Program-made: the position numbers and the translations under genes
DNA from: Bacteroidia bacterium
GTDB taxonomy: Bacteria; Bacteroidota; Bacteroidia; JADZBD01
Assembly: GCA_020852255.1 (NCBI GenBank)
Contig: JADZBD010000015.1
Span: forward strand, 62,001-126,000
Length of the DNA stretch: 64,000 nt
Direction: 5' to 3'
Notes under the pieces: model-generated
The model's database searches: none
What the model was told of the DNA's origin: nothing
What the model saw: only the letters and a program-made list of their open reading frames with translations
Shown here: positions 1-64,000 of the stretch, piece by piece
Layout: every line of letters starts with the position of its first letter
Position numbering within the stretch: the stretch's first letter is position 1

Positions 1-22
1 AATTCCCGGACTGTCATTCGTG

Positions 23-30
23 CAAAGGTA
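23..30 (-). promoter_or_regulatory. -7 box of a leftward promoter
   Basis: On the minus strand this reads TACCTTTG, an exact match to the Bacteroidota -7 consensus TAnnTTTG. It points out of the window, so the gene it would serve is not visible. No clear -33 TTG lies about 19 bases upstream. Confidence 0.35.
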
Positions 31-157
31 GGACGAACAAGGGTGGGAGAATGTTACTGCTAAACTCTTTCATAATGATTCAATTATCATAACTCATTGA
101 TTTTCTGACATTTTCATTGGCCCAGGGTTAGCAACTTCCAAAATTGAATTCCGTCTA

Positions 158-1732
158 ATGTATGTGAGAATCCTCTTCCTGTTAACTTTTTTTGCTGGTG
201 GTTTCCCAAGCTTTAGTCAAGGTTGGATAAAGACTTATCCCAATCCGGATAATTATCTTATCAACAGAACAGCTTATGATATTTTAGAACATTCTGACGG
301 GAGTTTATATTTTACCATGAGCAAAACCGATACGCTCGGAGATGGCGGAATTCTCAAACTAGATTCCGACGGAAATGCCCTCTGGGCAAAGGCTTATTAT
401 TTCTACGCGGGACTTTACCCAAGTGTCATTGAACTTCCGGATAGCAGCATTGCATTTTGCGGTTATTTGGGTGCGGGACCGAGTTCTGGCGCGGGTCAGT
501 CGGGATATTACAGAATCGATTCCATGGGAGTGGTTCTAGGAACCTCGGCTTTTTCAGATTTTTCACCGAACAACCAGTCTGCCAATCAGATCTATTGCTC
601 CAAATTAGATAGCTCTATCTATGTTGTTTTTACACGTAGAATTTCCAAGTATTCGAAATCAGGTACCTTCATCCGCGCCTTTGATCTGGCTCCCCAGAAC
701 AATCTTTATAATCTTTCTTTGTCGGAGGTGGTGGAAGATTCAACCGGATCCCTGTACTTCTGTGGCACATTGCTTTCGAATCAATCCTTTGCAACAAAGG
801 ATGGTATTGTGTTAAAATCAGACACTCTATTTAATTTGCTTTTTTCAAATACATATTCTTTGCCTAATCTTTCCAGCTTTCGAAAAATCCACTTTTCAAA
901 TAACAATTTATTTGTTACCGGAACCGAAGATTCCGTAATAAATAATTATGCCCCTTCGATCCGTCCAATAATCATTTGCATGAACCTGAATGGAAACGTG
1001 AACTGGGTCAAAGGCATAAATTCAACTTATTGGGCATCTGAATCAAACTCGTTGATCTCCACTGGAAACAAGATCCGGGTACTTACAACGGATTATATTC
1101 CTACTTCCTGTAATGCCTGGAATACGGATATATCTGTTGTTGCCCTTGACTTTTCAGGAAATGTTCTATCCTCATTCTCATTTGGAGACTGCAACGAAAA
1201 CACCGGGGGTGCCTTTGAGGAGCTTCGGGATGGTTCGCTTGTGATCGGTACATGCTCCAATAACAATTTCACCTGGTCCTCTCAAGTGGTATTTATAAAA
1301 ACAGATAGCACGGGATCCTCACCCTGTTTCTCCATTCCAACTCAACCTCACTGGACCTCTCCCCGGCCTGTTACAGTCTCACCTTTCTCCATTCAGTTTA
1401 CTTCCAATGTACCGGGCCCGTTCTGGTATTTGGTTGACTCCTCTTACCTCTCTACGGGCAATTGGTGCCCGACAGACGGAATTACAGAAAACCACCTGGA
1501 TCTACACCTGAATGTGTATCCCAATCCGGCATCCCATGAAATCAATATCATTCCCAGCGAGAGATTCTACTTCCTAAGTATTTACAATGGCTTTGGTCAA
1601 TGTGTAAAAGAAATGTCTGTTGAATATACGGGTGATATACACATTCACATAGAGGATTTAGCCCCTGGAATGTACTCTGTCAGAGCCGTTGCAAAGCAAA
1701 GGGCGTTTACATCACGATTTATTAAAGAATAG
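158..1732 (+). CDS. T9SS type A sorting-signal protein, beta-propeller-like
   Basis: A 524-residue secreted protein. Residues 1-20 form a signal peptide ending FSQ. The middle carries repeated strands of the kind LDSDGNALWAKAY, typical of Bacteroidota propeller-like proteins that report deltas and values. The last 75 or so residues (from about 450, with the motif VYPNPASHEINI and ending RFIKE) are a type IX secretion type A sorting domain, so the protein should be exported and attached to the surface or released. Its biochemical role is unknown. It converges on polA with only four bases between the stops. The protein at 13602-15170 has the same length and architecture and may be a paralogue. 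Confidence 0.8.
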   Translation: MYVRILFLLTFFAGGFPSFSQGWIKTYPNPDNYLINRTAYDILEHSDGSLYFTMSKTDTLGDGGILKLDSDGNALWAKAYYFYAGLYPSVIELPDSSIAFCGYLGAGPSSGAGQSGYYRIDSMGVVLGTSAFSDFSPNNQSANQIYCSKLDSSIYVVFTRRISKYSKSGTFIRAFDLAPQNNLYNLSLSEVVEDSTGSLYFCGTLLSNQSFATKDGIVLKSDTLFNLLFSNTYSLPNLSSFRKIHFSNNNLFVTGTEDSVINNYAPSIRPIIICMNLNGNVNWVKGINSTYWASESNSLISTGNKIRVLTTDYIPTSCNAWNTDISVVALDFSGNVLSSFSFGDCNENTGGAFEELRDGSLVIGTCSNNNFTWSSQVVFIKTDSTGSSPCFSIPTQPHWTSPRPVTVSPFSIQFTSNVPGPFWYLVDSSYLSTGNWCPTDGITENHLDLHLNVYPNPASHEINIIPSERFYFLSIYNGFGQCVKEMSVEYTGDIHIHIEDLAPGMYSVRAVAKQRAFTSRFIKE

Positions 1733-1736
1733 AAGA

Positions 1737-4556
1737 TCAGTGCGCTGCTAACCAGTTCTCTCCGGTTCCCATTTCTACTAAAACAGGAACTTTGAGTTGG
1801 ATGGCTCCTTCCATGAGAGACTTCACCACCGGTTGGATCTTCTCCACTTCGGTCTTGTGCACATCAAAAACCAATTCATCATGCACCTGGAGGATGAGGC
1901 GCGACTTGAATTTCTTTTCATTCAAAACGTTATGCAGGTTGATCATGGCGATCTTGATCATGTCTGCCGCTGAACCCTGGATGGGCGCGTTGATCGCATT
2001 GCGCTCGGCGAACCCACGTACGGTGGCATTCCCTGAATTGATGTCCGGCAAGTATCTTCTGCGCCCGAGAATCGTTTCTACAAAGCCCTTCTTTTTTGCA
2101 TTCACAATACATTCATCCATATACTCTTTGATGCGACTATACTGCTGAAAGTAATTGTCAATGATCTCCTTGGATTCCGTGCGGGAAATATTGAGACGTT
2201 CCGCTAATCCGAATGCCGAGATCCCGTAAATAATACCAAAGTTTACCATTTTTGACCTGCGTCGCATCTCTGAACTTACATCTTCAGGTTTTACATGAAA
2301 TACTTTGGCGGCGGTGGCTGTGTGAATATCCATTCCCTCCTGAAATGCCTGGATCATTCCCTCATCCCCGCTCATGTGCGCCATTACCCTCAATTCGATC
2401 TGGGAATAGTCGGCTGACAACAACACATGATCATTGTCGCGAGGCACGAATGCCTTGCGTATCTCTCTCCCGCGTTCTGTGCGGATGGGAATATTCTGAA
2501 GGTTTGGGTTATCTGAACTTAAGCGACCCGTAACAGCTACTACCTGGTTGAAAGTGGTGTGGATTCTTCCTGTTTTAGGATTCACCATTTCCGGAAGTGC
2601 GTCAACATAGGTATTCTTCAACTTTAATAATTCCCGGTAGGTAAGAATCTGATCTATTACTTCATGCTTACTGCGTAACTTCTCCAGAATATCCTCTCCT
2701 GTGGCGTATTGTCCTGTCTTGGTTTTCTTCGCATTCTCAACCAACCGTAGTTTTTCAAAAAGCACTTCGCCAACCTGTTTGGGAGAAGAGATGTTGAATT
2801 TCAGACCGGCCGCTTTGTAAATATCCGCCTCTACTTTTTCTATATCCTTCCCCAGTTCCGCACTGTATTCCCTTAACACCTCAGCATCTACTTTAATTCC
2901 TTCACCTTCCATAGCAGATAACACAGAGATCAAGGGTGTTTCCACTTTTTCAAGGAGTGCCCCGGTAGTGTTTTCTTTCAACAAGGGTTCAAAGACATGC
3001 TTCAACTGAAATGTGATATCCGCATCTTCTGAAGCATACTCTTTCACTTGTTCAACAGGTACATCCCTCATGGAAAGCTGCCCCTTACCCTTTTTTCCGA
3101 TTAATGCTTCAATGGAAACCGGTGTATATTTCAAATAAGTCTCAGCCAGGAGATCCATCCCGTGTCGCATATCCGGACGGAGAAGATAATGTGCCAACAT
3201 GGTATCAAACAACCTGTTTTTTATGGACATTCCGTATAACCGGAGTACAGCCAGATCAAATTTTATATTCTGTCCGACCATCTCTTTGCTTTCATCTTCA
3301 AAGATCTCCTTAAACCTGTGTACCTGTTCCCTGGCTTTCTTCTGATCAGTACTTACCGGCATGTACCATCCTTCATGGGCTTTCACGGAAAATGCCAATC
3401 CCACCAGTTCCATAACAGAGAAATCCAGACCGGTTGTTTCAGTGTCAAAACAATAGGTATTTGCTTTTTTCAACACACGAATGAGTTCAGCAATCTTTTC
3501 CTCGGAATCCGCCAAATGATACTGGTGCTTTACATCAGTAATGGTTTGCAATTGATCATTGGGAACTGCCTCTACGGTACCCGGAGCAGAAACACTGCTT
3601 TCTTTGCTCTTAGTAACACTGTTCTCAATTGGGTTTCCGAAGAGATCTACAGGAACCTGAGTGGATTCCGTTCCGTAGAATTCACTTCCCAGCACTTTCT
3701 GAGCAAGATTTCTGAACTCCAGTTCGGAAAACACCTCCTTCAATTTCTCCTTGTCAGGAGGATCAAGTTTTAATGCATGCTCATCAAAATGCACCGGTAC
3801 ATTTGTAACTATGGTAGCCAATCGTCTTGACTGCAGAGCCAACTCCTTGTTGTTCTCTACTTTCTCTTTTAACTTCCCTTTGAGTTTATCCGTATTCTGA
3901 TAAAGTCCATCAATGGTATCAAAATCTTTGATCAGACTCATCGCCGTTTTCTCCCCCACGCCGGGAACTCCGGGAATATTATCCACCGAATCGCCCATCA
4001 ATCCCAGTATCTCTATTACCTGATCCACTCTCTTAATGTTCCAGCGTTCACAAACTTCCCGGGGCCCGAGTACTTCCGGGCCACCACCTCCGCGGGGAGG
4101 TTTGTAAATAAAAATATTGTCTGACACCAATTGTCCGTAATCCTTATCCGGTGTCATCATAAAAGTCTTAAATCCCGCTCTTTCGGCTTCTTTCGCGAGT
4201 GTTCCAATGACATCATCCGCTTCAAAGCCATCCACTCCGATGACCGGAATATTAAATCCTTCAATTACTTTTATCACCCAGGGAATAGCCAGTTCAATAT
4301 CCTCCGGGATTTCCTCACGCTGGGCTTTATAAGCTTTGAATTCCTCGTGGCGGAAGGTAGGAGCGGCCGTATCAAAAACCACCGCAAGGTGTGAAGGCTT
4401 TTCCCGGCGGATAACATCCAATAAGGTGTTGGTAAATCCGAAAATAGCCGAAGTATTCAATCCTTTTGAATTCACCCGGTGGTTCTGGGAAAATGCAAAA
4501 TAAGCCCTATAGATCAGGGCGAAGGCATCCAGCAAAAAAAGTTTCTTTTCGCTCAT
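1737..4556 (-). CDS. polA: DNA polymerase I
   Basis: 939 residues, full length for Pol I, which fills gaps and removes RNA primers in replication and repair. Residues 1-290 are the 5'-3' exonuclease. The 3'-5' proofreading domain (about 345-530) looks active: DTE at 371-373, N430/D434, and Y507/D511. The polymerase domain shows motif A with D716 (SADYSQIE), motif B near 765-782 (RRRSKMVNFGIIYG) and motif C with H892-D893-E894. Its ATG overlaps the stop of the upstream lipoprotein gene as ATGA, so the two are probably translationally coupled. An intact proofreading site is worth noting because several Pol I lineages have lost it. Confidence 0.97.
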   Translation of the reverse strand: MSEKKLFLLDAFALIYRAYFAFSQNHRVNSKGLNTSAIFGFTNTLLDVIRREKPSHLAVVFDTAAPTFRHEEFKAYKAQREEIPEDIELAIPWVIKVIEGFNIPVIGVDGFEADDVIGTLAKEAERAGFKTFMMTPDKDYGQLVSDNIFIYKPPRGGGGPEVLGPREVCERWNIKRVDQVIEILGLMGDSVDNIPGVPGVGEKTAMSLIKDFDTIDGLYQNTDKLKGKLKEKVENNKELALQSRRLATIVTNVPVHFDEHALKLDPPDKEKLKEVFSELEFRNLAQKVLGSEFYGTESTQVPVDLFGNPIENSVTKSKESSVSAPGTVEAVPNDQLQTITDVKHQYHLADSEEKIAELIRVLKKANTYCFDTETTGLDFSVMELVGLAFSVKAHEGWYMPVSTDQKKAREQVHRFKEIFEDESKEMVGQNIKFDLAVLRLYGMSIKNRLFDTMLAHYLLRPDMRHGMDLLAETYLKYTPVSIEALIGKKGKGQLSMRDVPVEQVKEYASEDADITFQLKHVFEPLLKENTTGALLEKVETPLISVLSAMEGEGIKVDAEVLREYSAELGKDIEKVEADIYKAAGLKFNISSPKQVGEVLFEKLRLVENAKKTKTGQYATGEDILEKLRSKHEVIDQILTYRELLKLKNTYVDALPEMVNPKTGRIHTTFNQVVAVTGRLSSDNPNLQNIPIRTERGREIRKAFVPRDNDHVLLSADYSQIELRVMAHMSGDEGMIQAFQEGMDIHTATAAKVFHVKPEDVSSEMRRRSKMVNFGIIYGISAFGLAERLNISRTESKEIIDNYFQQYSRIKEYMDECIVNAKKKGFVETILGRRRYLPDINSGNATVRGFAERNAINAPIQGSAADMIKIAMINLHNVLNEKKFKSRLILQVHDELVFDVHKTEVEKIQPVVKSLMEGAIQLKVPVLVEMGTGENWLAAH

Positions 4557-5524
4557 GGCTTTTCAGCATACACCACCTCAAGGACAGTTTGGCCAACCGC
4601 TTTTAATGTATTTTTATCAATAATAGCCAGGTTATCGGAATGCCGGTGGTGAAAAGGGCCGAAGTCGCCGGTGTTGGGGTCCATATGTATAATATCGATA
4701 CAGGGAATACCGGCGATATTGTTTACATGTACATGATCATCGGTAATGGCTTGTAATTCGTTCCAGAGGAAATACTCCCCGTATCCCAGCTGGTGTCCGG
4801 TTTCCCATACCTTGTGAACCACGTTTGACGCCATTTGCATGGAATATCCTTCCACAGGAAATACGGCATTTTTTGCCCCCACCATATCAAGCAGGATTCC
4901 ATAGGCGGCCGTATAACCGGGGCTGTGCGGGTACTTCGCCCAGTATTCAGAACCCAGGCAGTATTCTGTTCCATAATCCTCCATGTCAAAAAAAAGGATA
5001 TCGATTCCCACCTGTGCTGGTGTTTTCCCCAGTTGCCTTGCAATTTCCAGCAATACACCCACCCCGCTTCCTCCATCATTCGCGCCATCAATCGGCTTCT
5101 CTTTATTCATGGTGTCGCGGTCAGCCATGGGTCGGGTATCCCAGTGTGCAGCCAGCAGAATTCTCTTCTTTTTTTCAGGAGAAAACGAAGCCACAATATT
5201 TTTTAGTTGGATGTTTTTTCCATTGTATGCGGTAACAGTTCCCGTATGAACCTTTACCACCGCGCCAAAAGCAGCCAGCTGTTTCTGGAGCCATGCCGCA
5301 CATTTCTCATGAGAAATGGTGAGTGGTACTCTGGGACCAAAATCAACCTGCTGCTGAATATATCTGTACGCCGAGTCTTCATTGAAGGGAGGTGCCACAG
5401 CTACATATGGAACAGGATCCGGATGCTTAGGATCCGGAGTTACCGGATCTGTTTCCGGGCCGCAGGCACTGAGAAGAAGTACGATGCCAAGAAGAAAAAC
5501 ACTCCTCACTTGTTGATTTCCCAT
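4553..5524 (-). CDS. M28-family peptidase / glutaminyl-cyclase-like lipoprotein
   Basis: 323 residues. The N-terminus is a lipoprotein signal with lipobox LLSAC (Cys21), so the protein should be anchored in the cell envelope. The core has the M28 zinc pattern: AHWDTRP (His and Asp), ANDGGSGVG (bridging Asp), FFDMEDYG (Glu) and a late DDHVH. In Bacteroidota such short M28 proteins are usually annotated as glutamine cyclotransferases, which convert N-terminal Gln to pyroglutamate, or as aminopeptidases. The sequence alone does not decide between these. It overlaps cysS upstream by 19 bases and polA downstream by 4, forming a compact leftward operon cysS-M28-polA. Confidence 0.85.
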   Translation of the reverse strand: MGNQQVRSVFLLGIVLLLSACGPETDPVTPDPKHPDPVPYVAVAPPFNEDSAYRYIQQQVDFGPRVPLTISHEKCAAWLQKQLAAFGAVVKVHTGTVTAYNGKNIQLKNIVASFSPEKKKRILLAAHWDTRPMADRDTMNKEKPIDGANDGGSGVGVLLEIARQLGKTPAQVGIDILFFDMEDYGTEYCLGSEYWAKYPHSPGYTAAYGILLDMVGAKNAVFPVEGYSMQMASNVVHKVWETGHQLGYGEYFLWNELQAITDDHVHVNNIAGIPCIDIIHMDPNTGDFGPFHHRHSDNLAIIDKNTLKAVGQTVLEVVYAEKP

Positions 5525-6978
5525 TCGGCCTTATCCTTAGAATCCTTAATGGCAATGCCCACCGCTGCCAGTGCGTCTCTGATCTTATCTGAGGTAGAGA
5601 AATCCTTTTTAGTTCTGGCTTCCGCACGGATTGACAGAATAAGTTCCATGAGGCCGGACACAACCTGTTGTCCTGACCCGGGTAACACGTCATCTTTGAG
5701 ACCAAAAATTCCGAAAATAAAATCCTGGTATAGCTTTTTAAGCATGGCAAGATCTCCGTCACTGACTGTTTCCTTCCCATCCTTTACTCCGTTAATGCTT
5801 CGAACCCCTTCAAACAAAGCAGCCATAGCAACCGGGGTATTAAAATCGTCGTTCATGGCCGAATACGCCGTTTCGCGGATCTCCTGTGCATTAAAACTTG
5901 ATTGAGGTGCCGGTTTCAGCGAATCCAGCGTTTTCACTGCATTCAGTAAACGTTCAAATCCTTTTTCAGAAGCCTGCAGTGCCGTGTTGGAAAAGTCGAG
6001 GGTGCTCCTGTAGTGCGTTTGCATCATGAAAAAACGGACCGCCATCGGCGAATAGGCTTTTTCCAGGAGCGGGTGAGATCCGGAGAATAATTCTTCCGGA
6101 AGAAAACCGTTTCCAGCAGATTTTGACATGCGCACACCGTTTACGGTAAGCATGTTGGTGTGCATCCAGTAGTTCACCGGTCTTTTATGAGCGCAAGCCA
6201 TACTTTGCGCTATTTCATTGGTATGATGAGTGGCGATCAAATCCATTCCACCACCGTGGATATCGAATACCTCACCGAGGTATTTTGTACTCATGGCGGA
6301 GCATTCAATATGCCAGCCCGGAAATCCCCATCCCCAGGGAGAAGGCCAGCGCATGAGATGTTCCGGTTTGGCGCTGATCCAGAGCGCGAAATCCAACCGC
6401 CCCTTTTTCTCGTCCTGTCCTCCGAGCTCACGGGTGCCTTCCAGGAGATCTTCCAGTTTCCTGTTAGACAATTCGCCGTACGGATGTTTCTGCGCATATT
6501 TTTCCACATCAAAATAAACGGTTCCGTTCCGCTCATAGGCAAGTCCCTCGGCCAGTATCTTTTTTACCATTTCAATTTGCTCGGAGATATGACCGGTGGC
6601 GGTGGGTTCAATCGAAGGAGGCAGGCAATTAAATGCACGCATCACATCCCTGAATCCCAGAGTATATTTCTGAACGATCTCCATTGGTTCAAGTTGTTCC
6701 AGTTTTGCACGACGTGCAAATTTATCTTCGCCCTCATCGCGGTCTCCTTCCAGGTGTCCTGCATCGGTGATATTACGCACATAGCGAACTTTGAACCCGC
6801 AATGAAGAAGGTAGCGGTAAATCGTATCGAAGGAAATAAACGTTCTGCAGTTCCCCAGATGAACATCGCTGTAAACAGTAGGGCCGCAGACATAAAGCCC
6901 CACCAGCGGAGGGTGAAGCGGCTGAAACGCTTCCTTTTTTCTGGAAAGCGTGTTATAAATAAGCAGTTTAGGCTCCAT
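5506..6978 (-). CDS. cysS: cysteinyl-tRNA synthetase
   Basis: 490 residues, a normal length. It charges tRNA-Cys. The class I signatures are clear: zinc Cys31 in YVCGPTVYSDVHLGN, where HLGN at 40-43 is the HIGH motif, the zinc-site segment GWHIECSAMS, and KMSKS as RMSKSAGN. It is the first gene of the run cysS-M28-polA. A terminator for the MORN gene lies just upstream, followed by a -7-like box TAACTTTA about 10 bases before the ATG, so this gene probably starts a transcript with a very short leader. Confidence 0.97.
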   Translation of the reverse strand: MEPKLLIYNTLSRKKEAFQPLHPPLVGLYVCGPTVYSDVHLGNCRTFISFDTIYRYLLHCGFKVRYVRNITDAGHLEGDRDEGEDKFARRAKLEQLEPMEIVQKYTLGFRDVMRAFNCLPPSIEPTATGHISEQIEMVKKILAEGLAYERNGTVYFDVEKYAQKHPYGELSNRKLEDLLEGTRELGGQDEKKGRLDFALWISAKPEHLMRWPSPWGWGFPGWHIECSAMSTKYLGEVFDIHGGGMDLIATHHTNEIAQSMACAHKRPVNYWMHTNMLTVNGVRMSKSAGNGFLPEELFSGSHPLLEKAYSPMAVRFFMMQTHYRSTLDFSNTALQASEKGFERLLNAVKTLDSLKPAPQSSFNAQEIRETAYSAMNDDFNTPVAMAALFEGVRSINGVKDGKETVSDGDLAMLKKLYQDFIFGIFGLKDDVLPGSGQQVVSGLMELILSIRAEARTKKDFSTSDKIRDALAAVGIAIKDSKDKAEWEINK

Positions 6979-6988
6979 GAATGAGCCT

Positions 6989-6996
6989 TAAAGTTA
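6989..6996 (-). promoter_or_regulatory. -7-like box before cysS
   Basis: Reads TAACTTTA on the minus strand, one base from TAnnTTTG, 10 bases before the cysS ATG and directly after the T-run of the preceding terminator. The pyrH upstream region has nearly the same string (GTTTAACTTTG). No good -33 element is seen. Confidence 0.4.
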
Positions 6997-7003
6997 AACA
7001 AAA

Positions 7004-7026
7004 ACCCCGGTCTTTCCGGCCGGGGT
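7004..7026 (-). terminator. Rho-independent terminator of the MORN gene
   Basis: A 7-bp stem ACCCCGG/CCGGGGT with a 9-base loop. Read on the minus strand it is followed by TTTTTGTTT. It lies between the MORN-repeat gene and cysS. Confidence 0.85.
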
Positions 7027-7051
7027 CAGTAGGGGTATTTAGCAGCAGTGC

Positions 7052-7933
7052 TTACTTTTCCTCGATGGGAGCATCTCCAACGTAGAGGCCATCTTTGTAC
7101 ACTGCGATCTGAACCAGGATTCCATCCTTACTGTAAACATAATCCTTTCCGTTGATCAGCTTATAGTTTTTAAATGTTCCGTCCTTGGAAAGCTGTTTGT
7201 TCAGGTTATACAGCTTATAGTATCCGTTTCCGTCGAAGATCTTGAGATCAGCCCTGTTGGGGGCATCTTTCTTGGGATCAACTTTCGGGGCAGGAGGCGC
7301 ATCCTTCGGAGTATCGGGAGTATTGTCCACGATCTGCGTTTGAGGCATAAAGGTCTCCGTTTTGGTAGGGTCTATGGCTCCGTCGTTAAAACTTTTCTTG
7401 GATTTGAGATCTCCGTTCTCGTAATGCTCTTCCCACACTCCGGCTTCCTTTCCGTCCTTCATTTCCCCGCTCATCAACACCTCCCCATTTTCATGATAGT
7501 AGGTTTGCTTTCCCTCGCGTTTCCCGGCGTTGTTATACTTGAATTCATACGACAACTGCCCGTTGGGATGGAAGTATTTATAATCTCCTGTCCAGCGGTT
7601 ATTCTCCCAGTTTCCTTCCTCCATCACTTTGCCATCCTCATAATATACCTTCGCGTATCCTTTCGCACGGTTGTTGTCAAAAGTGATCTCCGATTTTTTA
7701 TTTCCGTTCGGGAAATAAGAAACCCAGATGCCTGTTTTCCTGTTGTCTTTGTAATCCCCTTCCTCCACTTTAGCGGTAGGCGGGAAGTTTGGCAGCTTTT
7801 TAACCTCGTTAGTGTACACCCAGTGACCCTGTTTCCAGCCGGTAGCGGGATCCGTATAATTGGTCCCGTTCTGGTCGCCTGCAAATGCGGCTAAACAAAC
7901 TGCAAAAAAGCCGGTGAGTAAGGATGTTTTCAT
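7052..7933 (-). CDS. MORN-repeat protein, YwqK-like
   Basis: 293 residues with a signal peptide (about 1-18, ending AFAG). Residues 30-190 hold a string of MORN_2-type repeats of the form G-x-W-x-x-Y-(F/H)-x-N-G, for example YFPNGNKKSE, YYEDGKVMEEGNW, YFHPNGQLSYE and YYHENGEVLMSGE. Such repeats occur in YwqK-family proteins and in Bacteroidota envelope proteins. They form beta-hairpin scaffolds with no known catalysis. After an acidic/proline linker (about 195-225) the C-terminal 70 residues form another beta-rich unit. Its function is not known. It has its own terminator downstream. Confidence 0.75.
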   Translation of the reverse strand: MKTSLLTGFFAVCLAAFAGDQNGTNYTDPATGWKQGHWVYTNEVKKLPNFPPTAKVEEGDYKDNRKTGIWVSYFPNGNKKSEITFDNNRAKGYAKVYYEDGKVMEEGNWENNRWTGDYKYFHPNGQLSYEFKYNNAGKREGKQTYYHENGEVLMSGEMKDGKEAGVWEEHYENGDLKSKKSFNDGAIDPTKTETFMPQTQIVDNTPDTPKDAPPAPKVDPKKDAPNRADLKIFDGNGYYKLYNLNKQLSKDGTFKNYKLINGKDYVYSKDGILVQIAVYKDGLYVGDAPIEEK

Positions 7934-8260
7934 TCTATGAACGTAAAGTTATCTCTTTTATACTTATGCCGAATAAAAAGGTTCCGGTTTGGTTTCATCA
8001 ATTAGACCAAGCGTAACTAAAATTCGACTAAACAAAGAAATTTAAAAACGAGGGGCGCCAGCGCAAAAACCAGTGTTTACGCGGTCTTCACAAATTCTTA
8101 ATGCTCCCACTAAACAAAATTCATGTTCTGGGTCAGAACTGATATAGTTCAGTTTGTAGTAAAATTATATTATTGATTATCAGAGCATTGTAACACAGCC
8201 CAGAAAATGATACGAAAAAATACTCTTTACTGTTTAGGAATAGTTTAGGAAATTCTCTCT
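7934..8260. other. 327-base A+T-rich intergenic region, no gene seen
   Basis: This lies between the starts of the MORN gene (left) and the end of ubiX (right). No ORF, tRNA fold or repeat array was recognised. A weak inverted repeat AGAACT/AGTTC occurs near 8140. It presumably holds the MORN gene promoter, but no convincing TAnnTTTG box was found. Confidence 0.5.
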
Positions 8261-8815
8261 TTAATCCCCCCACTTATAGCCCCCTTGCTCCATACCTAAA
8301 AGACTGAAAATGCGTGATATAACTGTCATTCCAAGTTCATCAAATGTACCCGGACCCGAGTAAAAGGAAGGACTGGCCGGGCAGATGATTCCACCACTCA
8401 GCGTTACGGTTTCCATGTTCCTTATATGAATCAGATTGTAGGGAGTTTCTCTGGGTACAAGGATGAGTTTTTTTCTCTCCTTGAGCATTACATCTGCGGC
8501 ACGTGTGATAAGGTCATCGGAGACTCCGGATGCGATTCGCCCCAGTGTTCCCATAGAACAAGGGCACACGATCAGTGCATGATAACCGGCGGAGCCGGAC
8601 GCGAACGGTGCAGAGAAATCTGTTTTTGAAAAAACCCGGAAAGGTATCTTCTCATAATCTCTGTTATTGAGTTCATGTTCCCAAACGGTTCGGGCATTGG
8701 CGGAAAAAACAACATCCACTGCAGCGAAACTCTTTTTCCTTTTGAGGAGTTCACCGAAAAGTAGTTTTGCATAAATGGCACCACTGGCGCCGGTAACAGC
8801 CACAACGAGCTTCAT
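8261..8815 (-). CDS. ubiX: flavin prenyltransferase UbiX
   Basis: 184 residues when started at the ATG at 8815, which gives the canonical MKLVVAVTGASGAIYA N-terminus; a longer reading would add 49 unrelated residues. UbiX joins dimethylallyl phosphate to FMN, making the prenylated-FMN cofactor of UbiD decarboxylases. Visible signatures are the flavodoxin-like loop VTGASGA, the segment CPCSMGTLGRIASG, and LVPRETPYN. Its ATG overlaps the stop of the upstream barrel gene (ATGA), at the end of the pyrH-frr-barrel-ubiX run. No ubiD is in the window. Confidence 0.94.
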   Translation of the reverse strand: MKLVVAVTGASGAIYAKLLFGELLKRKKSFAAVDVVFSANARTVWEHELNNRDYEKIPFRVFSKTDFSAPFASGSAGYHALIVCPCSMGTLGRIASGVSDDLITRAADVMLKERKKLILVPRETPYNLIHIRNMETVTLSGGIICPASPSFYSGPGTFDELGMTVISRIFSLLGMEQGGYKWGD

Positions 8816-9492
8816 GGAGTATCCTTTTTCTTTCCAAAAGTGTAACGAATCCGGAGGCAGAGTGTGTTGTTGTACTCTCCCCTGTTGAAGTAATGTACGG
8901 CACCCGAAGCGTGCGGACGAACGGGCAGGATGGAATAACCATAACGCAAGGCAACCTCCCATGATTCAAGCCACTTCCATCCTGCGCCTGCAAAGAAGCT
9001 TACATCGGTGGCGCCGAAAGGGCGTTGTCCGGTAATATCCACTTCATTGAGTATTTCCTTTTCACGCACCAGAAAGCCGATGCTCACACCGGCTTCTGCC
9101 AGGATCATCTTTTGTTCCCACCGGAGAAACAGGGGGATTTCAGCATAATCGAGAGAAAGTGCGTACTGTGTAAAATCACCCTTTGCGGGCACTGGATATT
9201 TCCGGGCTCCTTTTTGAAAATAGAGAATCTCAAATCCTGTTTTCCATCGGGCATTGAGATCAAGGCATGTGAAAAAACCCCCGGTAAATCCAAGTTTATT
9301 GTAACCGGCATGCGAATCGCCATCGTACTGAGTGGCCGTGATTCCCGCAATCACACCGGAGGAAAATTTAACTTGCGAAGAGGCACCGTAAAAATTCAGC
9401 AGGGAAAAAAACAACAAAAAAGATCTGACAGAACCCGCGCGCAACCGGCGGTACAGGCCGGCAGGATAAAATACAACAGCGCTGCGTGCCAT
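8812..9492 (-). CDS. outer-membrane beta-barrel protein, PorT-like
   Basis: About 226 residues. It has a basic, hydrophobic N-terminus that could be a signal sequence ending near GASSQ (about 40), then amphipathic strands of the eight-stranded PorT/OprB-like barrels of Bacteroidota (VIAGITATQYDGD, GFTGGFF, YAEIPLFLRW, SFFAGAGWKW, IRYTFGKK). PorT is a component needed for type IX secretion and often sits near housekeeping genes. The family assignment here is by pattern only. The ATG at 9492 is preferred over GTG at 9495 because it makes a TGATG junction with the frr stop. The 3' end overlaps ubiX. Confidence 0.65.
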   Translation of the reverse strand: MARSAVVFYPAGLYRRLRAGSVRSFLLFFSLLNFYGASSQVKFSSGVIAGITATQYDGDSHAGYNKLGFTGGFFTCLDLNARWKTGFEILYFQKGARKYPVPAKGDFTQYALSLDYAEIPLFLRWEQKMILAEAGVSIGFLVREKEILNEVDITGQRPFGATDVSFFAGAGWKWLESWEVALRYGYSILPVRPHASGAVHYFNRGEYNNTLCLRIRYTFGKKKDTP

Positions 9493-10049
9493 CACACGGT
9501 CATGATCTCCTTCTCTTTTACTTCCAGGTGTTTGTCCACTCTCCCGGAGAACTGGTCAATCATTTCCTGGATCTTTGTCTCCGCTGTTTTCTTTTCGTCT
9601 TCCGGCAGTTTATTCAGTTGCTTTATCTCTTCCAGGGCTTCCTTTCTTGCTGTTCGAAGGGAAACTTTGGCATTTTCACCTTCTGCTTTTGCTTTTTTCA
9701 CAAGATCCTTTCTGCGTTCCTCCGTCAACGGGGGAACGGAGATGATCACCATTGTACCGTTATTGGTGGGATTAAACCCAAGATTCGCTGCCTGTATGGC
9801 TTTCATGATAGGATCAATCATGGCCTTTTCCCAGGGTTGTACCGCCAGGGTACGGGCATCTGGAGTATTTACGTTGCTCACCTGGTTAAGGGGGGTGCGT
9901 ACACCGTAGTAATCCACAAATACGCCATCGAGCATGGAAGGGTTCGCTTTGCCTGCCCTCACTTTCACCAGCTCGGTTTCAAGGTGTACCACTGAGGCGC
10001 TCATCTGCTCCTTCATGGCATCCAGAATAAATTGAACGTCCTCTGACAT
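9492..10049 (-). CDS. frr: ribosome recycling factor
   Basis: 185 residues from the ATG at 10049 (MSEDVQFILD). The reading from 10070 would add seven residues and overlap pyrH. RRF works with EF-G to split post-termination ribosomes. The family core is plain: VRAGKANPSML, YYGVRTPLNQVSNVNTPDARTLAVQPW, and the helical RRKDLVKKAKAEGENAKVSLR. It follows pyrH by 10 bases, the usual bacterial order, and its TGA stop overlaps the next gene's ATG. Confidence 0.96.
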   Translation of the reverse strand: MSEDVQFILDAMKEQMSASVVHLETELVKVRAGKANPSMLDGVFVDYYGVRTPLNQVSNVNTPDARTLAVQPWEKAMIDPIMKAIQAANLGFNPTNNGTMVIISVPPLTEERRKDLVKKAKAEGENAKVSLRTARKEALEEIKQLNKLPEDEKKTAETKIQEMIDQFSGRVDKHLEVKEKEIMTV

Positions 10050-10059
10050 CTTATCAGGT

Positions 10060-10767
10060 TTAAAATTCAACCAATGTTCCCACCTTTTCGCCGGCCAGCA
10101 CCTTCCGCAGGTTGCCGGGTTTGTTCATATCGAACACAATGATGGGAAGTTTATTCTCATTGCAAAGCGTAAAGGCAGTCATATCCATTACTTCGAGTCC
10201 TTTTTCAAACACTTCGCTGAATGTGATGGTATCGTATTTCTTAGCTTCTTTATTTTTTTCCGGATCGGCAGTATAGATTCCATCTACACGTGTACCTTTC
10301 AGCACTACATTCGCTTCGATCTCTATAGCGCGCAGGGTCGCTGCGGTATCGGTGGTGAAATAGGGATTTCCGGTGCCTGCACCGAAGATAACGACTCTTC
10401 CCTTTTCGAGGTGGCGTACGGCTTTTCTCCTGATAAAGGGCTCGCAGATCTGATCCATGGCGATGGCGCTTTGCAAGCGGGTTTCTACTCCCAGTTTTTC
10501 CAGAGCGCTTTGAAGAGCCATGGAATTGATCACGGTGGCCAGCATGCCCATGTAATCCCCCTGCACACGGTCCATCCCACCTTCGCTGGCCTGAATACCA
10601 CGGAAAATATTTCCTCCGCCGATCACTACTGCCAGCTGAGTACCGGTGGCGGCTACATCCCTGATTTCCTTCGCATACCGGGAAAGTCGTTCGTGATCAA
10701 TCCCGAACTGTTTATCACCCATGAGGGCTTCTCCGGAAAGCTTAAGCAATATCCTGTTGTATTTCAT
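10060..10767 (-). CDS. pyrH: uridylate kinase (UMP kinase)
   Basis: 235 residues from the ATG at 10767 ([17 protein letters not shown]). It phosphorylates UMP to UDP in pyrimidine synthesis and belongs to the amino-acid-kinase fold. The motifs [33 protein letters not shown] and MDMTAFTLC are all present. A terminator separates it from tsf and a -7 box lies 11 bases before the ATG, so pyrH-frr-barrel-ubiX looks like a separate transcript from the ribosomal operon. Confidence 0.96.
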
Positions 10768-10778
10768 AGAGGGGTTTT

Positions 10779-10786
10779 CAAAGTTA
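10779..10786 (-). promoter_or_regulatory. -7 box of the pyrH promoter
   Basis: Reads TAACTTTG on the minus strand, a full TAnnTTTG match, 11 bases before the pyrH ATG and just downstream of the tsf terminator. No -33 TTG at the usual spacing was found. Confidence 0.55.
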
Positions 10787-10820
10787 AACAATCCTTTCTA
10801 TCGGGCACCGGTCAAAAAAA

Positions 10821-10843
10821 ATCCCGACCTGCGGGGCCGGGAT
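10821..10843 (-). terminator. Rho-independent terminator after tsf
   Basis: Stem ATCCCG/CGGGAT around an 11-base loop. Read on the minus strand it is followed by eight T residues (10820-10813). It ends the rplM-rpsI-rpsB-tsf transcript. Confidence 0.85.
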
Positions 10844-10851
10844 CAGGGTAT

Positions 10852-11679
10852 TTAACCCAATGCTATTCTTCGGAAGCCGGTGACTTTGAGCTCGGCATCG
10901 CTTTCTTTCAGATATTGTGAGATCGTTTTCTTGTTATCCTTGATGAACTCCTGATTGAGCAGTGTTGATTCCTTGTAGAATTTCTCAATCTTTCCTTTGG
11001 CGATCATATCGATCTTTTCGGCAGGTTTTCCTTCGTTGCGAAGTTGCTCTTTTGCGATTTCAATTTCTTTTTCCAGCATGGAAGGATCTACATCGCCACG
11101 ATCAACTGCCACAGGTGCCATAGCCGCTACCTGCATTGCCACATCCCTGGCCACATCCTCTTTGGAATCCTTATTGAAACCCACAATGGTGGCGAGTTTA
11201 TTTCCGGGGTGATTATAGGCCACTACTTTTCCCGCTTCAATGGCTTCGAACTTACTTAATTCGATCTTCTCTCCGATCTTTCCCACCTGCTCGGTAATTT
11301 TATCGGCGATGGTAAGTCCGTTTCCGGCGAAAGAAAGCGCCAGCAGTTCCTCTTTCGTGGCAGGCTTCTTATCCAGAGCAATACCCGCGATGGTTTCTGC
11401 CACGCCGCGAAACTCGTCGTTCTTGGCCACGAAATCGGTTTCGCAATTCAGTACAATAAGAATACCGCGCTTGTTATCGCCTGACGTTTTAGCCAGTACC
11501 ACACCTTCTTTGGCATCCCGGTCGCTGCGGTTAGCAGCCACCTTCTGACCCTTCTTGCGAAGGAATTCAATTGCTTTATCAAAATCTCCTCCCGATTCCG
11601 CGAGGGCTTTCTTGCAATCCATCATGCCCGCACCGGTGATCTGACGAAGCTTATTTACATCTGCTGCAGTAATTGACAT
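10852..11679 (-). CDS. tsf: elongation factor Ts
   Basis: 275 residues from the ATG at 11679 (MSITAADVNKLRQITGAGMMDCKKAL). The longer reading from 11796 adds 39 residues out of register with rpsB and is rejected. EF-Ts recycles EF-Tu-GDP. The N-terminal UBA-like domain and the core motif NCETDFVAKNDEF are clear. It is the last gene of the rplM-rpsI-rpsB-tsf operon, 19 bases after rpsB, and is followed at once by a terminator. Confidence 0.97.
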   Translation of the reverse strand: MSITAADVNKLRQITGAGMMDCKKALAESGGDFDKAIEFLRKKGQKVAANRSDRDAKEGVVLAKTSGDNKRGILIVLNCETDFVAKNDEFRGVAETIAGIALDKKPATKEELLALSFAGNGLTIADKITEQVGKIGEKIELSKFEAIEAGKVVAYNHPGNKLATIVGFNKDSKEDVARDVAMQVAAMAPVAVDRGDVDPSMLEKEIEIAKEQLRNEGKPAEKIDMIAKGKIEKFYKESTLLNQEFIKDNKKTISQYLKESDAELKVTGFRRIALG

Positions 11680-11698
11680 AAGTGAAACGTATTGAAAA

Positions 11699-12580
11699 TT
11701 ACTTTTTAACAGGAGGAGGTGTAGGGGTCGATTTTTTCGCAATGAGTTGCTTGGTGGTTTTGCGCTTTTCTTTTTTACTTCCTTCATGCGCTTCATCCAC
11801 TTCCGCCTCGATCAGTTCGATCTTCTTGGCGATTTTGCTATCGGAATCCTCTCCACCCGCTTCTTTCTCCTCGGCTTCCTTATCCTTGTCGATCTTACGC
11901 TCAGAAAGTCCATCCGCGATAGCCCCGGTAATAAAAGAAACGATGTACTCAATAGAAGAAGAAGCATCGTCGTTTGCCGGGATGGGGAAATCCACCAGGT
12001 TCGGATCGGAGTTTGTATCCACGATGGCGAAAGTAGGGATGTTGAGTTTTCTTGCCTCCGCGATCGCAATGTGTTCCTTCACGATATCCACCACAAACAT
12101 GGCAGCCGGAAGGCGAGTAAGGTCGGCGATGGATCCAAATTGGGTCTCCAGCTTCGCACGTTGCCGTGCGATAGAAAGACGTTCCTTCTTGGAAATATTC
12201 GCATAAGTACCGTCTGTGTTCATTTTATCAATAGCAGCCATTTTCCGGATACTCTTACGGATTGTAGCGAAATTGGTAAGCATACCGCCGGGCCAGCGCT
12301 CGGTCACATAAGGCATATTGATATTCTTCACTTTTTTGGCGACAATATTGCGTGCCTGTTTTTTAGTAGCAACGAAGAGGACTTTCTTTCCGCTGCGTGC
12401 GATCTGCTTCAAAGCGGCCCCGGCCTCATCGAGTTTGGCAACGGTCTTGTGAAGATCGATCAGGTGAATCCCGTTCTTTTCGGCGAAAATATAGGGCGCC
12501 ATGGCAGGATTCCATTTTCTGCGCAGGTGTCCGAAGTGTGCGCCTGCTTCAAGCAGCATTTCAAAATTGGCTTTTGACAT
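11699..12580 (-). CDS. rpsB: 30S ribosomal protein S2
   Basis: 293 residues. The body (1-228) is ordinary S2: [50 protein letters not shown], and [19 protein letters not shown]. Beyond about 230 there is a highly charged Lys/Glu tail of some 60 residues ending in a Thr/Pro stretch (TPTPPPVKK). That tail is longer than in model bacteria. It sits between rpsI (20 bases upstream) and tsf. Confidence 0.97.
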
Positions 12581-12600
12581 TCGTATCGGGTGTTGTAGGA

Positions 12601-12987
12601 TTAACGTTTGCTGAACTGGAATCTCTTACGGGCTTTCTTCTGACCGGGCTTCTTTCTCTCTACCATTCTGGAATCGCGGGTCATGAAACCTTCTTTACGC
12701 AATTTTGGCTTGCATTCTGCATCAATTTCCACCAGTGCGCGGGCAATGCCCAAACGAATGGCCTCGGCCTGGCCGTTGATGCCTCCGCCGTTCACATTGA
12801 TAGTGACATCGTATTTATCTGCCACCCCGATGGCATTCAGTGGCTGATTCACTTTGAATTGCAGCAGAGCCGATGGAAAATAATCCTTCAGTTCTTTTCC
12901 GTTCACAACCACTTTGCCCTTCCCCTTTTTGAGGTAGACACGGGCAATGGCCGTTTTTCTTCTTCCGAGTTTATTGGTGGTTTCCAT
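12601..12987 (-). CDS. rpsI: 30S ribosomal protein S9
   Basis: 128 residues, a normal length. Typical features are [14 protein letters not shown] at the start, the [19 protein letters not shown] core, [24 protein letters not shown], and the conserved C-terminal basic KR end that reaches the P site. Its ATG overlaps the TGA of rplM (TGATG), so L13 and S9 are translationally coupled. Confidence 0.98.
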
Positions 12988-13457
12988 CAGATCTTATTGT
13001 GAGCGATGATTTTTGAAAGGTCGAGTTTTTTGGGAGCCTGGGCCTCGTGCGGGTGGGCGGTTCCGGAGTACACATGCAGATTGCGGAAGAGATCATTTCC
13101 CAGCTTGTTCTTGGGAAGCATCTTCTTCACTGCCCGTTCAATGATGAACTCGGGGCGCTTGGCCAGCATTTCCTTTGGTGTTGCAAAACGCTGTCCGCCC
13201 GGGTAATCTGTATGACGTACATATTGCTTTTCCACCACCTTGTTTCCGGTGAATTTTACTTTTTCAGCATTGATCACTACCACATGGTCTCCGCAATTGG
13301 TATTGGGAGTGTAGTAGGTCTTGTTCTTTCCTTTCACAAGGTAGGCGATCTTGCTGCAGAGACGGCCCACCGGCTGATCCTCCGCGTCTACCAGGACCCA
13401 GTTTTGCTTAACGGCAGCCCTGTTGGCGAAAACCGTTTTGTAGCTTGGTGTATTCAC
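12987..13457 (-). CDS. rplM: 50S ribosomal protein L13
   Basis: 156 residues. It shows the L13 signatures WVLVDAEDQPVGRLCSKIA, YYTPNTNCGDHVVVINAEKV, and the segment MLPKNKLGNDLFRNLHVY. It is the first gene of the ribosomal operon. A promoter with both -33 and -7 elements lies about 55 bases upstream. The leader is long enough for regulation, but no specific structure was recognised. Confidence 0.98.
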   Translation of the reverse strand: MNTPSYKTVFANRAAVKQNWVLVDAEDQPVGRLCSKIAYLVKGKNKTYYTPNTNCGDHVVVINAEKVKFTGNKVVEKQYVRHTDYPGGQRFATPKEMLAKRPEFIIERAVKKMLPKNKLGNDLFRNLHVYSGTAHPHEAQAPKKLDLSKIIAHNKI

Positions 13458-13512
13458 TTTATTATCAATTAGTTACGACTAGTAATAATACTCTTTCCCT
13501 AAAAATGGGTTG

Positions 13513-13543
13513 CGAAGGTAGTAATTATTGAGATAAGTGCAAA
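13513..13543 (-). promoter_or_regulatory. promoter of the rplM-rpsI-rpsB-tsf operon
   Basis: On the minus strand TTTGC (13543-13539) and TACCTTCG (13520-13513) are spaced by about 19 bases. This fits the Bacteroidota sigma-ABfr promoter (TTG at -33, TAnnTTTG at -7) with one mismatch in the -7 box. Confidence 0.7.
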
Positions 13544-13550
13544 TAAAAAT

Positions 13551-13577
13551 TAGCCCTCCGCGGGATGCAGAGGGCTA
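13551..13577 (-). terminator. Rho-independent terminator of the 13602-15170 gene
   Basis: An 8-bp perfect stem TAGCCCTC/GAGGGCTA with an 11-base loop. Read leftward it is followed by ATTTTTATTT. The rplM promoter begins eight bases further on. Confidence 0.85.
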
Positions 13578-13601
13578 AATATATGCCGCAGCAGATTTGG
13601 G

Positions 13602-15170
13602 CTAATCCCTTGAGAATGTGAGCACCTGGCCGGAGCTGAGGCGAAGGTGATACAGGCCCGAGGGCAAGGCATCCACCATCAAGCGAAGATGTTCAGTGGG
13701 TACATCCCCACTCATGACCTTTCTTCCCATGAGATCCACGACCTGATATTTCAGGCCCGGCTCGAAGGTGGAGCCGAGATCGAGGGCGATATGGCTGGAG
13801 GCGGGATTGGGATACAGATTCAAAGAGGAAGACTCAATTGATGCGATACCGGTGTTGGAACAAAAATCGGTTACGGAAACGCCGTTAAGATTTGAAATGC
13901 TGGCAGACGAATTAGAAACGGAAACGGTATACTGCCCATATTCATGCACTTGTGAACTCTGAATCGGATTATAATTTGCCATTGTAGACATCAGGGAAAT
14001 TTCATTCACATCACACCATAAGAAACTCAACCAATCCGAACGGAAAAGTTTGTAGTTAATTCCATTCATGTCAGTTTGGGTATAGCTAAACAGGATATCC
14101 GCTGAGTTAATGGAAGCTATCCTCGGACTGGTTAACCAAAAATTAGCTTCAGGAGTTACCTGGACTGTTCTCTGAATGTTTCCATTAACATCCGCAATGG
14201 AAAGCAATGCGCCACCTCCCATCAAATAATCTCCCCCTGAGATAACCAGTTCGCCACTGTACGTCTGAAACACATCCCAGAATTTCAGCTCCGTTGAATC
14301 CGGCAAGGCGTAGTTCTTTATCCATTGATAATTCCCGGCTGAGTTCAGCTTCAGTATAAAAGCCGATGAATAGGAAACCCAATTATTCATGTCATACATG
14401 AAACCTACCACATAGTATCCGCCATCTGACGCCTGGATCACCTTTTTGGAATGAGCATAAAAATCAATCCCTGCGCTGAGAAGGGTTGTCCATTGAACAT
14501 TCCCTGATCCATCGATCTTTACATAAAAATTGTCTGAGTTGCGTTTCCCGGGGATGAGAGCTCCGCCATCTGAGGTTATACATGGTGAAAAGCTTGGATT
14601 TTTGGTTTCATTGGAGTCGGCCGTAAATTCCCGATGCCAGAGAAGGTTTCCATTTTGGTCCATGCGGAGCATAACCATGGCCGAATACGAACTGATGGAA
14701 ATGGCTATGTCTCCATTCGGAAAATATCCAATGGATGGATTGGCATACAAACTATAAAAAAGATAATTATTCGCTTCAATCTTTTTACTGAAAAGAACGT
14801 TCATATTTGCATCCAACCGGGTCCAGTTAAACGAGCCGTCGGTCATCCAGGAAGAGTCTGAAACCATAAAAACATCAATATTTCCCGATGGAGAAACTTC
14901 CATTACGGGATCTGACTCAATTCCATTAAAAATAAAAAGTTCATATGCAGTGATGAGTTGACCGCTGGACGAAAGTCTGGAAATCTGTATCGATTGATTC
15001 ATATTGACAACCGCCATGATCACATCTCCATTGGGCATCACCCCAATTTCATTGCCAACATAAAATGGCGTATTAGCAGAGGAGGGAAAAGTGATCTCTT
15101 TTTGGAACGTGATCTGTGCAGAAAGGGTTAACGCGGAGATCGAGAGGAGTGTAAAGAAGAACGCTTTCAT
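13602..15170 (-). CDS. T9SS type A sorting-signal protein, beta-propeller-like
   Basis: 522 residues with an 18-residue signal peptide (ending LSAQ). The body repeats a motif of the type MDQNGNLLWHREF / INSAGNYQWIKNY, as in the protein at 158-1732, which is almost the same length. The C-terminal 75 residues (LNLYPNPASSHIALDLG ... YHLRLSSGQVLTFSRD) are a type A sorting domain. It is probably a secreted surface propeller with no assigned function. It has its own terminator. Confidence 0.8.
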   Translation of the reverse strand: MKAFFFTLLSISALTLSAQITFQKEITFPSSANTPFYVGNEIGVMPNGDVIMAVVNMNQSIQISRLSSSGQLITAYELFIFNGIESDPVMEVSPSGNIDVFMVSDSSWMTDGSFNWTRLDANMNVLFSKKIEANNYLFYSLYANPSIGYFPNGDIAISISSYSAMVMLRMDQNGNLLWHREFTADSNETKNPSFSPCITSDGGALIPGKRNSDNFYVKIDGSGNVQWTTLLSAGIDFYAHSKKVIQASDGGYYVVGFMYDMNNWVSYSSAFILKLNSAGNYQWIKNYALPDSTELKFWDVFQTYSGELVISGGDYLMGGGALLSIADVNGNIQRTVQVTPEANFWLTSPRIASINSADILFSYTQTDMNGINYKLFRSDWLSFLWCDVNEISLMSTMANYNPIQSSQVHEYGQYTVSVSNSSASISNLNGVSVTDFCSNTGIASIESSSLNLYPNPASSHIALDLGSTFEPGLKYQVVDLMGRKVMSGDVPTEHLRLMVDALPSGLYHLRLSSGQVLTFSRD

Positions 15171-15343
15171 GAACGGAGTTTTTGGTAAGGATAAAAATAG
15201 ATCAATCTCCTGAACGATCCAAGCATTTCTTCCTCAATGTTTAACTAGTCTGATCTTGAAATAGCCCCGTATAGTATTGATTATCTTATAAATACTTAAT
15301 CGAATCTTTCTTCTCCAGGCTTCGGACATCCTTTTGAGTATAC

Positions 15344-15351
15344 TATATTTG
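15344..15351 (+). promoter_or_regulatory. -7 box just before the 15356 gene
   Basis: TATATTTG matches TAnnTTTG and ends four bases before the ATG. If used, the transcript would be leaderless or nearly so. No clean -33 element is visible. Confidence 0.4.
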
Positions 15352-15355
15352 AACC

Positions 15356-16192
15356 ATGAAAACGCTCTTTATAATTGCTCTGTCGGCAGGAATGCTTGCT
15401 CAAGCTCAGGATTGTGTGCCAGGAAACGCAACTACTTCAATGATCGCGGACAGCACCCACGTCATCATCCGTGGCATCGGTAAGAACGACCTGCACTATG
15501 CCAATAAGAATGAATTATTGGGTGATACTCTGATCGTAAAAGACGGGCTCACGCTGAACCGGGATAAAATCTGTGAGTACAGCGGCACGCTCCGCGACGT
15601 TCAGCAAAAGCTTGTTTTCTTTTCCCATGTACAGGTAGAATTATTGAAACAGCAAGTTCAAACCCTTTCAACCGGTTGCCGTAAAGATGCCATTGGAAAT
15701 GCTAATCTGGAAGAGGGTTCTGAGGTAACTCTTCTCGCCATTCACTCTTCAGATATCTACTCCCTCATAGATCCCGGACTGGTTGGGAAAAAAATGAAAG
15801 TGAAAACCTCCCTGAAAAACTTTTCCGATTGCTGGTACGAAGGAACCCTGGAGGATGAATTCAACAACATCTATGTTTTCACTAAGATCCAGGTAAAATC
15901 GGAAACAGGGGTTTTCTCCCATCCGATTCCCCTGAAAACAGAATCGAAGGTAACGATAGAGAACGGCAGGTATGAGCAGGACAATATTCCGAAAGCCTTT
16001 CCCGTGAAGATCCTGGAGATCGCTTCCTCTGATATCATGTATGAGAAAAAGGGGTTGCTATTGGGAAAAACCGCCAAATCCACGGAGGAATTAAAACATG
16101 TGGGCGACGGCTGGTACATGGGTAATATTCAAACTGTGGATGGCGGACAGTACTACTTCTTTAAAGTAAGACTGGGGCCGGTGGGGCGGTAG
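15356..16192 (+). CDS. secreted protein of three internal repeats, unknown function
   Basis: 278 residues with a signal peptide (about 1-18, ending AQAQ). I do not recognise the family. It consists of three diverged copies of a 60-75-residue beta-rich unit (about 32-95, 119-181 and 196-273). Each unit has a start like VTLLAIHSSDIYSL, a central LLG(K/D) segment and an ending of the form (Y)xGTLxDxxxxxxFFxxVQV. Four cysteines (20, 73, 108 and 139) could form disulfides. No sorting signal follows, so the protein is likely periplasmic or outer-membrane-associated. Confidence 0.65.
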   Translation: MKTLFIIALSAGMLAQAQDCVPGNATTSMIADSTHVIIRGIGKNDLHYANKNELLGDTLIVKDGLTLNRDKICEYSGTLRDVQQKLVFFSHVQVELLKQQVQTLSTGCRKDAIGNANLEEGSEVTLLAIHSSDIYSLIDPGLVGKKMKVKTSLKNFSDCWYEGTLEDEFNNIYVFTKIQVKSETGVFSHPIPLKTESKVTIENGRYEQDNIPKAFPVKILEIASSDIMYEKKGLLLGKTAKSTEELKHVGDGWYMGNIQTVDGGQYYFFKVRLGPVGR

Positions 16193-16193
16193 G

Positions 16194-16235
16194 CAGTGGG
16201 CAGTGGGCAGTGGGCAGTGGGCAGTGGGCAGTGGG
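16194..16235. repeat. tandem repeat, six copies of CAGTGGG
   Basis: Six perfect 7-base copies lie between the stops of two converging genes, two bases after the TAG of the left gene and a few bases before the end of the right one. A length-variable microsatellite is likely. Confidence 0.95.
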
Positions 16236-16240
16236 GGTGA

Positions 16241-18325
16241 TCAGGGTTTGAGGCCGATCACAAGGATGTCGTCTACCTGTTCGTATTCACGTTTCCAGGT
16301 GTGAAGGAAATGAAGCAGCTCGTTTTTTTGTTCAGTGAGTGACATGGTGTGAATGCGCTCCAGCAATAATTTAAAATTCTTCACCATCATTTTCTTGCCT
16401 GCTTTACCGGTCTTTGCATCACCTCCGAACTGATCCGCATACCCATCGGAGAACATAAATAGCTCAGTTACTCCCTTCAGATCGATGCTTAAGGTAGGAA
16501 ACTGCTTTAGCAAGCCGGGCTTCCCGCCTAATGAAACTTTCCCAGACCGGTATTCTTCCATCTTTCCCTCCCTGAAAACAATCAGTGGCCGCACCGCTCC
16601 CGCAAACAACACTTTATCTCCTCCCCTCTCGGCCACCACGAGGGAGCAATCAATTCCGTCGTACTGTGAAAGTCCCGCATCGGTTTGCTTAAGCGCTGAG
16701 GTTATGCCCATATCCAGATATTGCAGAATATCCGAAGGATAAGTCACCCCCCTTTCCATCACAATCTGGTTCAAGAGATTATTTCCCAGCATACTCATCA
16801 AAGCTCCGGGAACACCATGTCCGGTGCAGTCAGCAACACAAACAATCTTCTTTTCATCTTTCTCCGCAATCCAATAGAAATCGCCGCTTACAATATCCTT
16901 GGGAAGGTTCAGCACAAAATAGGAAGGGAACAAACGCGCCATCTCCTCTTCGAGGGGCAGTATGGATTCCTGAATGCGCTTTGAATACGTAATGCTGTCG
17001 GTGATGTTCTTATTCTTCTCGGCAATGATCATGTTCTGCTCCTGCAGCTGCTTATTGCTTTTGTTCTTTTGACGAAAACTGCGGATACCAAGAATAATAA
17101 CCATCAGCATCAGAAAAGCTCCCACACCGAGGGCTGCATTAACCAGAGCCTGGCGACCGCTCTCCATGTGGAGCATTTCGATCTCCTGCTGCTTTTTTTC
17201 TGTGTCATATAAAGCGCTCATTTCATTAATCTGGCGCAGGGCCCGCTCGCTGAAGATCGAATCCTGAAGCTGAATGTACTTTTGAGAATAATAATAAGCA
17301 CTGTCTGGGCGGCCCATGTCCGAAAAAATACCCGAAAGATCTTCGTAGCCGCTCCGGATCAGCTCCACGCTTCCGATATTTTTTGCCATTACCAACGCCT
17401 TCCTGCTGCTTTCCAGAGCCAGTTGAAAATCCCTTTTCAATCGGTGATAACGTGCATATAATGAGTAGGCAGAAGAAACCGTTGCATCTGCTCCTACCTC
17501 CAGTGCCAGATCCAGTGCCGATCTTAGGTACTCTTCCGCCTTACCGAATTCCCTTTTCAGCAGATACGCGTCGCCGAGAAAGCTGTAACACTCCGCAATC
17601 GTAGATTTTCTTCCCAGCGCCCGGTAGATCTCCAGTCCTTTTTCAAAGAACGGGATCGCGCTGTCCGGCATACCCTTAATCAAATATACCGAACCGATGT
17701 TGTTATTCACCCATCCAATACCGTCATCGTACCAGATTCGCTCAAACACTTTCAGTGACTTATGATAATCTCTCAGGCTCAGGTCGTAATTCCTCATATT
17801 AAAATGAATGGCTCCCACATTATTGTAACACCAGGCAATACCAACGGAATCTTTCAGGTCTTCCCGTATTTTCAGTGCTTTGAGATAATGATCCAAGGCC
17901 AGGCTTTGGGACCCCATGCGCTCATACACCAGACCCAGGTTAAGAAAATTGTTCGCAATCTGCTTGTGTCTTCCCAGCGCTGAATTCCTCTTCAGTGATC
18001 TCGAGAGGTAATCAATGGCAGCCTGATAATTGCCTTTGTAATAGTTAAAGAGTCCCTGGTTATTTTCAGCTGAGGCAATATACAGTTCCAGTCCGGTTTC
18101 CTTTGCCAGCCGTAGTGCGTTGGTAGAAAGAATGAGTGCGGTGTCAATATCGTTATGATGCAATTCCCATCCCAGCCGGAGCATGGCAACTACCTTATCT
18201 GTATCGTGTTTGGCAACACGCAGCATGCTCCTGAAAGAGTCAGCCGGTGTTTTGAAATTTCCGGCGCCGGCCTGCTGTGAGAGCAGTAGCAGAACGAAGA
18301 GGTAAAGGTGCCGGATTCCTTTCAT
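16241..18325 (-). CDS. TPR-SpoIIE (PP2C-type) membrane phosphatase
   Basis: 694 residues: signal peptide (1-21), a run of about seven TPR repeats (roughly 40-370), one transmembrane helix near residue 400 (LGVGAFLMLMVIILGI), a coiled-coil linker (QLQEQNMIIAEKNKNI), and a C-terminal SpoIIE/PP2C serine phosphatase domain (GDFYWIAEKDEKK, then VADCTGHGVPGALMS with metal-binding Asp, and FSDGYADQFGG). The phosphatase domain would be cytoplasmic and the TPR part periplasmic. Such proteins in Bacteroidota are thought to feed partner-switching or anti-sigma pathways. No such partner gene is adjacent. Its ATG abuts the kbl stop. Confidence 0.85.
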   Translation of the reverse strand: MKGIRHLYLFVLLLLSQQAGAGNFKTPADSFRSMLRVAKHDTDKVVAMLRLGWELHHNDIDTALILSTNALRLAKETGLELYIASAENNQGLFNYYKGNYQAAIDYLSRSLKRNSALGRHKQIANNFLNLGLVYERMGSQSLALDHYLKALKIREDLKDSVGIAWCYNNVGAIHFNMRNYDLSLRDYHKSLKVFERIWYDDGIGWVNNNIGSVYLIKGMPDSAIPFFEKGLEIYRALGRKSTIAECYSFLGDAYLLKREFGKAEEYLRSALDLALEVGADATVSSAYSLYARYHRLKRDFQLALESSRKALVMAKNIGSVELIRSGYEDLSGIFSDMGRPDSAYYYSQKYIQLQDSIFSERALRQINEMSALYDTEKKQQEIEMLHMESGRQALVNAALGVGAFLMLMVIILGIRSFRQKNKSNKQLQEQNMIIAEKNKNITDSITYSKRIQESILPLEEEMARLFPSYFVLNLPKDIVSGDFYWIAEKDEKKIVCVADCTGHGVPGALMSMLGNNLLNQIVMERGVTYPSDILQYLDMGITSALKQTDAGLSQYDGIDCSLVVAERGGDKVLFAGAVRPLIVFREGKMEEYRSGKVSLGGKPGLLKQFPTLSIDLKGVTELFMFSDGYADQFGGDAKTGKAGKKMMVKNFKLLLERIHTMSLTEQKNELLHFLHTWKREYEQVDDILVIGLKP

Positions 18326-19519
18326 TTACAATTTTTTTAGCACTCCCAGCTCTTTCCCTACTTTTTCGAATGCTGCAATGGCCTTATCCAGGTGTTCCTT
18401 TTCATGTGCTGCAGAAAGCTGAACACGGATACGAGCCTGTCCTTTGGGAACCACAGGAAAAAAGAACCCGATCACATAGATTCCTTCCTCCAGCAGCTTA
18501 TCGGCGAAGGTCTGAGAGAGTTTCGCGTCGTAGAGCATAACGGGGACAATGGCAGAATCTCCGTTCTTAAATTCCAGTCCGATCCTGCGCATTCCGTCCT
18601 TAAAGTACTTAATGTTCCATTCCAGTTTATCCCGAAGGGTTGTGGTTTCGCTTAGCATGTCAATGACCGCAATGGTTGCACCCACAATATGCGGGGCGAG
18701 GGAATTAGAGAAAAGATACGGTCTTGAACGTTGCCTGAGCATTTCTATGATCTCTTTCTTTCCGGAGGTAAAACCGCCCATGGCTCCACCCAGTGCTTTA
18801 CCCATAGTTCCGGTAATAATATCTACGCGGTGCATTACATTCTTTAATTCCACTGTTCCTCTTCCGGTTTTACCGATAAAACCGGAGGCATGGCTTTCGT
18901 CTACCATCACCATGGCATTGTACTTTTCGGCGAGATCACAGATTTTATCCAGGGGTGCAACAAAACCGTCCATGGAGAAAACTCCGTCTGTTACTACCAG
19001 CCGGAACCGGTTCTTCCCGGCCGCTTTAAGTTGTTCCTCCAGATCTGCCATGTCGCAGTTCTTGTATCGGAAGCGCTGCGCTTTGCACAAACGAACACCG
19101 TCAATGATACTGGCATGGTTCAACTCATCCGAAATGATGGCATCTTCCTCTCCCAGGAGAGGTTCAAACACTCCGCCATTGGCATCGAAGCAGGCAGCGT
19201 AAAGAATAGTATCCTCCTGCCCCAGCCATTCAGACAGTTTCCTTTCTAATTCCTTATGGATTTCCTCCGTTCCGCAAATAAAGCGAACCGAACTCATTCC
19301 ATAGCCCCACTTGTCGAGGGTTTTATGAGCCGCTTCAATAACTTTCGGATGGGAAGAAAGTCCGAGATAATTGTTAGCGCAGAAGATGATTACTTCCTTC
19401 CCGTTCACAGTAACCGTAGCACCCTGTGAGGTAGAAAGCACGCGCTCGCGCTTGAACAATCCGGCTTCCCTGATGGAATCCAGTTCTTTCTGAAGATGTT
19501 GTTTGATGTCTCCGTACAT
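18326..19519 (-). CDS. kbl: glycine C-acetyltransferase (2-amino-3-ketobutyrate CoA ligase)
   Basis: 397 residues, the usual length. It is a PLP enzyme of the alpha-oxoamine synthase family that cleaves 2-amino-3-ketobutyrate with CoA to glycine and acetyl-CoA in threonine breakdown. The motifs [44 protein letters not shown] and the PLP-lysine segment [14 protein letters not shown] are diagnostic for Kbl rather than BioF or HemA. No tdh (threonine dehydrogenase) is in the window. It is followed immediately by the phosphatase gene and preceded by the gdhA terminator. Confidence 0.93.
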
Positions 19520-19541
19520 AAATACATTATTTAATAAAAAA

Positions 19542-19566
19542 ATCCCGCCCTTTGTCAGAGCGGGAT
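19542..19566 (-). terminator. Rho-independent terminator of gdhA
   Basis: Stem ATCCCG/CGGGAT with a 13-base loop. Read leftward it runs into TTTTTTTATT. It lies between gdhA and kbl. Confidence 0.85.
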
Positions 19567-19624
19567 CTTCAGACTCTGAGTGCTATTTTGAGCCGTGAAC
19601 CTGAGAATGGTCGAACACTAATGT

Positions 19625-21004
19625 TTACACATGCCCCTGTGCGATCATGGCATCGGCCACTTTCACAAATCCTCCGATGTTCGCGCCCTTCACATAATTT
19701 ACACTGCCTCCATCCTTTCCGTACTTCACGCAAGTGGCATGAATGCTCTTCATAATATTGTGCAGCCGCTCATCCACCTCCTTGCGGGTCCAGCTCAGAC
19801 GCAGCGAATTCTGGCTCATCTCCAGACCGGAGGTAGCCACACCGCCGGCGTTGGAAGCCTTACCGGGTGCATACATCATTTTGTTATGCAGGAAAACTTC
19901 TACTGCTTCAGGAGTGGAAGGCATATTGGCGCCTTCGCCCACTGCTTTGCATCCGTTTTTAGCCAGCATAACCGCATCATTGCCATTCAATTCGTTCTGG
20001 GTAGCACTCGGGAATGCGGCGTCGCATCGTACACCCCAGGGAGTTTTACCGGAATGGAATTCTGCTTTAAACTTCTTGGCGTACTCTTTAATGCGTCCGC
20101 GGCGGTTGTTTTTCAGGTCCATTACCCAGGCCAGCTTCTCGTCGTTGATTCCATTCTTATCGTAAATAAATCCTTCCGAATCGGAGAGCGTTACCACTTT
20201 ACCTCCCAGCTGATTGATCTTTTCTACGGTGTATTGCGCAACGTTTCCGGAACCGGAAACTACGCAGCGCTTACCTTTTAGACCATCCCGCTTATAGTTG
20301 AGCATTTCCTGTACAAAATAAACACACCCGTAACCTGTTGCTTCCGGACGGATGAGTGAGCCACCGAAATCCAGTCCCTTCCCGGTGAGTACTCCGGTGA
20401 ACTCATTGGCAAGCCGCTTGTACTGTCCGAACATATATCCCACCTCTCGTCCGCCTACTCCAATATCGCCGGCAGGTACGTCGGTATCAGGACCAATATG
20501 TCTGAAGAGTTCGGTCATAAAACTCTGACAAAAACGCATCACTTCAGTATCGGATTTGCCTTTAGGGTCGAAATCAGCGCCGCCTTTTCCTCCTCCCATG
20601 GGGAGTGTGGTCAGTGAATTTTTAAATACCTGCTCAAAGGCAAGAAACTTCAGAATAGAAAGGTTAACGGAAGGGTGGAAACGAAGACCGCCCTTATACG
20701 GACCGATTGCAGAATTCATCTGAATACGGAAGCCTCTGTTTACCTGCATACGACCCTTGTCATCAATCCATGGAATGCGGAACTGAAATGCCCGCTCCGG
20801 CTCTGCGATCCGTTCAAGGATCTTAGCATCGGCATACTTTGGATTTTCCATGATGTAAGGAATCACCGCATCGGCCACTTCCTGTACGGCCTGAATGAAT
20901 TCAGGTTGGTTGGGGTCGCGCTGCCTGATTTTCGCCATGAATTTCAGGATCTCATTTTCTGTTTTACTTGAGCCGTTTTTCTTGGCTTTTACTGCTGTAG
21001 CCAT
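19625..21004 (-). CDS. gdhA: NADP-specific glutamate dehydrogenase
   Basis: 459 residues, typical of hexameric bacterial GdhA, which aminates 2-oxoglutarate. The catalytic stretch GGGKGGADFDPKGKSD, the PAGDIGVGGREVGYM segment and the Rossmann VVSGSGNVAQYTVEK are present. Length and sequence fit the NADP-dependent assimilatory type. Upstream a minus-strand TACATTAG box occurs near 21060, but the -33 spacing is short. A strong terminator follows. Confidence 0.95.
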   Translation of the reverse strand: MATAVKAKKNGSSKTENEILKFMAKIRQRDPNQPEFIQAVQEVADAVIPYIMENPKYADAKILERIAEPERAFQFRIPWIDDKGRMQVNRGFRIQMNSAIGPYKGGLRFHPSVNLSILKFLAFEQVFKNSLTTLPMGGGKGGADFDPKGKSDTEVMRFCQSFMTELFRHIGPDTDVPAGDIGVGGREVGYMFGQYKRLANEFTGVLTGKGLDFGGSLIRPEATGYGCVYFVQEMLNYKRDGLKGKRCVVSGSGNVAQYTVEKINQLGGKVVTLSDSEGFIYDKNGINDEKLAWVMDLKNNRRGRIKEYAKKFKAEFHSGKTPWGVRCDAAFPSATQNELNGNDAVMLAKNGCKAVGEGANMPSTPEAVEVFLHNKMMYAPGKASNAGGVATSGLEMSQNSLRLSWTRKEVDERLHNIMKSIHATCVKYGKDGGSVNYVKGANIGGFVKVADAMIAQGHV

Positions 21005-21176
21005 ATTTGGTTTTTAGTTGGTGGTTAACGATTGATTGTATTCTGGTTAAATTGGAGTGCTAATGTAGCCGTTTTTTGATATCAAAAGCATGATTCTCAG
21101 GCTTTTTATTGATGCCCTGTAAAAGGTTATCTATCAAGGAAAAATAAAGATTGGGCTATAAACCCGGCATCGGATT

Positions 21177-21920
21177 TCATCGGGTCATATACCTATAATA
21201 GGTATCGAAACCGGGGTCCTTAGGGGTACCAATCACCAGGAAACGTCCGTCTCCTTCCACCTTAAGCTCTTTCTCCTCTGTGATCACAATAAAATCGCCG
21301 GCCTCCGCTGATTTTCCATTCCAGCCGGCTGTACCCGAGATAACACACACGCTATAGATGCTTCGTGGCTCAAGGTCCATGGTGCGCGATTCCCCTTTGA
21401 GACTCCACTCCTGAATAAAATCCACTTTACTCCGGATTTGAAAGGGCGATCCGCCGCCGCAGATATGCTTTATCCCGATCCCCTGCTGCCGGGTCACCGG
21501 AAATACTCTGGAAGGATAATCGTTGTAAGATGGATCCTGGGTTAAGGTCTCCTGCAGGTTCGGGTCGAACCAGATTTGGTACATGGCAGAACCGGGCATC
21601 AGCTGTTCCGCGTGAACAATTCCGCTTCCTGCCCGTATCACCTGTACATCACCTGCCACCAGTTTTTTCCATCCGTTAAGCTGATTGTCGTAATGACGTA
21701 TTTCCCCCAGGAGCACATAACTCATGATCTCAAATCCCTTATGCGGATGCTGGTCAATCAGTCCCCCTTCATCGCTCCAGGCATGTGCCCAGTAAAAAAG
21801 AGTAGAGTATGGTTTCAGCGCACCGCCATCCTGAGGAAAGCCAATGGGTTTATGCTCCAGAATGCGTCCGAAATTAAAACTGCCTTTGGCCTGCGAGGAC
21901 TGAGGAAAAATCTGAATCAT
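21177..21920 (-). CDS. pirin family protein
   Basis: 247 residues from the ATG at 21920 (MIQIFPQSSQAKG); 28 extra residues upstream do not look like pirin. The bicupin fold carries the usual metal-site histidines in DQHPHKGFEI and HAEQLMPG. Bacterial pirins bind iron or other metals. Some have quercetinase activity and others act on metabolic enzymes, and the role here is open. It follows the DinB gene by 40 bases on the same strand. Confidence 0.9.
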   Translation of the reverse strand: MIQIFPQSSQAKGSFNFGRILEHKPIGFPQDGGALKPYSTLFYWAHAWSDEGGLIDQHPHKGFEIMSYVLLGEIRHYDNQLNGWKKLVAGDVQVIRAGSGIVHAEQLMPGSAMYQIWFDPNLQETLTQDPSYNDYPSRVFPVTRQQGIGIKHICGGGSPFQIRSKVDFIQEWSLKGESRTMDLEPRSIYSVCVISGTAGWNGKSAEAGDFIVITEEKELKVEGDGRFLVIGTPKDPGFDTYYRYMTR

Positions 21921-21960
21921 AACCTGGAAGCTAAGATACTGAGATACCGGGATATGTTTT

Positions 21961-22479
21961 TCATGACAATGCCTTCTCAATCTGGCGGTAGTGCTTATCC
22001 GCATGCATGGTCATGAATCGCAGCATCTGGATCACGTTAAGGTAACCGAGCGCAGGCTGCTTAAAAACACTTTTACGCAACATCCCGGAAGGAAATCCGT
22101 CTAAGATCTGCTCCATATCCACACGAGTTGCTGTCCAACTTTCCAGCACTTCTTTGTAGATCACAACTTCCGGAACGGTACCGAGCACCGGGGGTGACTT
22201 AAACTTCTTTCCGCTCCGGAAACGCCATTCCGCCAGTCTTAATTTAAATTCCTGGACCACACCCGGAGAAGGCAGGGAATCTCCACCGAGCATTTTCTTT
22301 TTTACATATTGAATGGAAAGCTTTTCCGCTGTGTTCAGATGAAAAAACACCTGGGAAACAGACCAGCCCCCGTTCAGGGAGCGTATCAGTTCTTCCTCCT
22401 TATATTTTTCCAGGCGGGAAAGTAACCGTTCCCTGTTCTTCTGCAGCACAGAGAACCTGTGTTGGATTTCAGGATCCAT
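21961..22479 (-). CDS. DinB-like four-helix protein
   Basis: 172 residues from the ATG at 22479 (MDPEIQHRFSVLQ). A longer reading to 22593 would run into dprA. The helical pattern, the SLNGGWSVSQVFFHLNTAEKL segment and the late H-A-D-K-H-Y-R motif match the DinB / YfiT-like metal-binding superfamily. Members act in thiol or sugar transfer or are uncharacterised. It sits 25 bases after dprA. Confidence 0.7.
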   Translation of the reverse strand: MDPEIQHRFSVLQKNRERLLSRLEKYKEEELIRSLNGGWSVSQVFFHLNTAEKLSIQYVKKKMLGGDSLPSPGVVQEFKLRLAEWRFRSGKKFKSPPVLGTVPEVVIYKEVLESWTATRVDMEQILDGFPSGMLRKSVFKQPALGYLNVIQMLRFMTMHADKHYRQIEKALS

Positions 22480-22504
22480 GCTGCAAGGTAATAACTCTCC
22501 CCGT

Positions 22505-23614
22505 TCATTTGCACAAATGAAATTTCTTTCCCGGCTGACTGACCACGATACCGTCAAATTCCATAGAGAGCAGTTTACTGAGCAATTTTCCACCGGGAAT
22601 GTCCGTTAGGATGGAGAGATCGTCAATATGGACATCGTCACTCTTTTTCAGTGCGTCAACAATACGCTTTTCCTCCTCGTCGAGCTCCCGGAACAACTGC
22701 ATTTGCCTCTCTCCTTCCTTCTTTTCCCATCCGAGTAAATACTCTATATCGCTCACAGACTGTATGAGAGCGGCTTTGTTTGTTTTGATGAGGTGATTGG
22801 TTCCCTCTGAAGATGAATCGCTCCATCGTCCCGGCACGGCAAAAACGTCGCGGCTATAATCGTTGGCCAGGGTAGCGGTCACGAGCGATCCGCTGCGCAT
22901 ACCGGCCTCCACCACTATCAGCGCGTCTGCCATGCCGGCAATGATACGGTTCCTTCTTGGGAAATGATCGGGATGCAAGCGTGTAGCGAAGGGAAATTCA
23001 GTAATCAGTCCGCCGTTTTCGCACATACGCTCCGCCACAGTGCGGTGCGCAGAAGGGTAAATGGTATCGAGACCGTGCGCGAGTACTCCAATGGTCGGAA
23101 TATCCAGTTTTAGGCAGGCACGGTGGGCACATATATCCATCCCGTAAGCAAGGCCGCTCACCACCATTGCATTCATTTCTTTAAGGCCACGTACAATTTG
23201 CTCACAAACTTCCTTGCCGTGAACAGACGCGTCCCTTGATCCCACCACACTCACAATCCGGGAGTAATTCAGCGTAGCATTTCCTTTACAGAAAAGTACA
23301 ATCGGTCCGTCTCCGCACTGCTTCAGACGGGAAGGATATTCCGCGCTGGTGTAGGAAATAACATTAATGCCGTTTCGCTGGCATTGACGAATTTCCTGCT
23401 CTGCCGCCTCCACAATTTCCGCAGTGTGAACGGATGCCACCGTTCCTTTTCCAATACCGGGGATCTTTTCCAGCTCCCGGCGGGAGGCCTTGAATACATT
23501 TTCCGCACTGCCGCAATAAGCCAGCAGTGCTTTGGCCTTTACAGGACCTATTTCGGGGAGCAAGGAAAGGGCTACGTCGAAAAGCAAGCGTCCGGATTTC
23601 TCTTTTTGATTCAT
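22505..23614 (-). CDS. dprA: DNA processing protein DprA
   Basis: 369 residues. An N-terminal helix-hairpin-helix/SAM region (SLLPEIGPVKAKALL, LEKIPGIGKGTV) precedes the extended Rossmann fold (VVGSRDASVHGKEV, VSGLAYGMDICAH, FPRRNRIIAGMADALIVVEA, GSLVTATLANDYSRDVFAVPG). A C-terminal winged-helix domain of the DML1-like type (about 305-369) follows. DprA loads RecA onto incoming single strands in transformation. No other competence genes are nearby. Confidence 0.95.
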   Translation of the reverse strand: MNQKEKSGRLLFDVALSLLPEIGPVKAKALLAYCGSAENVFKASRRELEKIPGIGKGTVASVHTAEIVEAAEQEIRQCQRNGINVISYTSAEYPSRLKQCGDGPIVLFCKGNATLNYSRIVSVVGSRDASVHGKEVCEQIVRGLKEMNAMVVSGLAYGMDICAHRACLKLDIPTIGVLAHGLDTIYPSAHRTVAERMCENGGLITEFPFATRLHPDHFPRRNRIIAGMADALIVVEAGMRSGSLVTATLANDYSRDVFAVPGRWSDSSSEGTNHLIKTNKAALIQSVSDIEYLLGWEKKEGERQMQLFRELDEEEKRIVDALKKSDDVHIDDLSILTDIPGGKLLSKLLSMEFDGIVVSQPGKKFHLCK

Positions 23615-23678
23615 ATTATTGTACCTTGTAAAAATAAAAGCCAGGATTATACCTCTGAGGTTTTAAATTAGAACCATT

Positions 23679-26030
23679 ATGAACTTCCCGCTGGTCCGTT
23701 TTTTCTGCACCCTTCTACTCTTCTCCATATTCTCTCTTTCCGGCTTCGCACAGCGGGAAGGACATGTGTCCGGCATGGTTTATGACTCACTGGCCGGCGT
23801 GCCGCTACCCGGTGTTTCGGTGAAAGTGGAGGGAGGGGGAACGGCTTCTACCAACCTGGAAGGGAAATTCGAGATCCCTGTGAACAAAGCCGGCCGGTAC
23901 AAGGTTCATTGCATGATGGTGGGATACAAACCGCTTACTGTGCAAATAGACTCCGGAGATTTCAAGGATATTTTTATGTATGAAAGCATCACCCAGTTCG
24001 AGAGTGTGGTGATCTCCGCCGGAAAGTTCGAGCAGAAGATGGAAGAACTGACCGTGAGCGTGGAAATACTTAAGCCTGATCTCATTGAACAAAAGAATAC
24101 CAACAACATGGAATCCGTGATCGACCAGGTGCCGGGGATCTCCATGATGGAAGGACAATGTAATATTCGTGGCGGAAGCGGCTTTTCTTATGGCGCAGGC
24201 AGCCGTGTGCTGCTGCTGGTAGACGAACTGCCTATGCTCAGTGCAGACGCGGGTGATGTGAAATGGAATTTTCTGCCCGTTGAAAATATCTCCCAGGTAG
24301 AAGTGATCAAAGGAGCTTCCTCCGCGCTCTATGGATCATCCGCGCTCAACGGTGTTATCAACGTACGCACCGCCTATCCTACTCCAGTTCCCAAAACCGA
24401 ACTTTCTTTTTCTTCCGGATTTTATAACGATCCGCTGCGCGATACCCTGAACTGGTGGGGAAAGAACAATCCTGTATTTTCTCACTTCAACTTTTTCCAT
24501 TCCCGTCAACTCGGACAACTAGACCTGGTTGTCGCCGGACAATTATTCAGCGACGAAGGGTTCCGGATGCTGGAGAAAGAACAACGATACAGGGGAAATG
24601 CCAACCTTCGCTGGCGCAGTAAAAAAGTAAAAGGACTCAGCTACGGAATAAACTTCAACCGCATGGTAACCGAAGGTGGTCTGTTTATTCTCTGGCAAAA
24701 TGCAGACAGCGCTTATATTCCGCAGAATTATGAAGTGCAGATCTACAGCAATACACGCACCAGCCTGGATCCGTTCCTGACATACTACACAGACAAAGAC
24801 GCCCGGCACAGCCTACGCGGTCGTTTTTATCAGACTCAAAACGAGAATAACACCTCTCAAAGCTCCCTGGCCGACCTCTATTACGGTGAATACCAGTTCC
24901 AGAAACGCCTGAAAAAGGATCTGACACTTACCGCCGGTTTCACCGCCGTATTCAGCGAAGTGAATTCTGATTCCATGTATAAACATCACACCAGTAATAA
25001 TTACTCGCTGTACGCACAGGCTGATAAGAAGTGGAAACGGTTTGTGTTCTCCCTTGGTATCCGGGGAGAGTTTTTCCGGGTAGACACCGCACAAACAGAA
25101 TTTCATATTCCTGCCGGACAGGATACGATCACGCTACCCGTTAACCCCGTTGCGCGTATGGGCGTAAGCTACAAGGCAGCGGAACACACTTTCCTGCGAG
25201 GTTCATTCGGGCAAGGGTACCGTTTTCCTTCTGTAGCGGAAAAATTTGTGAGTACTACCGCCAACAGCCTGAAGACATTTCCCAATCCCGGTCTTCAGCC
25301 TGAACACGGCTGGAGCGCCGAGATCGGCGTAAAACAAGGGATAAAAATCAAAAAGTGGGCCGGCTACTTAGATGTAGCCGGATTCTGGACAGAGTACCGT
25401 GACATGATGGAGTTCAATATGGATTATTATATCCCTGAATCCATCACTAACCCAACGCTCACTGATTATATCAATTACTTCGGCGCAAAATCTGTCAATG
25501 TCGGCCATACCCGTATCACCGGTGCGGAAGTCACCCTCACCGGAACAGGTAAACTTTGGAAAGACCTTCACATGACCGTCCTTGGCGGATACACCTATAT
25601 CAACCCTGTGAATCTGAATAACGACAGCGCATATACCGCCACCTTTTCTGATAGCGGTTCTTCGAAACTTAAATACCGCTGGGAACATGTGGCAAAACTG
25701 GATGTGCAGCTGGAATGGAAGAAATATTCCCTGGGATTCAGCCTGCGATACAACAGTTTCATGAAGAATATTGACCGGCGTTTTGAAGACCGGCTGCTTT
25801 ATGATGTGATTCCCGCTCTTGAACTATATATTCTTCCGGGGTTAAAACAATACCGCGAGGAACACAAGAAAGGAGACCTCGTGATGGATATTCGTGCGGG
25901 ATGGGAAATGAGCAAAACAGTGAAAATGAATGTGGTCATCAATAATGTCTTCAACCGCGAATACATGAGCCGCCCGGGAGATATGATGCCTCCCAGAAAT
26001 TCCTCCCTTCAACTGCTGGTGAGGTTCTAA
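23679..26030 (+). CDS. TonB-dependent outer-membrane receptor
   Basis: 783 residues: signal peptide (1-24, ending GFAQ), a carboxypeptidase-regulatory-like domain (about 27-105, GMVYDSLAGVPLPGVSVKVEG), a plug domain (about 120-230, with VDQVPGISMMEGQCNIRGGSGFSY split across the loop and VEVIKGASSALYGSSALNGVINV), then a 22-strand barrel ending in the aromatic LQLLVRF. It imports a large ligand using TonB energy. The ligand is unknown, and no SusD partner follows, so a metal or vitamin chelate is as likely as a glycan. Confidence 0.93.
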   Translation: MNFPLVRFFCTLLLFSIFSLSGFAQREGHVSGMVYDSLAGVPLPGVSVKVEGGGTASTNLEGKFEIPVNKAGRYKVHCMMVGYKPLTVQIDSGDFKDIFMYESITQFESVVISAGKFEQKMEELTVSVEILKPDLIEQKNTNNMESVIDQVPGISMMEGQCNIRGGSGFSYGAGSRVLLLVDELPMLSADAGDVKWNFLPVENISQVEVIKGASSALYGSSALNGVINVRTAYPTPVPKTELSFSSGFYNDPLRDTLNWWGKNNPVFSHFNFFHSRQLGQLDLVVAGQLFSDEGFRMLEKEQRYRGNANLRWRSKKVKGLSYGINFNRMVTEGGLFILWQNADSAYIPQNYEVQIYSNTRTSLDPFLTYYTDKDARHSLRGRFYQTQNENNTSQSSLADLYYGEYQFQKRLKKDLTLTAGFTAVFSEVNSDSMYKHHTSNNYSLYAQADKKWKRFVFSLGIRGEFFRVDTAQTEFHIPAGQDTITLPVNPVARMGVSYKAAEHTFLRGSFGQGYRFPSVAEKFVSTTANSLKTFPNPGLQPEHGWSAEIGVKQGIKIKKWAGYLDVAGFWTEYRDMMEFNMDYYIPESITNPTLTDYINYFGAKSVNVGHTRITGAEVTLTGTGKLWKDLHMTVLGGYTYINPVNLNNDSAYTATFSDSGSSKLKYRWEHVAKLDVQLEWKKYSLGFSLRYNSFMKNIDRRFEDRLLYDVIPALELYILPGLKQYREEHKKGDLVMDIRAGWEMSKTVKMNVVINNVFNREYMSRPGDMMPPRNSSLQLLVRF

Positions 26031-26083
26031 AATAAACCCTGGATTACACGACTAATGGCTTGGCCCTGCCGCACCTTCGCGGC

Positions 26084-29000
26084 GTGAAATTCATTCTGCC
26101 CGTTTCGTTGCTTCTGCTTGCCGCTCTGCGCCCGGCCGCCCAAAACCTTTATCCATTTCCTGATCCGTGGACGGGAGCGAATAAAACTGCGGTAGCCTGC
26201 GACAGCATGGCCGGCGAATACTTTATCGCCACGGCGCAGTCGTTCAACCCCCACAACCGATGGAAACTATTCCGCTGGCAAAATGCTACACAAAGTTTTG
26301 ATTCACTCGCCGGCTCCGGATTCAGCCCTCCGGTAATCACACACCAAATGATCTATGCCTCCGGAAAATTATATTTACTTCAGGACCGCACCTCCGTTCG
26401 CTGCTTTGATGTACTGACCCGTCAATGGGTATGGACCCTTTCCGTGGATAACCCCGGATGGGAAAGAATCAATGATCTTACGCTCAGCGGTGATACCTTG
26501 TATGTGGCGGGAGATTTTTCAGGACTGAATACCGTACCACGCTGGAGTATCGCTGCCATTCATATTGCTTCCGGCACTGTGCTGACCAACTGGGATCCTT
26601 CGCTGGGAGGGTTATATGATTTCACCGGTGTGAACTGCCTGGAGAGCTCTCCGGGCATGCTCTTCGCAGGTGGCTCATTCACCATCGGTGGCAGGCAAAA
26701 CCTGCTCGCAGTGAACACGGTCACCGAAAATATTCTCCCGTGGAGCCCCCAGCCGAACGATTCCGTGCTGGATCTGGAACGTTCCGGCAATTACCTGTAC
26801 GTGTCCGGCCGGTTTACAGTGATTCACGGCAGCGGCAGAAACCGTATAGCCAGAATCAATTTGCCCTCCCTAACACTGAACACCTTATCCATCGGTGCCA
26901 ACAATCTGATTGATGATATTGAAATTCACCCCGGTCTTGTTATCATGAATGGTTCCTTCAACCAGATCGGAACACAGGGCCGAGCGGGACTGGGATCGGT
27001 ATCGCTGCTGAATAACCTGGTCACACCCTGGAACCCAAGTGCTGTACCTCGCTCCGCAAAACCGGTTAAATGCGGCGACGTATTATTTATATGCCGTACC
27101 GATTTGCCCGCCTGGGACGTGTACTGCCTGCCTCCTGCCCCCGGCAGTGATTTCCTCATCAGCGATTCTGTGGTGTGCAAAGGCGACAGTGTATTGTTCG
27201 TTCTTAGTCCTTCTTCCTACAGCACGCAGTTTACCTGGTCTTACTCCGGAAGTGGTGTCGTGCTGTTCCCGCAAAACGATTCCTGTACACTTTACTTTTC
27301 CTCCACTGCCACATCCGGAGTGCTCAGCGCTACACCCTTCAGTTCTTGCGGAGCGGCCGGTATTCCGATAAATACCGGTATACAAGTAAATAATCTGCCA
27401 GCGTGCTCCACTACTCCTTCCCTCATTCTTAACTGCCTGATCACACAGGTATGGCTCAGCGGCACCGGTGATGCCGGTACTGTTTTATCGTGGAACGGCC
27501 CGCAATCCTGTACGGCTCCATGTGATTCTCTCCTTATTTCACTCCCGGGTAATTATGTACTCCATTGTATGGATACCCTCTCAGCCTGTATGAACACTGA
27601 CACGTGTATTGTAACACTCGATACCCTTCGCCCCGATGTGGAAATACCCACGGGAAATTTTACTGTAGGCTGTGCCGGTTCGCCCATTCTGCTTGATGGT
27701 TCCACTCTGTCTGCCGCTTGCACACTATGGTGGCATGATGCCGCTTTCCAAAACTTTCAACCCGATCCGGCCGCCATCACAAATCCCGGAGTGTATTACC
27801 TGGTAGTCACCGATACCTTGAACGGCTGCAAAGACAGCGCCTGGGTTCAGGTAGGATTGGATCTGGGCACACCCAACAGCATTCTCATCAGCATTCCGAA
27901 CCTGTTTCCTTCTGCGTCGGCGTATTTTACCTGCATCACTGATTCAATTCTACTGGATGCCGCATCGGATTCACAGAATGTGCGGATCGAATGGAGAAAT
28001 CTTCAAACCTTGCTGGCTTACCCTGATCCCTACTATGCAACAGGCTCCGGGGTGTTTCGTCTGATTGTAACAGATACTCTCAGTGCCTGTGCTGATTCAT
28101 CCCAATTGGTTTTATTGAGTACCGATACGCTTCCTCCTTCGCTACAACTGCCCCTGATCAGCTTTTCCTGTTCGGATGACAGTCTGCTGCTTGACGCGAT
28201 TACCCTTACACCTACTACTTCACTATCCTGGATCACGCCCGGTAATGATACCATTCCTGATTCCACCTACATACAAACTCCGGGAAACTACATCGCCTCA
28301 GCGGTGAGAAGTAACAACGGATGCCGTACTACAGATACATTGGTGGCCGGTGAGAATTTCCAGATCCTTTTTTATTCGGTTACCGATACCTTGCTGTGCC
28401 GGGGCGACTCTCTGACACTTGTTCCTGATCCTCTGGGCAACTTTGGTCCGCTTAGTTACCTGTGGGACGATAACAGCACTTCCGGCCTGCGTGGAATCAG
28501 GGCCGACAGCAGCGGCGTCTTCTGGGTACAAGTATCGGATTCTTCCGGGTGCTCCGGTACCGACACGTTTTATATTGCCGTTGACCCTCCCATCACCGAC
28601 TCCGTTCTTCTTTTTTCCTCCTGCAACGGATCCGATTCAGGCACAGCTGTGATCCTGGCGGCAGGTGGTATTCCCCCTTATGAATATTCCACAGACGGGG
28701 GCAATAATTTTCAGAGCAGTAATGTGTTTGCCGGGCTTCCCTACGGAATTTACCCGTTTGCAGTAAGGGATTCTCCCGGATGTATTCACCGTGACACACT
28801 CACGCTCACCGGCGATGCAACACCTCCGGCAACAGGATTTCTATGTACCGAAGATCTGTTCGTAGGCGATACGGTAGTTCTGGTGGATCTGAGTCTTCCA
28901 CCTCCCGACAGTACCGTATGGCAGATCAGTGGTCCCGTTCTGTACCCGGTATCCGCTTTCCCCGTGTTTATATGTTCCGACACAGGTACGGTTTCCGTTC

Positions 29001-29353
29001 TTCTCCGCGCCCATTATCCCGGTTGCCTGATCAGTGTCGGACGCACCTTCCTCATCCGGGCACATGACAGTACCCTCGCCACACTATTTAATGCAAACGG
29101 AATTCTCCGTACCCGCGTGTTCCCCAATCCGAACCAGGGAGTTTTCACCATAGAAGTAGAATTGGAAAAAAAGCAAGACCTCCGGATTCAGATCAGTGAT
29201 ACCCAGGGGAATATTCTCTATACCGACAGGGCCCGTGAGCAACTCTATTACACTAACCAGGTATCCTTTGCGTCGCCCGCGGGGGGAATATACCGGCTGG
29301 AAGTTTTTGCAGAATTCGACCACGCTTCCTTTCTGTTCATCATTTCCCCGTGA
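26084..29353 (+). CDS. large T9SS type A sorting-signal protein
   Basis: 1089 residues from GTG at 26084, chosen because it gives a clean signal peptide (MKFILPVSLLLLAALRPAAQ). A TTG at 26060 in the same frame would add eight residues. Residues 20-350 resemble a propeller (repeats such as YVAGDFSGLNTVPRW, FAGGSFTIGGR, YVSGRFTVIHG). The rest is a series of Ig/PKD-like modules rich in paired cysteines with D-T-L endings, and the last 80 residues are a type A sorting domain (RVFPNPNQGVFTIE). It is the first gene of a coupled trio with the barrel and TANFOR genes. Confidence 0.8.
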   Translation: MKFILPVSLLLLAALRPAAQNLYPFPDPWTGANKTAVACDSMAGEYFIATAQSFNPHNRWKLFRWQNATQSFDSLAGSGFSPPVITHQMIYASGKLYLLQDRTSVRCFDVLTRQWVWTLSVDNPGWERINDLTLSGDTLYVAGDFSGLNTVPRWSIAAIHIASGTVLTNWDPSLGGLYDFTGVNCLESSPGMLFAGGSFTIGGRQNLLAVNTVTENILPWSPQPNDSVLDLERSGNYLYVSGRFTVIHGSGRNRIARINLPSLTLNTLSIGANNLIDDIEIHPGLVIMNGSFNQIGTQGRAGLGSVSLLNNLVTPWNPSAVPRSAKPVKCGDVLFICRTDLPAWDVYCLPPAPGSDFLISDSVVCKGDSVLFVLSPSSYSTQFTWSYSGSGVVLFPQNDSCTLYFSSTATSGVLSATPFSSCGAAGIPINTGIQVNNLPACSTTPSLILNCLITQVWLSGTGDAGTVLSWNGPQSCTAPCDSLLISLPGNYVLHCMDTLSACMNTDTCIVTLDTLRPDVEIPTGNFTVGCAGSPILLDGSTLSAACTLWWHDAAFQNFQPDPAAITNPGVYYLVVTDTLNGCKDSAWVQVGLDLGTPNSILISIPNLFPSASAYFTCITDSILLDAASDSQNVRIEWRNLQTLLAYPDPYYATGSGVFRLIVTDTLSACADSSQLVLLSTDTLPPSLQLPLISFSCSDDSLLLDAITLTPTTSLSWITPGNDTIPDSTYIQTPGNYIASAVRSNNGCRTTDTLVAGENFQILFYSVTDTLLCRGDSLTLVPDPLGNFGPLSYLWDDNSTSGLRGIRADSSGVFWVQVSDSSGCSGTDTFYIAVDPPITDSVLLFSSCNGSDSGTAVILAAGGIPPYEYSTDGGNNFQSSNVFAGLPYGIYPFAVRDSPGCIHRDTLTLTGDATPPATGFLCTEDLFVGDTVVLVDLSLPPPDSTVWQISGPVLYPVSAFPVFICSDTGTVSVLLRAHYPGCLISVGRTFLIRAHDSTLATLFNANGILRTRVFPNPNQGVFTIEVELEKKQDLRIQISDTQGNILYTDRAREQLYYTNQVSFASPAGGIYRLEVFAEFDHASFLFIISP

Positions 29354-30771
29354 GTGCCTGCAAACTATACCTGCCTGCGGTACTGATGCTACCCTGGTAT
29401 AGCCTGTTCGCTCAGGGGACCGGAGGCGGTTTGCAGTTTCGCTTTCGCTACACCGCAGGAGATGCCCTTCCGGTTTGGGTTGCCAGCGGAAATCTCAATG
29501 TGAAAATCCGTGAATGGTCTTTCCCGTTTACGGCACAGTATACCAACCGGCAACTCAGTTATTCGCATCCCTTCAACCGGATTGGAATCCGTCCCACACA
29601 TAAAAATCTGACACTGCATGCCGGATACAGCACGATGAATTTTTCGCCGGATTATTTTCAGGGACAGGTTTTCCTGGGTGGCGGTGCAGAATACAGCCGG
29701 GGTGCCTGGAAAACATCCGGATTTTATGGTCAGTTTAAGAGAGCCGATTTAAAGGACGGGATCTATAGCCCTTCGCGGCTGGGCGGGGGATTTTCGGCAG
29801 GCTATAAGAATGGAAAATGGGAATGCCGTTCCGGATTTATTTACCTCTATGAAAAACCACTGCTTCAGTCGGCGGAGAGAACGAATCTGGCAGGAGGAAT
29901 CCTGTGTAAAGCACCGCTGGGAAAACAAATCCGCTGGGAGCAGGAACATGCATTTAGTATCCTGAATAAAAACAGGGCCGTTTTCAAACATCGTGCCTTG
30001 CTTCTTTATAGTTCAGGTCGTTTGAAAGCCAGCGCGGGATATTCCATCACAGGAGCCGGTTACGAATCCTGGGGAGTATTTTCACAGGCATGTGACGAAG
30101 ACCGGCTAAGCGCCGGAGCGAGTTACGATGTGCTGAAAAGATACCGCGCACAGGTACAATGGGAAAGGAGCCGCCGCGGTCTCAGCAGAGGAAGAACCGA
30201 AACACATGTGCGGGATCACCTCAGCGCTTCTCTATCAGGAAAATCAAAAAAAGGGGCAACCATCAGTTTTAGGAGCAGCGCATCGAAGGTGATCACCCGT
30301 TCCACGAAGGAAAACATCTCGTTAATAACCGCCCTTTGGCAGGGGCAGAACAACCTCACCCTCAGCCGCGGTTTCACATTAAAGAACTGCAAGCTGAATA
30401 CAAACCTGAATATAACACAGCTTTTTGCAGCTGCCGGCAAGTATTTTGCCTGCACTTCAGTTCGTCTCGAAGCAGGTACAGGAATCAGCCATTCCGCCGG
30501 ACGGTATGCTGTAACTATTCGTCTGCGGGCCGATGAAAAGCTAAGGCATGGCGCAGGCGCACAGTTTGAATACATGCCCGGAAAAGGAGCCTTTCGCATC
30601 CATTTTTCTCCCCTAATTACCACCTCCACCCTGGCTGAAAAAAAATACACTTTCACCACCCAGGGAGGTATCCGCTTCCGGAAGACCGGATCCCGTGTGA
30701 GCGGAAGCGTAGACGGACATTTATCACCCGGCCGGTGGGAAGTTCAATACACTACCACACTTCAATGGTAA
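29350..30771 (+). CDS. outer-membrane beta-barrel protein, unknown
   Basis: 473 residues starting at GTG 29350, which overlaps the previous stop as GTGA. The signal peptide ends near YSLFAQ (22). The rest is alternating amphipathic strands with conserved aromatic ends (TAQYTNRQLSYSHPF, LHAGYSTMNFSPDYF) and a final YTTTLQW, so it should be an integral outer-membrane barrel of roughly 20-plus strands. I do not recognise a named family. Overlap on both sides ties it to the secreted protein and the TANFOR protein. Confidence 0.7.
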   Translation: MSACKLYLPAVLMLPWYSLFAQGTGGGLQFRFRYTAGDALPVWVASGNLNVKIREWSFPFTAQYTNRQLSYSHPFNRIGIRPTHKNLTLHAGYSTMNFSPDYFQGQVFLGGGAEYSRGAWKTSGFYGQFKRADLKDGIYSPSRLGGGFSAGYKNGKWECRSGFIYLYEKPLLQSAERTNLAGGILCKAPLGKQIRWEQEHAFSILNKNRAVFKHRALLLYSSGRLKASAGYSITGAGYESWGVFSQACDEDRLSAGASYDVLKRYRAQVQWERSRRGLSRGRTETHVRDHLSASLSGKSKKGATISFRSSASKVITRSTKENISLITALWQGQNNLTLSRGFTLKNCKLNTNLNITQLFAAAGKYFACTSVRLEAGTGISHSAGRYAVTIRLRADEKLRHGAGAQFEYMPGKGAFRIHFSPLITTSTLAEKKYTFTTQGGIRFRKTGSRVSGSVDGHLSPGRWEVQYTTTLQW

Positions 30772-32876
30772 AATCTTTAATGCCTCTCTTGTGGATTATC
30801 TGCAGCTACTGTACCGCACAGCAGTGGCCCGTGCAGTGCAACCTGCAATTAAATCATCCGCACACTTCCTGGCTCCCCGATCTGTACAGCGACATGAATA
30901 TTTCCCTGGAACTAACGGACAGTTCCGAACCTTCGCTGGATGTATTTCTTTATTTCAAAATAGAAGGTAACGGGTTCCGGATAGAGACCGATCCACTCAG
31001 CATACAAGAATGGATCACATTGCAGCCGTTCACCGTTACGGCCGCAGATCCTGACTTTCTCGCATATTCCCTTGATCCTGACCAGATGATCTTCACGGGT
31101 ATCAGCCCCGGAGAATATGAAGAGATACGGCACTTTCCTGAAGGCGAATATACCCTCTGCATTCAGGTACGCTCATACGTTCACCCTGATAAAGTAGCTG
31201 TAAGCAATACCCTATGCGAAACAGACTGGTTTGTTCTGGCAGAACCTCCGCGCACTGCATTACCGGAATGCGCCGGAGACATTGCAGCAACGCCACTTCC
31301 GGAAATTCATTTTTCCTGGGATATCTTTCACACCTTCACCCCGGGAATCATTCAACCGGTAAATTACCTGTTTGAGTTATGGGAAGTCTTTCCTGACAAC
31401 CTGGATCCCGAATGGCTTGTAAATGCAGGGGTACCCTATTACTCGGCGAATGTGTCTGCTCCTGATTTCACTTACACTTCCGTGCATCCGCCACTACAGG
31501 AAGGCAGATTGTACTGCTGGCGAGTTACACTACGTGATTTTAATGGCTCTTCGCTCTTCGCGAACAACGGAAAAAGCAATGTGTGCACCTTCCGGTACAC
31601 AACAGAAATTTCTGTTCCCCTTTTGTTACGCCCGGAAGCCATCCCGCTGTCGCCGAGAAAGGCGCTGGTTCGGTGGAATGAATACAGCTTTATGACCGGG
31701 TATTTGCTGCATGTAAAAAAAGAAGGAGCAGGTAACTGGTTTGAATTTCATTCTGACAGTGGTTCTCACCGCCTTGTAAACCTCGAGCCCGCCACCGTTT
31801 ACATTGCAAGAGTAAAAGGCTATTCGGAGAATGGTGAAACAGCGTGGAGTGAGGAAGTGCGCTTTACAACACCTTCGCCTCCCGTCTATTCCTGTAACTC
31901 CGGTTTCATTCCCACCCTGTTTCCTCCCGAAACACCCGCAAAAAATATAACTCCCGGAACATTCCTTAAGATCGGTGCCTTCGAACTGGAAACGAGCCAT
32001 ATCACACCGGGTCAGCAGAGCGGATATTACTCGGGCACGGGAAAAGTAACCGTGTTCTTTGGTTTCCGTCTGAATGTTTCCTTTCAAACCGTATTTGTGA
32101 ACGAAGACCTGGAGATTCGCTCCGGTGAAGTACGGGCACTATCCAGCGGAATCAATGCCTGGGCGGGTCAATGGGATTATGAGGATACCTGGTTTTACCC
32201 CGGAGACGCCGATTCGGTGTTTACATCCAACGGGCATGTATATATCATCTCGGAAAATGGTGATACCACTCTGCTGCAGGCTGATTATGAGGGCGGACTG
32301 CTGATCACGGATCAAAACGGAGATCAGTGGCTGGTGCATCCTGATGGTACGGTAGTTCCGGTAGAAGGCGGCTCGTTTCTTCCTCTTCAAACTGCTCCTC
32401 TGAGTGCGTACGAACTGGAGATACTGGCAAGAGCCATGATGTATCTCTCTTCTACTATTACAGCGCAATCGGCCGATAGCATTCGCGCACTTTGCGAAAC
32501 AGGCCGTCAGCAAGTCTACTCAGGTATCGGACAGCAAAGAGCGGTGCTTGGCACTACCGTACCGGAGGAAGGAGATGTGGTATTTATTACCTCTGTTCCC
32601 ATTCATCCGGAAAACGCTTCGCTCAGCACACTGAATAATCAGCTGAAAACATGCGAAGAAGATTACCTGGTACAGAAAATTCTCCTGCACTTGCCCGGTG
32701 AACTGGTGGAAGCCTCCTCCCTGAATTTGTTCGGGACCTATCTCTCCGTATTGGGAAAAAAGTACAGCGACTGGCTGAAGGAACAAAGCGGAAGCGCGGA
32801 TGAATTAGCGCGGCGTGTGGCGGAGGACGGCATCAAGCCGCTGGTAAGAAAAGTAGTTCGCAAGAAAATGAAATGA
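30765..32876 (+). CDS. TANFOR-like / fibronectin type III secreted protein
   Basis: 703 residues from the ATG at 30765, which overlaps the barrel gene's stop by 7 bases and gives a signal peptide ending SYCTAQ. Residues 20-190 (WPVQCNLQLNHPHTSWLPDL, FYFKIEGNGFRI-like, FPEGEYTLCIQV, CETDWFVLAEPP) match my memory of the Bacteroidota TANFOR domain. A fibronectin type III domain follows (about 290-375, VRWNEYSFMTGYLLHV, VNLEPATVYIARVKGYSENGE), then a beta-rich C-terminal region and a basic helical tail ending RKKMK. There is no type A sorting signal. TANFOR proteins often travel with large surface proteins, and the function is unknown. Confidence 0.65.
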   Translation: MVKSLMPLLWIICSYCTAQQWPVQCNLQLNHPHTSWLPDLYSDMNISLELTDSSEPSLDVFLYFKIEGNGFRIETDPLSIQEWITLQPFTVTAADPDFLAYSLDPDQMIFTGISPGEYEEIRHFPEGEYTLCIQVRSYVHPDKVAVSNTLCETDWFVLAEPPRTALPECAGDIAATPLPEIHFSWDIFHTFTPGIIQPVNYLFELWEVFPDNLDPEWLVNAGVPYYSANVSAPDFTYTSVHPPLQEGRLYCWRVTLRDFNGSSLFANNGKSNVCTFRYTTEISVPLLLRPEAIPLSPRKALVRWNEYSFMTGYLLHVKKEGAGNWFEFHSDSGSHRLVNLEPATVYIARVKGYSENGETAWSEEVRFTTPSPPVYSCNSGFIPTLFPPETPAKNITPGTFLKIGAFELETSHITPGQQSGYYSGTGKVTVFFGFRLNVSFQTVFVNEDLEIRSGEVRALSSGINAWAGQWDYEDTWFYPGDADSVFTSNGHVYIISENGDTTLLQADYEGGLLITDQNGDQWLVHPDGTVVPVEGGSFLPLQTAPLSAYELEILARAMMYLSSTITAQSADSIRALCETGRQQVYSGIGQQRAVLGTTVPEEGDVVFITSVPIHPENASLSTLNNQLKTCEEDYLVQKILLHLPGELVEASSLNLFGTYLSVLGKKYSDWLKEQSGSADELARRVAEDGIKPLVRKVVRKKMK

Positions 32877-32896
32877 TTCAGCCCGCGTGAACCCCG

Positions 32897-34036
32897 TTAA
32901 GCTTCGGGTTCATCGGAACCCGGCAATTCCAATGACGGGATATTTCCGATCGCGTTACCGGCAATTCCCTTTACGGAACCATACATCTCAGAGGTATTCA
33001 GCAACACTTTGTCAATCTGTTTTTCACGCTGGGCCCAGAGCTTTTGCATGGCTCGCTTTTCAGTATCCAGATCCGTCTTCATCTGTGTGAAACCCTCCAC
33101 AATCGCTTCCACCTGCATACGAAACGTGTTGCTCGTGAGATAACTATACAGCATCTGCATTTTATCTCCCTTATTTTCCTGAGTACTCAGTGCGTGATGC
33201 AGCTGTATAACAGACTCACGTAAAACACTGCATAAGCCCTTGAACTCCTCAAAACTGCAGATCCAGATACCCTCTTTCATTCCCATGCGGTCCATTCCGG
33301 AAGGCATGGCTTCCGTTACCAGTACACCGATACTGGCTTTACGGTCACGGATATCCTGCCGGAATTTATCCAGCCAGTCGCCCCCGAAGGTTTTTGTACG
33401 TTTACTCTCATAGTAGATCGTACCGCAATTCTGCATGGCCCGGGTGTTGATAATCTGCACACAATCGCCTCCTCTTACCCCCTTTTTGATTTCTTCAATG
33501 GTGTCCAGCGGAAACTGCGCCCTCAGCCATTCCTCAATCGCCAGCTCCTGCGCCTCACCCTGCAGCTGCATGCTGCCCTGCTCCTGCCTGCGTTTCATTT
33601 CTTCCGTAAGCCGTACCTGATCATCCAGTTTCTTTTGCATTTCTTTCAGGCGCAGTTCATTTCTCTCCGATTCCGTTTTACGGATTTTCTCCCGCTCCGC
33701 GGTGAGTATCTCATTCAGGCGGCGTTCGTTCTCCAGTTTCAAACGGTCTTCCATCTCCAGCTTCTCGCGGCGCAATTTCTCCACCTCCGCCTTGCTCTTG
33801 TTCAGGTCCCGCAACTGCTCCGATTTCTCCTCCAGTTCCTTCCGGATGCTTTCCATACGTTCGGCATCCTCGGCTTTCAGCTGCTCCCGTAACTTTTGTT
33901 CCTGATTTTTCCGCCACTGCAGCGCTTCCTCATTCAATTTCTTCCTGAGATCCTCTTCCATCCGGTGAGAAATAATGGCCTGAACATCTATAGAAGTTCC
34001 GCAATTAGGACAATTTATCTTCTGATCATTTTCCAT
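32897..34036 (-). CDS. DUF2130 coiled-coil protein, nuclease-like core
   Basis: 379 residues from the ATG at 34036 (MENDQKINCPNCG). An N-terminal half zinc ribbon (Cys9, Cys12) leads into a long charged coiled coil (about 25-155), then the DUF2130 domain (about 160-335). That domain holds D191 and E210-S-K212 in the context GGDCVQII...IYYESKRTK, which resembles the D...ExK core of PD-(D/E)XK nucleases. This is inference from pattern. Activity is not established. It stands alone, convergent with the TANFOR gene. Confidence 0.75.
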   Translation of the reverse strand: MENDQKINCPNCGTSIDVQAIISHRMEEDLRKKLNEEALQWRKNQEQKLREQLKAEDAERMESIRKELEEKSEQLRDLNKSKAEVEKLRREKLEMEDRLKLENERRLNEILTAEREKIRKTESERNELRLKEMQKKLDDQVRLTEEMKRRQEQGSMQLQGEAQELAIEEWLRAQFPLDTIEEIKKGVRGGDCVQIINTRAMQNCGTIYYESKRTKTFGGDWLDKFRQDIRDRKASIGVLVTEAMPSGMDRMGMKEGIWICSFEEFKGLCSVLRESVIQLHHALSTQENKGDKMQMLYSYLTSNTFRMQVEAIVEGFTQMKTDLDTEKRAMQKLWAQREKQIDKVLLNTSEMYGSVKGIAGNAIGNIPSLELPGSDEPEA

Positions 34037-34119
34037 CGCTAACGCATAAAGATACACTGGTTTTAAAATAGAGCCAAAAAAAGTTGGTGGCCAGGCTACC
34101 CCCTCTTTAGCTTTACTCC

Positions 34120-34647
34120 GTGATCAAAGATTTCATTTCTCTTCTGGTAAAAAGGCGTACGACCGTTTCGCCGGAAAAATACTGGAACACGGCCATAACG
34201 GAACTGAAGGTTCATCCTTCCGGAAGGGAAGCCTATATCAGGGCGCGGCAGACCTTACTGGAAACCCTGCTTAAACCCCCCGGACTATCTGCTATGATAT
34301 TCGAGCAGTTCTCCTTTGAAGATTGCTTCCTGCTTATCGCCTGCGTCAACGGAGAACTGCTGCTGCTTACGGAGAGGGGACGGGAGATTCATGCCCGGTT
34401 CCGGGAACCCTTTCCCGATGACTGGAAAATCTGGCAGGAACGCACGGAAGAACTGCTTTCGCACACCACCCGCAGGGATGATATCCCTCTCACAGGATTT
34501 GGTCATGCCGCATTTTTCTTTTTACAGGGCAGAGATGTGTTCACTTCCAAAAAGCATATTCCCCTGATGGAAAAAGAAAAAAACGGCTTCCGGGAACTGC
34601 ACTTGGACCTGTTATCACTTAAACATGCTCTCCTGGCGGGCTGCTGA
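34120..34647 (+). CDS. protein of unknown function (175 aa)
   Basis: GTG start at 34120 (VIKDFISLL). It is a soluble mixed alpha/beta protein with no signal peptide or membrane segment, and I recognise no family. A hydrophobic stretch SFEDCFLLIACVNGELLLL lies near 66-84. Paired codon use and the absence of stops support it being real, but the alternative start and small size leave doubt. Confidence 0.5.
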   Translation: MIKDFISLLVKRRTTVSPEKYWNTAITELKVHPSGREAYIRARQTLLETLLKPPGLSAMIFEQFSFEDCFLLIACVNGELLLLTERGREIHARFREPFPDDWKIWQERTEELLSHTTRRDDIPLTGFGHAAFFFLQGRDVFTSKKHIPLMEKEKNGFRELHLDLLSLKHALLAGC

Positions 34648-34680
34648 CAGGAAATCAGAGGATCTGTGTATCTTTACTAC

Positions 34681-35133
34681 ATGACATCCGTGATCCGGTT
34701 TTTCTTCTGTTGTGCAATATGCTCGCTTCCGCTGCACATGCATTCCCAGGAAAAAAAATACCTTCTGGAGGTTACTTTTCTTGAAATCGTGTTTAATGGC
34801 GACAGTGCGGAATACGGTAAAGGAAAGACCTTTGTCTTCGACACGGACCGGGAAACGCCGCTTACTATTATTGATACGATTGGCGGAAAAGTGATCGGCG
34901 CCAAATTCACTATTGTGACTGAAAACGGACAGGTACTGCTGGCCTATGAACTCTACCGGCAGTTGAATTTCCAGTGGAGTGTATTCACCCAGTTCGCCCC
35001 TGCAGAACCGGGCACATTGAAACCTTACAGCGCCTACATACCAGGTAAGCCAAGCATTAAAAATCAGGATTTTCTCGAGATACCTGATCCGCCATTCAAT
35101 GCCAGGTTATCCACCGCCATCTATACGAGGTGA
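34681..35133 (+). CDS. small secreted protein of unknown function (150 aa)
   Basis: Starts at ATG 34681 (MTSVIRFFFCC), giving a signal peptide ending near HMHSQ (about 22). The mature part is beta-rich with a hydrophobic core (YLLEVTFLEIVFNGDSAEYG, TIIDTIGGKVIGAKFTIVTENGQ). No sorting signal or lipobox. Family not recognised. A TATCTTTA box ends four bases before the ATG. Confidence 0.55.
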   Translation: MTSVIRFFFCCAICSLPLHMHSQEKKYLLEVTFLEIVFNGDSAEYGKGKTFVFDTDRETPLTIIDTIGGKVIGAKFTIVTENGQVLLAYELYRQLNFQWSVFTQFAPAEPGTLKPYSAYIPGKPSIKNQDFLEIPDPPFNARLSTAIYTR

Positions 35134-35149
35134 TCAACCTCTTTTTTCT

Positions 35150-35157
35150 TACATTTG
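35150..35157 (+). promoter_or_regulatory. -7 box before the BNR-propeller gene
   Basis: TACATTTG is an exact TAnnTTTG match, 16 bases before the ATG at 35174. No obvious -33 TTG at the usual spacing. Confidence 0.4.
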
Positions 35158-35173
35158 AGCAAACACCCGCCCG

Positions 35174-37666
35174 ATGAAAAACGGAATATTTGCCTGTCTG
35201 CTCGCTGCCGCCGTGCTCTTTTCATTTCTTCGCACCGGTCTGCATATCGAAAAAGAATATTCACCCCGTCCTCCTCAGATTCCCTCCGACTGGTTCATTG
35301 ACCAGCGGATATATCCTTACGGAAATGTGGACGACAATGCCTATCATGCCGCTATTCAGCAAGCCCTGACGCTCCGGCAAACAGCCAGGCTGAATCCTGA
35401 AACCCAGGCCGCAATATGGCAGTTCGCAGGCCCGGTGAACGTAGGTGGCCGGCTCACGGATGTGGAAATGCATCCTTCATCGCAGCAGATTATCTACATA
35501 GGTGCCGCCAGCGGCGGAGTGTTCAAGAGCACAGATCAGGGCATTACATGGATCCCTCTTTTTGATAATCAGCCTTCTCTTTCCATCGGGGATATCGCCA
35601 TCGCGCCCTCCGATCCTAATACGATTTATGTAGGAACCGGCGAATGCAATAACGGAAGAGGATCCGTAACCTACGACGGGCAAGGCGTTTTTAAATCTAC
35701 AGATGCCGGCGCCACCTGGACCAGCGTGGGATTGCAGAATACAAAAACCACCGGACGTATAGCCATCCATCCGACCAATGCGAATATTGTTTTCGCTGCA
35801 ACCATGGGAGACCTGTTCGGTAATGGTCCGAACCGCGGACTATACAGGACCACCGATGGGGGACTAACCTGGAGTAACGTACTCTTCGTGAATGACTCCA
35901 CCGGGGCGGTGGAAGTACTTTTTGATCCGTCCAATCCGAATACCCTCTACGCAACCACGTGGACGCGGATACGCCGGCCTACTTATGTAAATTATGGCGG
36001 AGCAGGTTCCAATATTTATAAATCCGTAGACGGGGGAACTACCTGGACCATGCTCACCAACGGGCTTCCTGCCAACAATGCCCAAATGGGCAGGATCGGG
36101 ATAGATATTGCAGCCGGCTCTCCTCAGACACTGTATGCGGTGTACGCCGGATACCTGGGCGCATTTTCCGGAATGTATAAGACCACCAATGGCGGAGCCA
36201 GCTGGGCACCTGTAACGGGAAATAATTTCCTGCTCTCCAATATGACCAGTTCCGCATTCTACTGGTACGGAAGAGTTAAAGTGGATCCCACCAATGCCAA
36301 CAATGTGTATATCTGCGACCTTTCTCTCTGGAAATCTACCAATGGAGGAGGATCCTGGAACGATATCGGATCTTCCTTTCATGTTGATCAGCACAGTACC
36401 TATGTACATCCGAATAATTCCAACCTGGTGCTTCAGGGACACGACGGAGGAATAAACATTTCCACCAATGGAGGATCCAGCTGGACCAATTTCCAGAATA
36501 TTCCCGTATCACAGTTTTATACCTGTGAAATTGACTATCAGAATCCAACCAACTTATATGGAGGTATGCAGGACAATGGTACCGCCTATACTCCCACCGG
36601 GAACCTGAACGACTGGCAAACGGTGTATTGGGGAGACGGATTCTACGTTCTGGTAGATCCTAACAACCCCGCAAACCAGATCTACGAATACCAGTATGGA
36701 AATTTAAGTACCGGCATGTCGGGGATAGATATGAACGAGAGATCCAACTGGATGACACCGATCGTTTATAATCCTCAGAACACAACTATTGTTTTTCACG
36801 GAAGGCAGAAAGTATATAAATCCACCAATAGCGGATATAACTGGACAGCGATATCACCGGACCTTACCGCCGGCCCGCAAACCGGGAATCAGAATTTTCA
36901 CACCATCACCACCCTCTCCTGTTCCGGGGTTAACCCGAATATAATTTATGCAGGTTGTGACGATGGAAACGCCTGGGTGACTCTGAACGGAGGAACAAAC
37001 TGGACACCGATCAACAGTGGATTGCCGGTACGTTGGATCACCCGTTTTACGGCAGACCCTAGCGTACAAAACAGAGTATTCTGCACGGTATCCGGATTCC
37101 GCTGGCACGAATACACCCCACATATACTCATGAGCAATACCAACGGAAGCAGCTGGACGGATATCAGCAGCAACCTGCCTCAGGCTCCGGTGAATGATGT
37201 GATCGTAGATCCTTCAAATAACAATATTTTGTATGTTGCCACCGACCTGGGCGTATATTACAGCACCAATTTAGGAGGCAGCTGGCAGGCGGCCGGTTCC
37301 GGCATGCCCATTGTACCTGTGAACGATCTCGTTTTGCATGGTCCAACGCGCAAACTGGTAGCAGGAACATACGGGCGCAGCCAATGGACCCTGGATCTGA
37401 ATCAGCTGGTGAACGTGGATGAAGAAGTTACACAGACCCTTATTACAGCCTATCCCAATCCCACCACCGACTTCCTGCAAATTCAAACAGACCAGAGCGC
37501 CGCCTATGAACTGCGGGTATACGATGGGAAAGGAAGGCTCATGATCAGCGATTCATTCAAAGGCAATACCTATACCTTGCACCGGGGTACACTGGCAAAC
37601 GGGATTTACCTGGCAGAGATCAGAACCGGAAACAGGACACAGACGCTCAGGCTGGTATTCCATTAA
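35174..37666 (+). CDS. T9SS BNR/sortilin-like beta-propeller protein
   Basis: 830 residues. After an N-terminal signal/anchor (1-20), residues 80-720 carry many BNR-type Asp-box repeats (GVFKSTDQGITW, STDAGATW, YRTTDGGLTW, YKTTNGGASW, STNGGSSW). These form one or two propellers of the VPS10/sortilin or exo-alpha-sialidase-like class seen in many Bacteroidota. The C-terminal 80 residues (AYPNPTTDFLQIQTD ... LRLVFH) are a type A sorting domain. It is probably a secreted surface protein. No catalytic residues of a glycosidase could be identified, so an enzymatic role is not claimed. Confidence 0.85.
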   Translation: MKNGIFACLLAAAVLFSFLRTGLHIEKEYSPRPPQIPSDWFIDQRIYPYGNVDDNAYHAAIQQALTLRQTARLNPETQAAIWQFAGPVNVGGRLTDVEMHPSSQQIIYIGAASGGVFKSTDQGITWIPLFDNQPSLSIGDIAIAPSDPNTIYVGTGECNNGRGSVTYDGQGVFKSTDAGATWTSVGLQNTKTTGRIAIHPTNANIVFAATMGDLFGNGPNRGLYRTTDGGLTWSNVLFVNDSTGAVEVLFDPSNPNTLYATTWTRIRRPTYVNYGGAGSNIYKSVDGGTTWTMLTNGLPANNAQMGRIGIDIAAGSPQTLYAVYAGYLGAFSGMYKTTNGGASWAPVTGNNFLLSNMTSSAFYWYGRVKVDPTNANNVYICDLSLWKSTNGGGSWNDIGSSFHVDQHSTYVHPNNSNLVLQGHDGGINISTNGGSSWTNFQNIPVSQFYTCEIDYQNPTNLYGGMQDNGTAYTPTGNLNDWQTVYWGDGFYVLVDPNNPANQIYEYQYGNLSTGMSGIDMNERSNWMTPIVYNPQNTTIVFHGRQKVYKSTNSGYNWTAISPDLTAGPQTGNQNFHTITTLSCSGVNPNIIYAGCDDGNAWVTLNGGTNWTPINSGLPVRWITRFTADPSVQNRVFCTVSGFRWHEYTPHILMSNTNGSSWTDISSNLPQAPVNDVIVDPSNNNILYVATDLGVYYSTNLGGSWQAAGSGMPIVPVNDLVLHGPTRKLVAGTYGRSQWTLDLNQLVNVDEEVTQTLITAYPNPTTDFLQIQTDQSAAYELRVYDGKGRLMISDSFKGNTYTLHRGTLANGIYLAEIRTGNRTQTLRLVFH

Positions 37667-37734
37667 CCGGTAAAGAGACTCGCCTAATGTTGCTATATTC
37701 CTGTTTTTCAATCACTTAATTTCTATGAATTCCC

Positions 37735-37766
37735 TTGACTTCGGGGTTAAGGCAGTAGTATCTTCG
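37735..37766 (+). promoter_or_regulatory. promoter of queA-ispD
   Basis: TTGAC at 37735-37739 and TATCTTCG at 37759-37766, with 21 bases between TTG and TA. The -7 box has one mismatch to TAnnTTTG. The queA ATG is 31 bases downstream. Confidence 0.55.
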
Positions 37767-37797
37767 CACCCTTCTTAATCCTGTAAGGTTAAGCATT

Positions 37798-38847
37798 ATG
37801 AAACTCTCCCAATTCAAATTCAACCTGCCGAAAGATCTTCTGGCAGAGTATCCCGCGAAGAACCGTGATGAATCGAAACTGATGGTGGTGCATCGCAAGA
37901 CCGGCAAGTTCGAGCACAAGAAATTCCGCGACATCATCAACTACTTCAACGACGGGGACATGATGATCGTGAACAACACGAAGGTATTTCCGGCCCGGAT
38001 GTATGGAAACAAGGAAAAGACCGGGGCGAAGATTGAAGTATTTCTTCTTCGGGAGCTGAACCGCGAAAGCAGGTTATGGGATGTGCTGGTAGATCCGGCG
38101 CGCAAGATCCGGATCGGGAACAAGCTCTATTTCGGTGAAGACGACATGCTGGTAGCGGAAGTGATAGACAACACCACCTCCCGCGGTCGGACGCTGCGTT
38201 TTCTATTTGACGGGCCGTACGAGGAGTTCAAAAAGACCATTGAATTTCTGGGACAAACCCCGCTTCCAAAATACATTAAGCGGAAGCCGGAGCCCATGGA
38301 TGCGGAGCGCTACCAGACGGTATATGCCAGAGTAGAAGGAGCAGTAGCTGCGCCCACGGCGGGGCTTCACTTCTCGAAGCAGCTTTTAAAGAAGCTCGAG
38401 ATCAAGGGCATTAGATTTCCGGAGATCACATTACATGTAGGACTGGGGACCTTCCGTCCGGTAGAAGTGGAAGATCTTACAAAGCACAAGATGGATTCCG
38501 AGGAGGCAGAAGTGACGCAAGCCACTGCCAATGTGATTAACGAAGCCATAGATTCTAAGAGGAGAGTGTGTGCTATCGGGACCACCACCATGCGTGCCAT
38601 TGAAACATCCGTATCCACCGATGGACATTCGAAGCCTTTCAAGGGCTGGACGAACAAGTTCATTTTCCCTCCTTACGAGTTCAGTATTGCCAATTGCATG
38701 GTAACCAATTTTCACACACCGGAGAGCACCCTGCTTATGCAGGTATGCGCATTCGGCGGTTACGATCTCATTATGAAAGCCTACAAAGAGGCGATCCGGG
38801 AAAAGTATCGGTTCTTCACCTACGGAGACGCGATGCTCATTCTGTAA
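37798..38847 (+). CDS. queA: tRNA preQ1(34) S-adenosylmethionine ribosyltransferase-isomerase
   Basis: 349 residues, full length. It transfers and isomerises the ribosyl of SAM onto preQ1 in tRNA to make epoxyqueuosine. Clear motifs are [68 protein letters not shown] and [17 protein letters not shown]. The stop is followed directly by the ispD ATG, so the two form an operon under the promoter upstream. Confidence 0.96.
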
Positions 38848-39534
38848 ATGAAGTATTACGCCATCATCGTTGCAGGAGGTTTGGGCAACAGGATGAACAA
38901 TCCGGTTCCGAAACAATTTCTCAAGCTGAATGGCCGTCCGGTGATCATGCACACGATCACGCGTTTCCATGAATGTGAATTAAAGCCGGAGATCATCGTT
39001 GTGCTTCACAAGGATCATCACGTTGTCTGGAAGCAACTATGCGAGGAATTTCATTTTGAAATTCCGCATCGTCTTACTTCCGGTGGCGACACCCGGTTTC
39101 TGTCGGTGCGCAGCGGGCTCCGGCAAACGGAGGGTGAAGGGATTGTAGCGATACATGACGCCGCTCGGCCGCTGGTTCATTCCAAGACTATACTTCACGC
39201 GTATAAAGCAGCGGAGATGTACGGGAACGCCGTACCGGCCATACCGCTGAGTGATTCCATCCGGAAGGTAGATCCGAGTGCCAGTGTGGCGGTAGACCGT
39301 ACGAAGTACTGCGTAGTACAAACGCCGCAGGTTTTCCATTCTGAACTTCTGCGCAGAGCCTACGCAAGAGAATTCAAAATTACTTTCACAGACGATGCCA
39401 GTGTAGTAGAATCACTGGGTGAAACCATCCACCTTATAGACGGAACCCCTGACAACATCAAGATCACAACACCAATGGATTTGGCGGCAGCAGAAGCCTT
39501 ATTAGCTTATCAGCCATTTGAGCGGGGGAAGTAG
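38848..39534 (+). CDS. ispD: 2-C-methyl-D-erythritol 4-phosphate cytidylyltransferase
   Basis: 228 residues. It makes CDP-ME in the non-mevalonate isoprenoid pathway. The nucleotide-binding start AIIVAGGLGNRMNNPVPKQF, the HDAARPLV motif and TDDASVVESLG are typical. The conserved glycine-rich loop is GGLGNRM. No ispE or ispF is adjacent. The gene marks the left boundary of the accessory island, which begins 66 bases after its stop. Confidence 0.95.
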   Translation: MKYYAIIVAGGLGNRMNNPVPKQFLKLNGRPVIMHTITRFHECELKPEIIVVLHKDHHVVWKQLCEEFHFEIPHRLTSGGDTRFLSVRSGLRQTEGEGIVAIHDAARPLVHSKTILHAYKAAEMYGNAVPAIPLSDSIRKVDPSASVAVDRTKYCVVQTPQVFHSELLRRAYAREFKITFTDDASVVESLGETIHLIDGTPDNIKITTPMDLAAAEALLAYQPFERGK

Positions 39535-39566
39535 GTACGCAGAACAATGGCAGGGTCCGGCAGAAG

Positions 39567-39596
39567 TTTTGATTTTCCGAAAATTTTGTATATTCA
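39567..39596 (+). promoter_or_regulatory. possible promoter of the RHS-metzincin ORF
   Basis: TTTTG (39567-39571) and TATATTCA (39589-39596) are spaced by 17 bases and end three bases before the ATG. The -7 box fits TAnnTTTG poorly at its end. If used, the message would be leaderless. Confidence 0.35.
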
Positions 39597-39599
39597 GTA

Positions 39600-40592
39600 A
39601 TGAATTCGTCTTTCCGGCATACTGCCGGCACAACAATATTAAAGGAGCAGACTGCCTCCGTCGGCCGCGGAAGCTATTATGCGTTTGGAAGCCTGATGCC
39701 AGGACGTTCATACAACTCAAACACAGCGAGATATCTGTTTAACGGAAAAGAAAGTGATGGAGAAGTATATGGCTCCGATGGAACGAGCTACGATTATGGG
39801 TTCAGGATTTATAACCCCAGGCTGGGAAGGTTTTTGAGTGTGGACCCGCTGACTAAAAAATACCCACATTTAACCCCATACCAATTTGCGAGCAATAGAC
39901 CCATTGATGGCGTAGACCTTGATGGCTTAGAATGGAGTAAATCCACGAATTTAGCCACTGGGGAAACGACCTATACAATTAAACTGAAGGTCGTTAATAG
40001 TTCCTCTTTAACTAAGGAGCAGATTGCCGAACATGTTTCTAACATCCACGCATATCTCAAGTATGACGTTGAACATGCAGGGGCTAATTCAACAGTTAAT
40101 ATCGAATATGAAATTATAGATGTTCAAGATGTTGATTGGGAAAATGATTTTATTATGGAATTTAGGGATAGAGTTCTTGACGATGGCGAAGAGCATGATG
40201 GCTGGACACAGAAGTTTGGTGACACACAATCAAATTGGATGCAAATTTCTGTTGGTGGAGATAGAGATGCTGAGTTTATAGCAAATACTGGCGCTCATGA
40301 ACTTGGGCATACCGCAGGATTGCCGCATGAAACGGGAGGGCATGACCGAAAAATTGATTTATGGAAGAGTCAGCGCCTCATCAGGCAAAAAATGCTTGAC
40401 CAGTATAGGGAGCATGGGAAAAAGAACTTGATGATTTCAGCAGGTGGAGAGAATGGTTTATTCAAGGAGCAGGTCAAAGAATTCAATAAGTTTATACCAT
40501 GGTTTAAAAAAGGAGCTTCATATAAGCCTGATAAAGGTGAAAAGGAAGCTAATTCAACAAGGTCACAAAATGATTCGAGGAATGATAAATAA
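39600..40592 (+). CDS. orphan RHS-core tip with metzincin protease domain (putative toxin)
   Basis: 330 residues with no signal peptide. Residues 26-110 are the conserved RHS core: YYAFGSLMPGR, RYLFNGKESDGEVYG, the hyperconserved DYGFRIYNPRLGRFLSVDPL, and YQFASNRPIDGVDLDGLEW. After the DPDG-type junction the variable tip (about 111-330) has HELGHTAGLPH at 233-243, a complete HExxHxxGxxH zinc site, and a candidate Met-turn (NLM, Met278). This is the pattern of metzincin proteases. The large RHS shell is missing, so this is likely a displaced tip stored for recombination, or a stand-alone remnant. The tip is A+T-rich against its neighbours, and the lipoprotein after it overlaps. Confidence 0.8.
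   Translation: MNSSFRHTAGTTILKEQTASVGRGSYYAFGSLMPGRSYNSNTARYLFNGKESDGEVYGSDGTSYDYGFRIYNPRLGRFLSVDPLTKKYPHLTPYQFASNRPIDGVDLDGLEWSKSTNLATGETTYTIKLKVVNSSSLTKEQIAEHVSNIHAYLKYDVEHAGANSTVNIEYEIIDVQDVDWENDFIMEFRDRVLDDGEEHDGWTQKFGDTQSNWMQISVGGDRDAEFIANTGAHELGHTAGLPHETGGHDRKIDLWKSQRLIRQKMLDQYREHGKKNLMISAGGENGLFKEQVKEFNKFIPWFKKGASYKPDKGEKEANSTRSQNDSRNDK
39614..39628. repeat. short inverted repeat at the left end of the island
   Basis: CCGGCA and TGCCGG flank a 3-base loop, inside the first codons of the RHS fragment. Its place near the truncation point is the only reason to list it. Confidence 0.4.
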
Positions 40593-41073
40593 TTTTGGGT
40601 ATATATTTTTAGTTTTATTTTTATCCTCTTGTTTCACACGTATTAAGAAAAGTAATTCTGACCAATCGAAACCTGACTCATACATTTGTATCGTTGATAC
40701 GTTTTTGTCAGGAAAGCTGTACGATACGGGACGGAATCAAATAATTCTAAGGGGCAGGAAGGATTCTAAGATTCAACCACAAAATGATTCGCTGTATGTT
40801 GCCTTTGAAGTTGATTTTTATAATTCTGAAGTTTCAATTTCATGTGGAAATAAATTGTTATATGAAGGTAAAGTGACTACTCATGGAAACTTAGGACTTG
40901 CAAAAGGGATTTATATAAAAAAGGAGGTTGCGTGCAATTTGTCTTTCGTGATTAATGGGTTTGCGTTTACTTGCTCTAACGACATTTCAAAGTATAATGT
41001 ACTCCGCATTAGACTGTTAAACGGGGAAGCTATCGTGATTTATTCCGACAATAAAAAACCTCGGTATAAGTGA
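40570..41073 (+). CDS. lipoprotein, candidate immunity protein to the RHS-metzincin tip
   Basis: 167 residues from ATG 40570, preferred over ATG 40582 because it supplies a positive residue before the hydrophobic core. A lipobox LSSC places lipid-modified Cys21 at the membrane. The mature domain is beta-rich (CIVDTFLSGKLYDTG, VAFEVDFYNSEVSISCGNKLLYEG). No family is recognised. The gene overlaps the 3' end of the toxin-like ORF by 23 bases, has the same A+T-rich composition, and ends in its own terminator. Position immediately after an RHS tip, and an envelope location opposite a secreted protease, are what one expects of an immunity protein. The role is inferred from context only. Confidence 0.65.
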   Translation: MIRGMINNFGYIFLVLFLSSCFTRIKKSNSDQSKPDSYICIVDTFLSGKLYDTGRNQIILRGRKDSKIQPQNDSLYVAFEVDFYNSEVSISCGNKLLYEGKVTTHGNLGLAKGIYIKKEVACNLSFVINGFAFTCSNDISKYNVLRIRLLNGEAIVIYSDNKKPRYK

Positions 41074-41092
41074 AAAGCCCCTCCCAAAACTC

Positions 41093-41116
41093 AAGCTACT
41101 TTTAAATCGGTAGCTT
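41093..41116 (+). terminator. Rho-independent terminator after the immunity-like gene
   Basis: Stem AAGCTAC/GTAGCTT with a 10-base loop, followed by a run of T residues to 41121. It closes the RHS-tip/lipoprotein pair. Confidence 0.85.
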
Positions 41117-41172
41117 TTTTTATGCTTGGAATAGGAGCGAACCTTTTCCCCGCCTATTTATTATAAAAGGCC

Positions 41173-41523
41173 ATGAAAAGCATTATCACTCCTGAAGGAT
41201 ACATCCGCTTAAAGGATACGGAAGGAAAAAGCGCATTAATCGGACAAATCCGAAATGGTATCACCTTCAACCTGTTTAAAAGCGTTCCACGCAAGGTAAG
41301 AGTTGTGGAGTTTAAGCTGGGAAAGAATACCGACCCGCCTGGCGGACGGGCAGGCACGTTTTACTTTCATAATTACAATCCTGTGTTCCATCACATAGGT
41401 TCCAGGGAAGAGCACCCTTTGCTTACAAAAATATACATGCTGTATTTTCTGGAGGAAAGCACGTACACCCCAGAGTCGTTTGTAAACTACGTTTGCAAAA
41501 ACTACTTTGTGGAAAAGCTGTGA
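41173..41523 (+). CDS. small protein of unknown function beside recombinases (116 aa)
   Basis: ATG start at 41173. No signal peptide. The sequence (ITPEGYIRLKDTEGKSAL, FYFHNYNPVFHHIG, LTKIYMLYFLEESTYTPE) is not recognised. It could be a DNA-binding or recombination accessory protein by position, but nothing in it shows this. Residues 53-61 (DPPGGRAG) are encoded by a nested GC-rich palindrome that sits in frame, suggesting a small repeat inserted without breaking the reading frame. Confidence 0.55.
   Translation: MKSIITPEGYIRLKDTEGKSALIGQIRNGITFNLFKSVPRKVRVVEFKLGKNTDPPGGRAGTFYFHNYNPVFHHIGSREEHPLLTKIYMLYFLEESTYTPESFVNYVCKNYFVEKL
41337..41357. repeat. GC-rich nested inverted repeat inside the 41173 ORF
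   Basis: The string holds CCGCC/GGCGG and GCCTG/CAGGC inverted arms in a stretch much richer in G+C than its surroundings. It looks like a dispersed mini-repeat that entered in frame. Other copies were not found in this window. Confidence 0.5.
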
Positions 41524-41823
41524 TTCCAGGTGCCAGGTACTTCGGTGCTGCAATAAGCCCCTTATTTAATCCCTCTCTTTAAGCTCGCACTTTTAGTACG
41601 CTAAGTAAGTCCTCAATGCAGGGACCCCGCCCAGCACTGCGCCCACAGTGCGTTTGCATTTTAATTCTAACAGAGGAAAGAAACATTCCTCACCAAGAGC
41701 AATTCTGCTTACGGTTCGCAACGGCTCCCCAGCCCCAGGATTTTTCCAACCACTGGTTTCCTTCAAATTTCCCAGGGAAGGGAGCTTTCCTTTTTGTTTC
41801 TATTTATAGAAAACACTATCAAC
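41524..41823. other. 300-base non-coding stretch with inverted repeats
   Basis: It lies between two small ORFs of the island. A hairpin GCACTG/CAGTGC with a 6-base loop is at 41634-41651, and a pyrimidine-rich stretch follows. No gene, tRNA or terminator with a T-run was recognised. A recombination site for the neighbouring integrases could lie here, but no repeat pair was identified. Confidence 0.45.
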
Positions 41824-42078
41824 ATGTCAATGAACGTAAACGAGAACAACCGTATCGAATGCAATTACCCCATGCTCTTTGTCCCAGAAACAAAGAAATA
41901 TTATCTCGACTGGTCCTCTTTCTGCACCATTTCAGGCCAGGCCAGCACCTGCCTGTACCGAATCTTAAAGCTGCTTCCTGATGTTACGGCTCACCAGTAC
42001 CGATACAAAAACCGTGTGTACTGGGAAGTATCATTTGTGCTGGGATTCTGGAAACGGGTGGCAGAGCGTCCCCGCTAA
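41824..42078 (+). CDS. small protein of unknown function upstream of an integrase (84 aa)
   Basis: Starts at ATG 41824 (MSMNVNENNRIECNYPMLFVPE). It is rich in Tyr, Trp and Cys (YYLDWSSFCTISGQ, YRYKNRVYWEVSFVLGFW). No family recognised. It ends 30 bases before the tyrosine recombinase on the same strand and may be its accessory or regulatory partner. This is inference from position. Confidence 0.5.
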   Translation: MSMNVNENNRIECNYPMLFVPETKKYYLDWSSFCTISGQASTCLYRILKLLPDVTAHQYRYKNRVYWEVSFVLGFWKRVAERPR

Positions 42079-42108
42079 GAACTATCCAGCTTTTCCTTTA
42101 TCATCTCA

Positions 42109-43002
42109 ATGACCTCTTTTCCTTCTCGGTGCAGGGAGCGTGAGCTGGTAAAAGAAAGCAAACCAGCCGAGTATGTGTATATGCACGTAAGCTATGTAAA
42201 GGAAATGCTTGTGTTCGTTGAAGAGAGCACTGTAACGGATGTATGCAAAGTTGACCAGACATTGATGGACACCTATTTGAATTATCTGCAAACGCAAAGA
42301 AGAAAGCAACGGGGCGAAGGATTGCTTGATGAACAAACCATTGCCCGTCACAAGGGAGCCATCCGACAGTTTTTTAAATATCTGGTCCTGGAAGGATATA
42401 AGGTTTTTCCGATTCGGATTTATCACAAAAGAAAAAAGGCAATAGGACTGCCAACTGTGCTCACCCATGAAGAAATCCGACAACTTTACTCGGTGTGTGA
42501 TGATTCCGCCATTGGACACCGTGACCGCTGTTCACTGGCCATTTTTTATGGATGCGGAATGCGAAAAAGCGAAGGACTGCGTTTGCTGGTTTCTGATATT
42601 GATTTTTCAAGGAGCAGAATCCACGTGCGCAAAGCAAAAAATAACCGAGAGAGGTACGTGATGATGTCACCCACCGTACAAGTCCATGTAGAAGAATACG
42701 TGTACAATTACCGTGACCTATACCTGCCAGAGGGTTCCACTTACGATGAACTTTTTATTTCTGAGCGTGGGCTACCTGTAAAGCCTGAGACAGCAGCCAA
42801 GCGCATGGAAGCTCTTTGGCAACGGGTGAAGGACCGATACGGAAGTGATAAGCGAGTGGGCATTCACACTCTTAGGCATACTTTGGGCACACAGTTATAT
42901 ATGGTAGGCATGAGCATTGAAATGATTGCACTCATGCTGGGTCACGTCACTCTGGAAGCCACACAGCGATACATTCATATAGCCAATCACTTAAAAAAAT
43001 AA
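42109..43002 (+). CDS. tyrosine recombinase (integrase, Xer-like)
   Basis: 297 residues. The N-terminal core-binding domain (about 20-110) precedes a complete catalytic domain with Arg152 (GCGMRKSEG), a lysine near 175, His253/Arg256 (IHTLRHT), His279 (LMLGHV) and Tyr288 (TQRYIH). It would cut and rejoin DNA at specific sites. It is one of two integrase genes in tandem. The next starts two bases after its stop. Its presence next to an RHS tip and to composition-shifted genes marks a mobile region. Confidence 0.93.
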   Translation: MTSFPSRCRERELVKESKPAEYVYMHVSYVKEMLVFVEESTVTDVCKVDQTLMDTYLNYLQTQRRKQRGEGLLDEQTIARHKGAIRQFFKYLVLEGYKVFPIRIYHKRKKAIGLPTVLTHEEIRQLYSVCDDSAIGHRDRCSLAIFYGCGMRKSEGLRLLVSDIDFSRSRIHVRKAKNNRERYVMMSPTVQVHVEEYVYNYRDLYLPEGSTYDELFISERGLPVKPETAAKRMEALWQRVKDRYGSDKRVGIHTLRHTLGTQLYMVGMSIEMIALMLGHVTLEATQRYIHIANHLKK

Positions 43003-43004
43003 TT

Positions 43005-43268
43005 ATGGAAAAGTTCGAGCAGTACTTAATTGATAATAATATGAAATGGGATGTAGCCAAAGTGTACGCACGCCTGGCGAGACATTATCTTAACTGGGTG
43101 AGAGAGAATAATCTTCGTGTGAAAAGTGTTAAGCGCACACCTTTTACCGATTGGATTCAACAGTGCCGTGAGAATGGAAATGGAGACCGAACGATTTGTG
43201 CTAAGGAACTGGCCATCAAAAAATATTATTACTTCCTGGGTTGTAAGAATAATCCCGCTCAGAGTTAG
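43005..43268 (+). CDS. second tyrosine recombinase, N-terminal part (ends at an in-frame TAG)
   Basis: 87 residues, matching only the core-binding domain of a tyrosine recombinase (KFEQYLIDNNMKWD, YARLARHYLNWVRENN, AIKKYYYFLG). The reading frame ends at TAG 43266-43268 and continues in the same frame into the catalytic part with no other stop (43269-43880). The stop falls in the inter-domain linker. This is either a nonsense mutation, and so a pseudogene, or two separate polypeptides. Suppression of the amber codon is possible but unsupported. Confidence 0.7.
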   Translation: MEKFEQYLIDNNMKWDVAKVYARLARHYLNWVRENNLRVKSVKRTPFTDWIQQCRENGNGDRTICAKELAIKKYYYFLGCKNNPAQS

Positions 43269-43325
43269 ATAAAGAAAAAAAAGCAGCACACGCTTCCCAC
43301 AAAAGCACTCACCAGGCATGAGCTT

Positions 43326-43880
43326 TTGAAAATATACCAGTCGATAAAGCCTCGCACTCCAGTGGAGCACCGCAACCGCTGTATGCTTGGCTTTGTGGTA
43401 TTCCAGGGATTCATGCGCTCGGAACTCACCGAACTTCGAGAAAGCGATATTGATTACGAACGCTCAGAAGTGTTTATTCAAGGACAGAGCAGGACCAACT
43501 CACGAAGACTCAAACTTGAGTTTATTCAGATGCAACACCTGTATGATTACCAACACAAGTACCGAGCTGATTTTCTGGGAAGAGGCATGAGCACAAATAC
43601 GGACCGATTCTTTTTGTCCAGGGGAAAAGGCGAAGATCTGAACAATTCCGTTACCAGGTTGCTTAGAAAGCTGAGGTGGGAATTTCCCCAGGTGCAGGAC
43701 CTGCGTCACCTGCGTGGAAGCGTTATTACTAAGTGGCAGGACGAAGAAGGTTTGATGGAAGCCATGGTGAAGGCAGGGCACCGCTATGTATCCAGCACCG
43801 AGCGGTACCGCACCACCCGTTACGAGGAGCTTCAGGACCAGTTGAAGAGTTTGCATCCGCTGGAGAAGATGCAGTTTTAA
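43326..43880 (+). CDS. second tyrosine recombinase, C-terminal catalytic part
   Basis: 184 residues in the same frame as the preceding fragment. In-frame sequence before the listed TTG (LTRHELLKIYQS) already belongs to the catalytic domain, so no good independent start exists. Arg (GFMRSELTEL), the Arg of QDLRHLRG, the GH of VKAGHRYVS and the Tyr of TERYRTT are present. The usual first His of HxxR is Gln (Q-D-L-R). It would be inactive without its N-terminal part unless both are made. Confidence 0.7.
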   Translation: MKIYQSIKPRTPVEHRNRCMLGFVVFQGFMRSELTELRESDIDYERSEVFIQGQSRTNSRRLKLEFIQMQHLYDYQHKYRADFLGRGMSTNTDRFFLSRGKGEDLNNSVTRLLRKLRWEFPQVQDLRHLRGSVITKWQDEEGLMEAMVKAGHRYVSSTERYRTTRYEELQDQLKSLHPLEKMQF

Positions 43881-43897
43881 AACAGGTGTTTTTTTCG

Positions 43898-43905
43898 TAT
43901 CTTTG
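43898..43905 (+). promoter_or_regulatory. -7 box before the GNAT-like gene
   Basis: TATCTTTG is an exact TAnnTTTG match, 10 bases before the ATG at 43916. The -33 region has no TTG at a normal distance. It suggests the GNAT-like/small-ORF pair is transcribed independently of the recombinases. Confidence 0.5.
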
Positions 43906-43915
43906 TCAATGAAGT

Positions 43916-44428
43916 ATGCCACAAAAGCGAGCCGTTAATATTGAGATTGATAAGCTGACCAACTCCATTGTGAATGCCGTCTCTGGGGAAATTTTCGAGA
44001 CAGTTTTTAGTAAAGTATCAAGGAAGGAGATTAGAAATAGGGACTGGATTTTTAACTGGCATCATGAGTTGAAGGATAAAAGTAATCGGGTGTATAAAAT
44101 GACTACTGTCGAGAACGAAAATATTATTCACGGATTAATTTCCCTGAGTGTTCACCGTAACTTCGTTTTTGTAAACCTTGTGGAGAACGCCAACTTCAAT
44201 AAGGGGAAAGAGAAATTATATGAGGGTGTAGGTGGGAATCTGTTTGCGTTTGCATGTAAAATGTCTGCGGACTTGGGTTATGGCGGTTGCATCAGCTTTG
44301 TATCAAAGACTTCTCTGATGAAGTATTACAACCAGGCTCTGGGAGCAGTAAGGATAGCAGGTCAGCGCATGGTAATTTTAGAATCAGAAGCCGAAGAGTT
44401 AATTAACCGATATTTTAAAACCAAGTGA
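43916..44428 (+). CDS. GNAT-like acetyltransferase fold protein
   Basis: 170 residues. The pattern YEGVGGNLFAFACKMSADLGYGG, followed by YYNQALGA and RMVILESEAEEL, matches the acyl-CoA-binding part of GNAT proteins (motif GVGGNL for the Q/R-x-x-G-x-G/A loop). The first 60 residues are less typical. Its stop is one base before a 46-codon ORF, so the two are coupled. Stand-alone GNAT-like proteins paired with a tiny basic protein can be toxin-antitoxin modules, but usually the antitoxin is upstream and is a ribbon-helix-helix protein. The role is therefore open. Confidence 0.6.
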   Translation: MPQKRAVNIEIDKLTNSIVNAVSGEIFETVFSKVSRKEIRNRDWIFNWHHELKDKSNRVYKMTTVENENIIHGLISLSVHRNFVFVNLVENANFNKGKEKLYEGVGGNLFAFACKMSADLGYGGCISFVSKTSLMKYYNQALGAVRIAGQRMVILESEAEELINRYFKTK

Positions 44429-44429
44429 C

Positions 44430-44570
44430 ATGAAAAGGAAAGAATCAAAGGAGCCAGACGTTTACGTTGTGAACAGGAAGCCTACCGAAAAGGAGTTGAA
44501 ACAGCTTGTGACATTTGTAAAGGAGCACAAGCAAAAGCGGAAGGCAAAAAAGCACCGCAGGGCAGCGTAA
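44430..44570 (+). CDS. 46-residue basic peptide coupled to the GNAT-like gene
   Basis: ATG 44430, TAA 44568-44570. The peptide starts MKRKESKEPDVYVVNRKP and ends in a lysine/arginine-rich helix (KEHKQKRKAKKHRRAA). The single base between the upstream TGA and this ATG, and the strong terminator that follows, argue that it is a real gene rather than chance. It may be a nucleic-acid-binding or partner peptide. No family known. Confidence 0.6.
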   Translation: MKRKESKEPDVYVVNRKPTEKELKQLVTFVKEHKQKRKAKKHRRAA

Positions 44571-44596
44571 ATCCTACTCAGTAATTGAATTCCATG

Positions 44597-44625
44597 AGCC
44601 TCAGAGCAATCTGGGGCTTTTTTTT
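44597..44625 (+). terminator. Rho-independent terminator of the GNAT-like pair
   Basis: A 9-bp stem AGCCTCAGA/TCTGGGGCT (one G-T pair) with a GCAA tetraloop, then eight T residues. Confidence 0.9.
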
Positions 44626-44709
44626 ATATCTTTATTCAGTGAACACCGCCAAAAATCCGATGGGTTCCCCCTCACACACAAGCCAAAATATACCATTAGG
44701 GTATTTTAC

Positions 44710-44732
44710 CTTCGGCAGTCTGCCTGCCGAAG
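44710..44732. repeat. inverted repeat at the right end of the island
   Basis: A perfect 9-bp stem CTTCGGCAG/CTGCCGAAG with a 5-base loop in the gap before the OmpA gene, without a following T-run. It marks the right side of the island as the hairpin at 39614 marks the left, but the sequences are not the same. Confidence 0.6.
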
Positions 44733-44791
44733 CGGCAGCGCTGGTCAAAAGCCGGTAAGGATTTAAGAACCCTCTGAATTAACCTTCTTCC

Positions 44792-46045
44792 TTATTTCAC
44801 CTCAAACTCCACACGCCGGTTCTTCTGACGGCCCGACGGACTGTCATTACCTGCAATAGGATGTGTGCTTCCTAATCCAAAAGCTGATAACCGATCGGGA
44901 CTAATCCCATGTACGATCAGGTAATCGCGCACCGCGTTGGCCCTTTGACCGGAAAGCAACTGATTCGCCTCCGCACTCCCTACATTATCTGTGTGCCCTG
45001 TAACCTGAAGACTGATCCCGGGCTTGCTTTTTAAAAATACCACAAGCTGATCCAGCGAAACACTGCTTTCCGGCTTTAATACAGATTTTCCTGATTCAAA
45101 AAGAATGTTTTCGAGGGTAAACCTCAACCCCTTTACCGGTTCTTTTGGAATTCCCGTTACAGGCGGAGTGATCGTAGTGCCGTTCTTCCCTCCCACCGGT
45201 ACCACAGAGATCATGTCAAAATGAAACCGGCAATCGTAATAATAATTCACCAGATTATATTCCTTTTGTATTTCCTGCTCCCTCTGCGTTAACTCGTTTT
45301 GCTTCGCCTTCCGGTATTTCAACGTTTCAGCGTTCTGCTGCCTTAGCAACTTCCGGAAGTCCTCCTCCTGTTTCTTATTCCTCTTCTTCGAATGATAAAC
45401 AAGCTGCGATTTATACCATGCCGAAATACTATCTGTTCCTTTCTTCACCGCTTTTTTATGTTCCGCCCTAAGCACGCTCACCCTCTTATTCATCTCCGCA
45501 ATCACCTGGTTAACGGAATCTTCCTCATCAAAAAACTTCCCAATCAGCAGCAGCCTCTCCCCGCCCTTCGCCACGTAACGCCTTTCCATATAAATCCATT
45601 TTCCCCAGATCAGTGAATCCTGAAAGGGAAATCGTACATCCGGCTTCAGTTTAATGTGCATCCGTCCTTTCACATTCTGCTCCCCTGATGGAAAATGCCA
45701 GTCAATAGACTTTACTCTTCTCCAATCTACCGTCTTATTCCCGCCCGGCCGGGTGTAAAAACTCAAAATATATTCTTTCCCGGCCTGCAAGGGCTCCTTC
45801 AGCGGCACCTGTAAATACTCGCTCCCGCTGCGGTTCAGCAAACACAGAGCGTTATAATAACTGCCCTCTCTGGCATAACCTTCCACGCTGTTGCCCGCTG
45901 AATAATGATAGAAACCGCCCAGGGGTTGCGTCCAGAAGGTAACCATCCCGTTCAGGTTCTGCTCAAATCCCGGATTCGGCACCAGATTTTGACCAAAAAC
46001 AGAAAAAGCGGAAAAAATAAAAAAATATAACGGCCGGATATTCAA
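44792..46045 (-). CDS. OmpA-family peptidoglycan-binding protein
   Basis: 417 residues from TTG at 46045, which forms a TTGA overlap with the upstream amidohydrolase stop and gives a signal peptide ending SVFGQ. The N-terminal 150 residues (LVPNPGFEQ, FWTQPLGGFYHY) look like a carbohydrate-binding or jelly-roll module. A charged coiled-coil linker follows, then a C-terminal OmpA domain (about 300-417, LQVTGHTDNVGSAEANQLLSG-type core, LSAFGLGSTHPIAGN, NRRVEFEVK) that should bind peptidoglycan. Confidence 0.85.
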   Translation of the reverse strand: MNIRPLYFFIFSAFSVFGQNLVPNPGFEQNLNGMVTFWTQPLGGFYHYSAGNSVEGYAREGSYYNALCLLNRSGSEYLQVPLKEPLQAGKEYILSFYTRPGGNKTVDWRRVKSIDWHFPSGEQNVKGRMHIKLKPDVRFPFQDSLIWGKWIYMERRYVAKGGERLLLIGKFFDEEDSVNQVIAEMNKRVSVLRAEHKKAVKKGTDSISAWYKSQLVYHSKKRNKKQEEDFRKLLRQQNAETLKYRKAKQNELTQREQEIQKEYNLVNYYYDCRFHFDMISVVPVGGKNGTTITPPVTGIPKEPVKGLRFTLENILFESGKSVLKPESSVSLDQLVVFLKSKPGISLQVTGHTDNVGSAEANQLLSGQRANAVRDYLIVHGISPDRLSAFGLGSTHPIAGNDSPSGRQKNRRVEFEVK

Positions 46046-47175
46046 ATCAATCGTTTTACGGAAACCACTCCCGCAGGGTTTTCGCCTTCCATACCCGAGA
46101 TATGTATGATTCCCGGACGCTTTCCGGTTTCCAGCGTACCATACATACCCGACAAGCCCAGGAAGTCTGCCCCGTTTCGCGTTGCCCAAAGTAATAATTC
46201 AGAAAAGGGAATTTGGATACAGGACTTTTTTATAGTTATCAGCTCTTCCAGTATAGATAATCGGGTGTTACTCGCCATGCTATCCGTTCCCACCGTGACC
46301 CTCCATCCTGCCTTCCACCAGGAAGTATAATCAGGAAGCGTGTTTTCGATGAACAGATTAGCGCGCGGACAGGCGCAAAGAAAGTGCAAGGGAGGCTGGA
46401 CGGAGAACGGAGGACGAAAGACCGTATTATGAACCAGCTGTATGCCCGGCACATGAAAACAGGATTGAATATACTCCAGTGAGTTATTAAACCGGGGAAC
46501 CCAGGACAAATCCATGTTCAGCTTCAGAAAAAAATCCCATAAGCTGCCGCGGTGCCGGAAAAATTCATTCTCCGCCTCGCTTTCCTGGTGATGGATACAG
46601 CAAGGAAGGTTTTTTCCCCGGTGCCATTCAGCAATCTTTCTGAACAATTCCGGAGTTACGGTGTATGGCGCATGAGGAACAAGGGAAGCAGGCATTGTTC
46701 CAAATAACTTCACTAAAGCCAGGCCTTTGTTGTAAGCATCCTCTGTTTTAGAGGGGTGAAGATCAAGAAGCTCGATGAACGTATGATAAGCGATCGAACT
46801 TTGAGATTTCAGTTTTAAGCTATCCGCTGTATTAGAAATATCTCCGACCGCTACGATTCCATTCTTGTTCATTTCGCGGTCGGCATCCAGCATGGCTTCG
46901 CAGCGCTGCGATTCGGGAACAGCATTCCGTAACGGCATAAGCTCTGAAATGAAGCCGGCCATTCCTCTTCCCCTGTTCAGTTTACCGTGCAGGTGTGAAA
47001 GTTCGAGATGACAGTGGGCATTTACAAAGCCCGGGGAAAGAATTCCATGAAATGCATCACCCGTAACTTCGCCCCAGGTAATTTCGCGAATAGTTCCCGA
47101 AGCATCCAGGTGAAGAACGGCCGGCTCCAGTTTTCCTGTTTCCGCACGCAACACCCTATGGGAAGAAAGGATCAC
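46042..47175 (-). CDS. amidohydrolase, possibly aminofutalosine deaminase-like
   Basis: 377 residues from GTG at 47175, one base after the hflX stop. The metal motif NAHCHLELSHLHG, then PHAPYTVTPEL, IHHQESEAENEF and GTDSMASN give the His and Asp ligands of cytosine-deaminase-like amidohydrolases. The HxHLE-FS/LS pattern is like enzymes of the futalosine menaquinone route. That assignment is tentative because no other men/mqn gene is in the window (ubiX at 8261 is not specific). It is coupled to hflX upstream and ompA downstream. Confidence 0.75.
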   Translation of the reverse strand: MILSSHRVLRAETGKLEPAVLHLDASGTIREITWGEVTGDAFHGILSPGFVNAHCHLELSHLHGKLNRGRGMAGFISELMPLRNAVPESQRCEAMLDADREMNKNGIVAVGDISNTADSLKLKSQSSIAYHTFIELLDLHPSKTEDAYNKGLALVKLFGTMPASLVPHAPYTVTPELFRKIAEWHRGKNLPCCIHHQESEAENEFFRHRGSLWDFFLKLNMDLSWVPRFNNSLEYIQSCFHVPGIQLVHNTVFRPPFSVQPPLHFLCACPRANLFIENTLPDYTSWWKAGWRVTVGTDSMASNTRLSILEELITIKKSCIQIPFSELLLWATRNGADFLGLSGMYGTLETGKRPGIIHISGMEGENPAGVVSVKRLI

Positions 47176-47176
47176 C

Positions 47177-48373
47177 TTAGTATAAAAATTTGTTGTAAGG
47201 ATATCTGACCCTGTGCATCTCACTCACCATTTTGTACAGTTTATCCCTGAACCTGTCAATGTTTACCTTGCCCGCAGCAGAAATAAATATACAATGCTCT
47301 CCCATTTTACCTATCCAGGTGTCCTTGAGTTGCTCGAGAGAAATATTCCGGGGTGTTTCCGGACTCAGGTCGGAGGGGTCTTTAGGTTCATATGTAAAGG
47401 CGTCGATCTTATTGAAAACGATCAGGGTGGGTTTATCACCCGCGCCGATTTCCTTCAGTGTGGCATTTACCACATGATACTGGTCCTCGAAGTGAGGATG
47501 GGAAATATCCACCACATGCAGCAGCAGATCCGCTTCCCTCACCTCATCGAGTGTAGATTTGAATGATTCCACGAGCTGATGCGGTAACTTGCGGATGAAT
47601 CCAACAGTATCCGAAAGCAGAAAAGGCAGGTTTTCGATAACCACCTTCCGGGTGGTAGTGTCGAGTGTGGCAAACAACTTGTTCTCTGCGAACACCTGCG
47701 ATTTACTGATCAGGTTCATGAGTGTACTTTTTCCCACATTGGTATAACCCACCAGTGCCACCCTGATCATTTCGCCACGGTTCTTTCGCTGTGTGACCAT
47801 TTGCTTATCAATGGTCTTCAGCCTGTCTTTCAACAAGGCGATCTTCTCCCGGATAATAAACCGGTCGGTGGCAATCTGCTTTTCGCCCGATCCGCCCCTG
47901 GCTCCTGTACCTCCCCGCTGCCGTTCCAGGTGTGTCCACATACCCACCAGCCGGGGAAGGAGGTATTCATATTGAGCGAGCTCAACCTGTGTTTTAGCAT
48001 GCGCTGTTTGAGCGCGTTGGGAAAAAATCTCAAGTATAAGCCAGGTACGATCCAGCACCCGGCGTTCCGTTTCCTTTTCTATGTTCCTGACCTGGGAGGG
48101 AGAAAGCTCGTCGTCGAATATAAAAAGCTGAATGTTGTTATCTTCAGCATATCTCTTCAGTTCCTGCAACTTCCCCGATCCTACAAAGGTGCGAACGTCC
48201 GGTTTTCCCAGTTTCTGAGAAAACCGTTTGACCGGAATTATTCCTGCGGTCTCCGCCAAAAAAGAAAGCTCATCAAGATACTCCTGAAGCAATTTCTCAT
48301 CCTGTTGCTGGTTAACCAGTCCGATAAGAATCGCCCTCTCAAATCCTGACTTTTCCTGCTTTCTTTCTAACAT
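47177..48373 (-). CDS. hflX: ribosome-associated GTPase HflX
   Basis: 398 residues. HflX splits stalled or inactive ribosomes. The N-terminal HflX domain (VGSGKLQEL, FDDELSPSQVRNIE, RTWLILEIFSQRAQT) is followed by the GTPase domain: VGYTNVGKSTLMN (P-loop), DTTTRK, LSDTVGFIRKLPHQ and NKID. The gene starts a leftward run hflX-amidohydrolase-OmpA and lies 13 bases after the cytochrome gene. Confidence 0.95.
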   Translation of the reverse strand: MLERKQEKSGFERAILIGLVNQQQDEKLLQEYLDELSFLAETAGIIPVKRFSQKLGKPDVRTFVGSGKLQELKRYAEDNNIQLFIFDDELSPSQVRNIEKETERRVLDRTWLILEIFSQRAQTAHAKTQVELAQYEYLLPRLVGMWTHLERQRGGTGARGGSGEKQIATDRFIIREKIALLKDRLKTIDKQMVTQRKNRGEMIRVALVGYTNVGKSTLMNLISKSQVFAENKLFATLDTTTRKVVIENLPFLLSDTVGFIRKLPHQLVESFKSTLDEVREADLLLHVVDISHPHFEDQYHVVNATLKEIGAGDKPTLIVFNKIDAFTYEPKDPSDLSPETPRNISLEQLKDTWIGKMGEHCIFISAAGKVNIDRFRDKLYKMVSEMHRVRYPYNKFLY

Positions 48374-48386
48374 CTGAATAGCTGAC

Positions 48387-48983
48387 CTACTTTTTCAAGG
48401 TCTGTACATACTTCGCCACGGCATCTACTTGTTCATGGGTCATTTGATCCATGAAAGCCGGCATTGTTCCTTTCCCTTCCATAATAATTACCCGGGCCTG
48501 GTTGAAGTCCATGGGAGAAAGTGAGAGATCGGGTGAATTCATTAACATGGCCTTTCCATCATCACCATGACAAACAGAACACTTTGCCTTGTAAACCTCC
48601 ACTCCGTTCGAAGAGGCGGTATCCTTTCCCTTCTCCCGTTTTGCTTTTCCCATTTCCGCCATTCCATATGCTCCGATGATCAGCAGGAGGGAGATGGCGG
48701 CAAGCAATTTCTTTTTCTTTTTGAATCCAACAATGGCCATAGGGATGGAAGCGAACACCATGCCCAGTTTAATGATCATAAGAGTATTTATTTCCGGCAA
48801 TTCAATGAGCATATATCCGCCGGTACCCAGAAAGGCGAGGCTGATCACCATTTCCACAATACGTGTAGCGCGTGTATATTTTTCGAGCGCCGGGGAATTG
48901 GCCAGCAGCATTCCGGTTTTCACCAGGTAATGAAGCAGAAACAGGATAACTGAAACAAGGTGGACGTAATAAACGATTTTCAT
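48387..48983 (-). CDS. membrane-anchored c-type cytochrome
   Basis: 198 residues from the ATG at 48983 (MKIVYYVHLVSVILF). About four transmembrane helices occupy 1-115. A C-terminal cytochrome c domain has the heme motif CSVCH and a methionine ligand region (GTMPAFMDQMTHEQVDAV). It is probably exported to the periplasmic face and passes electrons. No oxidase gene is adjacent. It runs just upstream of hflX on the same strand. Confidence 0.85.
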   Translation of the reverse strand: MKIVYYVHLVSVILFLLHYLVKTGMLLANSPALEKYTRATRIVEMVISLAFLGTGGYMLIELPEINTLMIIKLGMVFASIPMAIVGFKKKKKLLAAISLLLIIGAYGMAEMGKAKREKGKDTASSNGVEVYKAKCSVCHGDDGKAMLMNSPDLSLSPMDFNQARVIIMEGKGTMPAFMDQMTHEQVDAVAKYVQTLKK

Positions 48984-49092
48984 AGCGTCAGGGTTTTGGG
49001 ACAAAATTACTATAAAAAAATCAATCCATTTGCCTGCTTTTCAATTCATTAGCCACTCATACCAGAATAGCCCGGAAGCGGCGTAAAAAACA

Positions 49093-49100
49093 TACATTTA
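49093..49100 (+). promoter_or_regulatory. -7-like box before the 1022-aa amidohydrolase
   Basis: TACATTTA differs from TAnnTTTG at one base and lies 19 bases before the ATG, in the short divergent region with the cytochrome gene. Confidence 0.3.
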
Positions 49101-49119
49101 TACCCCTAGCTGAAAGCCC

Positions 49120-52100
49120 ATGAGAACCTGCTTCCTTGCCCTGTTCATTTTCATTTCCGGTTCCGTTTCGTTGTGCCAGTCGCCCACGCATCCGGTGAAC
49201 GGAACAGCCAATCAGAATCACACTGCGTACGCATTCACAAATGCCCTCATCTGGGTTGATCCTATGAATGTAATTACCGGCGGCACGCTGTTGATCCGCG
49301 ACGGAAAGATTGTGGAGGTAGGAACGAAAGTAACCATCCCTTCCGGAACGGTGGTGTATGATTTAAAAGGCAAAAGTATCTATCCTTCCCTGATTGATCC
49401 ATTTACAACCTACGGGATGCCGGAAGTAAAACGTGAACCCTGGAGTCCGAATCCGCAGATGGACACAAAAACAAAAGGGGCGCACAACTGGAACCAGGCG
49501 ATCAAACCGGAACTGAACGCGGCAGACTTTTTTGTGGCCGATCAGAAATTTGCAGATGAGATGCGCCGGTTAGGTTTCGGCACGGTGCAAACGATTCCGC
49601 GCGACGGCATAGCCCGCGGTACAGGTGCGTGCGTGATTCTGGGAACCGGGAAGGAGAATGAGTTGATTATTTCCGGCCGTTCGTCGCAGAATTTTTCCTT
49701 TGAAAAAGGTTCCTCTTCCCAGGAATATCCAGGGTCGCTGATGGGATCCATTGCCCTGCTTCGCCAGACTTATCTTGACGCACTCTGGTATAAGGAGAAT
49801 AAGGGGACTGTTGAATTCAATCTTTCGCTGGATGCCTGGAACAGCAACATGACACTGCCTCAGATCTTCGAAACACGGGATAAACTATCCGTTCTCCGCG
49901 CCGACAAAGTAGGCGACGAGTTTAAAGTTCAGTTTATTTTCAAGGGAAGCGGGAACGAATACCAGCGTATTGACGAGGTTAAGGCTACAAACGGCAAGTT
50001 TATTCTTCCCCTGAATTTTCCGCTGCCATACGATGTGGAAGATCCGTACGATGCGTTGCTGGTTTCGCTTGAGGATATGAAACACTGGGAAATGGCTCCG
50101 CTCAATCCCTCCGCCTGCGAACAGCGATTCATCACTTTTGCATTTACTACCGCTGACCTGAAAGACAAAAAGGAATTTTGGAAAAATCTGCGTAAGGCCA
50201 TTGCCTACGGGCTCAGTGAGCGCACTGCGCTGAAGGCTCTTACGGTGAATGCGGCTGAAATGCTGGGAATTTCTGATCTGGTAGGAACCCTCCGGCCGGG
50301 GATGCTTGCTAATTTTATCATTACTTCAGGGAATCTATTCGACGAAAAAAATATCATTTATGAAAACTGGGTGAAAGGAGTCCCCTACACGATTCAGGAT
50401 CCGCACTTCACTGATTTGCGGGGAAATTATGAACTCTCCGTGAACAACAAAGTTCTCAAACTGAAAATAAGCGGTGAACCGGATAAACCCAAAGGGAGCA
50501 TCATACAGTCCGACTCGGTTAAGATTCCGGTAACATTCCTGGTGAATGATCAGCTTCTGACCATCACCTTCGACCATAACGGCTGGTACCGGCTGGGCGG
50601 CTCCATGAATGCAGACGGCACTGTATGGCAGGGCAAGGGGCAGCTCTTCGACGGAAGCTGGGTAGAATGGGTATGCAAACGAACCTCCGGCGAAGAGGAG
50701 AAAAAACCACAGGATAAGAAAGGACAAGAACTAAAGATCTATCCCACATTGGATGATGTGATCTATCCTTTCAATGCCTACGGCGTTACAAAAAAAGACA
50801 GTTCTGCTTACCAGAAGTGGAGAAACCGCTGGGGTGCTATACTCATCAAAAATGTAACGGTTTGGACCAATGAACCGGATGGGATACTAAAGAACAAAGA
50901 TGTGCTGATTGTGGAGGGGAAAATTGTGCGGATCGGCGAAAATCTTGGTGTTCCTGCTACTGTAAAAGCCATTGTTATTGACGGAACCGGTAAGCACCTC
51001 AGCCCGGGAATCATTGACGAACATTCCCACATCGGCATCAGTGGCGGGGTGAACGAAGGAACACAAAGCAGCAGCGCGGAAGTGAAGATCGGTGACGTTA
51101 TCAACTGTGAGGATATTAATATCTACCGTCAGCTTTCCGGGGGCGTTGTGGCCTGCCAGCTGCTGCACGGCTCAGCCAATCCCGTAGGTGGACAAAGCGG
51201 ATTGATTAAACTTAAATGGGGCACCTCACCGGAAGAAATGAAAATAAAATGGGCCGACGGGTTCATCAAATTTGCTCTGGGAGAAAATGTAAAACAGAGC
51301 AACTGGGGCGACAATAGCACCATCCGCTTCCCCCAATCCAGAATGGGTGTAGAACAGGTTTATTTTGATCTGTTCATCCGGGCCAAGGAATATGAAAAAC
51401 GGATGGCAGAATGGAATAAAATGGATGCAAAAACAAAAAGCAAATCTACCCCTCCCCGACGGGATCTTGAACTGGAAACCATAGCGGAGATTATGAACAA
51501 ACGCCGCTTTATTTCCTGTCATTCCTATGTGCAGAGCGAGATCAATATGCTGATGAAAGTCGGTGACTCTATGGGATTCACGGTAAACACCTTTACCCAT
51601 ATACTGGAAGGATATAAACTGGCGGACAAAATGAAATTACACGGGGCAGGCGCTTCCTCCTTCTCAGACTGGTGGGCATACAAAATGGAGGTAAAAGATG
51701 CTATTCCGTACAATGGCGCCATTCTCTGGAGAAACGGAGTAGTAACCGCATTCAATTCTGATGACGCGGAAATGGGTCGCCGGCTGAACCAGGAGGCAGG
51801 CAAAGCGGTTAAATACGGCAATGTTCCGAAAGAAGACGCACTCAAGTTTGTGACACTGAATCCGGCCATACTTCTGCACCTCGATAAGAAGATGGGTTCT
51901 ATCAAACCAGGCAAAGACGGCGACGTGGTGTTGTGGACCGCCGAACCTCTTTCCATCTATGCAAAAGTGGATAAGACGATTATAGAGGGTACGATTTACT
52001 ACGACGCCGAAATGGACAAATTGCTAAGGGAAGAAATACAGAAAGAACGCGCCCGCCTGATACGTAAGATGCTGGACGAAAAGAATGGTGGAGAAAAAAC

Positions 52101-52188
52101 ACAGAAACCGGTAAAGAAAGAACAGAAACTGTATCACTGCGACGATGTGGAAGAGTATGGAGCGGAAGAGGAAACAGTAGGTCAGTAA
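49120..52188 (+). CDS. tandem amidohydrolase-family protein (two domains)
   Basis: 1022 residues with a signal peptide (ending SLCQ). It has two amidohydrolase-like halves. In the first (about 35-430) the place of HxH reads IDPFTTYG (92-99), so the metal site is lost. A middle beta region (430-560) follows. The second half (about 575-1000) keeps HSHIG near 633-636, FISCHSYVQ, TFTHILEGYK and NSDDAEMG, so it should be a metal hydrolase. The next gene (52211) has the same family with a degenerate site. Together they look like a paired envelope enzyme system of unknown substrate (dipeptidase or imidazolonepropionase-like). Confidence 0.8.
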   Translation: MRTCFLALFIFISGSVSLCQSPTHPVNGTANQNHTAYAFTNALIWVDPMNVITGGTLLIRDGKIVEVGTKVTIPSGTVVYDLKGKSIYPSLIDPFTTYGMPEVKREPWSPNPQMDTKTKGAHNWNQAIKPELNAADFFVADQKFADEMRRLGFGTVQTIPRDGIARGTGACVILGTGKENELIISGRSSQNFSFEKGSSSQEYPGSLMGSIALLRQTYLDALWYKENKGTVEFNLSLDAWNSNMTLPQIFETRDKLSVLRADKVGDEFKVQFIFKGSGNEYQRIDEVKATNGKFILPLNFPLPYDVEDPYDALLVSLEDMKHWEMAPLNPSACEQRFITFAFTTADLKDKKEFWKNLRKAIAYGLSERTALKALTVNAAEMLGISDLVGTLRPGMLANFIITSGNLFDEKNIIYENWVKGVPYTIQDPHFTDLRGNYELSVNNKVLKLKISGEPDKPKGSIIQSDSVKIPVTFLVNDQLLTITFDHNGWYRLGGSMNADGTVWQGKGQLFDGSWVEWVCKRTSGEEEKKPQDKKGQELKIYPTLDDVIYPFNAYGVTKKDSSAYQKWRNRWGAILIKNVTVWTNEPDGILKNKDVLIVEGKIVRIGENLGVPATVKAIVIDGTGKHLSPGIIDEHSHIGISGGVNEGTQSSSAEVKIGDVINCEDINIYRQLSGGVVACQLLHGSANPVGGQSGLIKLKWGTSPEEMKIKWADGFIKFALGENVKQSNWGDNSTIRFPQSRMGVEQVYFDLFIRAKEYEKRMAEWNKMDAKTKSKSTPPRRDLELETIAEIMNKRRFISCHSYVQSEINMLMKVGDSMGFTVNTFTHILEGYKLADKMKLHGAGASSFSDWWAYKMEVKDAIPYNGAILWRNGVVTAFNSDDAEMGRRLNQEAGKAVKYGNVPKEDALKFVTLNPAILLHLDKKMGSIKPGKDGDVVLWTAEPLSIYAKVDKTIIEGTIYYDAEMDKLLREEIQKERARLIRKMLDEKNGGEKTQKPVKKEQKLYHCDDVEEYGAEEETVGQ

Positions 52189-52210
52189 TAAGACTTAAAG
52201 ATCATTTGAT

Positions 52211-53500
52211 ATGAAAAAAACTGTTTTACTTCTTGTGTTCGGGTGGGTACTAAGTGCGAATGCACAAACACCCACTCCGGCACCGCCACAAAAAAAGAGC
52301 ATTATTCTCATGGGGGGATATGCGCACATCGGGAACGGACAAGTAATAGAGAACTCAGCCATTGGGTTCCGGAACGGAAAACTGGATCTGGTAGGAGATG
52401 CCACCACAATCAAGATTGATCTCCGAAGTTACGATACCGTGATCAACCTGCAGGGAAAACATGTATATCCCGGTTTCATACTTGCCAATAATACCATCGG
52501 ACTCAGCGAGATCGGCGCCGTACGTTCCACCAACGATATTGCCGATGTTGGCAGTATGGTTCCCCACGTTCGAAGCCTGATCGCTTACAATACGGATTCG
52601 AAGATTATTCCCACCGTTCGCACCAACGGTGTTCTCCTTGCGCAGGTTTGTCCGCGCGGAAATGTTCTGAGCGGCACTTCTTCCGTTTTTAAACTTGACG
52701 GCTGGAACTGGGAAGATGCAGTACTAAAGGCCGATGAGGGAGTGCACCTCAACTGGCCTTCCATTTTTCGCAGAGCATGGTGGGAAGGTACCGTTGAGAA
52801 AAACAAAGACTATGATAAAAACAAGGAGAACATAGAACGCTTTTTTGCTGACGCACGAGCCTACAGCGAAGGGCCGGTAACAGAAAAAAATATCCGCTTC
52901 GAAGCCATGCGCGGCCTGTTCACCGGCAGCCAGACTCTCTATATCCACGCGAATTATATAAAAGAACTGGTAGAAGCGATTTATTTTTCAAAAAAGGCCG
53001 GTGTAAAGCGCATGGTTATCGTGGGAGGTAAAGATTCCTGGATGGTCACCGACCTGCTCAAAGAAAATAATGTGGCAGTGATGCTTAACAGGGTGCATGA
53101 TCTTCCCGACCGGCCGGAAGATGATGTGGATCTTCCGTATAAAACGCCTTCCCTGCTGCGGAAAGCAGGTGTACTCTTCTGCATACAGGTAGAAGGTGAT
53201 ATGGAACAGATTCAGGGCAGGAACCTTCCCTTTAATGCCGGTACAGCGGTAGCGCACGGGCTCACCTACGAAGAGGGTGTAATGGCCATTTCTCTCAATG
53301 TAGCTATCATGCTGGGTATTGATCACCGTACCGGCTCACTGGAGACCGGGAAGGATGCCACGCTGTTTGTTTCAACCGGTGACGCGCTGGACGTTCTCAC
53401 AAATAATGTGACGCTTGCCTTCATTGAAGGGCGAAACATAGATCTGGATAACGAACAGAAATTCCTGTACAATCAGTACATGAAAAAATACGGGAAGTAA
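52211..53500 (+). CDS. amidohydrolase-family protein with degenerate metal site
   Basis: 429 residues with a signal peptide (ending ANAQ). At the position of HxH the sequence is FILANNTIG (89-97). The later motifs TNGVLLAQVCPRGNVLSG, LDGWNWEDA, and the C-terminal amidohydrolase closure (MLGIDHRTGSLETGKDATLFV) fit the family. Such a protein could be a structural partner for the active half of the upstream gene. It follows that gene by 22 bases. Confidence 0.8.
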   Translation: MKKTVLLLVFGWVLSANAQTPTPAPPQKKSIILMGGYAHIGNGQVIENSAIGFRNGKLDLVGDATTIKIDLRSYDTVINLQGKHVYPGFILANNTIGLSEIGAVRSTNDIADVGSMVPHVRSLIAYNTDSKIIPTVRTNGVLLAQVCPRGNVLSGTSSVFKLDGWNWEDAVLKADEGVHLNWPSIFRRAWWEGTVEKNKDYDKNKENIERFFADARAYSEGPVTEKNIRFEAMRGLFTGSQTLYIHANYIKELVEAIYFSKKAGVKRMVIVGGKDSWMVTDLLKENNVAVMLNRVHDLPDRPEDDVDLPYKTPSLLRKAGVLFCIQVEGDMEQIQGRNLPFNAGTAVAHGLTYEEGVMAISLNVAIMLGIDHRTGSLETGKDATLFVSTGDALDVLTNNVTLAFIEGRNIDLDNEQKFLYNQYMKKYGK

Positions 53501-53884
53501 TCAGTTATTCTTTGCCCCCTCCTCTATCCATTGAAACACAAGATCAATTTCCGCCTGGGTCAGTGGGTTTCCCGGAGGCATGGCGGGAAGCTGCGTACCT
53601 GCGAGCCGCATATGCAGCACGCTGGCAGAGGGCGTAACAGTGTCTACATAAGGTGCATTGAGTCCGGTGGTCATCAGTTCATACCAGGAACAGCAGGATT
53701 TAAGATTCAGTGCGAAGTGGGTCTCATCATGGCAGGAAATACAATTGGCATTCCAGATCGGCTGGATGTCGTTGGTATAACTTACCCCGTGGGAATGATT
53801 GTGAAGACTGATCGGTCCCTGATCTTTACGGCAGGAAGTTGCAATAAAAGTTAGAAAACCCAGTAAAAGGAAAATCTTTCTCAT
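53501..53884 (-). CDS. small c-type cytochrome-like lipoprotein
   Basis: 127 residues with a lipobox (FIATSC, about residue 18). The motif CISCHDETHFAL gives a CxxCH heme site, and LAGTQLPAMPPGNPLT supplies a likely Met ligand. This is the c-type cytochrome family commonly seen with hypothetical Bacteroidota oxidase operons. It is convergent with the amidohydrolase and leads into the barrel gene of the redox cluster. Confidence 0.75.
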   Translation of the reverse strand: MRKIFLLLGFLTFIATSCRKDQGPISLHNHSHGVSYTNDIQPIWNANCISCHDETHFALNLKSCCSWYELMTTGLNAPYVDTVTPSASVLHMRLAGTQLPAMPPGNPLTQAEIDLVFQWIEEGAKNN

Positions 53885-53886
53885 CG

Positions 53887-54765
53887 CTATTCGTCTTTTT
53901 GAATCCAGGTGGTGCGTTTAATATTAAAACCGAGGGTAAACTTCCCCTTCAGATAGTCCAGGTTATCAATGGTGTACAAGTCCTGTTCCAGTAACTCCGA
54001 TGAAGAGGAAATCACGATCTGGAAAACGTGACCAGCCGTACCGAATTCCCATCCCAGTGAAAGCGGATAAGCATCATTCGACGGCTGCCGGTTGGCCGTC
54101 CAGGTGTATTCAAAAAGAATGGCTGCATTCTCCTTGTATCGGAATACCCCGCCCAATCCTGCATAAATAGTATGATTATCCACTCCGGGTTCCGAAAGAT
54201 TGCGGTAAACCATACCCGTTACCAGTTGCAGGGAAAGTTTCTCACTCATTTTTCTTGCAACGATCAACTGCGTGTTATACAGGAAACGATGAGGAAATTC
54301 ATACTTAAAGGGAGTTACGGAATCCGCATAGTACGCCTCTTCCGGAACTTTAGGAAACTTTCCGGTACGGATAGCGGTATTGAAGTATGCAGCGAGAGAT
54401 ACCGGTCGCTTTCCATCTTCCGTTTGCTGAAGTAATACATACTTTACTTCAACATCAACGGTTTTTCCGTACTTGGTACGCCCCGCCCCCACGCTAAGCC
54501 GGGAATTAATGGGAAGGCCGAATCCAAACCGAATGTTTGCCGGCAGATCCAGTCCGAAGAATTGCTGCCAGGCACTGCTATCGAATCCGATTCCCCCGAA
54601 GCGGTGTTTAATTGTAAAATCAAAACTGCGGGGAGATACTCCTTCTGTTGTCTGAAGATTGATCAGGGTATTTCCTCTAAACGTTCCGAACACCGGCTCG
54701 GAGGACTGTGACGATGCGGCGAATGCGGCTAAGCAGAAGGAGATGTTTAAAAAAACTTTTTTCAT
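53887..54765 (-). CDS. outer-membrane beta-barrel protein, DUF5777-like
   Basis: 292 residues from the ATG at 54765 (MKKVFLNISFCLAAFAASSQ), which overlaps the next gene's stop as ATGA. It has a signal peptide and about 14 amphipathic strands (SFDFTIKHRFGGIGF, RFGFGLPINSRLSVGAGRTKYG, GGVFRYKENAAILFEYTWTA). The sequence resembles the DUF5777 barrels that sit beside cytochrome and YceI-type genes in Bacteroidota. A role in electron export or in an envelope redox system is inferred from its neighbours. Confidence 0.7.
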   Translation of the reverse strand: MKKVFLNISFCLAAFAASSQSSEPVFGTFRGNTLINLQTTEGVSPRSFDFTIKHRFGGIGFDSSAWQQFFGLDLPANIRFGFGLPINSRLSVGAGRTKYGKTVDVEVKYVLLQQTEDGKRPVSLAAYFNTAIRTGKFPKVPEEAYYADSVTPFKYEFPHRFLYNTQLIVARKMSEKLSLQLVTGMVYRNLSEPGVDNHTIYAGLGGVFRYKENAAILFEYTWTANRQPSNDAYPLSLGWEFGTAGHVFQIVISSSSELLEQDLYTIDNLDYLKGKFTLGFNIKRTTWIQKDE

Positions 54766-55193
54766 TTTCCTGGTGTATTCTGTGAAAGAGAGCGGATAAA
54801 AAGAACCAGTTTCCACCGTTGTGTTTTGGAGTAGGTTTTCTCATAAGGGCTCATTTGCCCTCGCCCTTTGGTTATTTTCCAGAAGATCGCTCCGTCGGAT
54901 TGGGTCTGGAATGCAGAAGAAGTATGATCTGCGGGGGGCGTAGTGAGCGCCTTGGCTGCCGGTCCGTCGCCCTTTCCACCCTTGCCGTGGCAACTCCAGC
55001 AAGCGGATTCATATATCTTTTTCCCCTCCGCCAGCGACTTGGCATCAGCTATCACCGGATTTTTCAGCGTATCGGTCCAGGAAGGAGCCACCCAGGGTTT
55101 GGTTTGCTTTTGGGATAAACTGCGTTCAGCCGGGATGGCGGCCACAATAAAAAAACAGATGGCGGCTACTCCCGCCCACAGTATAAATTTCAT
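54762..55193 (-). CDS. c-type cytochrome
   Basis: 143 residues with a signal/anchor helix (1-22). One heme motif CWSCHGKGGKGDGPAAK and the Met ligand region GRGQMSPYEKT. It is coupled to the barrel gene on one side and to the ferredoxin-TPR gene on the other (both ATGA-like overlaps), so it is part of a redox operon. Confidence 0.88.
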   Translation of the reverse strand: MKFILWAGVAAICFFIVAAIPAERSLSQKQTKPWVAPSWTDTLKNPVIADAKSLAEGKKIYESACWSCHGKGGKGDGPAAKALTTPPADHTSSAFQTQSDGAIFWKITKGRGQMSPYEKTYSKTQRWKLVLFIRSLSQNTPGK

Positions 55194-57214
55194 GGGTTCA
55201 GCATTTTTGTTTCACCTGCCAGGCCCGCATGATGGCCGGCCAGAGATACATTTCCGGCGCGTTGGTAAATTCCGGAGAGTGCTATATGTGTTCCTTTGTG
55301 CATGGGATCCAGCGTTTCGGCTTTGTGAAGATAATACAAAGCCTCTTCATCACGGCCTGTTTTAACAAGAAGCATACCGAGATTATAGCAGGTTCGCTGA
55401 TCCCCCGGCATAAGTTCATCGAGTTTTTTCAGGTGAAAAACAGCCTTTTCCGCCTGCTTAAGCTGTATATAAACCAGGCCCAGATTATTATGGATTACCG
55501 GTGATTCCGGATCCCGGGCTGCGCTGCGAAGCAGCCATTGTTCCGCCTCAGAAAACCTGCCTGTTCTGGCCAGTAATACTCCCAGGGCCAGTTGCGACTG
55601 GGCATGCCCTGTATCGGTGCGCAGTGCGAGCCAATATAACTTTTCAGCTGCATCGGTAAACCCGCCGCTTTCTTCTAGATGCCCCAGGTTCAGACAAGCC
55701 TCTGCATATTCCGATTTCTCTCTGATGGTATGAAGATGCGTGGAATCTGCGATGATGGTATGCAGCTCCCCTGCGCTTTCCGTATTCCGGCCGTCCAGAA
55801 TCATAAGCTTTGCCAGACGCAAACGGGCTTCCCGGTCGCCCGGATCCTGATTCAGCATAGCCCGGAGATGGATTTCCGCATTTTTATTATCCTTTTCCAG
55901 GAGATATAAAGCCGCTAACTCCCGGTGAAGACTTAAGGGAGTATAAAGTCCCCATTTCTCTGCGATGCCCAGGTGATAAAAAGCCTGCTCCCTTACCTGT
56001 GGCCCCGGTTCATGCGTGCTTCTCTGATTTGTCAGCTGATCATATAATCTGTCGCCCCGGTAATAATGATAATGTATAAATCCGCTGTGAACGGAGATCG
56101 CCACGATCAAAACAGTGATCAAAGCATAAATTTTTCCCACCCTGCTCCATTGTCCGTCGCGTTTTAATACAGCTCTTCCCACCTGAAGAGAGGGAAAGCG
56201 CACTGTACGGATCATTTGCAGTGTAAGATATCCGCAGACCAGTGCTAGAGTTATCGCCAGCAAAAACGGAACGGTATCGTATAGCCCGCGGAAAACAAGA
56301 GTGAAAGCCAGCACGATAAATCCCAGCAGTACGTCCTCCCAAAAGCTGAAAGTAAATTTTGCCTTGCTTCCCTGTACCGCTTTGAAACTATCCAGGAAAG
56401 AAGGTTTGGTGAAACCGAAGGAAATGGCATCGTGAGGGCATACGGCCACGCAGTCGAGATCTTTCAGGCAATTGGCATTTACTACTTTTCCGAATTGCTT
56501 GATCTCCCGGTGTACTTCAATGTGGGAATGGCAGTGGGCTGTACAGATTCCGCACTGTTCGCAGGTACCGGTGAGCTTAATTTTTCCAGGGGCGGTACGG
56601 TCACCTAATCCGAACAGCACACCGTAGGGGCAAATATCCTGGCAGAATCCCCTGGATCCAAGCAGGTACACCGTAAGAAATCCCACCGAAAAAAAAGTGA
56701 TCAGTGTAACCGGAACGGAAGGAAGATTTCTCCAGTAATCGGTGGTAACAAACGATGCCCAGCCATCTGCATCGTTCAATACACGAAACCCCGGAAAAGG
56801 GGTGCCCGCCATTATGCGTTCAACCGTAGGCCAAACGAAGAGATACAACATAGCTGCCACGGGTATAACAAAAAAAACCCGTGACCGGATATGTACAGGT
56901 TGAATGTGTAATTTCTCGAGGATGGAAGCAGAGAGGTCCTGTAAAGCAAGGATATGACAGGCCCATGAGCAGAAGAATCTTCCGAAAATCAGCGTGCCGA
57001 CAACGGTCACACCCATGAAGATGAAGCCTGCAGTAATCACCCCCAGATGAATGGTGTACAGAACTTCGTTTAGTTCAAGCGGAGCCAGTGTTTTGCCCGC
57101 CACCAGCCAATGAGCGATGTGCAGACCCATCAGCAGGTAAACACCGATGAGTGTATACGTCCGGTAACGGGTATATCTCGCCTTACGCTGAAGATTTGGG
57201 ACCTCTCCCTTCAT
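55190..57214 (-). CDS. NapH-like ferredoxin membrane protein fused to TPR repeats
   Basis: 674 residues. N-terminal four to five transmembrane helices carry the CxxxC pairs FFCSWACH and FCQDICPYG seen in NapH/RdxA/CcoG proteins. A soluble [4Fe-4S] domain has CEQCGICTAHC. A second cluster site reads NCLKDLDCVAVCP, with one cysteine replaced, so it may be missing or altered. After two more helices, the C-terminal half (about 390-674) is a TPR array. It probably links the quinone pool to the cytochromes encoded downstream. The fusion to TPR suggests docking to a larger assembly. Confidence 0.85.
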   Translation of the reverse strand: MKGEVPNLQRKARYTRYRTYTLIGVYLLMGLHIAHWLVAGKTLAPLELNEVLYTIHLGVITAGFIFMGVTVVGTLIFGRFFCSWACHILALQDLSASILEKLHIQPVHIRSRVFFVIPVAAMLYLFVWPTVERIMAGTPFPGFRVLNDADGWASFVTTDYWRNLPSVPVTLITFFSVGFLTVYLLGSRGFCQDICPYGVLFGLGDRTAPGKIKLTGTCEQCGICTAHCHSHIEVHREIKQFGKVVNANCLKDLDCVAVCPHDAISFGFTKPSFLDSFKAVQGSKAKFTFSFWEDVLLGFIVLAFTLVFRGLYDTVPFLLAITLALVCGYLTLQMIRTVRFPSLQVGRAVLKRDGQWSRVGKIYALITVLIVAISVHSGFIHYHYYRGDRLYDQLTNQRSTHEPGPQVREQAFYHLGIAEKWGLYTPLSLHRELAALYLLEKDNKNAEIHLRAMLNQDPGDREARLRLAKLMILDGRNTESAGELHTIIADSTHLHTIREKSEYAEACLNLGHLEESGGFTDAAEKLYWLALRTDTGHAQSQLALGVLLARTGRFSEAEQWLLRSAARDPESPVIHNNLGLVYIQLKQAEKAVFHLKKLDELMPGDQRTCYNLGMLLVKTGRDEEALYYLHKAETLDPMHKGTHIALSGIYQRAGNVSLAGHHAGLAGETKMLNP

Positions 57215-57250
57215 AAAAAAAATCTCCCGTGGCTGCCCCGTACTGCCGGT

Positions 57251-59317
57251 TTACTGCTTTACAAGACGCCGGTAATAGTTCTTGTTTCCGATTTTAACAG
57301 TCAGCATATATACACCGGGAGGCAGATGCTCAAGATCCACCTGGCCTGAATACAATCCCGGAACCATTTCAACTTTCTCTGAGTGCAGTACCTGTCCCAG
57401 CAGACTATTGATCTGTACCAATGTTGTACCTGAACCGGGCATCAGCACATCCAGCGTGAACAAACCGGAGGACGGGTTAGGATGCACGTTGATGTTCCGG
57501 TCAAGATCCCACTCCTCATCCACGCCGCTGCAGATTTCCACCATAGCGGTTACAGGCACTGTTGGACTGCTGCAGGTAACTCCGCCTACTTCAATTTCCC
57601 AGTCATAGAAATAATAATAGTATCCGGATTGAGAACAACCGGTGATTGACAATGTATCCGTCATCGTATACGGATAGCTTGTACCGGCACTGTTTCTCCA
57701 GAGGTTAATGGTAGAGCCGGCTGCCCGCAGCGAATAATTTTTACCCGGCTGCACAACAAAATCCAGTGTAACCCTTGATGGTCCGTTCGGAACAAAGACT
57801 GTTTTTGCCAGAAGAATAGTTCCGATTTCATCCTGAAGCTGTATGGTACGGTTGCCAGCTCCGCTGGCATGCACTTCCACAGATTTAATCGTGAGGGGTC
57901 TGAAAACGTCAAACAGCTGGTAGTTGGAAGAACTGCTGTATGCGCCTGTGGAAAGCGTATCGGGCTTTCCAACATAGTTAATATTTCCGTTAAAGTGGAC
58001 TTCTGAGTTCAGGAAATAAGTGGTGGTAGCCGTAAGCAGGGGAGTGACAAAGGAATTCCCTGTTCCCACCACAGCACCGGAACTGTCGTGCCACACCAGG
58101 TTATTTCCCAGCGCGGTCAGCGTGGCGGAGGTATTGACACAAACCGTGTCTCCGCTTGATACAGGAGCTGCCGGTGTGGTGCTCGCTGCAACGGTTAATG
58201 AGGCAGTGCCGGTTCCGCAATAATTCGTTACCGTTACTGAGTAGGTACCCGGGCTTACCCAGATACTTTGTGTGGTGGCACCGGTAGACCAGTTGTAAGC
58301 GGTACCCGCGGTGGCGGTCAGCTTAAGTGTATCACCTGTACAAAGGTTAGGGCTGCGATCAGGAGTGATGCGGGTCACAGGATTGCCCGGAGGAGTCTGC
58401 TGTGTAAGAGTAAAAGGCACCGCAGTGTAATTGTTGGTTTCATCCTCTTCGAGAATAGCGTCATGGGGGTCTACCTCATAAACGATCCAGTAGTTTCCGT
58501 TACAGGTTCCGGGCGGAATATTGATCCACATACCGTCCAAGCTCTCGTCGTAAACATCCGTATAACCGCTGGAGATACCCTGTTCCACCACGGAACAGTT
58601 ATAAGAACCTCCACCCAGTCCCCAGTTCGGGAAATCACCATTATAAAGCGTGGTTCCCTGATTGTAAACAGTATTTACGTCCTTGCAATGGTGGTTAGCA
58701 GAAGCGGCGCTGCACTGGTAATAATCCATCAGGCAGAATCCCAGCTTGTGACCGGTTCCCACGATGCTCCAGTTGCGCGGATCCGGCTCATTGATATCCT
58801 GGATGCGAAGCGTGAATACACCCCAGTCGTCAAAGTGGATATGGTTATGGGAGGGATGGTAGGTCATGGCTGCTGCATAACGATCCCAGTAGGTCATGTT
58901 ATTTCCGTTCTTATGGTAGATCCTTTGGGTTGTGATTTGCTTAGGAAGAGGATAGCCGTTCGGACAAACAAAGGTACCGGTAGAAGGGAACGTGAAGGTA
59001 TCGGTACCGCAGAGAAACGTTCTTTGGCCGCTGTTGTTCTGTCCCCGAACCGTAAGAGATCCATGCCCGATATTAGGTGTAGAACCGCTGACTTTAAGCC
59101 GGCCGTTGTTGACCCCGTTTCCTGTTTGTGAATATTCCGTTGGACCCGACATATAGTTCTTCAGAGCATACCAGGAAATGGTAATGTCCGGAAGCAGGTC
59201 ACAATTGGTTTGAGTTTGGTTTTCACACTGGCAACCGGTAGCGTTGGTAGTGGTACACTGCGCGGCAAGGAATCCGGCGGAGAAAACAACTAATGAAATG
59301 GTAAGGAACTTTTTCAT
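57251..59317 (-). CDS. T9SS type A protein with lysyl-oxidase-like domain
   Basis: 688 residues with signal peptide (ending FLAAQ). Residues 30-310 resemble the lysyl oxidase / copper amine-oxidizing fold. The motif HPSHNHIHFDDW supplies the His cluster that binds copper, and LGFCLMDYYQC and DGMWINIPPGTCNGNYWIVYEVDP fit the family. A series of Ig-like modules and a second beta module precede the C-terminal type A sorting domain (IHVHPNPSSGLFTLD-like, ending RRLVKQ). It would be a secreted oxidase or an inactive relative. The cofactor (LTQ) residues cannot be confirmed by eye. Confidence 0.8.
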   Translation of the reverse strand: MKKFLTISLVVFSAGFLAAQCTTTNATGCQCENQTQTNCDLLPDITISWYALKNYMSGPTEYSQTGNGVNNGRLKVSGSTPNIGHGSLTVRGQNNSGQRTFLCGTDTFTFPSTGTFVCPNGYPLPKQITTQRIYHKNGNNMTYWDRYAAAMTYHPSHNHIHFDDWGVFTLRIQDINEPDPRNWSIVGTGHKLGFCLMDYYQCSAASANHHCKDVNTVYNQGTTLYNGDFPNWGLGGGSYNCSVVEQGISSGYTDVYDESLDGMWINIPPGTCNGNYWIVYEVDPHDAILEEDETNNYTAVPFTLTQQTPPGNPVTRITPDRSPNLCTGDTLKLTATAGTAYNWSTGATTQSIWVSPGTYSVTVTNYCGTGTASLTVAASTTPAAPVSSGDTVCVNTSATLTALGNNLVWHDSSGAVVGTGNSFVTPLLTATTTYFLNSEVHFNGNINYVGKPDTLSTGAYSSSSNYQLFDVFRPLTIKSVEVHASGAGNRTIQLQDEIGTILLAKTVFVPNGPSRVTLDFVVQPGKNYSLRAAGSTINLWRNSAGTSYPYTMTDTLSITGCSQSGYYYYFYDWEIEVGGVTCSSPTVPVTAMVEICSGVDEEWDLDRNINVHPNPSSGLFTLDVLMPGSGTTLVQINSLLGQVLHSEKVEMVPGLYSGQVDLEHLPPGVYMLTVKIGNKNYYRRLVKQ

Positions 59318-59327
59318 GGGTATAGTT

Positions 59328-60182
59328 TCAGTTCATAACAATTATTTTGGATTCAGTATGCAGTAGAGGGCCGTCAATATTCAGGAGATATACGCCCGGA
59401 GGTAATGTGTGGTCAAAATTCCATTGCAGCAGTCCGGAACCGTTCTGCTCCGCCTCTTTCTTTTCCATCACCTGCCTTCCATTAATGTCGAACAGAGAGA
59501 GATTGAGCAGTTGCGGTGTACGGTTCAGAAAGTGAATCTTCAGGTGATCGGTTACCGGGTTGGGATATACATTGATTCCTTTGATGAAGCCGAATTCTCC
59601 GACAACAGATGAAATATATTCCTGAACAGTATAGTTGCTGGTATAGATGGTATCGAAATCGTTGGAGGAATCATTATTCGTAACATTAAACGCTCCGTAA
59701 AAAGTCACGTTTCCATATCCGGGAGCCGGAGCAGTCCAGTTGAAATTCCAGGCCTTTGTGTTCATTCCCGAAGTGCCTGAGGAGGTATGCGTGATATAAA
59801 TACTATTGCTGGTGAGTTGCGTTTCTGAGGAAGTTGGGATCAGCGTTCCGATCAGGTTTCCGAAGCTGTCCATCGGAGAAACTTCAAAACCAAATTTATC
59901 ATGTCCTGTACCTGAAGCGGTAGCGGTAACGGTATAAGTATTACCCGGTATATAACCTGTTACAGGGATATTAGAGGTAATCCATCCGTTCACCGGCGTG
60001 GGTGTGGGACCGGTATGGCATACATCACAGGCAGAATATCCGTCGGGATAGGAGCCTGTAAATCCCGGAGGAGCACCGGTTGAAAGACTCCAAAGCTGCT
60101 GAATCGTTAAAGCGCAAAGAAGAAAAAAGATAAAAGCGACAATAATTCCAGGGTAGAGATTTCGCACCTTACGAAAGAACAA
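59328..60182 (-). CDS. T9SS type A protein with choice-of-anchor V (Reeler-like) domain
   Basis: 284 residues. A signal/anchor near the N-terminus (VAFIFFLLCALTIQQLW) is followed by GAPPGFTGSYPDG and CDVCHTG, then the beta-sandwich core (TYTVTATASGTGHDKFGFEVS, WNFNWTAPAPGYGNVTFYGAFN) typical of the choice-of-anchor V domain. The CxxCH could bind heme or simply hold a disulfide. The C-terminal 75 residues (INVYPNPVTDHLKIHF ... ESKIIVMN) are a type A sorting domain. Confidence 0.8.
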   Translation of the reverse strand: MFFRKVRNLYPGIIVAFIFFLLCALTIQQLWSLSTGAPPGFTGSYPDGYSACDVCHTGPTPTPVNGWITSNIPVTGYIPGNTYTVTATASGTGHDKFGFEVSPMDSFGNLIGTLIPTSSETQLTSNSIYITHTSSGTSGMNTKAWNFNWTAPAPGYGNVTFYGAFNVTNNDSSNDFDTIYTSNYTVQEYISSVVGEFGFIKGINVYPNPVTDHLKIHFLNRTPQLLNLSLFDINGRQVMEKKEAEQNGSGLLQWNFDHTLPPGVYLLNIDGPLLHTESKIIVMN

Positions 60183-60331
60183 ATCCAGAACATATAAAAC
60201 TATGACCGTGGACAGGTTTTCTGGGTCTCGGTCTCCCCTCTTCCAAGCCCTTTTTGATCAAAAAATGAATGGTAATTTGCTTGATTTCAACAAATTACCA
60301 TTCATTTTGGTTTTCAGCATTTACTCACCGC
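60183..60331. other. 149-base intergenic region with a long palindrome
   Basis: It contains the 18-bp inverted repeat described separately. Besides that, no promoter or gene was recognised. Confidence 0.6.
60262..60308 (-). terminator. 18-bp perfect inverted repeat, likely terminator of the R2 gene
   Basis: A perfect 18-bp stem (left arm 60262-60279, right arm 60291-60308) with an 11-base loop. It is A+T-rich. Read leftward it ends in ATTTTTTGATC after the R2 homologue. The stem is long for an ordinary terminator, so it could also be a regulatory or recombination site. Confidence 0.65.
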
Positions 60332-61306
60332 TTAGGGGTTGAAATCCTCGTCCAGGTCGGAGAGCTCTTCCTCCACTGCTTCGCTGTTTCCGCTTTTGCA
60401 GAACTCTTCCGCACGGTTTTCGAACAGGCGAACACTTCGATCGGCGGAAGGGCCTTCCATGAATTGAAAAGGATTTACGGCATTATAGATTTTTGGGTAT
60501 CCCAAACTCCGGGCAAGGCTATCGGCAAGGGATTCAATGTAAGAACACATGAGATCGCGTTTTATTCCCGGCAGATCTGCAGGGAGAATTTCAGACACAA
60601 AATCCTTTTCCAGTTTGGCGGCATGCGTGATTATTTCGATGGCCTGCTGTTGCGGCAGCTTATCTTTCATTTGTGCATACATCAGGCAGGCAAAATCGCT
60701 GAAGAGCTTAGTGTCGCGCGAAACCATTTCCGCGGCGAAGCTCAGGCCGGGCATGCTTCCTCGTTCTCCGGTTCTGCATACAGAACTTATAGTACCTGCC
60801 AGAAGAATGCTCTGCATAGAAGCCAGGGCCACCAATCGCTCAGCGAACGATCCCGAGGAGCTGTATTGCATCATCCACATTATCTTTTTTGCCAATGCCG
60901 GCAGTGTTTCCATGGTCTGAAACAACTTACGCTTTTCTTCCGCATCCCTGAGATGAGTATCAATCATCAAGGCCCATGCTTCGGCATGAATATTCATCAT
61001 GGTCAACTGAAATCCGAAGAAAAAGCGCGCTTCGCGAAATGGTACCTCTTTAAGGAAATTCACCATCAGGCTCTCCGCAAGGATTTCGTCCGCCACCGTA
61101 AAAAATGCAAGTGTGTTCTTTAAATAGTACCGTTCATTGTCGTTGAGTTTTTCTGACCAGCAGGAAGTATCCGATGAGAGATCAATTTCCTCTGCGGTCC
61201 AGAAACCCGCCTCCGCTCTTTTATACATATCCCACATTTCCTTCTGGGTAATGGGGAAGAGCGTTACCATGTTTTTATTTACTCCGTGGGTGTGTTCCTG
61301 CTTCAT
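60332..61306 (-). CDS. ribonucleotide reductase R2 homologue lacking the di-iron site (NrdB-like)
   Basis: 324 residues from the ATG at 61306, the same length as active flavobacterial NrdB. The R2 fold is unmistakable: FWTAEEIDL, LAFFTVADEI, EARFFFGFQ, MPGLSF, the SRD at 197-199 region, NPFQFME. But at the six metal ligand positions of class Ia R2 it has D73, M104 (for Glu), H107, Q165 (for Glu), T199 (for Glu) and F202 (for His), and W111 at the radical tyrosine. The C-terminal relay tyrosine is F302. W36 is kept. The tail SDLDEDFNP resembles the R1-binding end of R2. A catalytic R2 role is therefore very unlikely. By analogy with yeast Rnr4 it may stabilise, regulate or compete with an active R2 elsewhere in the genome. 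No nrdA is in the window. Confidence 0.85.
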   Translation of the reverse strand: MKQEHTHGVNKNMVTLFPITQKEMWDMYKRAEAGFWTAEEIDLSSDTSCWSEKLNDNERYYLKNTLAFFTVADEILAESLMVNFLKEVPFREARFFFGFQLTMMNIHAEAWALMIDTHLRDAEEKRKLFQTMETLPALAKKIMWMMQYSSSGSFAERLVALASMQSILLAGTISSVCRTGERGSMPGLSFAAEMVSRDTKLFSDFACLMYAQMKDKLPQQQAIEIITHAAKLEKDFVSEILPADLPGIKRDLMCSYIESLADSLARSLGYPKIYNAVNPFQFMEGPSADRSVRLFENRAEEFCKSGNSEAVEEELSDLDEDFNP

Positions 61307-61456
61307 TGGTTGGTTTTGAATAGGTGAATATTCACTGATCTGCCCACACAAAAATTATAAAAACCGGGAGCAGGGTCAAGAGTAAACCATTAACATTCCC
61401 GCTCATTTTTAAACACGGCAGGCAGGTTTGAAAAAAGGCTGGTTTTCGCGGCCGGA

Positions 61457-62041
61457 TCAGGTTTTCTTCCGGATTCGGCTCCTTTCACGGTGAACCAGTT
61501 CCAGTTCGGCATACCATTTCTTACCGAATCTTCGGATCAGTGCGTCCTTCAGGAAGCGAAACAAGGGTAGTTGAAGTTTTTCTCCGTTTAGGCAGGCAGC
61601 CTTGCATATTTTCCAGCGGTGATATTCAACTCTGAGGAATGGGGAACCCTCCTTCAGCCTTACGGGATAAAGGTGGCAGGAGACCGGTTTTTTAAAACTG
61701 ATCTTCCCGGCTTTCCAGGCATCTTCAATGCCGCAGGCGGCGGTACCGTTTTCGCGGAACACTGTGTAGGCACAATGCTTTCCCTTCACCAGGGGGGTTA
61801 CATAATCCCCGTCGGAATCCACCAGCCATGTTCCCCGCCCTTCAATTGCTTTTATTCCGTCGGGTGGGATGAATGGCCGCACCAAGGGCCAGATCTTTTC
61901 CAGTGTTTCTGTTTCCTCTGCCTCCAGCGGAGCTCCCGATTCCCCTTCGATACAGCAGGCACCGCTGCAGGCGTTCAGGTCACAAACAAAGAATGTGTCT
62001 AACAGGGCTTCCGCCACCAGGGTTTCACCAACAGCTAACAT
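61457..62041 (-). CDS. DUF3109 cysteine-rich protein
   Basis: 194 residues. Cysteines occur as FVCDLNACSGACCIEGE (N-terminal), KHCAYTVF, AACGIED, SCHLYPVRL and ICKAACLNG, the pattern of the DUF3109/YkgJ-like family that is thought to bind zinc or an Fe-S cluster. The function is unknown. A -7 box TACCTTCG lies five bases before the ATG, right after the terminator of the next gene, so a leaderless transcript is likely. Confidence 0.85.
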   Translation of the reverse strand: MLAVGETLVAEALLDTFFVCDLNACSGACCIEGESGAPLEAEETETLEKIWPLVRPFIPPDGIKAIEGRGTWLVDSDGDYVTPLVKGKHCAYTVFRENGTAACGIEDAWKAGKISFKKPVSCHLYPVRLKEGSPFLRVEYHRWKICKAACLNGEKLQLPLFRFLKDALIRRFGKKWYAELELVHRERSRIRKKT

Positions 62042-62046
62042 CAGAT

Positions 62047-62054
62047 CGAAGGTA
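62047..62054 (-). promoter_or_regulatory. -7 box of the DUF3109 promoter
   Basis: Reads TACCTTCG on the minus strand, five bases before the ATG and directly after the T-run of a terminator. The same sequence is the -7 box of the rplM operon. Confidence 0.5.
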
Positions 62055-62059
62055 AAAAA

Positions 62060-62088
62060 AAAGCTCCCTCCGGTAAGGAAGGAGCTTT
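62060..62088 (-). terminator. Rho-independent terminator of the tandem-repeat T9SS gene
   Basis: Stem AAAGCTCC/GGAGCTTT, extended inside by TCC/GGA, and followed leftward by nine T residues. Confidence 0.88.
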
Positions 62089-62101
62089 TGTAATAACACG
62101 A

Positions 62102-64000
62102 TTACTTCTGCAGGGAGACGGTAAAATAACCCCTGGCAGTTCCGCAGAACACCTCGAGGGTATAAATTCCGTTGGGTAGCAGAGATAAATCCAGTTCCTG
62201 TGACACATCTCCGCCGGCTATCCGCTTCCGGAAAATCTCCAGTTGACGCCCACTCAGGTCCATTGTACGGATCAGAAGCTCTCCTTCGGGTAAACCCTTT
62301 CCGGAGAACGTTACAGTGCCGTTGCTGGGATTCGGGTAGGCACTGATCATCCCATTCAGATTCAGTTCCCCCATTCCCAGTCCGCTGATGACAACACTTT
62401 GGAAAGTAGAAGTGCTTCCGCACTGGTTGCTTACGGTAAGCACAACATTGTATGTTCCATTACTCGCATACACATGGTTCGGGTTCGTGAGGGTACTAAA
62501 CGGGCTGCCGTCACCGAAATCCCACACCGAGCTAAAGGGCGGTGTAACCGAGGTATTCGTAAAGCTGACATTGTTCAGCGAGGTAATATTAAAGGAGAAG
62601 GAAGGAGATGGAACAGTGAGTACGGTGACCGTTACGGTATCTGTACTGAAACATCCGGCTCCGTTCCATACGGTGATCACATACTGCGTAGTCTGGGCCG
62701 GCGCTACGGTTATAAACTGCTGGCTGGAAGTGATAATACCATCCGTCCATTCGTAGGCGGCATAACCGGGAGGAGCGATCAGCATGACGCTGTTACCCTG
62801 GCAAATGCTGGTATCGTTCACGCTGAACACCGGATTCTGACTGATATTCACAATGATTACATCGGTAGCCGAACATCCGTTTACGTCCGTCACGATCACG
62901 GAATAAGTCCCCGATACGCTGACAAAAATCTGCTGCGTGCTGGCTGAATTGCTCCAAACATAGCTACTGCCCGGATTGCCCGCATCCAGCAACAGGGAGT
63001 CGCCACAGAGGGTTGTATCATTGCCCAGTGTAACCGCAGGTGGAGTGAAGATCGTAATGTTGATGGTATCCGAATTGGAACACCCGAATACGTTTGTTAC
63101 CACAACAGAATAGGATCCTGAGGCGGTGACGCTGATTTGCTGGGTAGTAGCGGCATTACTCCACTGATACCCGCTACCCGGATTGCCGGCATCCAGTAAA
63201 ATCGTGCCGCCGCATTGGCTGATATCCGGTCCGAGGGCCACAGCAGGGATGGGATGAATGGTAATTGTCACGGAGGCGGAAGCGGTGCACCCGTTCATAT
63301 CCGTAACCACTACCGAATAGATAGCGCTGGAACTAACAGTAATCTGCTGGGTAGTGGCATTGTTATTCCAAAGGTAGCTTGCACCCGGATTACCCGCATC
63401 CAGCAATACTGTTCCGCCACACTGGGTCTGGTTAGAACCTAACGTTACAGTGGGAGGAGTATAAATGGTTACGTTAATTGTGTCGGTGGTAGTGCATCCG
63501 TTCAGATCGGTAACGGTACACAAATAAGAGCCACCGGTACTCACGCTGATTGATTGGGTAGTGGCAGAAGTACTCCAGAGGTAGGATGCCCAGTTGCCGG
63601 AAGCTGTAAGAAGGGCCGAACCGCCACATTGGGAGAAATCCGGACCCAGGCTGAGACTTGGGGCGGGAAACACGGTAAGGTTGATTACATCGGTGTTGCT
63701 GCATCCATTTCCATCAGTAACAATTACGGAATAAATTCCCGTAGCGGTTGCATTGATGGTTTGTGTAGTGGCAGAGGTATTCCAGAGGTAAGTGCTCCCC
63801 GGATTTCCTGCATCGAGCAGAAGACCTCCACATACGCTCTGATCCGGTCCGAGGGCAACGGCCGGCAGTGTATTCACATTTACTGTTACTGTTGCCGTGT
63901 AGGTACAACCGTTAACTGCGGTAGCCGTTACCGTGTAAGTGGTTGTTACGGTAGGACTGGCAACTGGGTTGGCAACCGTAACGGAACTTAGTCCGGCGGC
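62102..64000 (-). CDS. T9SS type A protein with tandem repeats and PKD domain (5' end outside window)
   Basis: At least 632 residues; the frame stays open to the window edge, so the ORF reading that begins at 63877 (an internal GTG) is not the start. From about residue 46 five copies of a 68-residue beta module (consensus PxVxLGxDxxxCGGxLLLDAGNPGSSYLW, then ATTQ.I.V...G.YSVVVTDxNGC) are seen, then a variant module, a PKD domain (VWDFGDGSPFSTLTNPNHVY) and a C-terminal sorting domain (ISAYPNPSNGTVTFSG). It is a surface-exposed adhesin-like protein of the SprB/gliding type in style, though not identified as such. Confidence 0.85.
   Translation of the reverse strand, partial: AAGLSSVTVANPVASPTVTTTYTVTATAVNGCTYTATVTVNVNTLPAVALGPDQSVCGGLLLDAGNPGSTYLWNTSATTQTINATATGIYSVIVTDGNGCSNTDVINLTVFPAPSLSLGPDFSQCGGSALLTASGNWASYLWSTSATTQSISVSTGGSYLCTVTDLNGCTTTDTINVTIYTPPTVTLGSNQTQCGGTVLLDAGNPGASYLWNNNATTQQITVSSSAIYSVVVTDMNGCTASASVTITIHPIPAVALGPDISQCGGTILLDAGNPGSGYQWSNAATTQQISVTASGSYSVVVTNVFGCSNSDTINITIFTPPAVTLGNDTTLCGDSLLLDAGNPGSSYVWSNSASTQQIFVSVSGTYSVIVTDVNGCSATDVIIVNISQNPVFSVNDTSICQGNSVMLIAPPGYAAYEWTDGIITSSQQFITVAPAQTTQYVITVWNGAGCFSTDTVTVTVLTVPSPSFSFNITSLNNVSFTNTSVTPPFSSVWDFGDGSPFSTLTNPNHVYASNGTYNVVLTVSNQCGSTSTFQSVVISGLGMGELNLNGMISAYPNPSNGTVTFSGKGLPEGELLIRTMDLSGRQLEIFRKRIAGGDVSQELDLSLLPNGIYTLEVFCGTARGYFTVSLQK
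62846..63865 (-). repeat. five tandem 204-base coding repeats
   Basis: Five copies of a 68-codon unit beginning PAVALGPDQS, PSLSLGPDFS, PTVTLGSNQT, PAVALGPDIS and PAVTLGNDTT. They are diverged, not identical, and the exact borders are estimates by eye. Confidence 0.85.

What the first reader, a model, noticed from the sequence alone, without database searches (positions are those of the whole stretch)
39600..41073. RHS-core tip with a metzincin protease domain and an overlapping lipoprotein immunity candidate
Seen: the conserved RHS core junction is followed by a variable domain with HELGHTAGLPH (residues 233-243) and a candidate Met-turn (NLM, Met278), then a lipoprotein gene overlapping by 23 bases, then a terminator. 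Known: polymorphic toxins place a variable effector after the RHS core and the immunity gene directly downstream. Inference: an extracellular or periplasmic zinc protease effector neutralised by a membrane-anchored lipoprotein. The exact tip and immunity families are not ones I recognise.
Basis: partly seen in the sequence, partly recalled or inferred. Interest (0 to 1): 0.72.

Follow-up and report, generated by a model that had tools for sequence, protein, structure and literature searches.

The report
Orphan protease toxin-antidote cassette beside integrases
This is a shell-less 'spare warhead' of a bacterial RHS toxin, a metzincin-type zinc protease with its own lipoprotein antidote gene, parked beside a pair of DNA integrases whose relatives elsewhere carry such warheads, in one case inserted exactly inside an RHS toxin gene.

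Summary
In detail: RHS core remnant, HELGHTAGLPH (233-243), Met-turn NLM (Met278), lipoprotein gene overlapping by 23 bases, terminator. The variable domain belongs to a previously unnamed family of metzincin-type RHS tips: ten aligned domains keep HExxHxxG, and a profile of the other nine recovers the window's at E=7.5e-22. The lipoprotein belongs to a new family of secreted all-beta proteins (leave-one-out E=6e-9); homologues directly follow metzincin tips in two other genomes, others stand alone. Best read as a dormant toxin-immunity reserve. The most interesting point lies just outside the finding: two adjacent tyrosine recombinases (42109-43880, the second broken by a stop) of subfamilies that recur beside RHS tips in 11 of 51 tip-bearing stretches and 0 of 40 controls. 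In one relative a tandem 7.3-kb unit (tip, immunity, primase, both recombinases) is bounded exactly at RHS core codons, suggesting mobile elements that swap RHS tips. The window copy looks decayed and its ends were not found.

The parts
39600..40592 (+). Orphan RHS tip ORF, 330 aa: N-terminal leader (1-25), RHS core remnant (26-110), metzincin-type domain (112-330)
39675..39929 (+). RHS core remnant; begins at the YYAFG codons, one of two recurrent orphan breakpoints (YYPFG, YRFGFNG)
   Evidence: TIGR03696; breakpoints
40296..40328 (+). Zinc-binding motif HELGHTAGLPH (residues 233-243)
   Evidence: HExxHxxG conserved in the ten aligned domains
40425..40433 (+). Candidate Met-turn NLM (Met278)
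   Evidence: N-[LVF]-M in most relatives
40570..41073 (+). Lipoprotein, candidate immunity protein (167 aa), overlapping the tip gene by 23 nt
   Evidence: family by leave-one-out profile, E 6.4e-9; all-beta model, pLDDT 65 overall, higher in the core
41093..41120 (+). Intrinsic-terminator-like hairpin and T-run
41173..41523 (+). ORF of 116 aa, no family hit, no relative in the loci held
42109..43002 (+). Tyrosine recombinase 1 (Phage_integrase, E 5.7e-35)
   Evidence: rec1 subfamily
43005..43880 (+). Tyrosine recombinase 2, interrupted by an in-frame stop at 43266-43268
43916..44428 (+). ORF of 170 aa after rec2; a homologue follows a rec2 remnant in L102 and another lies in L114

Best explanation
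An orphan RHS toxin-immunity cassette. The toxin module is a metzincin-type zinc endopeptidase that would be the C-terminal cargo of an RHS shell. The immunity protein is a small all-beta lipoprotein that probably faces the periplasm and inhibits the protease there. In its present state the tip has no shell or export signal, so it is probably silent: a reserve for recombination into a shell, or kept for the immunity gene. It sits beside a decayed pair of tyrosine recombinases of subfamilies that in relatives belong to mobile elements carrying RHS tips. Shown here: domain family membership, motif conservation, gene pairing, absence of a shell, recombinase association. Inferred: catalysis, toxicity, inhibition, the compartment, dormancy, and that the window recombinases carried this cassette.
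For: RHS core over cut-off, with the tip directly after it. Leave-one-out profile E=7.5e-22 from nine relatives. PDB profile search: the 60 rows listed are all metzincins (MMPs, snake-venom proteases, serralysins, myroilysin, BMP-1), best E 0.003, over about 30 residues round the motif. Four of five members match Matrixin PF00413 weakly. Lipoprotein family: window E=6.4e-9, G690 1.5e-8, G022 4e-10 when each is left out; all three follow metzincin tips, and G022 has a second such pair with a truncated tip. In-genome tips L024 and L025 are also followed by lipoprotein-like ORFs. Standalone toxin-immunity cassettes are a described class (Zhang 2012, PMC3482391). Recombinase pair beside tips in 11 of 51 stretches against 0 of 40 controls, Fisher p=0.002.
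Against: No family model reached its curated cut-off for the C-terminal domain. The tip model is low-confidence and its Foldseek matches are meaningless. Immunity candidates of three further metzincin tips (G027, G100, G520) are not significantly related to the window's (E 1.6, 0.05, 0.03), and G148 and G007 have partners that look unrelated by eye. Four family members stand alone (L063, L065, L066, L097), so the family need not be immunity only. No expression or activity data.
Confidence: 0.72

Rival explanations
1. A dead remnant: both toxin tip and recombinases are decaying pseudogenes, and the lipoprotein is kept by chance or as an orphan immunity gene.
For: rec2 has an in-frame stop; no primase in the window element; no shell in the genome; G022 has a copy with a truncated tip but an intact immunity gene.
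Against: The tip ORF is intact with all zinc ligands and the Met-turn after deep divergence; the lipoprotein ORF is intact.
Confidence: 0.35
2. A self-standing secreted metalloprotease with a housekeeping or nutritional role, fused by accident to RHS sequence; the lipoprotein is an unrelated neighbour.
For: Free-standing metzincins of similar sequence exist (L043, L056); the lipoprotein family has free-standing members.
Against: No signal peptide; at least seven relatives sit at RHS core junctions, mostly with a signal-peptide or lipoprotein ORF next door; gene overlap; low G+C of the pair.
Confidence: 0.1
3. The zinc-site domain is a processing or release protease rather than the toxin.
For: PVC-metallopeptidases in polymorphic toxins are mostly release proteases (PMC3482391).
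Against: Those lie N-terminal to the toxin; here the protease is the last domain and a cognate-looking immunity gene follows.
Confidence: 0.05
4. The recombinase pair has nothing to do with the cassette; both lie in an integration hotspot.
For: Window element ends not found: the best match to the left junction scores 17/30, reached by 18 of 100 shuffles; tips generally lie on islands.
Against: All 14 pairs lie on the strand of the neighbouring tip; exact RHS-core boundaries of the unit in G030.
Confidence: 0.35

Closest known systems
Tox-MPTase1-5, HopH1-type and PVC metallopeptidase toxin domains of polymorphic toxins (Zhang et al. 2012, PMC3482391)
   Same: Zincin-type protease domains at the C-terminus of RHS and other polymorphic toxins.
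   Different: Described by HExxH and, for Tox-MPTases, likened to Wss1; the word metzincin does not occur and no immunity partner is listed for Tox-MPTase1-5. The window tip hits none of them in Pfam and has HExxHxxGxxH plus a Met-turn and a lipoprotein partner.
Orphan rhs-CT/rhsI and cdiA-CT/cdiI modules (Jackson 2009, cited in PMC13183296; CDI orphans in PMC4927057; Ornithobacterium hominis, PMC13183296)
   Same: Displaced toxin tips with immunity genes and a core remnant; CDI orphans are noted to carry integrase and transposase genes.
   Different: Those passages describe displacement without an identified machine; here one relative shows an element bounded at RHS core codons.
rAID (recombinase-associated acquired interbacterial defence) of Bacteroidales (PMC12247911)
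   Same: Tyrosine recombinase linked to immunity genes in the same phylum.
   Different: rAID has a recombinase and an array of orphan immunity genes; here two recombinases, usually a primase or helicase, and toxin-immunity pairs.
Matrixins, reprolysins, serralysins (metzincin clan)
   Same: Zinc motif and Met-turn.
   Different: Only the zinc-site region is alignable; none of the matched structures is an RHS tip.

Membership tests
Metzincin clan | HExxHxxGxx(H/D) zinc motif | tested here: met
   HELGHTAGLPH; HExxHxxG in all ten aligned domains
Metzincin clan | Met-turn methionine after the zinc motif | tested here: met
   NLM 35 residues after the last His; N-[LVF]-M in most relatives, lost or displaced in G022 and G007
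Metzincin clan | Two-subdomain metzincin fold | tested here: inconclusive
   AlphaFold2 pLDDT 44, pTM 0.40; Foldseek uninformative
Curated Pfam metzincin families (Matrixin, Reprolysin, Astacin, M43) | Score above the family's cut-off | tested here: not met
   Best Pfam hits below cut-off; PDB profile best E 0.003
Complete RHS polymorphic toxin | RHS_assc_core domain followed by a variable tip | tested here: met
   TIGR03696 51.2 bits, cut-off 32.5
Complete RHS polymorphic toxin | RHS shell repeats and a delivery route | tested here: not met
   No shell in the ORF; only short RHS-repeat ORFs in the genome; VipB and Phage_sheath_1 absent. T9SS and Sec routes not tested
Standalone toxin-immunity cassette (Zhang 2012) | Tip with core remnant plus adjacent immunity gene, no trafficking domain | tested here: met
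Tox-MPTase1-5 | Match to the family profile | tested here: not met
   No such hit in Pfam at E<=1
Transthyretin-like beta-sandwich (lipoprotein fold) | Clear structural match | tested here: inconclusive
   Z 6-7.8 to PepT2 and HGSNAT luminal domains and transthyretin; such Z can mean only a common arrangement
rAID | Recombinase followed by an array of co-oriented immunity genes with conserved intergenic motifs | tested here: not met
   Two recombinases, one immunity gene, upstream of them rather than downstream; intergenic motifs not tested

The most novel reading that the evidence does not exclude
A family of Bacteroidota integrative elements with twin tyrosine recombinases and a primase or helicase inserts site-specifically into conserved codons of RHS cores, bringing its own tip and immunity gene and displacing the old tip as an orphan; the window cassette is a decayed example.
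Probability: 0.45. Interest if true: 0.82.

Novelty: new variant of a known kind. Interest (0 to 1): 0.6.

Why it matters
It adds a metzincin tip family and a lipoprotein immunity family to the RHS arsenal, which suggests attack on envelope proteins rather than on nucleic acids. If the recombinase link holds, it names a candidate machine for the long-open question of how polymorphic-toxin tips are swapped, and makes it testable by looking for excised circles and junctions.

Tried and rejected
Structure of the tip: a 5-row alignment gave pLDDT 44 and random Foldseek hits; not used. The genome-contig scan with the single tip found nothing; with a 3-row alignment it found two loci already known from the genome search. 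IMG/VR and plasmids hold no tip relative, and plasmids and phages no lipoprotein relative, at the sensitivity used. Right end of the window element: a 21-mer at 44702 resembling the left junction (TATTTTACCTTCGGCAGTCTG against TATTATGCGTTTGGAAGCCTG) was picked by eye and is not supported by the 30-mer test against shuffles; L113 and L028 right ends also failed that test. Xer-like hits in viral contigs score below 150 against the rec1 model and none has rec2 or an RHS core beside it, so they say nothing about the element. PADLOC: nothing relevant. Known metalloprotease-inhibitor folds were not listed among the lipoprotein's structural matches, which excludes nothing.

Full report
1. What is there. 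ORF 39600-40592 (330 aa) starts with a 25-residue leader, then the last part of an RHS core (TIGR03696, E 1.3e-13), then a 219-residue domain with HELGHTAGLPH at 233-243 and NLM with Met278. The next gene starts at ATG 40570, 23 nt inside the tip gene, and encodes a 167-aa lipoprotein (...VLFLSSC). A hairpin with a T-run follows at 41093-41116. G+C falls stepwise from core to tip to lipoprotein (46.5, 39.4, 33.7%; window 47.8%), as expected for an acquired 3' cassette.

2. The protease domain. Searches in Bacteroidota genomes (two samples of 395 and one of 60 with tip queries) found further RHS tips with the same arrangement: G027 (L026), G100 (L036/L037, a Cryomorphaceae MAG by its record title), G690 (L042), G520 (L045), G022 (L067), G148 (L068), G090 (L087) and, more distantly, G007 (L027). 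With one free-standing metzincin (G702) and the window these make ten domains. Leaving each out in turn, the profile of the others recovers the left-out domain at E between 2e-23 and 5e-4; the window's at 7.5e-22. HExxHxxG is kept throughout and the Met-turn in most. The PDB sequences listed for the five-member profile are all metzincins, though only over the zinc site (best E 0.003), and no curated family passes its cut-off. So it is a divergent metzincin by motif and profile; the fold itself was not confirmed because the model was poor (pLDDT 44).

3. The lipoprotein. No family library has a model for it. Leave-one-out profiles unite it with the partners of the G690 and G022 tips and with secreted proteins L063, L065, L066 that are not next to RHS genes (window E=6.4e-9). 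A wider search added a second tip-immunity pair in G022, whose tip is truncated while the immunity gene is intact, and a free-standing lipoprotein in G154 (L097). The partners of G027, G100 and G520 are not significantly related. The model of the mature protein is all-beta (pLDDT 65 overall, mostly 70-88 over residues 41-130) and resembles transthyretin-like sandwiches at Z 6-7.8, which may mean only a common arrangement. By the rule, known to me from the literature, that surface lipoproteins of Bacteroidota carry acidic residues after the lipid cysteine, CFTRIKK predicts a periplasm-facing protein; this is inference.

4. State of this copy. The ORF has no shell and no signal peptide. The genome (99.8% complete) has three RHS tips in all, each a short ORF followed by a lipoprotein-like ORF. 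It has no full-length RHS and no hit for the T6SS sheath protein or Phage_sheath_1. This is the standalone toxin-immunity cassette of Zhang et al. 2012. One relative (G690) carries the tip instead on a 676-aa protein with a signal peptide and a 38-residue RHS tail; its N-terminus looks transglutaminase-like to me but had no Pfam hit.

5. The neighbours. Two adjacent tyrosine recombinases follow at 42109-43880; the second has an in-frame stop at 43266-43268. The same two subfamilies, rec1 then rec2, on the strand of the tips, occur in 11 of 51 stretches that hold RHS tips (14 pairs: window, L025, L027, L028, L030/L121, L112, L113, L116, L184, L187, L188) and in none of 40 stretches (736 kb) taken from mostly the same genomes without choosing tips (Fisher p=0.002). 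The controls are not matched for mobile islands and several are short. The rec1/rec2 models were built from five of the positive loci, so those five were not independent. A primase- or helicase-like gene precedes rec1 in every case except the window.

6. One relative shows an exact boundary. In G030 (L030) a 7,333-bp unit is repeated in tandem (7,496 bp aligned at 99.5%): tip, immunity gene, two HTH genes, CHC2/Toprim primase, rec1, rec2 (Pfam). Before copy 1 stands RHS trunk sequence; after copy 2 stands another RHS tip. Comparing the three junctions, the first and second share all sequence to the right and the second and third share all sequence to the left, and the change-over falls in CTTTTGGG inside the codons for Y-[PA]-F-G of the RHS core. 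This is what site-specific integration of an element into the RHS core would leave, with the older tip displaced. Unequal duplication or an assembly error could produce the tandem copy, but would not by itself explain why both outer boundaries fall at the same core codons. In L187 and L188 the order tip, primase, rec1, rec2, tip also occurs, without a defined boundary. Many orphan tips start at one of two recurrent places, YYPFG and YRFGFNG.

7. Verdict. Known kind (orphan RHS cassette), new variant (metzincin tip, new lipoprotein family). The element hypothesis is supported by one exact case and an association; whether it explains the window is open, since no right end was found there. Paper searches found no description of such an element, but the library is limited to open-licence papers.

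Noticed in passing
L030:542-15370 (G030:C40): Tandem 7.3-kb element (tip, immunity, two HTH, CHC2 primase, two tyrosine recombinases), 99.5% identical copies, bounded by RHS core codons; a third recombinase pair follows in L121:3797-5625.
   Followed up: partly
window 43005-43880: Second tyrosine recombinase carries an in-frame stop at 43266-43268, so the pair is probably inactive.
   Followed up: yes
window 43916-44428; L102:14809-15348; L114:18023-18568: A 170-aa protein without a family lies directly after rec2 in the window and after a rec2 remnant in L102.
   Followed up: partly
L024:9703-10803 and L025:9851-10939 (G000:C22): The genome's two other orphan tips: one with HEAFH and a sub-threshold Peptidase_M91 hit, one unassigned; both followed by lipoprotein-like ORFs, so all three cassettes may act in the envelope.
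   Followed up: partly
L042:1363-3390: Metzincin tip on a signal-peptide protein with only a 38-residue RHS tail, next to another large secreted protein that looks like a carrier without the tip (L057:5999-7561).
   Followed up: partly
L063, L065, L066, L097: Homologues of the window lipoprotein that stand alone, away from RHS genes; possible orphan immunity genes or another function.
   Followed up: partly
L101:990-1932 (G022): Second copy of a metzincin tip-immunity pair in which the tip is truncated and the immunity gene intact.
   Followed up: no
window 44702-44722: Sequence resembling the YYAFG junction near the end of the recombinase region; picked by eye, not significant in the test made.
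   Followed up: yes
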